NCBI GenBank assembly: GCA_000798955.1
Contig: JTLC01000003.1
Location: forward strand, 1-41,527
DNA: 41,527 nt
From: Firmicutes bacterium ZOR0006
GTDB taxonomy: Bacteria > Bacillota_I > Bacilli_A > Culicoidibacterales > ZOR0006
Reading direction: 5' to 3'
A model generated the notes under the pieces. It was given only the letters and a program-made list of their open reading frames with translations, ran no database searches and was not told where the DNA came from. Numbering within the stretch: the stretch's first letter is position 1; each line of letters begins with the position of its first letter. A program made the position numbers and the translations under genes. Positions 1 through 41,527 of the stretch are shown here, piece after piece.

Positions 1-33
1 TACTATTTTCATACGTAAAAAGGAAAAATAGTA
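1..33 (+). terminator. Hairpin at window edge, probably the end of a truncated repeat unit
   Basis: TACTATTTT (1-9) pairs perfectly with AAAATAGTA (25-33). No T-run follows, so termination is uncertain. Its position just upstream of the repeat unit at 63-192 suggests it is the third hairpin of a preceding unit that lies mostly outside the window. That assignment is inference. Confidence 0.4.
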
Positions 34-62
34 CTGATGAGCTTGGCGAAGAAGTTGTAGGT

Positions 63-192
63 GGAGGCACGTTTCAAAAAAGAGTGATCGACTGCGTTAC
101 TATCACAGAGTAATAAAGGATAGTAGCAAATCGGCAGGTGACATAATAATTACAAAACGAGATGTCGGGAATATCCCAACATCTCGTTTTTG
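63..192 (+). repeat. Structured intergenic repeat unit (left-edge copy)
   Basis: This unit carries the family motifs GGAGGCACGTTTC (63-75) and AGAGTG (81-86). A hairpin follows with ACTATC pairing to GATAGT, enclosed by CTGC pairing with GCAG, and then a strong terminator hairpin. The same order of motifs and helices, with different helix sequences, recurs at 14556-14935, 28890-29632 and 41448-41527. It is non-coding as far as I can see. It also insulates the downstream esterase gene from upstream transcription, since a promoter lies immediately after its terminator. Confidence 0.8.
154..192 (+). terminator. Intrinsic terminator closing the left-edge repeat unit
   Basis: AAAACGAGATGT pairs with ACATCTCGTTTT, and an inner GGGA/TCCC helix caps the stem. 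The 3' arm runs into TTTTTG. This is a very stable stem. Confidence 0.8.
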
Positions 193-201
193 TGCTATAA
201 T
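193..201 (+). promoter_or_regulatory. Extended -10 promoter for the esterase/NUDIX pair
   Basis: TGC-TATAAT lies directly after the terminator. I see no good -35 at the expected distance, so the TGn element would have to compensate. Transcription would begin near 208, leaving a short leader before the GTG start at 233. Confidence 0.55.
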
Positions 202-232
202 AGAAAAAATTATGTCGACGAGAGGTGACTGC

Positions 233-1228
233 GTGAACTATCCAATCAATAAAGCACTCAAAAAGTATCGATATCTACCGTTCCCTTTTTCACCGCTAGC
301 ATTGCATATTATGAATAAGTTACTTGTACAAGCGCAAAAAATGGTGCCGTGCCCAGACGATTTGATTGAAGAACAGATTCTGATTCCATGTAAAGATGGG
401 AACGAAACAATTTCCGCAAGTTTGATCAAATCTCAACAAATTAGTGAACCACAGCCAGCCCTTATTTATTTTCACGGAGGTGGATTTGTACTTGAAAGTG
501 CTAATTTGCAAAAAAAGTTAGCGTATGAATACGCAAAAGCAATCGCTGGTACTGTCTTATTTGTCCATTATCGATTTGCACCAAAACATCCATATCCAGC
601 TGGATTAGAAGATGCTTACCGAGCAAGTGAGTGGTTTGTAGAACATGCTACTGATTTAGGTATTGATCGAAGTCGGATTATGATTGGTGGGGATAGTGCT
701 GGAGCAAATTTAGCAGTGGCAACACTACTGAAATATCAAGATGCTTCTAAAGCACCATTCACCTTTCAATTCCTAATTTATCCTGTTTTGGATGCAAGGC
801 AACAAACTGATTCAATGCATCAGTTCGACACAACACCATTATGGAATAGTAAACGTAATCAAAAAATGTGGCAAGTTTATTTGGACAATAAAAAAGATGA
901 ACATGTGCGAAAATATTTTTCGCCGATAGAGGCCAATGATTTTCACCAATTGCCACCGGCTTATATTGAAGTGACTGAATTTGATTGCTTGCGTGATGAG
1001 GGAATAGCATATGCAGGAGCGCTTACACATGCTCAGGTTCTAGTCATACTCGAAGAGGTGAAAGGAGCAGTCCATGGTTTTGAAGTTGCCTGGAGCGAGC
1101 CATTTGTTCAACAACAAATTCAAAAACGGTGTCAAATACTTCAACAAGCACTACAGCGGCAAAATGAAAGGAAATCGAATCAGAATGGAACCATTATATC
1201 AACAGATTATTCGCTATCAACCAATTGA
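233..1228 (+). CDS. Alpha/beta hydrolase, hormone-sensitive-lipase-type esterase
   Basis: A predicted cytoplasmic carboxylesterase of the HSL (alpha/beta-hydrolase fold 3) family, about 331 residues, which is normal for the family. Visible signatures are the oxyanion-hole motif HGGGF, the nucleophile elbow GDSAG, an acid residue in the EFDCLRDEG stretch and the catalytic-triad histidine in GAVHGFEV. I chose GTG at 233 rather than the in-frame ATG at 212 because GAGAGGTGA at 220-228 is well placed for 233, while 212 sits almost at the predicted transcription start. The 3' end overlaps the next gene by 44 bases, suggesting co-transcription. The substrate cannot be told from sequence; short-chain acyl esters are typical for the family. 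Confidence 0.85.
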   Translation: MNYPINKALKKYRYLPFPFSPLALHIMNKLLVQAQKMVPCPDDLIEEQILIPCKDGNETISASLIKSQQISEPQPALIYFHGGGFVLESANLQKKLAYEYAKAIAGTVLFVHYRFAPKHPYPAGLEDAYRASEWFVEHATDLGIDRSRIMIGGDSAGANLAVATLLKYQDASKAPFTFQFLIYPVLDARQQTDSMHQFDTTPLWNSKRNQKMWQVYLDNKKDEHVRKYFSPIEANDFHQLPPAYIEVTEFDCLRDEGIAYAGALTHAQVLVILEEVKGAVHGFEVAWSEPFVQQQIQKRCQILQQALQRQNERKSNQNGTIISTDYSLSTN

Positions 1229-1751
1229 CGAACAAGAGGTGTGTGATCAACAAATTATTTTACAGTACCTTGCTGACGAGGGTGAAAAAGTATTATATCG
1301 TGAGCAACTCCAAGCACACATTACTGCATCGGCATGGATTACAAATCATCGGCATGACAAAGTACTAATGATTTATCATAATTTATATAATTCTTGGGCA
1401 TGGACAGGTGGGCATGCAGATGGTAACGGTGATCTACTCACAGTTGCGATGAAAGAAGCCTGTGAAGAAACAGGCTTAACACAAGTAAAACCATTGGAGC
1501 CGACGATTTTTTCGTTGGAAGTGCTGGCAGTGAACCATCATTACAAAAAAGGAAAATTCGTTCCTGCACATGTCCATTTGAATGTAACATACCTATTAGA
1601 AGCTGACGAGCGTGAAGGGCTCAAAATTGCTCCAGACGAAAATAGTAATGTCGCTTGGATGACACTTACACAAGCCGTGTCAGCATCGAGCGAACCTTGC
1701 ATGCAACTCATTTACGAAAAATTAAATAGGAAGCTTCAAGCTCTAAAGTAA
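1185..1751 (+). CDS. NUDIX hydrolase
   Basis: A protein of about 188 residues with a NUDIX box in the form GGHADGNGD...AMKEACEETGL. The REUXEEXGU half is clearly represented by KEACEETGL, which supplies metal-binding glutamates. The spacing around the first glycine is the GGHxDG variant seen in many phosphohydrolase-like NUDIX proteins. Family members hydrolyse nucleoside diphosphate-X compounds; this substrate is unknown. The start at 1185 is preferred because AAAGGAAA lies about 10 bases upstream; a longer reading from 1074 would lie deep inside the esterase gene. It overlaps the esterase by 44 bases in another frame. A strong terminator follows. Confidence 0.8.
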   Translation: MEPLYQQIIRYQPIDEQEVCDQQIILQYLADEGEKVLYREQLQAHITASAWITNHRHDKVLMIYHNLYNSWAWTGGHADGNGDLLTVAMKEACEETGLTQVKPLEPTIFSLEVLAVNHHYKKGKFVPAHVHLNVTYLLEADEREGLKIAPDENSNVAWMTLTQAVSASSEPCMQLIYEKLNRKLQALK

Positions 1752-1752
1752 C

Positions 1753-1787
1753 AAAAAATCGAAACTACCCGTTAGTTTCGATTTTTT
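1753..1787. terminator. Bidirectional intrinsic terminator between converging genes
   Basis: AAAAAATCGAAACTA pairs perfectly with TAGTTTCGATTTTTT around a short loop. The A-run and T-run let it serve both the NUDIX gene and the opposing acetyltransferase gene. Confidence 0.9.
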
Positions 1788-1790
1788 GTT

Positions 1791-2906
1791 TTAAACATTA
1801 TCGCTAGGAGAAATAAATAATGGTAAAGGTGCCCATGATCGAAGCAATGGGTGTTCAATTTGTACGGCTTCTGGTGAAAATAAGAGACGAGTCGCCTCAC
1901 ATTGCGTCAAATGGACTTCAGCAGTAGCTGTAGGTGAAACCGTCACGACTCCTTGGGCAATTTCAATTGCTACTGGCGTATCATTTCCAATTTGAATAGT
2001 GACACGACCAGACAAAAGTGGTGTTTTCGCAGCTTTTGCTTGTAAGGTTGCTTGGATGACACGCGGGAAGTTGAGAATAGCAAAATTCGTATTTGTTGTA
2101 ATTTGTAACTTTTCGCAGGCAGTAGTGAGGGCTTGAAATGAGCCATCATCAGATGGTCCCTGTGTCACTTCTAATGTCGATAATTGATAATGCTGTGACC
2201 AAGCGTAATAGATTGCGAGCAAATTTTGATTATCCAGGAGATAGCATTCACAAATGCTTGTTTTCTCAGGATTACTGATGCAGTAGCCGAGCCAATTATT
2301 GTGTTCGTCGAAAATCCAAGTCAATTGATTTTGCCAAGTTTGGCTGATTTCCCAAAATGTTTGTTGGGTTCGATTTAAGGCGAAATCATGTTGATTATAT
2401 AACTGAAGTGCTTGTGCAAAAAAATGATCGTCTTTAGTAGCTAGACGAAATGATCCTTGAAAAAGTGGTTCCTGTGCATGACGAGCATTATCGATAGTAA
2501 GCTGAAATGAATAAGTCGTGCCACTCGGAGTAAAGCCCCAAGGTTCGTAACGTTGTCGTTGACCACCTAAAAATGCCACATCGATAGCAAGTTTTTGTAA
2601 TTCGGGCATTAGATAATCAAATAATTGGCTCATATAACCACGGTGGCGAGCATCAGGATGGACACAAACTGTACCGATACCGACACAATGTAAGTCCTGA
2701 TTTCCGATAGAGAAAGTGAGTGGAAAAGCCCCGAGTAAGGCATTGATAGCGTTGTCGTTTTCTAAGAGTAAATGGTGCTGGGCATACTCAGGATGCTGCT
2801 GATAAAGTTTTGGCAAGAGTGTTGGGAAATCTTCCCCAAACACTGTATTTGCAAAGTGAATAATTGAATGGTAGTCGGCAAAAGTTGCTGTCCGGATATT
2901 TTTCAT
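1791..2906 (-). CDS. GNAT acetyltransferase of the Eis type with C-terminal SCP2-like domain
   Basis: A 371-residue protein. The N-terminal GNAT domain has the acetyl-CoA loop VCVHPDARHRGYMSQLF (about residues 80-97) and the GFTPSG region typical of Eis-like enzymes. The middle resembles a second, degenerate GNAT fold. The C-terminal 100 residues, with a GRVTIQIGN-like strand and VTVSPTATAEV, resemble the sterol-carrier-like domain found in this group. Enhanced intracellular survival (Eis) relatives acetylate amines, including aminoglycosides in some species; the substrate here is unknown. GAGGGG precedes the ATG on the minus strand. It is a single-gene unit with its own promoter, facing the NUDIX gene across a shared terminator. 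Confidence 0.82.
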   Translation of the reverse strand: MKNIRTATFADYHSIIHFANTVFGEDFPTLLPKLYQQHPEYAQHHLLLENDNAINALLGAFPLTFSIGNQDLHCVGIGTVCVHPDARHRGYMSQLFDYLMPELQKLAIDVAFLGGQRQRYEPWGFTPSGTTYSFQLTIDNARHAQEPLFQGSFRLATKDDHFFAQALQLYNQHDFALNRTQQTFWEISQTWQNQLTWIFDEHNNWLGYCISNPEKTSICECYLLDNQNLLAIYYAWSQHYQLSTLEVTQGPSDDGSFQALTTACEKLQITTNTNFAILNFPRVIQATLQAKAAKTPLLSGRVTIQIGNDTPVAIEIAQGVVTVSPTATAEVHLTQCEATRLLFSPEAVQIEHPLLRSWAPLPLFISPSDNV

Positions 2907-2945
2907 AGTAAACCCCTCATCGAAGATAATAGTATTCGTACTTGT

Positions 2946-2973
2946 ATCATAGCATAGTCAGAGTATACTGCAA
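2946..2973 (-). promoter_or_regulatory. Promoter for the Eis-like gene
   Basis: Read on the minus strand: TTGCAG, 16 bases, TATGAT, with TGC immediately before the -10 (extended -10). The distance to the start codon is about 40 bases. Confidence 0.6.
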
Positions 2974-3023
2974 AGTAAAGAAAAGCAACTGTACCTCAAG
3001 GAGGAGCAGCCGCTAAAAGGGAG

Positions 3024-3659
3024 TTATTTTGGCGATTTAAATTCTGGATTGACAAAAATAGTAAAAAAAGTCAGTCCGATTAAAGCAATGATAAAAATGA
3101 ATTCTAAGAAATTGAAAAAATATTGATTATAGATAGTAATGCCGAAAATTCCAGTCGCAATCAATAATGTTAGCTGATTACTGATAAATACTAAGAAAAT
3201 ACCAACTGTACTGGCAATTGCTGCGATTTTGTGGTGATTTAAAGCAAAGAGTGCCAGGATGATTGTCGCAACTGTAAAACTGAAAGTAAGAGTCGTTCCA
3301 ATGATGCGAGCATAAATACCTTGAATCCAAAGTTCATCAAGATTATCAGTTGGTGCCCAACGCGAAACTTGAAAGAACTCTTTACTGATGTTCTCAGGTG
3401 TCGCAGCTGCTGCCTCTTGTTTCAACTTATCAAGTTCTTCCGCTGAAATATTTGGATTATTTTCTTTAGCTGACTCATAATTTTGATTACGATAATAGCG
3501 CTCACGTTCAATCACAAAACTAGGGTTTTCATTCGTGACAAAAGTTCGGACACTTTCTTGATAACTTGTAAAATTAAGAACACCATAAACAATAGCGACT
3601 AAAATTACAACAATAAACATTGTCCGGTACAGACCGAGGTATGGATGAATGCGTTTCAT
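3024..3659 (-). CDS. Membrane protein of unknown function, paralogue 4 of a four-gene operon
   Basis: 211 residues. It starts with a short basic segment and YRTMFIVV, followed by the first membrane helix, then a polar loop of about 80 residues rich in Asn, Glu and Lys, then three further helices. The loop ends in APTDNLDELW just before helix 2, and the neighbouring gene's product carries APTDNLDVLW at the same place. FNFLEFIFII near helix 4 also recurs in the neighbours. This is the last gene of the operon; its ATG overlaps the TGA stop of the gene before it (ATGA), implying translational coupling. I do not recognise the family and assign no function. Confidence 0.75.
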   Translation of the reverse strand: MKRIHPYLGLYRTMFIVVILVAIVYGVLNFTSYQESVRTFVTNENPSFVIERERYYRNQNYESAKENNPNISAEELDKLKQEAAAATPENISKEFFQVSRWAPTDNLDELWIQGIYARIIGTTLTFSFTVATIILALFALNHHKIAAIASTVGIFLVFISNQLTLLIATGIFGITIYNQYFFNFLEFIFIIALIGLTFFTIFVNPEFKSPK

Positions 3660-4264
3660 AGTTGCTCACCACTTTCGTGAAGTGTCAGCTCACTCTCACC
3701 GCTCGGTGTTTCTTTACGTATTGACTGACGATACACTTGTCGAATTGTAAAAATACACATTGCTAGGAGTGAGAGGAGAATAATAATTTCTAAAATATTG
3801 AAAATATAGACATTATAGCGATCAAATCCATATATACCTAAACGGAAAAAAGAAAAAATTTCATCAGAGAGGTAGGCTAAGGGTAAAGTGATGACAGCAA
3901 GAATAGCAAAGATTTTTTTACCCGTAATAGCGAAAACGCCAAAAATTGTTGTCACTAAGGCTAGCAGAAATGTCACAGTACCTTGAGCAATTTGAATATA
4001 GAGACCAGTTTCCCAAAGGACATCAAGATTATCAGTTGGTGCGAGGGGTGAAAGGCGATAGCCATACTCATACTCAAAGTAAGGACTTATTTCTGGTCGT
4101 GACACATCAGAAATAGTTTTGCCTTCAGTAACATATTTTGATGGTGGTGATCCGGATAATAATTGGTTTTGTGCATCCATATAGGCGGTAAAGCCAAAGG
4201 CTAAGTAAAATAAGGCAACAGTTGTGAGAATAATAAACATCGCGCGATATAAAATTTTATACAT
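3656..4264 (-). CDS. Membrane protein of unknown function, paralogue 3 of a four-gene operon
   Basis: 202 residues with four predicted membrane helices. It begins MYKILYRAMFII, matching the N-terminal YRTMFIV of two sister proteins. A polar loop of about 65 residues between helices 1 and 2 ends in LAPTDNLDVLW, the motif shared with the downstream gene. The C-terminal tail after the last helix is charged (RQSIRKETPSGESE) and probably cytoplasmic. It lies 15 bases after the end of the upstream gene and overlaps the downstream gene by four bases. Function unknown. The shared motif suggests that this product and the downstream one interact or act as a heteromer, which is inference. Confidence 0.75.
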   Translation of the reverse strand: MYKILYRAMFIILTTVALFYLAFGFTAYMDAQNQLLSGSPPSKYVTEGKTISDVSRPEISPYFEYEYGYRLSPLAPTDNLDVLWETGLYIQIAQGTVTFLLALVTTIFGVFAITGKKIFAILAVITLPLAYLSDEIFSFFRLGIYGFDRYNVYIFNILEIIILLSLLAMCIFTIRQVYRQSIRKETPSGESELTLHESGEQL

Positions 4265-4279
4265 ACAATCACGACCTTC

Positions 4280-4702
4280 CTAATTTTTAGGATATAGATA
4301 CCAGTAAATTGTGAAACTTGTTAATAGGGCAACTGTTACAATTCCAATAGCAAGTAAAGGGTTAAAAAAATAAATTTCTGTCGGCTGATGGAGGTCGTTG
4401 CTATAGATGAGAAAATTCATGGCTTCATGGCTTCCATAGGTAATTAAGAGCAAGCCAACAGTGAGCATTGCTGCTAATTCCTTTTTGATGAGTGCAAACA
4501 TCGCGAGAATAAGTGTTGCTAAGGCAGCACTGAAGGGCAGAAAAGCTCGTAGAAAATAAAATAATTTGAAAAGTTGTGAACTAGCATAATATGTTGAACC
4601 CGTTTGCCACTGTATATAGTGAAGCAAACTGAGTCCAAGATAGATACTAGCAATCACAATCGTCACAATAAACATTGTTCGATATAGACCTTTATAAATC
4701 AT
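4280..4702 (-). CDS. Membrane protein of unknown function, paralogue 2 of a four-gene operon
   Basis: 140 residues from the ATG at 4702 (read leftward), chosen because AGAGGTG lies at proper distance upstream; a longer reading adds 18 residues without a good ribosome binding site. It begins MIYKGLYRTMFIV, like its sister proteins, and has four predicted helices. The loop between helices 1 and 2 is short and lacks the APTDNLD motif. FNPLLAIGIV near the last helix aligns with FNFLEFIFII and FNILEIIILL of the sisters. It is separated by 23 bases from the upstream gene. No recognised family. Confidence 0.72.
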   Translation of the reverse strand: MIYKGLYRTMFIVTIVIASIYLGLSLLHYIQWQTGSTYYASSQLFKLFYFLRAFLPFSAALATLILAMFALIKKELAAMLTVGLLLITYGSHEAMNFLIYSNDLHQPTEIYFFNPLLAIGIVTVALLTSFTIYWYLYPKN

Positions 4703-4725
4703 AAAAACACCTCTACTAGTGAAGT

Positions 4726-5145
4726 TTATTGCTGCGAAAACTTGGGAATGAGCCAAAGGGCAGCCATTTCTATTACCATGATTAAGCCAAAGTATAAAAA
4801 GTTAAAATTATAAAATGGTTCCGCAAGCGTTCCTTGATACATTTGCATGAGGAATAACATTTCACGAGAAAGATACATCAAAGCAAAGCACAAGACGCTA
4901 GCATAGGCAATCGGTGAAAAGAACATCAGAGATAGCAAGCTGAAAATAAGCGTAAGCAAGGCAAAGATGCTAGGGATAGTAAGTCGTAATGCTAAAAAAA
5001 TATCAGTGCTGAAACTAGTGAATACTGCTTGTATGCCATTTTGGAACCAAAGTTGATAGAGCTCAAGTCCAGCAACAAATAAGTAGCCAATACTGAAGAG
5101 AATAAAAAGACTAACTGTTAGGAAATAGAATTTTTTTTCTTGCAT
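4726..5145 (-). CDS. Membrane protein of unknown function, paralogue 1 of a four-gene operon
   Basis: 139 residues from the ATG at 5145 (read leftward), with GAGGGGAAA as ribosome binding site; the 23 extra upstream codons would overlap the predicted -10 and transcription start. Four hydrophobic helices. It is the most divergent of the set: it begins MQEKKFYFLTVSLF, but keeps FNFLYFGLIM in the last helix region and GLELYQLWFQNG after helix 1, reminiscent of the LW..G segment of the larger sisters. It is the promoter-proximal gene of the operon. Function unknown. Confidence 0.7.
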   Translation of the reverse strand: MQEKKFYFLTVSLFILFSIGYLFVAGLELYQLWFQNGIQAVFTSFSTDIFLALRLTIPSIFALLTLIFSLLSLMFFSPIAYASVLCFALMYLSREMLFLMQMYQGTLAEPFYNFNFLYFGLIMVIEMAALWLIPKFSQQ

Positions 5146-5182
5146 AATTTCCCCTCGCTTTCGATTGGTGAATGTGTTACTG

Positions 5183-5210
5183 ATTATAGCATCTTCAAGA
5201 AAATATGAAA
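5183..5210 (-). promoter_or_regulatory. Promoter of the four-gene membrane operon
   Basis: On the minus strand: TTTCAT, 16 bases, TATAAT, preceded by TGC (extended -10). The -35 is weak and the -10 is perfect. The first start codon lies about 35 bases downstream. Confidence 0.6.
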
Positions 5211-5315
5211 TCATTTTCAGATTGGAATGACCTTTTTTTTATGTGAAAAATAAAGAGGAGTAAGTGAAAGTGAGACATAAGATATAGGAGAATCTCACAC
5301 TCATAAGCATGTTTT

Positions 5316-5346
5316 TTGTCATTAAGACCAAAAAACATGTTATAAT
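5316..5346 (+). promoter_or_regulatory. Promoter for topB
   Basis: TATAAT at 5341-5346 has TGT directly before it (extended -10). TTGTCA at 5316-5321 is a possible -35, but the 19-base spacing is long. The start codon is 35 bases downstream of the -10. Confidence 0.55.
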
Positions 5347-5380
5347 AAAAAAAATAAAAAGAGAAAGGACAGGCATATCG

Positions 5381-7738
5381 ATGGCAATTGTTTATTTTTG
5401 TGAAAAACCAAGTCAAGCACAGGCGTTGGCGACTGCTTTAAGCCAAAAGGCAACTAAAAAAGAAGGATATTATGATGGCAATGATGGAAAATTATATACA
5501 TATGCCTATGGACATTTAACGACACTCGTTGCCCCCGAGGTGATTCATCCGGACTTTAGTTGGAAAGGTGATTTGACGCAATTTCCTTTTTTAGTAGCGG
5601 ATATTCCTCTAGAACTGAGTAAACAAAAAGGAGTAGCAGCTCAATTCAAAGTCATTAAAAGTCTATTTCAACAAGCAAGTCGAATTGTTGTTGCTACCGA
5701 TGCCGGGCGCGAAGGTGAACATATTTTCCGGACAGTCTATCAGCTAGCACGATGTCAAAAACCATTTACGCGTTTATGGTTACAAGATATGACGGAGTCG
5801 GGAATTCGTCAAGCTGATGCACAAGCACGACCGGGTAGTGATTACAACGGTTTAGCATTGGCGGGGAAATTACGTGCAGAAGCTGATTGGTTAGTAGGTA
5901 TGAACGCAACTATTTTTGCTGCAAGAACATTACAAGCACGAATTTCATTAGGAAGAGTACAAACGCCAACTTTAAAAATGTTAGTGCAACGTCACTTAGA
6001 AATTCTCAACTTTCATTCGCGAACATATTACAATTTAATTGCACCAACAACGATTGAGAAAGTAAATTTTGAGTTACAACGCGATAAACAGACAGTTGAG
6101 TTCACAAAAGAAGAAGCGGAAGCATTGCGTGATCTGTTGCAGCCCGTACCAATTACGAATTGGCACATCAGCCAACAACTTCAACAAGAAGCACCACCCA
6201 AATTATTTGATTTGACAGAATTACAAAAAATTGCGAATAAGCAACTAAACTTAACAGCAAGCGATACTTTGGCAATTGCCCAAAATTTATATGAGAAAAA
6301 ATTCATTACCTATCCAAGAACAAGCTCGCAGTATTTAGCGAGTAGTGAAGGGTTGTTGACACGAGTTGAAGCACTTGGTGGTAATGAGATTATCACGCAA
6401 GGCTATACTATTCATCCATTTTATATTAATCCCAAAAAGGTGACTGATCATGAGGCGTTAATTCCAACCGGAAAAGTTCCGAATTCATTGCCAGCACGAG
6501 AACAGCAAGTTTTTGATTTGATTCGAACACGCTTTTTTGCGGCGTTTTATCCATATGCAAAAAAACAAAAGGTTACAGCGCAATTTCAAAAAAACGAAGA
6601 GCTATTTATTGCTAATCAAACGGTCATTCAAGAACTTGGCTGGCTTAAGCTATATGGTAAAACGGAAGAGGTAAGTGAATTACTGACATATCAACCAGAA
6701 AATGTGCAACCATTGGCCATAAAAGAAGTCGTGACACAACCGAAAAAACCATACAATGACAGCAGTTTACTAGCAGATATGAAAAATGCTGCTAAATTTA
6801 TTAATGATGATGTGACATTAGCAAAAATTTTGAAAACAACAGATGCTCAAGGTATTGGGACACCAGCAACACGTGCGGCAATTATTGAGGCCTTAATTAA
6901 ACGGGAATTAATCATGCGCCAAGGCAAACAGCTACATCCGACAGTAAAAGGTATTGAGCTGATTCAAGCCTTACCAGAAGATTTTGCCCTGTGTTCACCG
7001 AAAATGACAGCAGTTTGGGAGACACTGCTAGCTGAAGTTGAAGCGCAAACATTGTCAGCTGACGCCTTTTATGAGCAACTGTATGAAGGGATTCGCAGTT
7101 TAATTGTCGAATTAAAACCGCTCTTGCCGTTAACGAGTACGGATCATTCGCAAGGTAGTGGCAAGCAAAAAAAAGGTAAAACAGATAGAAGTAACAGTAT
7201 GCTGTGTCAATGCCCAAAATGTGGCCAACCAATCTATGAAAATGAAAAATCTTTTTCTTGCTCGGGCTACCAATCAGGTTGTAAAGTGACAATTTGGAAA
7301 AATGGACTTGAAAAATTAGGCAAAAAAACAATTACGAAAACAGAAGCGAAGCAACTCCTGCAAATGAAGCATCCGAAAGTGAAACTGAAGAGTAAAGCTG
7401 GAAAAGCCTATGAAGCGTATGCTGGTTGGAATCCAGAAAATAATTGGATTACGATTCAGTTTGATCAACATGCTTTTCCACAAGCACAACAACAAAAACA
7501 AAAACAAGGAACACAACCAAAACAACATACACCAGTGAAACAAACACCACCAACAAGAGTGGTAGCAGTACCTCAAGAACAGCGAAACTTGCAAGCAGAG
7601 ACACCGAGTCTTGCACCGCAGACGGCACCAAAAGTTAGGCAAGCACCACCGTTAGGAGTTGAAGTCGATTTTGGTTGGGGAGCAATACCAGATTTTAGTG
7701 ATATTCCTTTACCCCCGCCACCTCCTGAAGAAGAATAA
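5381..7738 (+). CDS. topB: DNA topoisomerase III (type IA)
   Basis: 785 residues from ATG 5381, with AAAGGA upstream; extra codons from 5309 would include the promoter. The TOPRIM domain shows CEKPSQA with Glu8, and TDAGREGEH with the metal-binding acidic cluster starting at Asp107. SLGRVQTPTL and the active-site motif FITYPRTSS with Tyr311 follow; the usual sequence here is YPRTDS, so one Asp is replaced by Ser. A C-terminal zinc-ribbon-like segment (CQCPKCG...CSGYQSGC) precedes a low-complexity tail of about 80 residues rich in Gln, Pro and Lys, ending in PLPPPPPEEE. The enzyme relaxes and decatenates single-stranded-containing DNA. It is monocistronic. Mobile elements also carry topB, but nothing else here points to one. 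Confidence 0.93.
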   Translation: MAIVYFCEKPSQAQALATALSQKATKKEGYYDGNDGKLYTYAYGHLTTLVAPEVIHPDFSWKGDLTQFPFLVADIPLELSKQKGVAAQFKVIKSLFQQASRIVVATDAGREGEHIFRTVYQLARCQKPFTRLWLQDMTESGIRQADAQARPGSDYNGLALAGKLRAEADWLVGMNATIFAARTLQARISLGRVQTPTLKMLVQRHLEILNFHSRTYYNLIAPTTIEKVNFELQRDKQTVEFTKEEAEALRDLLQPVPITNWHISQQLQQEAPPKLFDLTELQKIANKQLNLTASDTLAIAQNLYEKKFITYPRTSSQYLASSEGLLTRVEALGGNEIITQGYTIHPFYINPKKVTDHEALIPTGKVPNSLPAREQQVFDLIRTRFFAAFYPYAKKQKVTAQFQKNEELFIANQTVIQELGWLKLYGKTEEVSELLTYQPENVQPLAIKEVVTQPKKPYNDSSLLADMKNAAKFINDDVTLAKILKTTDAQGIGTPATRAAIIEALIKRELIMRQGKQLHPTVKGIELIQALPEDFALCSPKMTAVWETLLAEVEAQTLSADAFYEQLYEGIRSLIVELKPLLPLTSTDHSQGSGKQKKGKTDRSNSMLCQCPKCGQPIYENEKSFSCSGYQSGCKVTIWKNGLEKLGKKTITKTEAKQLLQMKHPKVKLKSKAGKAYEAYAGWNPENNWITIQFDQHAFPQAQQQKQKQGTQPKQHTPVKQTPPTRVVAVPQEQRNLQAETPSLAPQTAPKVRQAPPLGVEVDFGWGAIPDFSDIPLPPPPPEEE

Positions 7739-7740
7739 CA

Positions 7741-7784
7741 AAAAAAGTTGCCCAATCTGAATACCAGATTAGGGCAACTTTTTT
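7741..7784. terminator. Bidirectional terminator between topB and the FUSC gene
   Basis: AAAAAAGTTGCCC...AATCTG pairs with CAGATT...GGGCAACTTTTTT, with one bulged base, and is flanked by A- and T-runs. It serves both converging genes. Confidence 0.9.
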
Positions 7785-7793
7785 TTGAAGTGA

Positions 7794-9584
7794 TTAGCGA
7801 GTAGTATTGCCAGTAGCGTACAGCTGGCTAGCTACGGAAGCGAAATGATAGGTAGCAGCAGTTGAAGCAGTTGCACATAAATCTTGCAATTGCTTATACT
7901 TGTCTTCAGGAAGCTGGTCACTTGTTGTAATGTTTTTAAGATGTTGAAAAATTTCAGGGTGTGACTGTGAAGCAATGAAAAGTTGATGAATATAGAGAAT
8001 TCGTCGCGAGTGTAGTTGATAACGGGGTGTTAATTCATCTTGCTGTGAACTTGCTAAGCGGCTGGCGATTGTTGGTGCTAATGAATAAAAATAACCAGCA
8101 TTTACTTGTCCAGTTGAAGAAGCGAAAAGTTGATAAAACTGGTACTGTTCAATATTAGTTTGTAAATCAGCTAAATCACGCGCTTCATCACGATAAGACG
8201 TCTTTAGCAATACTTGATTTGCGAGGAGGGCAATGCACATCCCAATTCCAATCCACATGATTCGGATAATGAACCCAGCAGCAGGATCAGCACTATAAAG
8301 TGCTACGGAACTGACGGCCGTTACAGTAACAAAAATCATGGTATTACGATAGTCAGTAACATAACTTGAAAGATATCCGAAAAGTAAAATAACTAGCAAA
8401 CGCTGATCGGGATTTTGGATAAGTGTCAAGGCGATAAAACCAATAATTGCACCAATCAGGGTGCCAGTGATACGTTTTTTGGAACGTTCAACAGTCGCTT
8501 CGCTATATGGTTGAGTCAGCGAAAAGAGTGTGAAAGTGAGCCACCGGCCATATTCGAAGGCGAAAAATTCAGTCAAAAAGAAAGCACCAGAAATCAGGAT
8601 TGCTAAGCGAAGTGCGAATCGAAGGTTGATATTATGAATATGGAGATTTCGCTTAGTGACAACATCAGCCCGAAATTCTTTAGGGAGTGTTTCAGATTTT
8701 TGTTGTGGATCAGCAGTTTGCCAAATAGCAATTTCTGTACGCAAATTACTGAGCAAGGCAGTTAGTTGTTGACTAAGGGGTGTTACTTCGATAGTAGCTA
8801 GTTCATTGGTAGTAAGCGAGTGAGTGTCAGTCAAAAGTGTTGTGAGCTCAGATTCTAGCCAATCAGTAAGTTTAGGAGTAAGTGCATGCTGTTGACTCAT
8901 CAGGAGTTCGGCTAAATATTCGAAATTAGATGTAATAGTAAGGACTGTACTTTGATAGTCATTGAGTGAATGACCACTTGGAAGTGCATCATGAACAGTT
9001 ACTTTTAATGTGGCAATTTTAGTTTGCAAAGTGGTGAAATCAAAACTTCCTGTTTGTTGCTGGAGTTGGCGAATGATTTCGTTTTGAAAAAAGGTGAATG
9101 TAGGTGCCGTCATTTTTTCGAGTTTTCGATGATTGATAACAAGCTGAATTACCATAATGATGACAGGCCCAGCAATCAACGCGAGTATGCGTAAAGGAAT
9201 ATCATCTGTAGTAATTGGCGTGTTCAATAAAAAGAGGTAGTGTAGGCCCACAAGTAATGTGAGTGATCGCCGAATTGTAAAACTAAAGAAATAACCAATT
9301 GCAAAAATAATGACAAAATTGACAATGAGTCCTAGCCAAATGTTCATTGGTGCAATAAAAGCGGCAATACCAATCACAAAATTGATACCTAACATGAGGG
9401 CGAAATTTCGCCAAAAGTTGACGAGAAGATTCTGCCCCATTAATGTGAGCGCTAAGGTCAGTGTTGTTACTCCAAGTAAAGTATTGGTAGGGCCGAAGAG
9501 CGCTCCGAAAACATTAACAAAAATAATGATAATTATGAACATGAGTGTCTTCGAGAAAATAAGCGGGATGAGTTTGTTATTCAT
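7794..9584 (-). CDS. FUSC-family (aromatic acid exporter-like) membrane protein
   Basis: 596 residues, with GAAAGGA upstream of the ATG at 9584. The architecture is a duplicated membrane module: about five helices within residues 1-155, a long cytoplasmic region of about 170 residues predicted mostly helical, then a second membrane block (about 330-470) with a GRWLTFTLFSLTQP-type segment followed by RSKKRITGTLIGAIIGF. That signature is typical of FUSC / aromatic-acid-exporter proteins. A C-terminal soluble domain of about 130 residues follows. Relatives are proposed to export aromatic carboxylic acids; the substrate here is unknown. Single-gene unit with its own promoter. Confidence 0.75.
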   Translation of the reverse strand: MNNKLIPLIFSKTLMFIIIIIFVNVFGALFGPTNTLLGVTTLTLALTLMGQNLLVNFWRNFALMLGINFVIGIAAFIAPMNIWLGLIVNFVIIFAIGYFFSFTIRRSLTLLVGLHYLFLLNTPITTDDIPLRILALIAGPVIIMVIQLVINHRKLEKMTAPTFTFFQNEIIRQLQQQTGSFDFTTLQTKIATLKVTVHDALPSGHSLNDYQSTVLTITSNFEYLAELLMSQQHALTPKLTDWLESELTTLLTDTHSLTTNELATIEVTPLSQQLTALLSNLRTEIAIWQTADPQQKSETLPKEFRADVVTKRNLHIHNINLRFALRLAILISGAFFLTEFFAFEYGRWLTFTLFSLTQPYSEATVERSKKRITGTLIGAIIGFIALTLIQNPDQRLLVILLFGYLSSYVTDYRNTMIFVTVTAVSSVALYSADPAAGFIIRIMWIGIGMCIALLANQVLLKTSYRDEARDLADLQTNIEQYQFYQLFASSTGQVNAGYFYSLAPTIASRLASSQQDELTPRYQLHSRRILYIHQLFIASQSHPEIFQHLKNITTSDQLPEDKYKQLQDLCATASTAATYHFASVASQLYATGNTTR

Positions 9585-9620
9585 AAGGACTATCCTTTCA
9601 ATTAAGTAGTTCATTGAACA

Positions 9621-9648
9621 ACTTTACGCTTTTTTTTAAAATAATCAA
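9621..9648 (-). promoter_or_regulatory. Promoter for the FUSC gene
   Basis: On the minus strand: TTGATT, 16 bases, TAAAGT, about 37 bases before the start codon. An 11-base inverted repeat, GTTCATTGAAC, lies just downstream at 9609-9619 and could be an operator. Confidence 0.5.
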
Positions 9649-9735
9649 GGAAAATTTGGATGAAAGCATGATTTTAGTAGCAAGATTGAGCGTGAAAATA
9701 GTGAGAACGGGTTGATCTGATTACGTAGCTTCTAA

Positions 9736-9764
9736 TTGAAAAGTTAAAAAACAAGTGTTAAAAT
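9736..9764 (+). promoter_or_regulatory. Promoter for the Ig-like protein/two-component operon
   Basis: TTGAAA, exactly 17 bases, TAAAAT, with TG one base before the -10 (extended). The start codon at 9782 is close behind, so the leader would be only about ten bases from a start near 9771. GTTAAAA occurs twice, 14 bases apart, within the promoter; whether this is a regulator site is unknown. Confidence 0.65.
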
Positions 9765-9781
9765 GAAAAAGAAATAAATAA

Positions 9782-11182
9782 ATGAATAAAGACAGCAAAA
9801 GAGTGAACAAAATGAAACGAAAATTCAAAAACATCCAAAAAATGCGCATTTTTTTTGGAATTATTATCTGTTTGGGAGGATTTATTCCTACACAAATTAT
9901 TCAAGTCGTCCAGGCAAGTAGCCAGCAGCAGCAAATCCGTGATATTGCTATTACAGGACTTGATTATAACACCGAGGTGTACCTAGGGTCTGAAATTGCC
10001 TTTCAGGCTTATATCAAAGATGAACCCGATTTTGCAGCAATTCGTTGGTCAACAAATAAAAATGGGATTATCGAGCTCAAAGGACAAGCCAAACAAGCAC
10101 AATTACAAGCAATTCAGCCAGGTCAAGTAGAAATTGCTGCTTGCGTTGATGATGAGACTTGGAGTTGTATCCACCGCAATATCTTTGTCAAAAATTATGA
10201 AAATGATACATACCACCAACAGTGGCTCGCACCTGGCATGAGAGCAGTTCAAAAAGTTGGCTTGAATCAACAAAATTTATATATTGAGGTTGTCCCTGGA
10301 CAGGCAATTTCCCAACAAGAGCAGAGTCTAAAGGGAGCTTTACAACAATTAGCAAGTTTAGGGACAGTGACATTAGAAACAGTATCAGAGCTGCCAGGGT
10401 ACTACACGTTTTTCACTTTTAATGTGACAAATCGTGCTGAAAAGTTGACTGTTCGTGTCAATCGGACTGCTCATGGTTGGCAGGAACAACAGCAGATTCT
10501 CACTAATTATATGGAATACCTTGAAGGCAAAATGCCGGATTCGGAGTCTTCACTAACTGAACCTGATAATAATCTACCGAATCAAGAGGAACAGCACACA
10601 CTCACGCCCGACCAAGTAAATACTACACCACCACAGCAACAAATACCGGTACAACAAGCAGAATATGAACAGCGTGATGTGACACTCGGATTCTCAGAGT
10701 TAATACAAGACCTCGACGAAAATCAAGATGGAACAAAAGCGAATCCCTTCCGTGTCCGCTTTCGCCAAGAAAGTTCCCGAGATCAGCAATACCAAATATT
10801 TCAAGAATATTTACTTAAATGGTCACAACGAGCAGAGGTTAAACTCCATAGCCAACAACAAGTTGATGGTGAAACAAGATATTTATTTGAAATTTTAGAA
10901 GCAGCAACACAACAGGCATTTTATTTGGAATTTATTCTTGATGATGAGTCAGGGGAAAATGCGATGCTACTCGCGCCACTATTAACAAGTCAAGATGGTG
11001 AAAGTTCTGAAGAGCCAATCACGACTACGACTAGTATCGTTCAAGTCAGACAAACACTGGAAAATAGTGGAAATTCGATCCTACCCCTCATTTTTTTTAT
11101 TGCCCAAATTGGAGTTGGTGGGTATCTTCTCTTGAAATATCGGAAAATGAACAAAGTCAGAACGACAAGAAAGAAAGGATAA
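9782..11182 (+). CDS. Exported, membrane-anchored protein with bacterial Ig-like domain
   Basis: 466 residues. Basic N-terminus, then a signal peptide core (FFGIIICLGGFIP) with likely cleavage after VVQA. Residues about 50-135 look like a Big_2-type Ig domain: an AIRWSTNKNG segment followed by a GQVEIAA strand. Two further segments (about 155-235 and 320-400) have similar predicted strand/helix order and may be a duplicated domain; they flank a Pro/Gln-rich linker. A C-terminal helix (PLIFFIAQIGVGGYLLL) and a basic tail give a membrane anchor; there is no LPXTG motif. First gene of an operon with a LytTR regulator and GHKL kinase. It may be a sensor partner or an output of that system. An alternative start is ATG 9812. 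Confidence 0.75.
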   Translation: MNKDSKRVNKMKRKFKNIQKMRIFFGIIICLGGFIPTQIIQVVQASSQQQQIRDIAITGLDYNTEVYLGSEIAFQAYIKDEPDFAAIRWSTNKNGIIELKGQAKQAQLQAIQPGQVEIAACVDDETWSCIHRNIFVKNYENDTYHQQWLAPGMRAVQKVGLNQQNLYIEVVPGQAISQQEQSLKGALQQLASLGTVTLETVSELPGYYTFFTFNVTNRAEKLTVRVNRTAHGWQEQQQILTNYMEYLEGKMPDSESSLTEPDNNLPNQEEQHTLTPDQVNTTPPQQQIPVQQAEYEQRDVTLGFSELIQDLDENQDGTKANPFRVRFRQESSRDQQYQIFQEYLLKWSQRAEVKLHSQQQVDGETRYLFEILEAATQQAFYLEFILDDESGENAMLLAPLLTSQDGESSEEPITTTTSIVQVRQTLENSGNSILPLIFFIAQIGVGGYLLLKYRKMNKVRTTRKKG

Positions 11183-11189
11183 AAGCAGG

Positions 11190-11903
11190 ATGTTAACACT
11201 CGCATTATGTGACGATCAGATTGAAATTTTGGAATATCTCGAAAGAAAAATCAGAATAATATTGGGAACAGAAACAGTACAAATTTTTCGTTTTACTAGT
11301 GGTGAACAATTACTTGCTTTTTTTGAGCAACGTCAAGTCACGTTTGACGCTGTTTTTTTAGATATCGGTTTAACAAAAATGACGGGTATTGAAACTGCAA
11401 TGGTAATTAGACAAGTTGATCAACGATTGCCACTTGTTTTTCTTACTTCAAGTAAGGCACACGCAATTCAAAGTTATCGTGTACATGCGCTCGATTATTT
11501 ATTGAAGCCACTGACAACGGCAGAACTAGTAGGCGTGTTGCAAAAAATCAAACAACACCAAGTTGAAAATCGGCAATCACAATTAATTGTCAAAAGTAAA
11601 CAAGACTTATATGCGATTAATTTAAAGGAAGTGATGTATTTTGAATCATCATTGCGAACAATAACAGCCTATTTTCATCAACAACCGCCGATTACGTTCT
11701 ACAAGAAACTGAATGACTTAGAGACAGAGATTCTGCAGCCAACATTTTTACGTATTCATCGAAGTTACCTAGTGAACCTGTTATATGTCAAAAACATCGT
11801 GGAAACTGATGTTGTCGTTCAAAATCAACGACTACCACTAAGTAAGACATATGCTCAACACGCAAGACGAGCCTTTATGGACTACATTCAAAGTCAACTT
11901 TAG
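11190..11903 (+). CDS. LytTR-family response regulator (AgrA/ComE type)
   Basis: 237 residues. An N-terminal receiver domain has the acidic pair CDD near the start, the phospho-acceptor Asp58 in VFLDIGL, the conserved FLTSS and LLKPL segments. The C-terminal LytTR DNA-binding domain (about 130-237) has MYFESSLRTITAYF and FLRIHRSYLVN, both typical. Regulators of this class bind direct repeats in promoters, often of peptide-signalling, bacteriocin or cell-surface genes. Its start is seven bases after the upstream gene's stop, and the kinase gene starts 14 bases after its stop, so the three genes form one operon. Confidence 0.92.
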   Translation: MLTLALCDDQIEILEYLERKIRIILGTETVQIFRFTSGEQLLAFFEQRQVTFDAVFLDIGLTKMTGIETAMVIRQVDQRLPLVFLTSSKAHAIQSYRVHALDYLLKPLTTAELVGVLQKIKQHQVENRQSQLIVKSKQDLYAINLKEVMYFESSLRTITAYFHQQPPITFYKKLNDLETEILQPTFLRIHRSYLVNLLYVKNIVETDVVVQNQRLPLSKTYAQHARRAFMDYIQSQL

Positions 11904-11917
11904 AAAGGAGTGGCGTG

Positions 11918-13240
11918 ATGATTCAACTCATAATTGCGATTGCATTATTACCCGTAGTATGGATGCTGTTGTTTGGAACACCGAGTTGGAAAAGTAAGCT
12001 ATTTGCACTACTAGTGGCAAGTATGATGGGGGTTTTATTGGCAGCTGTCTGGTTTAGTCCCATTTCAATGGTATTAGCCAGTGTTTTGAGTATCATTAGT
12101 AGTTATCTACTCACTAAGTGGTCAACAAAACCATTTCAAGCAGCAATTTTAGCCAATATGAAAGCCCACTATTTAGCGTGGTTAGTCGCAACGCTTATTC
12201 TCTCGACATACGAAATCATGCTCAATGTGAATGTATTTCAGTTGAGCCAGCGACCGATGATTTTATTTAATATTGGTTTGAGTACTCTGATTATTTATGC
12301 AGTTACCCAAATGAGCTTACGGAAAATCTTACACGCAGAAGCGTGGTCATTTTTTATTGAACGTGTCACGGCACCGCGAATTGTGAGTGCCCTAGTTGTT
12401 GTGATTATTAAAAATAGTAGCTTGTTTTTTATTTTAACACTGTCACGACATGCCCAATTTGTAACCTTGTTATTTTGGTTAGTGACATTTTCAGAACTCA
12501 TTTTTGTAATTATTACTGTTTTTTATATTCACACGAGTTATCGATTTTCAATTGTAAACTACCGACACGAAATTTTATACCAAACATACGATTTACAAGT
12601 TGAACATTTACAACAACTCGAACAAAAATCACAAGCATTACGAAAAATAACACACGATATTCAGAATCATCATCTTGTATTACACGAGTTATTGCAGACG
12701 GGGGCAATTGAGCGAGCACAAACCTACTTGCATGAATTTGAAAAATTCCGCCAAGATGAACGAGATGCTGAACACGAATTCACGGCACATGGAGTGATGA
12801 ATGCGTTGCTTAATCAAAAGCTAAAAATATGTCAGCAACACCAAATACGTCCTCAATTTATAGTGGAGATCGACACGATACCATTGAGTGATTTTGACGT
12901 GTGTGTAATTTTAGGAAATTTATTAGACAATGCTATAGAAGCAACACAACAAGTTGACATTGTACAACGTCAACTTAAATTCCAAGCAAAATATGTCAAT
13001 GATAATCTTATTTTTATGATTGAAAATCCCTTTGTCGGTGAATTATCATTAGCTGGGGAAGTGATTCAAACAACGAAAGTTGATGCGATTTGGCATGGAA
13101 TTGGTCTAAAAAATGTCCAACAAATTATTATGGAAAATGCCGGTGAATTTGTGTATCACGCGTCTGATGGGCAATTTCAGGTACTCGTCCGGATTCCGCT
13201 TATTTCTGAGGATGAGCACAAATTATCGAAACAAAATTAA
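11918..13240 (+). CDS. GHKL sensor histidine kinase (AgrC/ComD type, HPK10)
   Basis: 440 residues. I prefer ATG 11918 over GTG 11915 because AAAGGAG at 11904-11910 is then seven bases away. About six or seven membrane helices fill residues 1-210. A coiled-coil-like stretch (YDLQVEHLQQLEQKSQ) leads to the phospho-acceptor His246 in KITHDIQNH. The ATPase domain has the N box LGNLLDNAIEA and the G box GIGLKNVQQIIMENAG. The polytopic sensor resembles receptors for peptide pheromones, but no AgrB, AgrD or ComC-like gene is visible nearby. The ligand is therefore unknown. Partner of the preceding LytTR regulator. Confidence 0.92.
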   Translation: MIQLIIAIALLPVVWMLLFGTPSWKSKLFALLVASMMGVLLAAVWFSPISMVLASVLSIISSYLLTKWSTKPFQAAILANMKAHYLAWLVATLILSTYEIMLNVNVFQLSQRPMILFNIGLSTLIIYAVTQMSLRKILHAEAWSFFIERVTAPRIVSALVVVIIKNSSLFFILTLSRHAQFVTLLFWLVTFSELIFVIITVFYIHTSYRFSIVNYRHEILYQTYDLQVEHLQQLEQKSQALRKITHDIQNHHLVLHELLQTGAIERAQTYLHEFEKFRQDERDAEHEFTAHGVMNALLNQKLKICQQHQIRPQFIVEIDTIPLSDFDVCVILGNLLDNAIEATQQVDIVQRQLKFQAKYVNDNLIFMIENPFVGELSLAGEVIQTTKVDAIWHGIGLKNVQQIIMENAGEFVYHASDGQFQVLVRIPLISEDEHKLSKQN

Positions 13241-13539
13241 AAAATAAAAAAACATATTCAAGTTAAAAAAAACGTAAGTGAACATTGAACAATGTGTAAT
13301 CGCGAAGCTTGTTAGAAAAAAATGCGTGCAAACAATCGATTTAGATCGTTATGAGTGGTTGATGAAGGACAAGCGGAAAATAATCACGTATTGATACGAA
13401 GCAACAGTCAGAATGAATCTCTTCAAACTATAAAGAAATCTTTTAATTTTTCATGAATTCTGAATGGTAAAAATCCGAAAAATCTGTACAATATAAAGAG
13501 AAGATTTTATTTTTTATTTTAATGTAAGGGAAGAGAAGA
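13241..13539. other. AT-rich intergenic region without a supported gene
   Basis: No clear intrinsic terminator follows the kinase gene. ACATTG-AA-CAATGT is a short perfect inverted repeat at 13282-13295. An AT-rich stretch with TACAAT and TATAAA just before 13500 probably supplies the promoter of the next gene, but no convincing -35 is seen. A 38-codon GTG-initiated reading frame at 13278-13394 has no ribosome binding site. Confidence 0.5.
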
Positions 13540-14556
13540 ATGGAAGTAATTCGTACAGCAGAAACACAAGCGGAATTAAGTGAACTAGTGACAACGTACT
13601 TTCAAGATAAGAAGTACCGTTTGTTTCGAGAGTTTTGCTTTAAATTCCAAATAAGAACTTTACAGGAGATTACACCAGAAGTGCTCGAAAAATTTTCGAA
13701 ACAACTTGGTGTCGGTAAAACAAAATCAGCACGGATTCAAAAAATCTATGAGGAAGGCTTCCCAATTGAAGCAGGAGAAACAATCCAAACGTTGGAAAAA
13801 CCGGAAGAAGCAGAATTTCCAACAACGATTAGTTTAGAGCAAATTCAAGATTTAAACGTGGAAGTTTCTGAAGCATTTAAAGAGACGCATTTTAAAATGA
13901 TTGTCAATTTTTGCCGAGCGAATAATATTCAGCTTGTAAGTGAATTAGATGGGCCAATCTTACGTAAAATTCGTACTCTCAGTGGAATGGGACCAAAGAA
14001 ATATCGCTATTTATTTGAACGATTAGAAATTATCCATTCAGAATTTATCAAAATGCGCTTTGAAGTTGATCGGGTTGTGTACGAACAGGTACAAAGCCAA
14101 CCAGTAACAACACTCATTCGCCATTTTGGATTAAATGGGTATGAATCAGCTCCGGAAATTACGATTGCAGACTTACAAGGGAAAAGTGCTAAAGAGGTTG
14201 CCGATTTAGGTAAAAGTACAAGCATGATTTATTTGCAACGTTATTTAAACCATCCACGTAAAACGATTGAAACAGCGTTAGAACAATTGACACAAGAAGA
14301 ACAACAACTTATGAATTTACTCCATGAAAAACTAGTACCAATTGAAGTAATTAGTGAAGAATTTACGACAACACCAGAAGAAATCGAGCAGATTGAAAAA
14401 CGCATCTATAAGCAATTACATGCTACTTTTGCAAAATATCAATTACCAAAACTACTCGCCTTCTTAGACGAAACAACACCAGAAAGCACGCAAACTTACA
14501 TCACAAAATACTTGCCAGAGTACCAAACACTCATTAACGCAACACTTGAAAATTAA
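13540..14556 (+). CDS. Unknown protein with duplicated helix-hairpin-helix-like domains and a C-terminal HTH-like region
   Basis: 338 residues, with AGGGAAGAG upstream of the ATG. Two N-terminal segments (about 10-70 and 105-165) align with each other: an aromatic/basic helix with a conserved FC (REFCFKF / VNFCRAN), a hydrophobic helix ending in L or I, then GVGKTKSARI or GMGPKKYRYL, like the GxGxxK turn of helix-hairpin-helix DNA-binding motifs. A third, more divergent copy may cover about 185-240. The C-terminal part (LTQEEQQLMNLL...PEEIEQIEKRIYKQL) resembles the helix-turn-helix of sigma region 4. No signal peptide or membrane helix, so probably a cytoplasmic nucleic-acid-binding protein. 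I do not recognise a named family. Three tandem repeat units begin right after its stop codon. Confidence 0.7.
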   Translation: MEVIRTAETQAELSELVTTYFQDKKYRLFREFCFKFQIRTLQEITPEVLEKFSKQLGVGKTKSARIQKIYEEGFPIEAGETIQTLEKPEEAEFPTTISLEQIQDLNVEVSEAFKETHFKMIVNFCRANNIQLVSELDGPILRKIRTLSGMGPKKYRYLFERLEIIHSEFIKMRFEVDRVVYEQVQSQPVTTLIRHFGLNGYESAPEITIADLQGKSAKEVADLGKSTSMIYLQRYLNHPRKTIETALEQLTQEEQQLMNLLHEKLVPIEVISEEFTTTPEEIEQIEKRIYKQLHATFAKYQLPKLLAFLDETTPESTQTYITKYLPEYQTLINATLEN

Positions 14557-14613
14557 ATCAGAGTGCCCGACCACGTTGCCGATTAAGGAATCGGGTTGGT
14601 ACATCAAAAAAGG

Positions 14614-14652
14614 AAAGACAGTATAGCGAAAATGCAGTACTGTCTTTTCGTT
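14614..14652 (+). terminator. Terminator of repeat copy 1
   Basis: AAAGACAGTA (14614-14623) pairs perfectly with TACTGTCTTT (14638-14647), then TCGTTTT. It is the first terminator downstream of the 13540-14556 gene. Confidence 0.85.
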
Positions 14653-14743
14653 TTGAGAAAACCCGAAGTGGGAGGCACGTTTCAAAATCAGAGTGCCCGA
14701 CCACGTTGCCGATTAAGGAATCGGGTTGGTACATCAAAAAAGG

Positions 14744-14785
14744 AAAGACAGTATAGCGAAAAAAATGCAGTACTGTCTTTTCGTT
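14744..14785 (+). terminator. Terminator of repeat copy 2
   Basis: The same ten-base stem as copy 1 (14744-14753 with 14771-14780). The loop is three A residues longer. Confidence 0.85.
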
Positions 14786-14876
14786 TTGAGAAAACCCGAA
14801 CTGGGAGGCACGTTTCAAAATCAGAGTGCCCGACCACGTTGCCGATTAAGGCATCGGGTTGGTACATCAAAAAAGG

Positions 14877-14915
14877 AAAGACAGTATAGCGAAAATGCAG
14901 TACTGTCTTTTCGTT
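14877..14915 (+). terminator. Terminator of repeat copy 3
   Basis: The same stem (14877-14886 with 14901-14910), followed by TCGTTTT. It is the third successive terminator in 300 bases. Confidence 0.85.
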
Positions 14916-15072
14916 TTGAGGAAACCCGAACTTGAGATTCATAAGCAAAAGACGAATGAAAGCATCACGGGAGTGATGTTTTTTTGATATATATGGAACT
15001 TTCTTTATTTTTGATAAAATATTACAAAAAAAAGACGGAAAATGACAATAGAATTATGAAAGAGTTTTGTTT

Positions 15073-15101
15073 TGCTATAATCACATTTGTAAGCGCTTCT
15101 T
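15073..15101 (+). promoter_or_regulatory. Chitinase promoter with cre-like site
   Basis: TTTTGC-TATAAT gives an extended -10 at 15076-15081; the -35 is weak. TGTAAGCGCTTCTT at 15088-15101 overlaps the expected transcription start. It matches the left half and core of the catabolite-responsive element (TGWNANCGNTNWCA) but not its last three positions. CcpA repression of the chitinase is therefore plausible, not proven. Confidence 0.55.
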
Positions 15102-15118
15102 AATGCGTGTTACAAATG
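15084..15118 (+). promoter_or_regulatory. Hairpin in the chitinase leader
   Basis: CATTTGTAA pairs perfectly with TTACAAATG, and an inner CGC/GCG extends the stem. It overlaps the cre-like site. It has no T-run, so it may act as an operator or as a 5' RNA-stabilising stem. Confidence 0.5.
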
Positions 15119-15146
15119 ACAATGGATTCAAATAAAGGAGAACAGT

Positions 15147-18100
15147 ATGCGAAACAAAAAAGTGAAACAGTTGAAGAGAGCAGCGGTTGTTACATTGACA
15201 ACAGGAATGATGCTACAAATTTTAGCACCAGTCGTACAGCCACTTATTACGCAAGCCAGTGAAATGAAAGTCACAACAACACAAGTAAGTAATCAAAAAC
15301 GGAACGTGATGTATTATGGTGATTGGTCAATCTGGGGAGGGCAAGGTAATTTTTATCCAAAAGATATTCCCGCAGAGCAATTAACACATTTGAATTTTGC
15401 TTTTCTTGATTTTGATGCCCAAGGAAATTTAATTTTTACAGATAAAGATGCTGCTGTCGGAGCACCAGTTGGCCAAGAAGGTGCACAGTGGGGGGCACCA
15501 AATGCCGGCATTTTGAATGCCCTACAGGAATTACGTGAAAGAAATCCGAATTTAAAATTAGGGATTTCTGTCGGAGGTTGGTCCAAATCGGGAGACTTCG
15601 CACCTATGGCAGCAAATCCAGAGGCGAGAGCAAATTTTATTGATAATATTATCAAATTTATCGAATATACAAACATGGATTTTATTGATTTGGATTGGGA
15701 ATTTCCGGGAGAAGTTCGCGAAGGTGATTTAGTTGACAATAAAAATGATGAAGGTACACCACATGCAACCCCAGAAGACGGCGAAAACTACGTTGTTTTA
15801 TTGGAAGAGCTTAAAGCAGCACTGAATTTGAAAGAAATTACGAACGGCAAGGAATATGAATTATCAGTTGCGATTCCTGCCCCAAAGAAAAAACAGCAAA
15901 AATTAGAAATTGATCGCTTGTTTAATGCTGTGGATTTCGCAAATGTTATGACGTATGATTTACGTGGAGCTTGGGATGATACAAGCGGACATCAGACAGG
16001 GTTATATCCCAATCCGAATGACTCGGTCAATACTGACAATTTATCAATTGATGAATCTGTGGACTTCTTAATTGCAAATGGTGCGGAGCCTGAAAAAATT
16101 GTGATTGGTGCCGCATTTTATACTCGAGGTTGGGATAAAGTAGCCAAAGGAACAAATTCCGAACTACCTGGTTTATTTCAAACAGCGGAAAAAACAGGAA
16201 AGGATGCCGATCAAACGCCGTCATATGGCGCGCCAAATGAAGCACCGATGGCATCAGGAGATGGTGGACGTGCCGCTGGAGCTTGGACATATCGTGGTCT
16301 CGAAAAATTAAAGGCACAATATCCAGGCCTAAAAGAGTATTGGGATGATGTCGCAAAGGCACCATATTTATATGATGAAACGAGTGGGAAATTTTTCACG
16401 TATGATAATGCGCAATCAATCTTGGAAAAAGCAAATTATGTCAACGAAAATAACCTCGGTGGTATGATTGGCTGGATGGCATCACAAGATAAAGAAACGA
16501 CATCGGGATCAGCTAAACGTGATGAATTAACACAGACGATGAAAACGGGATTGTTTGGTAGTGCTTCATTACCGGAACATGAAATTATCTACCATGAATT
16601 AGATGTTGAAGCACATGTTGTTGCCTACGAACAAGAGTGGGGAGCAAGCAGAAAAGGATATGAAATTACTTTGCGTAATAATGAAAAAGCTGAAGAAAGT
16701 GATGCGGTACTAAAAGAAGTTGAACGCGGTGCCGAAACTGTAAAAGCACCAAAACTCTATCTGAAAACGAATCAAGCTCTAGCTAGTGGTGACCACATGG
16801 CAGGTACAGTTAGTTATCAAGATGGCTATACCGTTGTTGATCTTCAATCAGTTTGGGAAGGAAAAAATATCGAAGCTGGTCAAACATACACGTTTAAACT
16901 GAGTGGTGATGCGACAATTGAAAGCATTGAACTTGTTCAACGAATGTCGACGAATGGACCTGAGTTAGGAAAGCAACTTATTTATGGTGAAAAGGATGAA
17001 AGTGAAAATACGGCGCCTGTCCTTTTTGGTGTGCAAGATCAAACAATTGAGATTGGGACAAAATTTGATGAAATGCACGGAATTACAGCATGGGATAAAG
17101 AAGATGGTGATATTACATCGGCTATAACGATCAATGGGCGAGTTGATTTGCAAACTATCGGGACCTATCCATTAACGTATCGTGTAGTCGATAGTCAAGG
17201 TTTAGAAACACAAGCAAGTCGGGTTATTACGGTCGTTAATCAGGCAGTTGATCCAGAAATAGATTTTGGTGTGGGTGAAGGAATTGTTTGGCCAGAACAA
17301 GTATATGCCCCATTTGCTGACATGACACTTTGGAATAATGGTGACTTCTCAAATAACGGTGCACTGAACTTACAGAAAATTGTAGCTGAAACTGGCGTAA
17401 AACACTTTAACTTAGGTTTTATTCAGGCAACAGGTGGAGTCAATGATGGCAAAGTAAACTGGGGCTGGGGTGGACACGAAGTATTAAGTGAGCGTCACCC
17501 TGAAAATGCACAATATCAGGGAATAAAAAAAGCAATTCGTGATGTCCGTGAGCTTGGTGGCGATGTGACTATTTCCCTCGGTGGACTAAATGGAACAGCA
17601 ATTTGGGAAGCGAGCCAAGATGAGCAAACGCTCTATCAGACATATAAAGAAATCGTTGAGGGGTACGGATTAACGCGATTAGATTTAGATATTGAAGGTG
17701 CAGCAACAGATAAAGTTAAAAACACAGTCAATGCGCAAGCTATCAAACGGGTACAAGATGAAACTGGTATCGATATTGTATTAACGCTAGCGGTGATGCC
17801 AACAGGGTTGACACAAGTACAATTAGATGTGTTAGAAGCATACTTATCAGCCGGTGTTGATATTGAAGTAGTCAATATTATGACAATGTGTTATGGGACA
17901 TCAGCCGGTGATTATGCGCTTGCTTCGGTTCAGGCGATCGATAATACAATGAAGCAAGTTCAACAGTATTTTGCCGAATATGCAAATATTCATTTGAGTG
18001 AAGCACAAGCGTATCGAAAAATTGGGGCAACTCCTTCAGTAGGATTTGAAGGTGCAGCACATCCAATTTTTGCTGTTGCTGATACAAAAGTCGTCGTCGA

Positions 18101-19004
18101 ACATGCTATTGCTAAAAAAATTGGAATGGTATCAATGTGGTCAATAAATCGTGATGCACAAGCACAAGTCAATGAAGGTATTTATGGTGCTTATGAACAT
18201 ACAACAATCATGAAACAATTCGGTGAACAATCAGTTGGGAAACCAATTTTTGTGGGATTAGATGATGTGACGATCACAGTTGGTGAAGAGTTTGATGCCC
18301 GAGCAAATGTAAGTGCGACTGATGCAGAAGATGGTGATTTAACAGCAGCAATTATCATCTCGGGAAGTGTGGATCCAATGACCACTGGTGTGTATGAATT
18401 GACATATCGTGTCACAGATAGTGACGGGAACACAACAATTGAAACGAGAAATGTGACGGTTGAAGAATCAGTTATTACGCCAGATAAAGCACCAGTATTA
18501 AAAGGGATTACTGATGTGACAATCACAGTTGGTGAAGAGTTTGATGCCCGAACAGGTGTAAGTGCGACTGATGCAGAAGATGGTGATTTAACAGCAGCAA
18601 TTATCATTTCGGGAAGTGTGGATCCAATGACCGCTGGTGTGTATGAATTGACATATCGCGTCACAGATAGTGCAAGCAATACAACGACACAAGCAAGAAC
18701 AATTACAGTCAAAGCCAACACTGGTGATACCTATGATCCGAAGGCAATTTATTATGGTGGCGAAATTGTCACATATAATGGTGAAGAATACCAGGCGAAA
18801 TGGTGGACACAAGGTGAAACACCAGGACAAGCGGCAGTTTGGGAGAAAATTGTGAAACCAAATGCTGATGGAAGTGTTGATTGGTATGAGGGAATGGTCG
18901 CAACAGGCGGAACCGTTGTAAAATATCAAGGAAAAACTTATGAAGCAAAATGGTGGACAACGAGTACACCAGGAAGTGACGACTCATGGCAATTGATTTC
19001 ATAA
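15147..19004 (+). CDS. Secreted multidomain chitinase with two GH18 domains
   Basis: 1285 residues, AAAGGAG upstream. Signal peptide with cleavage near residue 38 (ITQAS). GH18 domain 1, about 50-470, has the catalytic signature D178-x2-D181-x-D183-x-E185 and SVGGWS. A beta-rich module (about 475-620) resembles a carbohydrate-binding or fibronectin-like spacer. A DUF5011-type Ig-like domain follows (about 622-698). A second, divergent GH18 domain (about 705-1030) has SLGGLNG and D846-L-D848-I-E850. Two nearly identical Ig-like domains (about 1035-1195) come next, then two CBM5/12-type chitin-binding domains, each with YxAKWWT. Known GH18 enzymes hydrolyse chitin or related N-acetylglucosamine glycans. 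No LPXTG anchor is present, so it is probably released or held by its binding domains. Two catalytic modules are unusual in one chain. Confidence 0.93.
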   Translation: MRNKKVKQLKRAAVVTLTTGMMLQILAPVVQPLITQASEMKVTTTQVSNQKRNVMYYGDWSIWGGQGNFYPKDIPAEQLTHLNFAFLDFDAQGNLIFTDKDAAVGAPVGQEGAQWGAPNAGILNALQELRERNPNLKLGISVGGWSKSGDFAPMAANPEARANFIDNIIKFIEYTNMDFIDLDWEFPGEVREGDLVDNKNDEGTPHATPEDGENYVVLLEELKAALNLKEITNGKEYELSVAIPAPKKKQQKLEIDRLFNAVDFANVMTYDLRGAWDDTSGHQTGLYPNPNDSVNTDNLSIDESVDFLIANGAEPEKIVIGAAFYTRGWDKVAKGTNSELPGLFQTAEKTGKDADQTPSYGAPNEAPMASGDGGRAAGAWTYRGLEKLKAQYPGLKEYWDDVAKAPYLYDETSGKFFTYDNAQSILEKANYVNENNLGGMIGWMASQDKETTSGSAKRDELTQTMKTGLFGSASLPEHEIIYHELDVEAHVVAYEQEWGASRKGYEITLRNNEKAEESDAVLKEVERGAETVKAPKLYLKTNQALASGDHMAGTVSYQDGYTVVDLQSVWEGKNIEAGQTYTFKLSGDATIESIELVQRMSTNGPELGKQLIYGEKDESENTAPVLFGVQDQTIEIGTKFDEMHGITAWDKEDGDITSAITINGRVDLQTIGTYPLTYRVVDSQGLETQASRVITVVNQAVDPEIDFGVGEGIVWPEQVYAPFADMTLWNNGDFSNNGALNLQKIVAETGVKHFNLGFIQATGGVNDGKVNWGWGGHEVLSERHPENAQYQGIKKAIRDVRELGGDVTISLGGLNGTAIWEASQDEQTLYQTYKEIVEGYGLTRLDLDIEGAATDKVKNTVNAQAIKRVQDETGIDIVLTLAVMPTGLTQVQLDVLEAYLSAGVDIEVVNIMTMCYGTSAGDYALASVQAIDNTMKQVQQYFAEYANIHLSEAQAYRKIGATPSVGFEGAAHPIFAVADTKVVVEHAIAKKIGMVSMWSINRDAQAQVNEGIYGAYEHTTIMKQFGEQSVGKPIFVGLDDVTITVGEEFDARANVSATDAEDGDLTAAIIISGSVDPMTTGVYELTYRVTDSDGNTTIETRNVTVEESVITPDKAPVLKGITDVTITVGEEFDARTGVSATDAEDGDLTAAIIISGSVDPMTAGVYELTYRVTDSASNTTTQARTITVKANTGDTYDPKAIYYGGEIVTYNGEEYQAKWWTQGETPGQAAVWEKIVKPNADGSVDWYEGMVATGGTVVKYQGKTYEAKWWTTSTPGSDDSWQLIS
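18264..18680 (+). repeat. Tandem 249-base duplication inside the chitinase gene
   Basis: The segment starting GATGTGACGATC at 18264 recurs at 18513 with only scattered differences over about 160 bases. The offset is 249 bases, exactly 83 codons, so the reading frame is kept. This is a recent in-frame duplication of an Ig-like domain. Confidence 0.9.
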
Positions 19005-19015
19005 TATAAATAAGA

Positions 19016-19050
19016 AATACGCAAACCTGAAAAACAGGTTGCGTATTTTT
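19016..19050 (+). terminator. Terminator of the chitinase gene
   Basis: AATACGCAAACCTG pairs with CAGGTTGCGTATT with one bulged A, followed by a T-run. Confidence 0.9.
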
Positions 19051-19190
19051 TATTGCGATAAGCAAGGAAATCCGCAACTGTCGTCGTAGGAGATTCAAAA
19101 ATAGGAAGTGAAAGCAAAAAGAATGTTTGCAGCATGAAAAAAAAGCCGTATACTAAAAAAGAATGAATATCAGATAAAGGAGGAAAAACA

Positions 19191-19643
19191 ATGAAAAATC
19201 CATTTCCAAATTGGCTTTCATTTCGTAATTGTCTATTAGGGCTCTTGTTTTTCAATATTTTTGCCATTATTTTTGTCTATTTTTTACTTTTAAGCTTACC
19301 ATTTTTCGTAAGTTTTAGTATTACACTGATTGTCAGTGTGCTGTATTTGGGCTTACTTATTGTGACGCAGTTTCAAGCACTCTATAATCAGAAAAAAGCG
19401 GTATTTGCAATATTTGTATGTTATTGGCTTATTTTACTGGCTGTGAATGCCTTGGCAATTGTACTACCGCAGTCACAAGTGATTTTTTTCTTATCAGTAC
19501 TCACAACAGCCCCATTTGCTGGTTTCACAGGAGCAATGACCTTATTAAGTACGAATCCAATGATTCAACTAGTGCCTTATGTGTTCTTTTTAAGCTTCAC
19601 ACTATTTATTTGGTGGATTAGTGAACGCAGTCAAAAAGTATAA
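19191..19643 (+). CDS. Small integral membrane protein of unknown function
   Basis: 150 residues, with AAAGGAGG before the ATG. Four hydrophobic helices cover nearly the whole chain (about 15-37, 40-60, 68-92, 98-143 including a break at APFAGFTGAM), with a short basic N-terminus and the C-terminal tail SERSQKV. No catalytic or transport motif is visible. It is a monocistronic gene between two terminators, so context gives no clue. I assign no function. Confidence 0.7.
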   Translation: MKNPFPNWLSFRNCLLGLLFFNIFAIIFVYFLLLSLPFFVSFSITLIVSVLYLGLLIVTQFQALYNQKKAVFAIFVCYWLILLAVNALAIVLPQSQVIFFLSVLTTAPFAGFTGAMTLLSTNPMIQLVPYVFFLSFTLFIWWISERSQKV

Positions 19644-19650
19644 TTCTCAC

Positions 19651-19680
19651 ACCCTTAACGATGAGCTGTTAAGGGTTTTT
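19651..19680 (+). terminator. Terminator after the small membrane protein gene
   Basis: ACCCTTAAC pairs perfectly with GTTAAGGGT, then TTTT. Confidence 0.88.
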
Positions 19681-19848
19681 CATTTAAAACAATGAAAGCG
19701 GATACAAAAATATCGAAACAAATGTTGAAGTGTGCAAATAATTATATAAAAATTAACATTTTTTGTAAAAAAATATATTATCAAAATTGAATTTAATGTG
19801 GTAGACTAAGACATATTAATTGAAGGGTGTTACGGAGGTGGTCGGAAA

Positions 19849-19926
19849 GTGAATGAGAAAAAAAGTTTTATCAGTAAGCTGAGGAAGAGCACTTCACAGT
19901 TGCGATCAGCAAACATTCAACGATAA
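19849..19926 (+). CDS. Possible 25-residue basic peptide
   Basis: GTG start at 19849, stop TAA at 19924. GGAGGT lies nine bases upstream, which is an excellent ribosome binding site. The peptide begins MNEKKSFISKLRKS and ends SANIQR; it has eight Lys/Arg, and many Ser, and could form a basic amphipathic helix. It could be a leader peptide, a small effector or chance. It sits inside the structured leader of the next small gene. Confidence 0.4.
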   Translation: MNEKKSFISKLRKSTSQLRSANIQR

Positions 19927-20006
19927 AACGATGTCGGAATTATAAGTAGAAGAGGCACCAGAAAAGCTTGCTAGAAAAACGAAATGATTGGTGCACAAAA
20001 ACGAGT

Positions 20007-20026
20007 GATTAATCAGCTGATTAATC
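20007..20026. promoter_or_regulatory. Perfect 20-base palindrome before a small gene
   Basis: GATTAATCAG is followed directly by its reverse complement. It ends one base before GGAAGGAG, the ribosome binding site of the 58-codon gene. It may be a dimeric-regulator site, or an RNA hairpin controlling translation. Confidence 0.6.
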
Positions 20027-20044
20027 GGAAGGAGTCGATGATTC

Positions 20045-20221
20045 ATGGAAAATATGATCAAAATGGAACAACTGCTTGTTGAATTAGCAGTAGCACAATC
20101 AAATTTAGCCGAATGCGAGGCCCAAACGCCAACAGAACACGTCTACTTAGGAATTGTAATGGGATTAAATATTCAAATTGATGCCTTGTTTAAAAGTATG
20201 CGACTAGAAAATATTGCCTAA
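20045..20221 (+). CDS. Small protein of unknown function, 58 residues
   Basis: ATG at 20045 with GGAAGGAG ten bases upstream, TAA at 20219. It begins MENMIKMEQLLVELAVAQ and ends FKSMRLENIA. It is predicted mostly helical and acidic, with one Cys (AECEA); there is no signal peptide or membrane helix, although YLGIVMGLNIQI in the middle is moderately hydrophobic. A strong terminator follows 28 bases later, so the gene is bounded by its own signals. No family recognised. Confidence 0.6.
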   Translation: MENMIKMEQLLVELAVAQSNLAECEAQTPTEHVYLGIVMGLNIQIDALFKSMRLENIA

Positions 20222-20249
20222 ATCGGACAGCTAAATAAATCGGGCAAGA

Positions 20250-20287
20250 AAAAACCAAGTAGACCACGGGGGTGTTGCTTGGTTTTT
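20250..20287 (+). terminator. Terminator of the small-ORF transcript
   Basis: AAAAACCAAG pairs perfectly with CTTGGTTTTT around an 18-base loop. Confidence 0.88.
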
Positions 20288-20550
20288 CTTTGGTTAAAAG
20301 TCATAGATCGATAGGCGGAGTTGATGGAGTGGTATTGAAAATTTATGCAATTGGTTATTCAAATAGTACGAGCTTGTATTCAGCTATGGTTCTGCCGAGC
20401 AATCAGTTTGCTTACTAGTCAGAAAGCACCACTTTTAAATGTATTTTCATGTGAAATTCTTGCAATGAAAGGGTTTTTCTTTTTGTTGATTTATTTATAA
20501 GTAATCAATTATGTAAATAAATCGTGAAAATTATTTTTTTTGAGCAATTT
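20288..20550. other. Intergenic region with no supported gene
   Basis: About 260 bases before the promoter of the GNAT pair. Two short overlapping reading frames exist: GTG 20330 region, about 29 codons, and ATG 20345, about 51 codons with a hydrophobic C-terminus. Neither has a convincing ribosome binding site and base use is not gene-like. The downstream end is very AT-rich. Confidence 0.4.
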
Positions 20551-20552
20551 GC

Positions 20553-20581
20553 TTGTTTTGTTAGAAAAAACAAGATAAAAT
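20553..20581 (+). promoter_or_regulatory. Promoter and inverted repeat for the GNAT pair
   Basis: TTGTTT, exactly 17 bases, TAAAAT. CTTGTTTT and AAAACAAG form an inverted repeat covering the -35 and spacer (20552-20574), a natural place for a repressor. Confidence 0.55.
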
Positions 20582-20648
20582 CAATCAGTATTCAAAAAAA
20601 TAATCAATGATTCCAAAGGGGAATCATCGTCAAAAGGGGAGAACTAGT

Positions 20649-21104
20649 ATGGAAATTCGCCACATTTTAGCGCATGAAACATATTCATTACGTCATGCTG
20701 TATTACGTCAAAATTTACCAATTGAAACATGTTACTTTGAGAATGATTTAGCTGCCACCAGTTTTCATCTAGGAATTTTTGCCGATGATGCTTTAGTAGC
20801 TTGTGCGAGTTTTGAGCTATCACCATGGGAAAATCACTTATATCGTTTACGCAGTCTAGCTGTAGCCCAAGAGGTTCAAGGTCAAGGCTATGGGGCGATA
20901 TTACTTGAAGCTGCGGAATGCTATTTGGAAACAATTGGTGCTACGAGTTATTGGTGTAATGCACGCCAAAGTGCACAACGTTTTTATCAACGTTTAGGAT
21001 TTGTAGCAGCCGGAAATTATTTTTTTGCTGAGTATGCAGGAATCCAACAAAAAATGTATAAAAGTCTTGAAGTTGAAGTTGCAATCGCTGATGGTATTGC
21101 CTAA
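20649..21104 (+). CDS. GNAT-family N-acetyltransferase
   Basis: 151 residues from ATG 20649, with AAGGGGAGA upstream; codons from 20607 lack a binding site. The GNAT core is visible: YRLRSLAVAQEVQGQGYGAILLEAAE contains the Q/R-x2-G-x-G/A acetyl-CoA loop, and AQRFYQRLGF is the usual C-terminal strand-helix signature. The substrate is unknown. The next gene, 30 bases downstream, encodes a paralogue sharing the LR..VLR.N.P....C.F N-terminus, so the two form an operon of duplicated enzymes. Confidence 0.85.
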   Translation: MEIRHILAHETYSLRHAVLRQNLPIETCYFENDLAATSFHLGIFADDALVACASFELSPWENHLYRLRSLAVAQEVQGQGYGAILLEAAECYLETIGATSYWCNARQSAQRFYQRLGFVAAGNYFFAEYAGIQQKMYKSLEVEVAIADGIA

Positions 21105-21134
21105 AATAAATAGGGAAGAAAGGTGAGATGTAAA

Positions 21135-21566
21135 ATGGAAGTCAAACAAATTTCGGTCGAAGCAACATACCCATTACGTCAGCAAGTTTTACGACCAAAT
21201 CGACCATTGTCAGCATGCCAATTTCCTGATGATTATCAAACAACAACATATCATTTTGGGATTGTGACAGAAGCAAAACAAGTCGTGGCAATTGCTACGT
21301 TTTTACTGACTGATCAAGGGCATCAGTTAAGAGGTGTTGCCTGTAGTCCAGAGTTCCAGAACCAGGGACTAGGTTCGTACTTGCTAAGAGGTGCGTATGA
21401 CCAGTTAGAGGCAATAGGAATTGAAAAAATTTGGTGTCAAGCGCGAATTCGTGCACGTAAATTTTATGAACGTTTAGGTTTTGAAACTGATGGAGTCATC
21501 TTTGAAGTGCCGGATGTTGGACCACATGTGACGATGGTATGGGTAAATAAACCGCAAAATAATTAA
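21135..21566 (+). CDS. GNAT-family N-acetyltransferase, paralogue of the preceding gene
   Basis: 143 residues from ATG 21135, with GAAAGGTGA upstream. LRGVACSPEFQNQGLGSYLLRGA holds the acetyl-CoA loop, and ARKFYERLGFETDG the C-terminal signature. It aligns with its neighbour from the first residues (LRQQVLRPNRPLSACQF) and is clearly a duplicate that has diverged. Substrate unknown; the pair may act as a heterodimer, which is inference. Confidence 0.85.
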   Translation: MEVKQISVEATYPLRQQVLRPNRPLSACQFPDDYQTTTYHFGIVTEAKQVVAIATFLLTDQGHQLRGVACSPEFQNQGLGSYLLRGAYDQLEAIGIEKIWCQARIRARKFYERLGFETDGVIFEVPDVGPHVTMVWVNKPQNN

Positions 21567-21601
21567 AAGTAAAATAACGTGAAATTCCCACAAAAGTTGT
21601 C

Positions 21602-21630
21602 TTGACGAATCAAGCAGGAACTGCTATAAT
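21602..21630 (+). promoter_or_regulatory. Strong promoter for a candidate non-coding RNA
   Basis: TTGACG, exactly 17 bases, TATAAT, with TGC before the -10. This is the best sigma-A-type promoter in the window, and no reading frame follows it before a terminator. Confidence 0.8.
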
Positions 21631-21636
21631 TAAAAC

Positions 21637-21773
21637 TCGTTAAGTGTGGTTCCCATACTTAATTACGATGGAATCATATCAGTTTTAACTGGTTCGTGAG
21701 GGCTAACACGGGAAGGACGATTTCATCAGAACAAATCCAACAAAAAAACCGACGAGTATCCGTCGGTTTTTTT
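21637..21773 (+). ncRNA. Candidate structured small RNA or cutC leader, about 137 nt
   Basis: The transcript would start near 21637. Predicted helices are: TTAAGTGTGG with CCATACTTAA around TTC (21640-21662); GATGGAATC (21667-21675) with GATTTCATC (21719-21727), closing a junction that holds CAGTT/AACTG and CGTG/CACG hairpins; then a terminator. Conserved-looking single strands include GGGAAGGAC. The strong promoter and terminator fit an independent small RNA. A cis-acting leader of cutC, 80 bases downstream, is the alternative. I could not match it to a named riboswitch, 6S or SRP RNA. Confidence 0.65.
21745..21773 (+). terminator. Terminator of the candidate RNA
   Basis: CCGACG-AGTATC-CGTCGG forms a perfect GC-rich stem, flanked by A5 and T7. 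Confidence 0.92.
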
Positions 21774-21854
21774 GTTATATTAAATTGATGAAAAAGTATC
21801 GAAAAACCATAAAAAATGGTAGAATAAAACAAAGAAAGAGAAGGAGAGAAATAC

Positions 21855-22532
21855 ATGTTTATTGAAGTAATTGCCCAAAATTTGGCTGATGCAAAGATTG
21901 CTGAAAGTGCCGGTGCGAATCGGATTGAACTGGTTGCTAATATGTCTGAAGATGGTTTGACACCAAGTGAATCACTTGTAGCAACAATTTGTAAGGAAAC
22001 AAAAATTGCTCTGCGAGTCATGGTACGATTTCACAACCAAGGCTTTATTTATACTCAGGATGAATGTGAGAAAATGTGCCAATGGATTATTGCGAATAAT
22101 CATTTGCCAATCGAAGGCTATGTGCTTGGAGGACTAACAGAAACAGGAATGATCGATACGCAATTCTTAGATGCCATTGCACCGATTATTGGTGAGAAGA
22201 AAGTCACATTTCATCGCGCATTTGATCGCTTAACATGGGGACAGCAAGAGCAAGCAGTGCTCGTGTTAAAAAAATATCCCTTTGTCGATACAATCCTAAC
22301 AAGTGGAGGGATTCAGCAACCATTAGCGAAGAATCTTGAACATTTAAAAAAACTTGCTGTTTTAGCAGCACCGATTACATTGCTAGTTGGTGGCGGGGTA
22401 AATGAACAAGTATTCCCATTGTTGCAAGCAGTACCAGAATTACAAGCAATACATATTGGTAGTGCCGTGCGAGAACATGGAGATTTTCACAATCCGATTT
22501 CAGCAAGAGCTATCCAAAATTTTAAACAATAG
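21855..22532 (+). CDS. cutC: CutC-family protein (copper homeostasis family)
   Basis: 225 residues, with GAAGGAGAG upstream. Family signatures are MFIEVIAQNLADAKIAESAGANRIEL at the N-terminus (shown by its first residues), GGLTPS-like DGLTPSESL, VMVRF, and VTFHRAFDR, and a C-terminal glycine stretch LLVGGGVN before IHIGSAVRE. CutC is a TIM-barrel protein, cytoplasmic, historically linked to copper tolerance, although its biochemical role is disputed. The gene follows the structured RNA at 21637-21773 and is probably co-transcribed with the GNAT gene 20 bases downstream. Confidence 0.9.
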   Translation: MFIEVIAQNLADAKIAESAGANRIELVANMSEDGLTPSESLVATICKETKIALRVMVRFHNQGFIYTQDECEKMCQWIIANNHLPIEGYVLGGLTETGMIDTQFLDAIAPIIGEKKVTFHRAFDRLTWGQQEQAVLVLKKYPFVDTILTSGGIQQPLAKNLEHLKKLAVLAAPITLLVGGGVNEQVFPLLQAVPELQAIHIGSAVREHGDFHNPISARAIQNFKQ

Positions 22533-22552
22533 ATAGAGGAGAGAAGTAGCAG

Positions 22553-22999
22553 ATGAAACTCATAGCAGCAACAAGACAAGATTGTCCAACAATTTTTGCA
22601 TATATTCAGAAATTAGCACAACATGAAGAAAGTGAAGCAGCTCTTACGGCAACACCACAGAGTCTCGAACGGGCTTTATTTGATGAAAAAGCGGCAGAAG
22701 CTTTCCTTGTTGCGTATCAAGACGCAACGGTAGGTATCGTTATTATTAGTAAAAATTTTTCAACATACTTGGGAAAACCAACATTATTTTTAGAAGACTT
22801 GTTCTTAGATGAAGCCGTGCGCGGATTAGGACTAGGAAAAGCAATTTTAGTTGAACTCCAACAGATAGCGAAACAAAGAGCGTATGGACGGGTCGAATGG
22901 ACATGTTTAAATGAAAATATTGGCGCAAAACAGTTTTATGAAAGTCAAGGTGCACGCCCACTCACCGATAAAACTATTTATCGTTTCACGATTGAATAA
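22553..22999 (+). CDS. GNAT-family N-acetyltransferase (diamine acetyltransferase-like)
   Basis: 148 residues, with GAGGAGAG upstream. FLEDLFLDEAVRGLGLGKAILVEL contains the acetyl-CoA loop R-G-L-G-L-G, and the LFLEDLFVxxxxRG pattern is characteristic of the spermidine/spermine and diamine acetyltransferase branch. RVEWTCLNENIGAKQFYESQGA is the C-terminal signature of the same branch. Polyamines or amino acids are likely substrates, by family only. It is the second gene of the cutC transcript and ends at a shared terminator. Confidence 0.85.
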   Translation: MKLIAATRQDCPTIFAYIQKLAQHEESEAALTATPQSLERALFDEKAAEAFLVAYQDATVGIVIISKNFSTYLGKPTLFLEDLFLDEAVRGLGLGKAILVELQQIAKQRAYGRVEWTCLNENIGAKQFYESQGARPLTDKTIYRFTIE

Positions 23000-23002
23000 C
23001 AA

Positions 23003-23043
23003 AAAAAGTGTCGTTTCACCCATGCGGGGAGACGACACTTTTT
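23003..23043. terminator. Bidirectional terminator between the GNAT gene and pgeF
   Basis: AAAAAGTGTCGT pairs perfectly with ACGACACTTTTT, with CCC/GGG pairing inside the loop. It faces both converging genes. Confidence 0.92.
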
Positions 23044-23050
23044 AGATGAT

Positions 23051-23866
23051 TTATTTGTTTGTTTGGGCAATAAATGCCATCATTCGTCCTGTTAAGCCCT
23101 CTTTTCGGAATGAATAGAAAAGATCAATATCCGCAACAGTACAATAACTTGTCCGTAAAATATTTTCTGATGGAATCCCCAAATCAAGTAATTGGAGCTC
23201 ATTTAGGTATGGTGTATCAAGTTTGTATTCACCAGTTCCTAGATCACTAAAGGCAAGTTGAGTATTTGGTGTTTCCATTGCTAAAACTTGTTCAATAACG
23301 GGAAGATCGACACGGTAATTGGCTTTGGAAATAGCCGGTCCAATTGCGACATGAATTTCGCTCGGAAGAATCCCTTTTGCTAACCATTCTTTGACGAATA
23401 CACGTGTAATTTCATTGACGCTTCCTTGCCAACCAGCATGAACCACACCAACTAAGTCATGATTTGGAGCAATAAAAAGTAGTGGTACACAATCAGCGTA
23501 GAATGCAGTCAGTAATACGTCATGATCAGTCGTATAGAGGCCATCAGTTTTGGGAATTCCTGATTCAAAGTCATGAGTACCAGCACCACAATCAGCTTGT
23601 GTTACTTCGGCAACAGTATTCGTGTGAGCTTGTTCAGCGACAACCCACTCTTCCCAATTAAAACCAATTTTTTCACCCATTTTTTTTCGATTTGCTTGGA
23701 CATAAGCTGGGATATCTCCAACTTGATAGGCAATATTATTGCCAGTGAAACGCGATTTTGAAACGCCATCTAAACGAGTAGTAAATCCAGCTAAAATATG
23801 CGGAAAACGTTCTTCCCAGTCGCGAACGAAAAGTAGGCCGTTTTCTAAACGAAATGGTTCAATCAT
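23051..23866 (-). CDS. pgeF: Purine nucleoside phosphorylase/laccase-domain protein (PgeF/YfiH family)
   Basis: 271 residues, with AGAAGGAGA upstream. The metal-site residues of the family are visible: His81 in QAHTNTV, Cys126 in YADCVPLLF and His143 in VVHAGWQGS. The C-terminal FYSFRKEGLTGRMMAF is also typical. Family members were once called polyphenol oxidases; characterised ones cleave purine nucleosides or act on cytoplasmic peptidoglycan amino-acid errors. Which applies here is not visible. The gene starts 23 bases after rqcH and is in its operon. Confidence 0.88.
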   Translation of the reverse strand: MIEPFRLENGLLFVRDWEERFPHILAGFTTRLDGVSKSRFTGNNIAYQVGDIPAYVQANRKKMGEKIGFNWEEWVVAEQAHTNTVAEVTQADCGAGTHDFESGIPKTDGLYTTDHDVLLTAFYADCVPLLFIAPNHDLVGVVHAGWQGSVNEITRVFVKEWLAKGILPSEIHVAIGPAISKANYRVDLPVIEQVLAMETPNTQLAFSDLGTGEYKLDTPYLNELQLLDLGIPSENILRTSYCTVADIDLFYSFRKEGLTGRMMAFIAQTNK

Positions 23867-23889
23867 AATAAAAAATCTCCTTCTAGTGC

Positions 23890-25542
23890 TTAAAATAATT
23901 GTTCAGGTAACAAATCCACATCGGGATCGATGTAAATTGTTTTTTGTTGTTCATATGTCACGAATCCGGGTTTTGCCCCGTTTGGTTTTTTTAATTGTCG
24001 AATCGGTAAGTAGTCAATCGGAACACTTGATGATTCTCGACCTTTTGAGTAATAGGCGGCCAGCATAGCCCCGGCACGAATCGTTGCTTCATCTGGTTGA
24101 TCAGTACAAAGAACGACATGGCTACCAGGCATATCTTTTGCATGCATCCAAATATGGTTCCGACGTGCCGATTTAAAGGTAAGATGTTCGTTTTGAAGGT
24201 TGTTTTTCCCCACCCAAATTTCCGTACCTGTTGCTGAAAGATAGCGTTCAAATGTTGGTTTAGGCATATGGCGACGATGCTTTTTAGCACGAGCGCGAAC
24301 ATAGCCATTTTGTTCGAGTTCAAAGCGAATTTCTTGTGCATCTTGTGTAGTTGCTTGCGATAAATGTTGGGCAAGGGTTTCAAAGTACGTAATTTCATTT
24401 TCCGTTAATGAAATTTGCTCTTGGACAATGATGAGAGCTGTTTTTGCTTTTGTATATTTTTGAAAATACTTTTGGGCATTTTGCTTCACATTTAAACGTG
24501 GATCGAGTGGAATAATAATTTCCGGTTGTGATTCATCAAAGTAGTTTATTAGTGAAACCTCGCTTGCATGAGGCTTCACAAGCCAACTATTTGCAAAGAG
24601 AAGATCACCCATTTGTTGAAATTGGGCCGCATTTTCACTCTCGGTAATTGTTGCTTCCAGCTTGATAAGTTTCCGGCGGTTCCGGTCAAGCTCTTGATTG
24701 ACAAAATGGGCCAAATTTTGAGTTTGTTGTTTGATTCGGTCACGTTCGTCTTTATCATGGAAAAATTCATCAAGTAAAACATTTAAGCTCGCAACGGTTT
24801 TACCAACGCCGGCAAAGATATCAAGCCAATAAAAATCTTCTTGATTGCCACGAACTAACGTTGGCATGGGTGGTGTCGTTGTTAATTGTGCGAAAACTTC
24901 CGCTTGCGAAAGTGTAGCTAAACGTTCACTTAAATAACGTGCAAAGCGTCGTGAGCAGCCTTGTAAATTTTGGGCGATAAAAGCTTCATCATGTTGAGTA
25001 GCGAATAAATCCGCAGGTAAATCACGATAGTCATAGCGTGAATCAAATGGTGGGGCAATATAGGGTTGCTTTGGTAAAATAGTCCGATAACGATTTTGGC
25101 TAGGGGAAACACGTTTCAATGAATCGATGATTTGTTCCTGTTCATCAAGCAAAATGAGATTACTGTGACGTCCCATTGTCTCAAGAACTAGAGTTTTATA
25201 GGCAACATCACCGAGATCATTATGATGACGAATTGTAAAGCGAATCACACGATCTAAGTTTAACTGTTCAATTGCAGTAATAATACCCCCGTCAAGATAG
25301 CGGCGTAACAACATACAAAACATTGGCGGTTCATCAGGTTGATAGAACACTTGTTGTGTTAGGTTGCAACGGGCAAAATTAGGATGGGTTGAAAATAATA
25401 ATTTATGATTTTGTCGCTGACTGCGAATTGTCAGTAAAATTTCTGATTGTGACGGTTGGTGAATCTTGCTGATTTTCCCACCGACAAGTAACGGCTGCAG
25501 TTCAGCAACTAAATGTTGTAAAAAGATTCCATCGAGTGCCAT
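23890..25542 (-). CDS. rqcH: Ribosome quality control factor RqcH (NFACT family)
   Basis: 550 residues from the ATG at 25542, with AAGGAAGGAG upstream; a nine-codon longer reading has none. NFACT-N begins MALDGIFLQHLVAEL and carries Asp97-Arg98 in NLDRVIRF, at the very positions known to be needed for tRNA binding in Bacillus subtilis RqcH. A helix-hairpin-helix-like middle and a coiled coil (about 275-440) follow. The NFACT-R domain has WVGKNNLQNEHLTFK and HAKDMPGSHVVL. The protein binds stalled 50S subunits and recruits tRNA-Ala to add alanine tails that mark the nascent chain for degradation. It was formerly annotated as a fibronectin-binding protein. Confidence 0.95.
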   Translation of the reverse strand: MALDGIFLQHLVAELQPLLVGGKISKIHQPSQSEILLTIRSQRQNHKLLFSTHPNFARCNLTQQVFYQPDEPPMFCMLLRRYLDGGIITAIEQLNLDRVIRFTIRHHNDLGDVAYKTLVLETMGRHSNLILLDEQEQIIDSLKRVSPSQNRYRTILPKQPYIAPPFDSRYDYRDLPADLFATQHDEAFIAQNLQGCSRRFARYLSERLATLSQAEVFAQLTTTPPMPTLVRGNQEDFYWLDIFAGVGKTVASLNVLLDEFFHDKDERDRIKQQTQNLAHFVNQELDRNRRKLIKLEATITESENAAQFQQMGDLLFANSWLVKPHASEVSLINYFDESQPEIIIPLDPRLNVKQNAQKYFQKYTKAKTALIIVQEQISLTENEITYFETLAQHLSQATTQDAQEIRFELEQNGYVRARAKKHRRHMPKPTFERYLSATGTEIWVGKNNLQNEHLTFKSARRNHIWMHAKDMPGSHVVLCTDQPDEATIRAGAMLAAYYSKGRESSSVPIDYLPIRQLKKPNGAKPGFVTYEQQKTIYIDPDVDLLPEQLF

Positions 25543-25688
25543 GCAAGCAACTCCTTCCTTAAAAATCAATATGTGGCTAAATTATAGCATTTTTTGTAGT
25601 AAAAATCAGAAAAAAAACAAGAAAAAAGCAATTGAAATGTGAAAGCGGTGATTTTATTGGCGCTGATGTTAAAGAATGATTAAGCGAC

Positions 25689-25717
25689 TTGTCTTTTTCA
25701 AGCAAAAAACGTATTAT
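25689..25717 (+). promoter_or_regulatory. Promoter for gmk-rpoZ
   Basis: TTGTCT, exactly 17 bases, TATTAT, 43 bases before the gmk start. Confidence 0.65.
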
Positions 25718-25760
25718 TAAATATAAGTTCTTAAAAATGACGAGTCAAAGGAAGTAGAGT

Positions 25761-26387
25761 ATGAAGCGTAGAGGGATTTTATTTGTCGTTTCTGGACCAT
25801 CGGGTGTTGGAAAAGGGACAGTACGGGCAGCTTTATTTGAACGTGAAGGTGTGAATTTATCATATTCCGTTTCAATGACAACACGTACACCACGTGAAGG
25901 CGAAGTCGATGGTGTTGATTATTTTTTCGCTGATCGTGATCAATTTGAAACAATGATTGGCCAAGATGGGTTTATTGAATCGGCAGAATTTTGTGGTAAT
26001 TACTATGGGACGCCAAAAGCATATGTTGAAAAACAATTAGAAGCCGGAAAAGATGTCGTGCTTGAAATTGAAGTTCAAGGTGCATTTCAAGTGAAAAAAG
26101 CGATGAGCGAGGCGGTATTTATTTTTATTGCACCACCAAGTTTAAATGAGTTACAATCACGCTTGAATGGTCGGGGAACCGAAGCACCAGATGTTGTCTT
26201 ACAACGACTACAAACTGCTGTAAAAGAAATGATGTTAATGAGTGAATATGATTATGTAGTTACGAATGATGAAGTGAATGCAGCAGTTGAGCGTATTTTG
26301 GCAATTATTGAAGCTGAGCATTTAAGTGTGAAGCGAGTTGCTGCAAATATTAGAGAAGAACTCTTATCGGATTCGATTAAGTTTTAA
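25761..26387 (+). CDS. gmk: Guanylate kinase
   Basis: 208 residues, with AAGGAAG upstream. The P-loop GPSGVGKGT lies near residues 11-19; [21 protein letters not shown] is the GMP-binding region, shown here by TTRTPREGE, and GNYYGTPK follows. It phosphorylates GMP to GDP in purine nucleotide synthesis and limits (p)ppGpp precursors. It stands before rpoZ with a 21-base gap, a standard order in Bacilli. Confidence 0.97.
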
Positions 26388-26408
26388 GAAGAAAGGCGGA
26401 AGATAGTT

Positions 26409-26618
26409 ATGTTATATCCATCAATTGACGTATTATTAGACGAAGTTGGATCAAAATTTGAATTATGTGTAGTTGCGGCGGTTCGTGCACGTCAACTCCA
26501 AGAGCGTCCTGAACGTTTTACGGTATATAAATCAAAAGCGCCAAACCAAATCGGAAAAGCATTAGAAGAGTTGTATGAAGAAACAATTGAGTATACAAAC
26601 CCACGTAATGTAAAATAA
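26409..26618 (+). CDS. rpoZ: RNA polymerase omega subunit
   Basis: 69 residues, with AAAGGCGG upstream. MLYPSIDVLLDEVGSKFELC is followed by VAAVRARQLQ, the conserved omega helix that packs on the beta-prime C-terminus, and by a KAPNQIGKALEELYE segment. It aids assembly and stability of RNA polymerase. Co-transcribed with gmk; a terminator follows at once. Confidence 0.96.
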   Translation: MLYPSIDVLLDEVGSKFELCVVAAVRARQLQERPERFTVYKSKAPNQIGKALEELYEETIEYTNPRNVK

Positions 26619-26623
26619 TTCAT

Positions 26624-26654
26624 AAAAGTAGACTGTGAGGTCTGCTTTTTTATT
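26624..26654 (+). terminator. Terminator after rpoZ
   Basis: AAAAGTAGAC pairs with GTCTGCTTTT with one G-U pair, followed by T-rich sequence. Confidence 0.85.
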
Positions 26655-26665
26655 TTTAGAGAAAA

Positions 26666-26674
26666 TGATATACT
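26666..26674 (+). promoter_or_regulatory. Extended -10 promoter for priA
   Basis: TGA-TATACT, 30 bases before the priA start. No good -35 is seen, as the expected place is the T-run of the rpoZ terminator. Confidence 0.5.
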
Positions 26675-26704
26675 TATGCAAGCAAGTAGAGGGGGGTGTG
26701 GTGC

Positions 26705-28885
26705 ATGTATGTCCAAGTAATTGTTGATTTACCCATTCAGGAAAAGGCACAAACGTATGATTATCGCTATGATGGCAACCAAAACCTCTTAGGTTATCGC
26801 GTGAGTGTACGTGTTGGTCCACAACGGCGACAAGGTATCATTATTGGGATGAGTGAAACTACTCAATGGGATCCCCAGAAAATTCGTACCATTGAAAAAA
26901 TTCTCGATGAGCAGGCAGTACTTTCGCAAGAACAGATTGCCTTGGCTTTTTGGCTAGCCCAAGAAACGGGCTCTTATTTTTACCAAGCATTACAAACAAT
27001 GCTGCCTAATGCCAAAAAATTGGGAAAAAAACAGAGTGTCAAAGAATTAAAAATGCGCGTCATTACTCAAGTATCTGCTATTGCACTTGGAGCAAATGCA
27101 AAAAAACAGCAGGAAGCATACGACTATGTTTGTGATCAATCGTTACCAGTTAGTGTGACAGAGTTGAATCACATTTTTGGGAATAGTGCGGTAAATGCGC
27201 TGATTCAAAAAGGTGCATTTACGGTTGAAGAACAAACTAAATGGCGGAATCCATATGAACAATATGAGGTACTTCCATTGATAAGACATGAATTAAATCA
27301 ACAGCAAACAAATGCGGTGACCCAAATCTTAACAAGTAATCATGAAGTTGAACTCTTGCACGGTGTAACTGGTAGTGGTAAAACCGAAGTTTTCATGACT
27401 TTGATTGAACATATGCTCGAACAGGGAAAAAGCACAATTGTACTTGTTCCTGAAATTGCATTAACACCACAGATGGTTCAACGGTTTAAAGCCCGATTTC
27501 AAACTGATGTGGCTGTGTTACATAGTCACCTTTCAGAAGGTGAGCGCTTTGATCAGTGGCGACTTATTGAACAACAAAATTTACCGATTGTAATTGGTAC
27601 ACGTTCAGCTGTTTTTGCACCTGTCAAAAATTTAGGATTAATTATTTTAGATGAAGAACATGATGCGAGTTACAAACAACAAAATCAACCAATGTATCAT
27701 GCAAGAGATGTTGCCATTTATCGGGCTCAACAACATGCTGGCAAAGTAGTGCTAGCGAGTGCCACACCAGCATTAGAAAGTTATGCTCGTGCACAAAAAC
27801 AACGCTATGGTCTTGTAGAGATGACGGAGAAAGCAGTAGAAAAACAAATTACGCCAATTGAAATCGTTGATTTGCGTGAGGAGTTTCGACAAGGAAATTT
27901 AACGATGTTGTCTAGAGCATTAGAAACAGCAATTGAAGAAGCACTCCTGAAACACGAACAAGTTTTATTGTTATTCAACCGCCGGGGGTATGCCCAATTC
28001 GTAAAATGTCGTGAATGTGGATATACTGTTATCTGTCCGAATTGTGATATTTCTATGACGTATCATAAATTTCAACACCAATTGCATTGTCACTATTGTG
28101 ATTTGCAATTACCGCATCCACATGAATGTCCAAATTGTCGGAGTGAATATATTCGTGCTTTCGGAAGCGGTATTCAAAAATTAGAAGAGTATGTTCAAAA
28201 ACGGTTTCCACATGCTCGGACCTTGCGAATGGATCGGGATACGACGAGTCGGAAAGGTGGACATGAACAAATTATTGATGCTTTTGCACGAAGGGAAGCA
28301 GATATTTTGATCGGTACACAGATGGTGGCAAAGGGACTTGATTTTGAACATTTAACCGTAGTTGGTGTTGTTGCCGCCGAACAATCTCTGAATTTCCCTG
28401 ATTTTCGTGCTGGCGAGCGAACATTTCAGTTACTGATGCAAGTTGCCGGACGTTCAGGGAGACATAAACCAGGAAAAACTTTTATTCAAACGTATAATCC
28501 TGAACATTATGCAATTACAACGGCACAAAATCATAATTATAATCAATTTTATCAAGAAGAAATGCGTTTGCGGAAGTTAGGATATTATCCACCGTATTGC
28601 TTCCTGACTGTTGTCCATATTTATGCAAATGATGATGTCCAAGCCCGCTATGTACTTGAACAAATAAAGCGCTTTTTCCATGATAAAATACATCCACAAA
28701 CAAGAATTCTTGGTCCAACAAAAGCGTTAATTCCCAAAGTTGATCAGAAAGCCCATTATTACCTCGTATTTAAGTACCGGGAACAAGCAGGATTGCATGA
28801 ACAACTTACTGAATTAAAAAAACATTGGCAAAAACAACAAAATTGCCAACTGCGAATTGAAATTGACCCAGGCTTTATAGGGTAA
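26705..28885 (+). CDS. priA: Primosomal replication protein N' (PriA helicase)
   Basis: 726 residues from ATG 26705, with AGAGGGGGG upstream; the GTG at 26696 overlaps that site. The N-terminal 3'-DNA-binding region is followed by a superfamily 2 helicase core with Walker A GVTGSGKTEV, Walker B LDEEHDAS, and the VVLASATPALES motif. Eight cysteines in pairs (CREC, CPNC, CHYC, CPNC) bind two zinc ions within the core. GTQMVAKGLDF and QVAGRSGR are late helicase motifs. PriA recognises stalled forks and loads the replicative helicase for restart. A cluster of structured repeats begins five to eight bases after its stop codon. Confidence 0.96.
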   Translation: MYVQVIVDLPIQEKAQTYDYRYDGNQNLLGYRVSVRVGPQRRQGIIIGMSETTQWDPQKIRTIEKILDEQAVLSQEQIALAFWLAQETGSYFYQALQTMLPNAKKLGKKQSVKELKMRVITQVSAIALGANAKKQQEAYDYVCDQSLPVSVTELNHIFGNSAVNALIQKGAFTVEEQTKWRNPYEQYEVLPLIRHELNQQQTNAVTQILTSNHEVELLHGVTGSGKTEVFMTLIEHMLEQGKSTIVLVPEIALTPQMVQRFKARFQTDVAVLHSHLSEGERFDQWRLIEQQNLPIVIGTRSAVFAPVKNLGLIILDEEHDASYKQQNQPMYHARDVAIYRAQQHAGKVVLASATPALESYARAQKQRYGLVEMTEKAVEKQITPIEIVDLREEFRQGNLTMLSRALETAIEEALLKHEQVLLLFNRRGYAQFVKCRECGYTVICPNCDISMTYHKFQHQLHCHYCDLQLPHPHECPNCRSEYIRAFGSGIQKLEEYVQKRFPHARTLRMDRDTTSRKGGHEQIIDAFARREADILIGTQMVAKGLDFEHLTVVGVVAAEQSLNFPDFRAGERTFQLLMQVAGRSGRHKPGKTFIQTYNPEHYAITTAQNHNYNQFYQEEMRLRKLGYYPPYCFLTVVHIYANDDVQARYVLEQIKRFFHDKIHPQTRILGPTKALIPKVDQKAHYYLVFKYREQAGLHEQLTELKKHWQKQQNCQLRIEIDPGFIG

Positions 28886-28957
28886 ATTGCAAGAGTGCTG
28901 ATTGCGTTGTAACAATACAAGTTGTTGAGGGTTACATCGAGACGAAATGTCAAAAAA

Positions 28958-29005
28958 ATGAATAGGGGTAGGTAGCTGAGATGCCGTTACACCTGTTCAT
29001 GTTTT
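28958..29005 (+). terminator. Terminator of repeat unit 1, first after priA
   Basis: ATGAATAGG pairs with CCTGTTCAT with one G-U pair, followed by GTTTTG. The loop is long (25 bases). Confidence 0.65.
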
Positions 29006-29103
29006 GATAAGTCTCGAAGCAAGAAGCACGTTTCCAGCAGAGTGTCCAACTGCGGTGCCATCAAAGTAAACCCAAGGGCATCAAAGCGACATAAAAAATA
29101 AGG

Positions 29104-29147
29104 AAACAGAGCTCCACAGAAGATGCGTGATCTGTTTTCGATTTTTT
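29104..29147 (+). terminator. Terminator of repeat unit 2
   Basis: AAACAGA pairs with TCTGTTT, then TCGATTTTTT. The same signal recurs in unit 4 (29379-29422) and unit 5 (29518-29561). Confidence 0.75.
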
Positions 29148-29246
29148 GAGCTTTGAAGCAGGAGGCACGTTTCCACCAAGAGTGCCTGACACCGGTGCTA
29201 TCACAAGGCAAGGAAGGATAGCAGCAAATCGGTAGGTGAAAAAAGG

Positions 29247-29286
29247 AATAGATGTGAAGGAAGTATTCAGACATTTATTTCGTTTT
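29247..29286 (+). terminator. Terminator-like hairpin of repeat unit 3
   Basis: AATAGATGT pairs with ACATTTATT with one G-U pair, then TCGTTTT. AT-rich and weaker than the others. Confidence 0.55.
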
Positions 29287-29378
29287 CACGAGATTTGCAG
29301 GGGGAAGCACGTTTCCACCAAGAGTGTCCAACTGCGGTGCCTAAACCCAAGGGCATCAAAGCGACATAAAAAATAAGG

Positions 29379-29422
29379 AAACAGAGCTCCAGAGAAGATG
29401 CGTGATCTGTTTTCGATTTTTT
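29379..29422 (+). terminator. Terminator of repeat unit 4
   Basis: AAACAGA/TCTGTTT stem and TCGATTTTTT tail, as in unit 2; one loop base differs (CCAGAG for CCACAG). Confidence 0.75.
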
Positions 29423-29517
29423 GAGCTTTGAAGCAGGAAGCACGTTTCCACCAGAGTGTCCAACTGCGGTGCCATCAAAGCAAACCCAAGGGCATCAAAG
29501 CGACATAAAAAATAAGG

Positions 29518-29561
29518 AAACAGAGCTCCACAGAAGATGCGTGATCTGTTTTCGATTTTTT
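29518..29561 (+). terminator. Terminator of repeat unit 5
   Basis: Stem and tail identical to unit 2. Confidence 0.75.
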
Positions 29562-29719
29562 GAGCTTTGAAGCAGGAGGCACGTTTCCAGCAGAGTGCCT
29601 GACACCGGTGCTATCACAAAGGAAGGATAGCAATTTGCTGACGTTGATGAGCAAGTCTAGAAATCTTGATTATACCGCAGTTTTTCCTATTAAAAGTGGA
29701 GAACATGAAGTGAAAAATC

Positions 29720-29748
29720 AAGACAAATCCCAGTAAATCTGCTATAGT
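29720..29748 (+). promoter_or_regulatory. Promoter for fmt
   Basis: AAGACA, exactly 17 bases, TATAGT, with TGC before the -10. It gives fmt its own transcript downstream of the repeat cluster. Confidence 0.6.
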
Positions 29749-29770
29749 AACACTACAAGATTAGAAATAG

Positions 29771-29799
29771 AGGAGGGAGTTCACTTGTGTAATAAGTGA
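29771..29799 (+). other. Strong ribosome binding site feeding a minimal ORF before fmt
   Basis: AGGAGGG at 29771-29777 is seven bases before TTG-TGT-AAT-AAG-TGA (29785-29799), and GTG-TAA also lies there. This binding site is about 30 bases from the fmt start, too far to serve it directly. fmt itself has no clear site. Ribosomes may translate the mini-ORF and re-initiate at fmt ten bases later; or the real arrangement is decayed from a lost upstream gene. Confidence 0.4.
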
Positions 29800-29809
29800 G
29801 CGAACAGAG

Positions 29810-30757
29810 ATGAGTAAACAACCAAGAATCGTATTTATGGGAACACCCGAGATTGGTGCAAGTGTCCTACAACAGTTAATTGATCACAATTATCATATTG
29901 TTGGTGTTGTGAGTCAGCCAGATCGCCCGGTCGGAAGAAAGAAAGAATTACTGGCAACACCTGTAAAAAAAGTAGCAGAAAAGTATGAAATACCAGTCTT
30001 TCAACCGGAAAAAATTCGCCATAATTATCAACCAGTACTCGATTGGAATCCCGATGTCATTATTACAACAGCATATGGACAAATTGTACCAGATGCGCTC
30101 TTGTATGCACCTAAATATAAAGCGATTAATGTTCACACATCGTTATTACCAAAATATCGTGGTGGAGCACCAATTCACCATGCGATTTTAAATGGTGATC
30201 AAACGAGCGGCGTGACAATTATGTATATGGTTGATAAGTTAGATGCTGGTGATATGTTAGCACAGAGTGTTGTTGCAATTCAACCAGAAATGACAATGGG
30301 AGAATTACATGATGAATTAATGCATGAAGGAGCTCGCTTGTTATTAGAAATGTTACCGAAATTTTTCAATGATGAAATTACAGCAATTCCACAAGATGAA
30401 AGCCAAGTGACATTAGCACCAAATATCAGCCGCGAGATGGAACTTATTGATTGGGAACAACCCGCAAATGTTGTTCACAATCAAATTCGCGGACTTTCGC
30501 CATGGCCAGTTGCACACACAAAATTAGGTGGACAAAACTTTAAAATTTGGCAAGCAACATTCAAAACAACGCAAGAATCAGCAGGTGTCGTAGCGGGTAC
30601 GATTACAATCGATAAAAAAACTAAACAATTTTCAGTCTATTGTGGTGATGGAAAAATGATTGATTTACAAGTTGTTCAGCCCGCTGGAAAGCAAAAACAA
30701 GAAGTAAACGTATATCTAAATGGGCTGAAAGAAGTTCCAACACAATTCGATAATTAA
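29810..30757 (+). CDS. fmt: Methionyl-tRNA formyltransferase
   Basis: 315 residues. MGTPEIGASVLQQL at the N-terminus, then TTAYGQIVP, INVHTSLLPKYRGGAPI (active-site Asn and His with the folate-binding loop) and DKLDAGDML with the catalytic Asp. The C-terminal OB-like domain holds RGLSPWPVAHT. It formylates Met-tRNAfMet using 10-formyl-tetrahydrofolate, for translation initiation. The ATG at 29810 is the only reasonable start but lacks its own strong ribosome binding site. In related Bacilli fmt directly follows priA or def and precedes rsmB; here repeats lie before it and feoA after. Confidence 0.96.
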   Translation: MSKQPRIVFMGTPEIGASVLQQLIDHNYHIVGVVSQPDRPVGRKKELLATPVKKVAEKYEIPVFQPEKIRHNYQPVLDWNPDVIITTAYGQIVPDALLYAPKYKAINVHTSLLPKYRGGAPIHHAILNGDQTSGVTIMYMVDKLDAGDMLAQSVVAIQPEMTMGELHDELMHEGARLLLEMLPKFFNDEITAIPQDESQVTLAPNISREMELIDWEQPANVVHNQIRGLSPWPVAHTKLGGQNFKIWQATFKTTQESAGVVAGTITIDKKTKQFSVYCGDGKMIDLQVVQPAGKQKQEVNVYLNGLKEVPTQFDN

Positions 30758-30759
30758 GT

Positions 30760-30793
30760 AAAAGGCGACAAAGGAAATTTTGTCGCCTTTTAA
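30760..30793 (+). terminator. Terminator of fmt
   Basis: AAAAGGCGACAAA pairs with TTTGTCGCCTTTT around a short loop. Confidence 0.92.
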
Positions 30794-30812
30794 ATTTGTA
30801 TTCCTAAACCAG

Positions 30813-30830
30813 AATCATAACGAAAAAAAT
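30813..30830. promoter_or_regulatory. Degenerate iron-operator-like sequence upstream of feoA
   Basis: AATCATAACGAAAAAAAT is identical over 18 bases to the right half of the operator at 37458-37474 plus its flank. The left half-site (CCAGAA) is poor. It lies 20 bases upstream of the feoA -35. Confidence 0.4.
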
Positions 30831-30851
30831 CGATAAATCTCGGAATTTAAA

Positions 30852-30880
30852 TTGCTTTTTATGAAAAAAAAAGCTATACT
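30852..30880 (+). promoter_or_regulatory. Promoter of the feo operon
   Basis: TTGCTT, exactly 17 bases, TATACT. Confidence 0.7.
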
Positions 30881-30890
30881 AAATTTAAAT

Positions 30891-30907
30891 ATCGTAAACA
30901 TTACGAT
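30891..30907. promoter_or_regulatory. Iron-responsive operator of the feo operon
   Basis: ATCGTAA-ACA-TTACGAT is a perfect 7-3-7 inverted repeat starting ten bases after the -10, covering the start of transcription. The same pattern occurs twice upstream of the siderophore importer. A Fur- or DtxR-type repressor is the natural candidate; no such gene lies in the window. Confidence 0.75.
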
Positions 30908-30940
30908 TTAAAGAGAATAAAACGGAAAGTTGGAATAAAA

Positions 30941-31162
30941 ATGACAGTTGCAAAAATGAAAATAGGTGACTCAGCTGTTGTCAGAGGATTTCGCGAAGAG
31001 AATGAATTTGTACAGCGTTTACGCATGATGGGAATTACAGAAAATGTTCATGTTTTATTAAAACGTCAAGCACCGTTCGCTGATCCATTAATTATTACGT
31101 GTCGTGGTTGTGATATCGCCATTCGTAAGGCTGATGCGAAAAATATTTTAATAGGAGTATAG
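30941..31162 (+). CDS. feoA: Ferrous iron transport protein A
   Basis: 73 residues, an SH3-like domain of normal FeoA length. VRGFREENEFVQRLRMMGIT and IRKADAKNILI fit the family (RL..MG..p and R...A..I), shown here by LRMMGIT. FeoA is a small cytoplasmic partner that is required for FeoB-mediated iron uptake. It is three bases upstream of feoB. Confidence 0.92.
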   Translation: MTVAKMKIGDSAVVRGFREENEFVQRLRMMGITENVHVLLKRQAPFADPLIITCRGCDIAIRKADAKNILIGV

Positions 31163-31165
31163 CAT

Positions 31166-32962
31166 ATGAATGGACATGGAAAACGGCCCCAAACACTTGC
31201 CTTAGTTGGAAATCCTAACGTAGGAAAAACAACACTTTTTAACACCTTGACGGGGTTTAATCAACGCGTTGGTAATTTTCCAGGAATTACTGTTGAACGA
31301 AAAGAGGGGAAACTCGCAGAAATGACCGTGGTAGATTTACCAGGTATTTACTCCCTAGATACATATTCACCGGAAGAGAAAGTCACAAAAGAATATCTCG
31401 AATCCAATGAAGTTGATGTGATTCTAAACATTGTTGATGCAGCAAATCTTGAACGTAATTTATATTTGACACTCCAATTAACACAGTTTAATAAACCAGT
31501 TATCGTATTAGTGAATATGATGGATTTAGCTGAATCAAAAGGACTTGAGCTTGATCTTGTCCGCTTGCAAACACAGCTGCAAATGACAATTATTCCGATT
31601 TATGCAAAGGAAATTGCCAGCAAAACGCAAATTGTACAATGTTTGCAAGAAGGAAATTATTTACCACTTACGTGGGAATATTCTTGGCGAGATGCAAATC
31701 AAACATATCACGATATTGAAACACGCTATATATCAGGTGTTGTGACGAAAAAAGAACTGAATACTATTACTTTGACAGAGCGGGTTGATCGAATTGTCTT
31801 AAATAAATGGTTGGCAATTCCAACATTGTTGGCAATTATTTATTTCATGTTTGGTATCACTTTTGATTGGGTTGGTGGACCTCTTTCTGATTTGATTGGA
31901 AGTATATTTGGTGATATGTTTGTGACTTGGGTAGAAACAACACTGTTAGCGACAAGTCCAGAATGGTTCTATTCATTCATTATTGATGGTGTTTTAGGCG
32001 GAATTGAGCCAGTGATTGTTGCTTTACCAATAGTACTCGTATTATTTATTTGTTTATCAGTACTTGAAGATTCAGGTTATATGAGTCGAGTGGCACTGAT
32101 TTTGGATCGTGCTATGCGACGCATTGGCTTGTCAGGAAAAGTGATTGTGCCAATGATGCTTGGTTTTGGTTGCGCAGTTCCTGCTGTCATGGCAACAAAA
32201 TCATTAGAAACACGGCGACAGCAAAAATTGGCAACCTTATTATTACCATTTATGTCATGTAATGCTAGATTACCAGTATATGCTCTTTTTGCAGCAATTT
32301 TCTTTCCACAAAATGAAGGGTTTATCGTTGCGTCATTATATCTCTTAGGGATTTTTGTGGCGATTCTACTCGGATTTATTTTTAACCGAACTATTTTTAA
32401 AGCTGATGTAGAGCCGTTTGTATTGGAAGTCCCAGAATATCGGATTCCAACAATCAATAACCTGCTCAAACAAACATGGGAAAAAGGAAAAGGATTTATC
32501 AAACGTGCAACCACATTTATCTTAGCTGCAAATGTTATTATTTGGACGTTATCACATATCGGTTTTTCACCGTCATTTGGTTATACGGAACTTAATCAAA
32601 GTTTATTGGCGAACATAAGTGCAGCCTTTGCACCACTTTTTGCACCACTCGGATTTGGAGATTGGCAATCAGTAGTCGCAATTGTGAGTGGATTTATGGC
32701 GAAAGAATCAGTTGTTTCAACATTAGGTGTCCTTTTTGCTGGTGAAGATAATTTAGCAACAGTCCTACCAACGTATTTTACAACGGCAAGTGCGTATGCT
32801 TTTCTTGTATTTACGCTATTATATACACCATGTATGGCTGTTATTGCGACAGTAAAAAAAGAATTTGGAAGTAAAATGATGTGGATTGTCGCAATCTATC
32901 CAGTCATTGTTGCTTGGATCGTGAGTTTTGCAATTTATCAAATTTTGAATCTGATTTTATAG
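31166..32962 (+). CDS. feoB: Ferrous iron transporter FeoB (compact form)
   Basis: 598 residues, TAGGAGT upstream. The N-terminal G domain has G1 GNPNVGKTT, switch I NFPGITVE, G3 DLPG and G4 NMMD. A shortened helical domain follows, then the membrane part with two Gate motifs (GFGCAVPAVMATKS with its conserved Cys, and KESVVSTLG) and SCNARLPVYA. It carries Fe2+ across the membrane. Many FeoB proteins have 650-780 residues; the missing part appears to be in the helical domain between G domain and first membrane helix, with all key motifs kept. It is intact, not truncated. Confidence 0.95.
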   Translation: MNGHGKRPQTLALVGNPNVGKTTLFNTLTGFNQRVGNFPGITVERKEGKLAEMTVVDLPGIYSLDTYSPEEKVTKEYLESNEVDVILNIVDAANLERNLYLTLQLTQFNKPVIVLVNMMDLAESKGLELDLVRLQTQLQMTIIPIYAKEIASKTQIVQCLQEGNYLPLTWEYSWRDANQTYHDIETRYISGVVTKKELNTITLTERVDRIVLNKWLAIPTLLAIIYFMFGITFDWVGGPLSDLIGSIFGDMFVTWVETTLLATSPEWFYSFIIDGVLGGIEPVIVALPIVLVLFICLSVLEDSGYMSRVALILDRAMRRIGLSGKVIVPMMLGFGCAVPAVMATKSLETRRQQKLATLLLPFMSCNARLPVYALFAAIFFPQNEGFIVASLYLLGIFVAILLGFIFNRTIFKADVEPFVLEVPEYRIPTINNLLKQTWEKGKGFIKRATTFILAANVIIWTLSHIGFSPSFGYTELNQSLLANISAAFAPLFAPLGFGDWQSVVAIVSGFMAKESVVSTLGVLFAGEDNLATVLPTYFTTASAYAFLVFTLLYTPCMAVIATVKKEFGSKMMWIVAIYPVIVAWIVSFAIYQILNLIL

Positions 32963-32977
32963 ATTTGATCTAGAATA

Positions 32978-33000
32978 CCTGTGACTTCAGTCACAGGAGG
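32978..33000 (+). promoter_or_regulatory. Hairpin overlapping a ribosome binding site
   Basis: CCTGTGAC-TTCA-GTCACAGG (32978-32997) forms a perfect eight-base stem whose last three bases are the first half of AGGAGG (32995-33000). No T-run follows. It could reduce translation of the third feo gene, or protect the upstream mRNA 3' end. Confidence 0.55.
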
Positions 33001-33012
33001 TTCATAATTAGA

Positions 33013-33267
33013 ATGGAAGTGGTGGTTGAAATGGAAATCGTGTTATTTATACTCATCTTTGTAGTTGCTGTAATCGTTTTAGCGCAACCTATCTGGCGAA
33101 AAATATTTCTCAAAAATGAAGGCGTCGAACCGTGTGAGAGTCAAAATCATTGCCAAAGTAGTGATTGTAAGACGTGTCCGTTACCATCAACGAGCCACTT
33201 GCAAACGTATATTGAAGCAAAATATGGTGCTGATGAAACAAAGACGGCAGCAAAAAAGCATGAGTAA
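33013..33267 (+). CDS. FeoB-associated Cys-rich membrane protein
   Basis: 84 residues. A single N-terminal membrane helix (VLFILIFVVAVIVLA) is followed by a short basic stretch and a cysteine cluster C-x5-C-x4-C-x2-C, the hallmark of the small FeoB-associated Cys-rich family found after feoB in Firmicutes. It may take the place of FeoC. AGGAGG is 12 bases from ATG 33013; a second ATG at 33031 would shorten it by six residues. The stop codon lies inside the terminator stem shared with the opposing gene. Confidence 0.85.
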   Translation: MEVVVEMEIVLFILIFVVAVIVLAQPIWRKIFLKNEGVEPCESQNHCQSSDCKTCPLPSTSHLQTYIEAKYGADETKTAAKKHE

Positions 33268-33284
33268 CTCATGCTTTTTTGCTG
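33248..33284. terminator. Bidirectional terminator between feo operon and WYL regulator
   Basis: A perfect 18-base stem, CAGCAAAAAAGCATGAGT with its complement, around one central base. It contains the stop codon of the Cys-rich gene and abuts the stop codon of the WYL gene. Confidence 0.92.
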
Positions 33285-34235
33285 TTATTCATAATATGCT
33301 AAACTCGCTTTGAGTTTGGTCCGAAGTTCTTGAACGATAGTAGCGGGTTGGTGAACGACAATATCAGGGCCAAACGATAATAAATCTTCAATAATATTTT
33401 TTCGGCGGCTTTCACGATAATCCGCTCGAAGTTGATTGCCAAAAATTTTCCCATCCATCCACGGAATTGCTTGTGCTCGAATAATCCCCTTTTTCGAAAG
33501 CGATGCAATAATAGGTTCTAAGGAGTCAGGTTGTTCGTAGGCATAACGCCATGCTTTCAGCGTTGAATGAACGAGTTCATCAAACTCAAGAAAATCCACA
33601 ATTTTCAAACGATCAGCACGAAATAACCGTTCGTCTTTTCGTAAGTGGCAAAAAGCCGGGCAGTACCAGACCCCATCGAGCATGTAAATACCTATTGGTG
33701 TAATTGTCCGATATGTTTTTTGGTTTGCTGATTGATATTCAACACGTAATTTTCGTTTTTCAATAGCTGCCTGTTGGAGATTCGTAAGTTCCGGTACGGG
33801 TAATAACCGCTTAGAAACAGAGAATTCGGTAACTTCGCTCAGACGATCAAAAAGCATTCTTTTACTCAACGGTAACTCGCTCCGTAATCGTTTGATACTT
33901 TGTTCGGCGTGAAATGGAAAGGGGAGAGAATGAATGTCCCGAAGTGTTTCTGTAGCGAAGAGTAAAGCCATGAGTTCTTCGTTCGTCATCATTTTCGGAA
34001 ATTTACCCTGTTCTTTGACGCGAAAACCACCACCACGACCAGTAGAAGATTCAATTTCTACCCCAGCTTGAATCAATTTTTGTAAGTAACGTTGAGCTGT
34101 TCGGCGTTTTAATCCTGTTTGTTCAGTTAATTCATCGAGCGAAAACGTTTCATTCATCGAAATGAAATCGATAAGTTTTAAAATCCGTTCTACATCAGAA
34201 GTAGAATCAGCTTTTGCCGGTAAGTTATTTGGCAT
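33285..34235 (-). CDS. WYL-domain transcriptional regulator
   Basis: 316 residues, GAAAGGAAG upstream. The N-terminal winged HTH has SLDELTEQTGLKRRTAQRYLQKL (residues about 32-54; key residues RTAQRYL) and GRGGGFRV as the wing. The WYL domain (about 150-240) has VEYQS, ITPIGIYMLDGVWYCPAFC and FRADRL, where the usual WYL triad reads WYC. Such regulators sense a ligand, often nucleic acid or nucleotide, through the WYL domain. It is divergent from the ankyrin-repeat gene, with 411 bases between, so it may control itself or that gene. Confidence 0.88.
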   Translation of the reverse strand: MPNNLPAKADSTSDVERILKLIDFISMNETFSLDELTEQTGLKRRTAQRYLQKLIQAGVEIESSTGRGGGFRVKEQGKFPKMMTNEELMALLFATETLRDIHSLPFPFHAEQSIKRLRSELPLSKRMLFDRLSEVTEFSVSKRLLPVPELTNLQQAAIEKRKLRVEYQSANQKTYRTITPIGIYMLDGVWYCPAFCHLRKDERLFRADRLKIVDFLEFDELVHSTLKAWRYAYEQPDSLEPIIASLSKKGIIRAQAIPWMDGKIFGNQLRADYRESRRKNIIEDLLSFGPDIVVHQPATIVQELRTKLKASLAYYE

Positions 34236-34307
34236 GTAAATCTTCCTTTCGCTTATTCTATTTGTAGCATAGCAAATTCATCTCTGATTAAAAATATTTC
34301 TTCTGGA

Positions 34308-34332
34308 ATTGGACGTCACATATGACACCAAT
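34308..34332. promoter_or_regulatory. Inverted repeat near the WYL gene
   Basis: ATTGG-x2-GTCA-CATA-TGAC-x-CCAAT lies 75-100 bases upstream of the WYL gene start. A T7 run follows on the plus strand, so it could also be a weak terminator; an operator is equally possible. Confidence 0.4.
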
Positions 34333-34532
34333 TTTTTTAATCGTGATTAATTACTAATTGTATTGTAGATCAGAATAAAATTTTTTGAGAAAAACCTTGT
34401 TTAATTAAAAAAACGAGCGACATGTCAGGAAAAAAATACCGAACAATAGGTAGAAAAATACTTAGTGATGAAATTTTTTTTCGTGAAAGATGTATATTTT
34501 TTATCACACTATAAATTTTTTATCATTTCATG

Positions 34533-34552
34533 TGTGAAAATTCATTTTCACA
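34533..34552. promoter_or_regulatory. Perfect inverted repeat upstream of the ankyrin-gene promoter
   Basis: TGTGAAAA-TTCA-TTTTCACA, 32 bases upstream of the -35. Position and symmetry fit an activator or repressor dimer site. Confidence 0.55.
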
Positions 34553-34583
34553 GAAAAATCACATCAATTTCTTGGATTGACTC

Positions 34584-34612
34584 TTGTCACTCTCAAAAAA
34601 ATGAGCTAAGAT
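34584..34612 (+). promoter_or_regulatory. Promoter of the ankyrin-repeat gene
   Basis: TTGTCA, exactly 17 bases, TAAGAT. Confidence 0.65.
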
Positions 34613-34646
34613 AAGACAGAAATAGGCGAAGGGAGGACTTTTGATT

Positions 34647-35696
34647 ATGGAAACATTACACGAATTACAACAATTATTGACTATTAATTTAGATGAAGCA
34701 AATGAAAGTTTGCTGTATGCACCGCTCCCGGGATCAACAATGCTACATACAGCCGTCGCCCATAATGATTTTATTGAAGTTGAACATGCTTTAGCAAGCG
34801 GAGAGAGCCTAAATGTGCTTGATAGTGAGGGTGACACCCCACTTTATTTAGCAATCTACACGAGAAACCGCGAGATGTTTAATCATTTAATTGCATTAGG
34901 TGCAGATGTGAATCATCAGAACAATAGCGGACAGACCCCACTACATGCAAGTGTGATTATCCATGATGAACACTTTGTGCAACCCCTTTTAATTGCTGGG
35001 GCGGATGCCAACAAGCAAAACGAAGATGGTGATACCCCACTACACTTGGCGAATGTTATCGGCAATCAGGTAATTCAAACATTACTGTTGAATGCTGGTG
35101 CAAACGAAGCGATTTTAAATAAATCTGGAGAAACGGCACAGTTTATTACGCAAAAACCGAAAGTTATTGAGTTGCAAGAACTCTGGGAAATTATGACAGA
35201 TTTTGACGAGGAAACAGTAGGAATATCTGGCTCAAAGTTAACGTTATTACAAGCGGTAGAAGAAAATAACCAGCAACAAGTTGCCCAGTTCTTACAAACT
35301 GAAATTGATATTAATATGATCAATCAAGATGGTGATACTCCATTGCATTTAGCAGTAATGCAAGAAGATACGACAATCCTCCAGCTCTTATTAAAAGCAG
35401 GCGCTAATATTGAAAGTGAAAACGAACAGCAAGAAACCCCACTTTTTACGGCGATTCACTATCATAATGCGAAAGCAATTGGAATGTTACTTGCAAAAGG
35501 AGCAAATGTTCATTGGCAAAATGATGATGGTGATACACCATTACACGTGGCAATTATGCAACAAAATGTGGCAACCGTGTCCCAATTATTAGCAGCACAG
35601 GCCAATCCATTAATTGAAAATGATTTAGAACAATCAGCGATTGAATTAGCGGAATACCTCCCAAATGTTCTGATAAAACAGATGCTAAAACGCTAA
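34647..35696 (+). CDS. Ankyrin-repeat protein
   Basis: 349 residues from ATG 34647, with GGGAGGA nine bases upstream. About eight to nine ankyrin repeats in two blocks: residues about 28-165 and 205-345. The GDTPLHLA consensus is seen repeatedly (SEGDTPLYLA, SGQTPLHAS, EDGDTPLHLA, QDGDTPLHLA, DDGDTPLHVA) with LLLxAGAN. A linker of about 40 residues without the consensus (KVIELQELWEIMTDFDEE) separates the blocks. No signal peptide or membrane helix, so it is cytoplasmic. The repeats mediate protein binding; the partner is unknown. Monocistronic with its own terminator. Confidence 0.9.
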   Translation: METLHELQQLLTINLDEANESLLYAPLPGSTMLHTAVAHNDFIEVEHALASGESLNVLDSEGDTPLYLAIYTRNREMFNHLIALGADVNHQNNSGQTPLHASVIIHDEHFVQPLLIAGADANKQNEDGDTPLHLANVIGNQVIQTLLLNAGANEAILNKSGETAQFITQKPKVIELQELWEIMTDFDEETVGISGSKLTLLQAVEENNQQQVAQFLQTEIDINMINQDGDTPLHLAVMQEDTTILQLLLKAGANIESENEQQETPLFTAIHYHNAKAIGMLLAKGANVHWQNDDGDTPLHVAIMQQNVATVSQLLAAQANPLIENDLEQSAIELAEYLPNVLIKQMLKR

Positions 35697-35721
35697 CCCT
35701 TGTTTGAACAAGGGTTTTTTT
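35695..35721 (+). terminator. Terminator of the ankyrin gene
   Basis: AACCCTTGTT-TG-AACAAGGGTT, perfect, followed by T6. The stem begins in the stop codon. Confidence 0.92.
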
Positions 35722-35818
35722 GTTGACTTTTTTGAATAACTCAAGTAGACTGAATGTGGAAGTAAATCGTAACGATTCTATTTTAAGGTAGGGAAATAGA
35801 AGCATAGAGGAGAAGCAT

Positions 35819-36355
35819 ATGGAAACAAAATATACAATTCGTCATCGTGAAACTATTCGAAAGTTTCGTTCAGGAATTACAACTGAACAATTATTACCAC
35901 TATTAGAAGCCGGTATTTGGGCACCCAATCATGGTAAACGAGAGCCATGGCGTTTCATCATTTTTAATACGGAAAGTGCTTATCAAAAATTGACTCACGC
36001 GTATCGCGAATCGGGAGCAACGATTCCCTATTTTGAGAAAATGCTCGAAGAAAAGGAATTTCCTACACTAGTTGTCGTGGTCTTGCCACGTAATCCAGAA
36101 GCGAAAAAATATCGGGAAGATCTTTTAGCACATGGTTCATTAATTCAAAATATTCAACTTGCGGCTTGGGAAGAAGGTATTGGTGTCGTGTGGAAAACGA
36201 ACTTTTTACGTCCAAGCGTTCAAAAAACATTTGGCATTAATGAAGATGAAGAAGTAACAGGATTCTTATTACTTGGAACATTTAGTGCCCAAGCGCAAGA
36301 TTCGAATCGTGAACGTCAACCCTTAGTTGAAAAGCTTACAATAATTGGTGAATAA
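35819..36355 (+). CDS. Nitroreductase-family protein
   Basis: 178 residues, GAGGAGAAG upstream. IRHRETIRKFRSG at the N-terminus provides the basic FMN phosphate-binding residues (R-x-x-x-R-x-F), APNHGKREPWRF the second flavin-contact stretch, and AAWEEGIGVVWKTN the conserved C-terminal motif. This is a short member, like the YdjA/YfhC branch. Family enzymes are NAD(P)H- and FMN-dependent reductases acting as dimers; the natural substrate is unknown. Single-gene unit. Confidence 0.9.
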   Translation: METKYTIRHRETIRKFRSGITTEQLLPLLEAGIWAPNHGKREPWRFIIFNTESAYQKLTHAYRESGATIPYFEKMLEEKEFPTLVVVVLPRNPEAKKYREDLLAHGSLIQNIQLAAWEEGIGVVWKTNFLRPSVQKTFGINEDEEVTGFLLLGTFSAQAQDSNRERQPLVEKLTIIGE

Positions 36356-36358
36356 ACA

Positions 36359-36390
36359 GAACCAAAACGAAAAATTCGTTTTGGTTTTTT
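36359..36390 (+). terminator. Terminator of the nitroreductase-family gene
   Basis: AACCAAAACGAA-AAA-TTCGTTTTGGTT, perfect, followed by a T-run. Confidence 0.92.
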
Positions 36391-36532
36391 ATTGGGCAAC
36401 AAAGATGATAAGATCTAGGCTGACAAGAAAATCCCCCAAAATGATGAAAATATCTGAATTTCTATGTATTTCTGAGAAATATTGCTGAAAGCAACGAAAA
36501 AGTATGATACACTACAAGGGAAATGAGTAAGG

Positions 36533-36543
36533 AGGACTGTCCT
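36533..36543 (+). promoter_or_regulatory. Palindrome joining ribosome binding site and start codon
   Basis: AGGAC-T-GTCCT is a perfect 11-base palindrome. Its left arm is part of AAGGAGG (36529-36535) and its right arm abuts the ATG at 36544, so an RNA hairpin here would hide the ribosome binding site. Confidence 0.5.
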
Positions 36544-37284
36544 ATGAAATCGTATAGCGTTATGCAAGCATTTTTTATCGCTCCAAGTGAGGATAATCCA
36601 AGTGTGAATTCAGGTTTAGATACATGGACATTTGCTACGGAAGAAGAAGCTGTTGCCCAATTTAAACAATTAATTGAGGATCTAAAAGCGGATCCAGACT
36701 ACCAAGCAGGTCAATTAGATGGTAGTTTGGAAATTGTACATACACATGGTGAAAATTCTAATCATACCTACCAAATTGATGTCAGCAAAAATGGAAAACC
36801 ATATGAGGTTATCTATGTTGAAGTAGTGACAACAGATGCTACAGGAGAAATGACATGGTGGTCAAAACAGCGTGATCGCCACCAAAAACGTGTCGCGGAT
36901 CATTTTTTGACGCAAGAACAACCACAATATGTTGTGACACAAACAGCTGTTGCTGATGATGCAAGTGAAAATTTAGTGGCATCAAGCATTATTACATGGA
37001 CTTTTGGTCGATTAGATCATGCGAAAGCATTAATGGAATTATTAAAAACTGCATTACAAGAAGACTACCATCCAATGGATGCAGGTGGAGTGAAAATTGT
37101 TCATTTTACAGATTTAGATTCAGATTTAGATTATCGAATTGAAGTAAGTGAAAATGGTGCACCAACTGAAGTGATTATGGTTGAATTACATACAATCCAA
37201 CCAAGCCTTGGCGGTGAAACATGGTGGTCAGAACATAGACATCACCACCAAGAAGCCGTGACAAAACGTTTTTTCAATAAATAG
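36544..37284 (+). CDS. Unknown cytoplasmic protein made of two related domains
   Basis: 246 residues from ATG 36544, with AAGGAGG upstream. Two halves of about 115 residues align: TWTFATEEEAVAQFKQLI / TWTFGRLDHAKALMELL, IVHTH / IVHFT, YQIDVSKNGKPYEVIYVE / YRIEVSENGAPTEVIMVE, and MTWWSKQRDRHQKRVADHF / ETWWSEHRHHHQEAVTKRF. The Trp-Trp and the His/Arg-rich helix ending each half are the most distinctive residues and could bind a metal or nucleic acid. No signal peptide or membrane helix. I do not recognise the family. Monocistronic, between terminators. Confidence 0.7.
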   Translation: MKSYSVMQAFFIAPSEDNPSVNSGLDTWTFATEEEAVAQFKQLIEDLKADPDYQAGQLDGSLEIVHTHGENSNHTYQIDVSKNGKPYEVIYVEVVTTDATGEMTWWSKQRDRHQKRVADHFLTQEQPQYVVTQTAVADDASENLVASSIITWTFGRLDHAKALMELLKTALQEDYHPMDAGGVKIVHFTDLDSDLDYRIEVSENGAPTEVIMVELHTIQPSLGGETWWSEHRHHHQEAVTKRFFNK

Positions 37285-37457
37285 CCACTGCTAACTTTGG
37301 CGAAAAAAGTAGCTAGAAATTCAAATAAACATAAAAAAACACAGGAAATTGTGCATCGATTCCCTGTTTTTTTTTGTGTTATAAATATCGGTTTTATCAA
37401 TAAAAACATGAGAAGTAGTCGCATTCCTATAACAGATATTTCGCATAACATAACTAA
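37285..37457. other. Intergenic region with weak terminator
   Basis: ACAGG pairs with CCTGT around a 17-base loop (about 37339-37365), followed by T9: a weak but plausible terminator for the preceding gene. The rest is AT-rich and leads to the iron operators. Confidence 0.55.
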
Positions 37458-37474
37458 ATCGTAATCATAACGAA
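37458..37474. promoter_or_regulatory. Upstream iron-responsive operator of the siderophore importer
   Basis: ATCGTAA-TCA-TAACGAA, a 7-3-7 inverted repeat with the same half-site as the feo operator. It lies 28 bases upstream of the -35. Confidence 0.6.
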
Positions 37475-37501
37475 AAAAATTAATTTTTTGTTGGTTTGCT
37501 G

Positions 37502-37536
37502 TTGACAATTGCATAATAAATCGTTATTATTACGAA
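37502..37536 (+). promoter_or_regulatory. Promoter and second iron operator of the siderophore importer
   Basis: TTGACA, exactly 17 bases, TATTAT (37525-37530). ATCGTTA-TTA-TTACGAA at 37520-37536 covers the -10, so repressor binding would block RNA polymerase directly. Confidence 0.75.
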
Positions 37537-37616
37537 TTGTAAGGTTCGACAAAACGTAATAATTCAGTTTTAGTGCGAATGAGAAAACATCACGATTATT
37601 CTGAGGAGGAAAAAAG

Positions 37617-38552
37617 ATGAAAAAATTAATGACTGGACTTGTATTAGGATTAGTGTTTACACTGTCAGCGTGTGGTAGCACTGGAACTGCGGTAACAGAA
37701 GCACCAAAAGAAACAAAAATGTATACACACGATTTAGGGGAAACAGATGTACCTATGAATCCAGAAAATGTTGTTGTGTTTGACTGGGCCACTTTAGACA
37801 CTATGGTCGAACTTGGTGTTGAAGAGACAGTAATTGGTGTTCCACAAACGGGTGTGCCAAATTACTTAAATCAATTTTCAGATGAAAAATATACAAACGT
37901 TGGTTCGGCAAAAGAAGCAGACTTCGAAACAATCGCAGCATTGAATCCAGAATTAATTATCATTTCTGGTCGTCAAAAAGATCTTTATGATCAATTAGCA
38001 GAAATTGCACCAACATTATATTTAAATTTAGACTATAACGATTATATGGCATCGGTTGACTATAATGTCACTACTGTCGGTGAAATCTTTGGTGTTGAAG
38101 ATGCGGCAGAAGCAGCATTGACAGCCGTTCATTCAGAAGTTGACGCGCTTGTGCAACAAACAGCAGGAATGAGTGAAACAGCATTAGTAACATTAGCAAA
38201 TGAAGGTAAAGTGAGTGCGTACGGAAACCAATCACGTTTTGGTCTCGTGTATGAAACATTCGGACTGACAAATATTGATCCAACAATTGAGGCATCAACG
38301 CATGGGCAAACAATCAGCTTTGAGTACTTATTAGAAAAAAATCCAGATTATTTGTATGTTGTTGATCGTAGTGCAGTAGTAGAAGGTTCACAATCAGCAC
38401 AGGCATTATTTGATAATGAAATTATGAAACAAACAAAGGCTGCACAAAATAATCGCATTGTCTATTTAACACCGGAATATTGGTATATTGCAAGTGGTGG
38501 GTTAGAAGCTGTGAGCCAAATGATAGCAGAAGTTGCAAATAGCTTAAAATAA
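37617..38552 (+). CDS. Iron-siderophore ABC transporter substrate-binding lipoprotein
   Basis: 311 residues, GAGGAGG upstream. Lipoprotein signal peptide with lipobox LSAC, so Cys19 (approximately) would be lipidated. The periplasmic-binding-protein fold of the siderophore class (PF01497 type) is shown by PENVVVFDWATLDTMVELGV, here marked by VVVFDWATLD, then LNPELIIISGRQ, and VYLTPEYWYIASGG near the end. Closest in pattern to YclQ/FatB-type receptors for catecholate or petrobactin-like siderophores. It is first in the operon, which would allow more binding protein than permease, helped by a terminator-like structure downstream. Confidence 0.92.
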   Translation: MKKLMTGLVLGLVFTLSACGSTGTAVTEAPKETKMYTHDLGETDVPMNPENVVVFDWATLDTMVELGVEETVIGVPQTGVPNYLNQFSDEKYTNVGSAKEADFETIAALNPELIIISGRQKDLYDQLAEIAPTLYLNLDYNDYMASVDYNVTTVGEIFGVEDAAEAALTAVHSEVDALVQQTAGMSETALVTLANEGKVSAYGNQSRFGLVYETFGLTNIDPTIEASTHGQTISFEYLLEKNPDYLYVVDRSAVVEGSQSAQALFDNEIMKQTKAAQNNRIVYLTPEYWYIASGGLEAVSQMIAEVANSLK

Positions 38553-38570
38553 CTTCATAACGTATCTGCT

Positions 38571-38740
38571 GGGTGTTTGAGCACATAATAGTGGAAAACA
38601 ATCTTGTTTTCAATTTCAATTTTTCTTCGGTTCAAAAGAAACACTTGCTTGGCCATCGACACATGTGGGCAAGCAAGACACCCCTTTAAATCCTTTAAAC
38701 GTTGCTGTCCTACCTTTGCACGTTTAAAGGGTTTTTTAAA
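38571..38740 (+). ncRNA. Structured intercistronic region with internal terminator
   Basis: GGGTGT (38571-38576) pairs with ACACCC (38678-38683), enclosing a GAAAACA/TGTTTTC hairpin and a CTTGCTTG/CAAGCAAG hairpin. Downstream, CCTTTAAACGT pairs perfectly with ACGTTTAAAGG (38692-38730), then GTTTTTT. It would stop part of transcription between binding protein and permeases, or be controlled as an attenuator. No known riboswitch motif was recognised. Confidence 0.6.
38692..38738 (+). terminator. Intrinsic terminator between binding-protein and permease genes
   Basis: An 11-base perfect stem, 17-base loop, and T6. Termination is probably partial, since no separate strong promoter for the permeases is evident downstream. 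Confidence 0.8.
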
Positions 38741-38791
38741 ATTTTGAAATATATCACGACAAGAAGTTAAGAGATAAAAAGGAGAAAAAGA

Positions 38792-39754
38792 ATGAAACGT
38801 TGGCACTTAGTTGTGATGTTATGCTTATTAGCAATCATCTCGTTATTTGTTGGAGTCGGACAGCTTAATATTCAAGGTTTATTCGCAGGTGATGCACAGC
38901 AGTGGCAATTATTGTGGCTAAGCCGCATTCCGCGAATGGCTAGTATTATCATTGCTGGTATGAGCTTGAGTGTGGCCGGTTTGATTATGCAACAACTCAC
39001 GCAAAATAAATTTGTAGAACCAACAACGGCTGGAACAATGGAAGCAGCTAAATTTGGTGTGTTAGTCTCAATGTTAGTGTTTACGAGTGCTTCACCAATG
39101 ATGAAAGCGGGGATTGCCTTTATTTTTGCTTTTATCGGTACACTTGTTTTTATGCAAATTTTGAAGCATGTTAAACAAAAAAATAGTATCTTTATTCCAT
39201 TGGTGGGAATTATGTTTGGAAATATTATCAGTGCTATTACAATTTTCTTTGCTTATCGATTTGATATTGTGCAAAATGTAAATGCGTTTATGCAAGGTGA
39301 TTTTTCACTAGTTGTCTCGGGGCAATATGAATTGATTTATCTGAGTATTCCATTATTGATTTTGGCCTTTATTTTTGCAAATCGTTTTACAGTAGCGGGA
39401 ATGGGTGAAAGTTTTGCTCGAAACTTAGGCGCAAATTATCAAAAAATTACGAATGGGGGACTCCTACTTGTTTCAATTCTGAGTGCTGTTGTTCTATTAA
39501 GTGCTGGAACAATTCCATTTCTCGGATTAGTCGTACCAAATTTAGTTGCGCTGTATCGTGGGGACCATTTGCGAAAAAGCCTTTGGGATATTATGCTGTT
39601 TGGAGCGATTTTCGTGCTAGTTTGCGATATGATTGGTCGCCTCGTCATTTATCCATATGAATTACCAATTAGTTTAGTTGTTGGTGTCATTGGCAGCGGG
39701 ATATTTTTATATTTGATTTTGAGAAGGGAGCGTCAAAATGGAACACAAGCATAA
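38792..39754 (+). CDS. Iron-siderophore ABC transporter permease (FecCD type), first subunit
   Basis: 320 residues, AAAGGAGA upstream. About nine to ten membrane helices. LWLSRIPRMASIIIAGMSLSVAG near the N-terminus (key residues RIPR and GMSLSVAG) and the coupling-helix region IPFLGLVVPNLVALYRGDHLRKSL are typical of BtuC/FecCD permeases. Pairs with the next subunit to form the channel. The next gene overlaps its end by 17 bases. Confidence 0.93.
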   Translation: MKRWHLVVMLCLLAIISLFVGVGQLNIQGLFAGDAQQWQLLWLSRIPRMASIIIAGMSLSVAGLIMQQLTQNKFVEPTTAGTMEAAKFGVLVSMLVFTSASPMMKAGIAFIFAFIGTLVFMQILKHVKQKNSIFIPLVGIMFGNIISAITIFFAYRFDIVQNVNAFMQGDFSLVVSGQYELIYLSIPLLILAFIFANRFTVAGMGESFARNLGANYQKITNGGLLLVSILSAVVLLSAGTIPFLGLVVPNLVALYRGDHLRKSLWDIMLFGAIFVLVCDMIGRLVIYPYELPISLVVGVIGSGIFLYLILRRERQNGTQA

Positions 39755-40688
39755 ACGACTATTACTGCTCCTTGGTGCTGTGAGTATTCTGGCTATTATT
39801 TTATTTTTAGGTTTTGATCTACAAGGAAATGTTACGTATGCATTAACGAAACGATCACAACGTGTGTTAGCAATTATTTTAAGCGGAACAAGTATTGCTG
39901 TAGCAACAGTATTATTCCAGACGGTTGTTCAAAACCGAATTCTCACACCGAATGTTTTAGGGTTAGATTCATTGTACATGCTCTTTCAAACAGCTTTGAT
40001 TTTCGCCTTTGGGTCAATCAATTTGCTAGATTTTTCAAAAGAAGCGAATTTTGTATTGTCGGTATTCTTAATGGTGAGTTTTTCAGGCATTCTGTTTCGA
40101 ATGTTATTTCAGCAACAACGTAATATCTACTTATTATTATTGATTGGCCTTGTCATTGGAACCTTTTTGCAGAGTTTAACTTCATTTATGCAGATGATGC
40201 TTGACCCAAATGAATTTCTGCATGTCCAAGATAAATCTTTTGCGAGTTTCACTAATATTGACTTCGACGTGTTCTTGTTAGCAGTGTGCCTTTTTTTAAT
40301 TGCTTGTCTACTGATATGGTGTTTCTGGCATAAGCTTGATGTCATGAGTCTTGGAAGAGAACAGGCTATCAATTTGGGAGTTCAATATGAAGCTGTTGTT
40401 CGCCAAGTCCTCTTAGTTGTGATTCTGTTAATCGCATTATCAACTGCTCTTGTTGGGCCACTAACATTTCTCGGTTTATTAGTAGTCAATATCACTTATC
40501 AATTATTTGGCACATATCGACATAACATACTCGTACCGGCAGCAATTTTGTTGAGTATTAGTATTTTAGTTGGTGGCCAATTTATTGTTGAAAAAATATT
40601 TTTCTTAGGTACACCATTGAGTGTCGTCATTAATCTTGTTGGGGGAGCATATTTTATTTATCTTTTATGGAGAGGGAATACACAATAA
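39738..40688 (+). CDS. Iron-siderophore ABC transporter permease (FecCD type), second subunit
   Basis: 316 residues, AAGGGAG upstream, starting within the previous gene. KRSQRVLAIILSGTSIAVA corresponds to RxPR...G of the family, and LVGPLTFLGLLVVNITYQLFG to the coupling region (key residues GPLTFLGLLVVN). About nine membrane helices. Its divergence from the first subunit fits a heterodimeric channel like YclN/YclO. Its TAA shares one base with the ATG of the ATPase gene. Confidence 0.93.
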   Translation: MEHKHKRLLLLLGAVSILAIILFLGFDLQGNVTYALTKRSQRVLAIILSGTSIAVATVLFQTVVQNRILTPNVLGLDSLYMLFQTALIFAFGSINLLDFSKEANFVLSVFLMVSFSGILFRMLFQQQRNIYLLLLIGLVIGTFLQSLTSFMQMMLDPNEFLHVQDKSFASFTNIDFDVFLLAVCLFLIACLLIWCFWHKLDVMSLGREQAINLGVQYEAVVRQVLLVVILLIALSTALVGPLTFLGLLVVNITYQLFGTYRHNILVPAAILLSISILVGGQFIVEKIFFLGTPLSVVINLVGGAYFIYLLWRGNTQ

Positions 40689-41446
40689 TGTTACAAATTG
40701 CCAATTTAACGAAAACATATCAAAAGAAGAAAGTTGTAGATGCTGTTTCTTTTACAATTGAAGCTGGAACCTTTACATCATTAATTGGACCAAATGGAGC
40801 TGGTAAAAGTACGGTATTAGGGATGATGAGTCGATTATTGAAATCAACTGAGGGAACAGTTTATTTGAATGGAAAAGACATTTTTCAAGAAAAAGATGAA
40901 GAATTGGCAAAACAATTAGCGATTCTGAAGCAAGCAAATCAAATGACAATGCGAATCACTGTTGAAGAGCTTGTTGCTTTTGGACGTTATCCATATTCAC
41001 AAGGAAAATTAACGACTGAAGATCACGAAAAAATTGAACAGGCACTCATTTATTTAGAATTGACTGACCTACGAACAATGTATTTAGATGAATTGAGTGG
41101 TGGGCAAAAACAACGAGCCTTTATTGCAATGGTCCTAGCACAAGATACGGAAATTGTTTTATTAGATGAACCACTAAATAATCTTGATATGAAACATGCG
41201 GTGCAAATCATGCATGTACTACGCCGACTGGTTGACGAATTAGGGAAAACAGTAGTTATTGTGATTCATGATATTAACTTTGCTTCGTGCTATTCAGATC
41301 AAATAATTGCGTTGAAAAATGGGCAACTCATTATTCATGATCAGACAGAAGTTGTCATGCAACCAGAAATTTTAAGTACAATTTATGATATGCCAATGAC
41401 CGTACACGAACACAAAGGGAAAAAAATAAGTTATTATTATAAATAA
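40688..41446 (+). CDS. Iron-siderophore ABC transporter ATPase
   Basis: 252 residues from ATG 40688, with GGAGAGGG upstream. Walker A GPNGAGKST (about 34-42), Q-loop ILKQANQ, signature LSGGQKQRAFIAMVLAQ, Walker B IVLLDEPLNNLD and the H-loop VIHDINFA are all intact. It energises import of the ferric siderophore. It is the last gene of the operon; four functions (binding protein, two permeases, ATPase) make a complete importer of the YclNOPQ kind, with the binding protein first instead of last. Confidence 0.95.
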   Translation: MLQIANLTKTYQKKKVVDAVSFTIEAGTFTSLIGPNGAGKSTVLGMMSRLLKSTEGTVYLNGKDIFQEKDEELAKQLAILKQANQMTMRITVEELVAFGRYPYSQGKLTTEDHEKIEQALIYLELTDLRTMYLDELSGGQKQRAFIAMVLAQDTEIVLLDEPLNNLDMKHAVQIMHVLRRLVDELGKTVVIVIHDINFASCYSDQIIALKNGQLIIHDQTEVVMQPEILSTIYDMPMTVHEHKGKKISYYYK

Positions 41447-41447
41447 G

Positions 41448-41527
41448 AGAGTGCTGACACCGGTGTTTCAAACCAGAAAATTAAGGAAACATCTGCTTCT
41501 GGTGATCAAGTGGTAGTCATGACAAAC
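41448..41527 (+). repeat. Structured repeat unit cut by the window end
   Basis: AGAGTGCTGACACCGGTG begins two bases after the ATPase stop codon and nearly matches the second subtype of the priA-fmt cluster. TGTTTC pairs with GAAACA, and CACC with GGTG, repeating the family fold with new helix sequences. The terminator part would lie beyond the window. Confidence 0.8.

Follow-up and report, generated by a model that had tools for sequence, protein, structure and literature searches.

In Firmicutes bacterium ZOR0006, the gap between an acetyltransferase gene (end at 21566) and cutC (start at 21855) contains a segment (21602-21773) that the first-pass annotation described as a strongly promoted structured RNA, either an independent small RNA or a ligand-sensing leader of cutC. 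Which of these does the locus encode? We examined the segment within its window, the whole 41,527-nucleotide stretch of DNA analysed here, and compared it with G001, the one other genome of the genus compared, in an order sampled by four genomes. We consider that 21602-21773 is a stand-alone, non-coding small RNA gene with its own promoter and terminator, with a probability of roughly 0.7.

Predicted anatomy of the transcription unit

The features on which the argument depends are as follows.

21602..21630, + strand: sigma-70-type promoter (TTGACG at 21602-21607, 17-nt spacer, TATAAT at 21625-21630, extended -10 TGC)
21635..21773, + strand: predicted small RNA of about 139 nt, both ends being placed from the sequence, at the promoter (5-8 nt past the -10) and at the terminator
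21639..21663, + strand: 5' hairpin H1 (21639-21649 paired with 21653-21663)
21667..21727, + strand: predicted three-way-junction core made of P1, P2 and P3, mostly letter-conserved in G001
21667-21675 paired with 21719-21727, + strand: P1, predicted long-range helix enclosing P2 and P3
21678-21683 paired with 21688-21693, + strand: P2, predicted fold
21694-21698 paired with 21707-21711, + strand: P3, predicted fold
21699..21706, + strand: P3 loop AGGGCTAA, candidate interaction surface, differing in G001 only by A/G at the first base
21728..21741, + strand: unpaired A-rich linker AGAACAAATCCAAC, candidate interaction surface, 13 of 14 bases identical in G001
21742..21773, + strand: intrinsic terminator (13-bp stem, 6-nt loop, T tract)
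21855..22532, + strand: cutC (Pfam CutC), a neighbour only, outside the RNA unit

The promoter matches the consensus at 11 of 12 positions and carries an extended -10, and G001 keeps the 11/12 match, the identical spacing and the extended -10. The description of this promoter as near-consensus was therefore accurate. Its score taken alone is mildly unusual, since four sites of at least 11/12 were seen across the whole window as compared with 1.9 expected from dinucleotide shuffles; for sites of this quality that also have an extended -10, the corresponding numbers were 2 and 0.2.

Both the pieces of the segment and the whole (z -4.65) were predicted to fold more stably than shuffled sequences, with z values of -1.9 to -6.1 for the pieces in the two species. 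The GATGGAATC/GATTTCATC helix around two hairpins (21666-21728), already proposed in the first-pass annotation, gave a z of -3.1, and the strong intrinsic terminator (21742-21773), likewise proposed there, a z of -5.3. H1 (21639-21663), with a z of -6.1, is an addition to that anatomy, from which the 5' hairpin had been omitted. The terminator can also be read on the minus strand because of its A tract. Sequence past the T tract can lengthen the terminator hairpin toward the linker in both species, to differing lengths, and in G001 the stem can be extended to more than 20 pairs, reaching into the conserved linker; we give this extension no functional weight.

Gene neighbourhood and the relation to cutC

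When 60 related genomes were searched at the DNA level, a single informative match was returned, in G001 (E = 5.8e-19, about 75% identity), and this copy carries the promoter and terminator as in the window. The gene preceding it is the ortholog of the window acetyltransferase at 20646-21104 (73% amino acid identity), and the gene following it is the ortholog of the acetyltransferase at 22553-22999 (52% identity), without cutC; in the window, the order is RNA, cutC, acetyltransferase 22553-22999. Acetyltransferase genes thus flank the RNA on both sides in both genomes. The cutC gene of G001 lies on a separate contig (C43), where its upstream region differs and no RNA is present, and the covariance model detected a single copy of the RNA in that genome. 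This synteny separates the RNA from cutC. In G001, moreover, a hairpin, AAGCACTTCAATACTGAAGTGCTT, followed by TTT sits between the preceding gene and the RNA promoter, suggesting that the RNA has its own start there. Extended -10-like sites are also present between the terminator and the next gene, TAGAAT at 21820 in the window and TATGAT in G001. They are suggestive of separate promoters for the downstream genes in both species, and only suggestive because the window sequence has a weak -35 element.

Several other genes of the region were noted. The RNA and cutC have three acetyltransferase (GNAT) genes around them, in 20607-21566 and 22553-22999. Of these, the first and second are paralogs with 42% identity, and G001 has just one of the pair here, which suggests gene gain or loss in the small island surrounding the RNA. 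Just beyond the CutC and acetyltransferase genes, the minus strand encodes a Cu-oxidase_4 (laccase-domain) protein at 23051-23866. The region is preceded by a 1285-aa protein (15147-19004) that, judged from its translation, begins with a signal-like N-terminus and contains two chitinase-like regions as well as repeated segments.

Of the two possibilities initially raised, the independent small RNA is favored by the conserved promoter and terminator of its own, the confinement of conservation to the unit, and a position kept without cutC. The ligand-sensing leader of cutC is not supported by the sequences: its position before cutC is not conserved, and no mutually exclusive antiterminator helix common to both species was found in folds of the window and G001. 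A search of the literature on cutC with small RNAs and riboswitches in Firmicutes found nothing. The expectation that a ligand of the RNA would inform on CutC falls with the cutC link, which is not conserved in G001.

One possible alternative is that the RNA is a riboswitch or attenuator leader of the downstream operon, in which the core would sense a signal and the terminator (21742-21773) would act as the expression platform for the acetyltransferase, with cutC inserted here. A conserved junction core just before a terminator, with a gene within about 100 nt, is a common leader layout; an orthologous acetyltransferase gene lies downstream in both species; and in the ZOR0006 genome the 5' ACUCGU can pair with ACGAGU within the terminator. 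For control at a terminator, however, a leader must be able to form an alternative helix, and the pairing partner ACGAGU is missing from G001, where the 5' arm of the terminator stayed unpaired when the 3' arm was removed (pairing probability at most 0.07). The lack of cutC adjacency in G001 and the possible -10 sites of the downstream genes also argue against a leader, as do two more distant genomes (G002 and G003), in which the acetyltransferase is present and no copy of the RNA was detected. We regard this explanation as unlikely.

Conservation pattern, relatives and remaining alternatives

When the window was aligned with G001, ACTCGTTAAG at the 5' end was conserved, the 5' hairpin was changed, and the core from CGATGG to AATCCAA was well conserved; the terminator had changed letters and a stem of equal length, and the flanks, 5' of the promoter and 3' of the terminator, aligned poorly. 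In a structure-based alignment, H1 retained 8 of 11 pairs and the same shape with changed letters: two pairs had both letters changed and two had one changed, two inner pairs were mismatched, and the last pair was lost to the loop. The terminator showed three compensatory changes affecting both sides of a pair. In the core, two pairs were changed on one side, P1 was only partly kept, with 7 of 9 pairs remaining and two inner ones lost, and the P2 loop was not conserved, unlike the P3 loop. Every cell of the common 30-pair structure was paired in the two sequences, in part by construction because the structure was picked to fit both; sliding the alignment by 1-3 columns lowered the paired fraction to 37-54%. 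The covariation, thin because there are just two sequences, had a score reached by 67 of 500 shuffles. The case for the predicted core helices comes mainly from conserved letters. For H1 and the terminator it is the shape that has been preserved, and for P3 and its loop, the linker and much of the junction it is the sequence itself, a pattern which suggests that likely contact surfaces lie in the linker, the junction and the P3 loop.

We carried out the two comparisons proposed in the first-pass annotation, with Rfam and with a covariance model, and neither assigned the RNA to a known class. In Rfam 15, no family reached its gathering threshold anywhere in the window, and at E values up to 10 there were only weak sub-threshold matches, to small RNA families, over the terminator on both strands. 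We discounted these, since a terminator on its own would yield such both-strand matches over its hairpin. A search with a covariance model of the 108-nt body, run on 395 genomes from the class, 4 from the order and 392 from the phylum, found nothing beyond the window and G001 copies, the class and phylum searches using strict filters that would miss distant relatives. Searches by DNA similarity gave no match in plasmids and phages. The exact core motif occurred in the species-genome collection only in G001 and one Acidimicrobiaceae contig, the latter taken as chance, and in no viral contig; 34 exact matches of viral contigs to a 17-nt linker motif were likewise taken as chance. A candidate second copy, a two-mismatch motif at G000:C68 in the genome of the window, falls within an acetyltransferase gene and was rejected. 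On present data, the small RNA is probably restricted to the genus and absent from Rfam, and ordinary-looking.

It also seems unlikely that the letter-conserved junction, with its conserved P3 loop, represents a new class of RNA that binds a ligand or a protein, confined to this little-studied lineage and acting in trans or on the downstream acetyltransferase operon.

A degenerate or chance structure, in which a promoter and a bidirectional terminator enclose a selectively neutral spacer, we consider improbable. A copy was found in only two genomes, and 11/12 promoter-like sites arise by chance about twice per window; against this, the promoter spacing, core, linker and terminator were kept while the flanks and a neighboring gene changed, and the pieces fold stably in both species. 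A short peptide gene (a dual-function RNA) is very improbable: short frames exist, such as SEQIQ across the linker in both species, but they begin and end at different places and in different frames in the two species, a 2-nt difference in length falls between the P3 hairpin and the linker, and no placed ribosome-binding site is common to both, in agreement with the earlier claim that the segment has no reading frame.

A probable stand-alone small RNA and its comparison with known systems

The preferred reading is thus a small RNA gene whose promoter and terminator, as read from the DNA, enclose a non-coding body, and whose unit is conserved, across two genomes, independently of the neighboring cutC gene. 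RNA polymerase carrying the housekeeping sigma factor would start at about 21635-21638 and stop at the intrinsic terminator at about 21773, yielding a stable RNA of about 139 nt whose ends may be protected by H1 and the terminator hairpin. The junction core would present the conserved P3 loop, RGGGCUAA, followed by the A-rich single-stranded linker, both of which target mRNAs or a protein would be likely to contact. The downstream genes would probably be transcribed separately.

Such an RNA would act in trans without Hfq. No match to PF17209 was found in the four genomes of the order, although the same search does find Hfq in B. subtilis and E. coli, and the RNA did not qualify as an Hfq-dependent small RNA. 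We searched both genomes for complements of the linker and the P3 hairpin by pattern rather than by energy, and no conserved start-site target emerged. Linker complements were commoner than the reversed control (25 versus 5 and 22 versus 3). Most of the inspected sites lie inside coding genes, many with T/S-x-E-Q on the opposite strand, so that codon usage, and not targeting, seems to account for the excess. For the P3 hairpin, complements were no commoner than in the control.

Among known RNAs, 6S RNA is likewise non-coding, structured and encoded as its own transcription unit; it folds as a bulged rod, whereas the RNA described here is predicted to form a three-way junction. An ordinary 6S RNA is present elsewhere in both genomes, and the RF00013 match in the genome of the window falls at G000:C57, not at 21602-21773. 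MicL of E. coli, the small RNA already known to be linked to cutC, is also encoded beside that gene. It arises on the 3' side of cutC, from a sigma-E promoter within the cutC region, and its target is lpp (PMC8216713). The present RNA does not belong to the MicL system, since it lies upstream of cutC, has a housekeeping-type promoter and shows no conserved tie to cutC. The closest likeness is to the intergenic trans-acting small RNAs of Firmicutes, with which it shares its own promoter, compact stems, an A-rich unpaired stretch, a loop and a terminator, and from which it differs in having no Rfam match at the gathering score. With this locus, a sparsely sampled order (four genomes) without detected Hfq gains a probable small RNA gene that is missing from Rfam.
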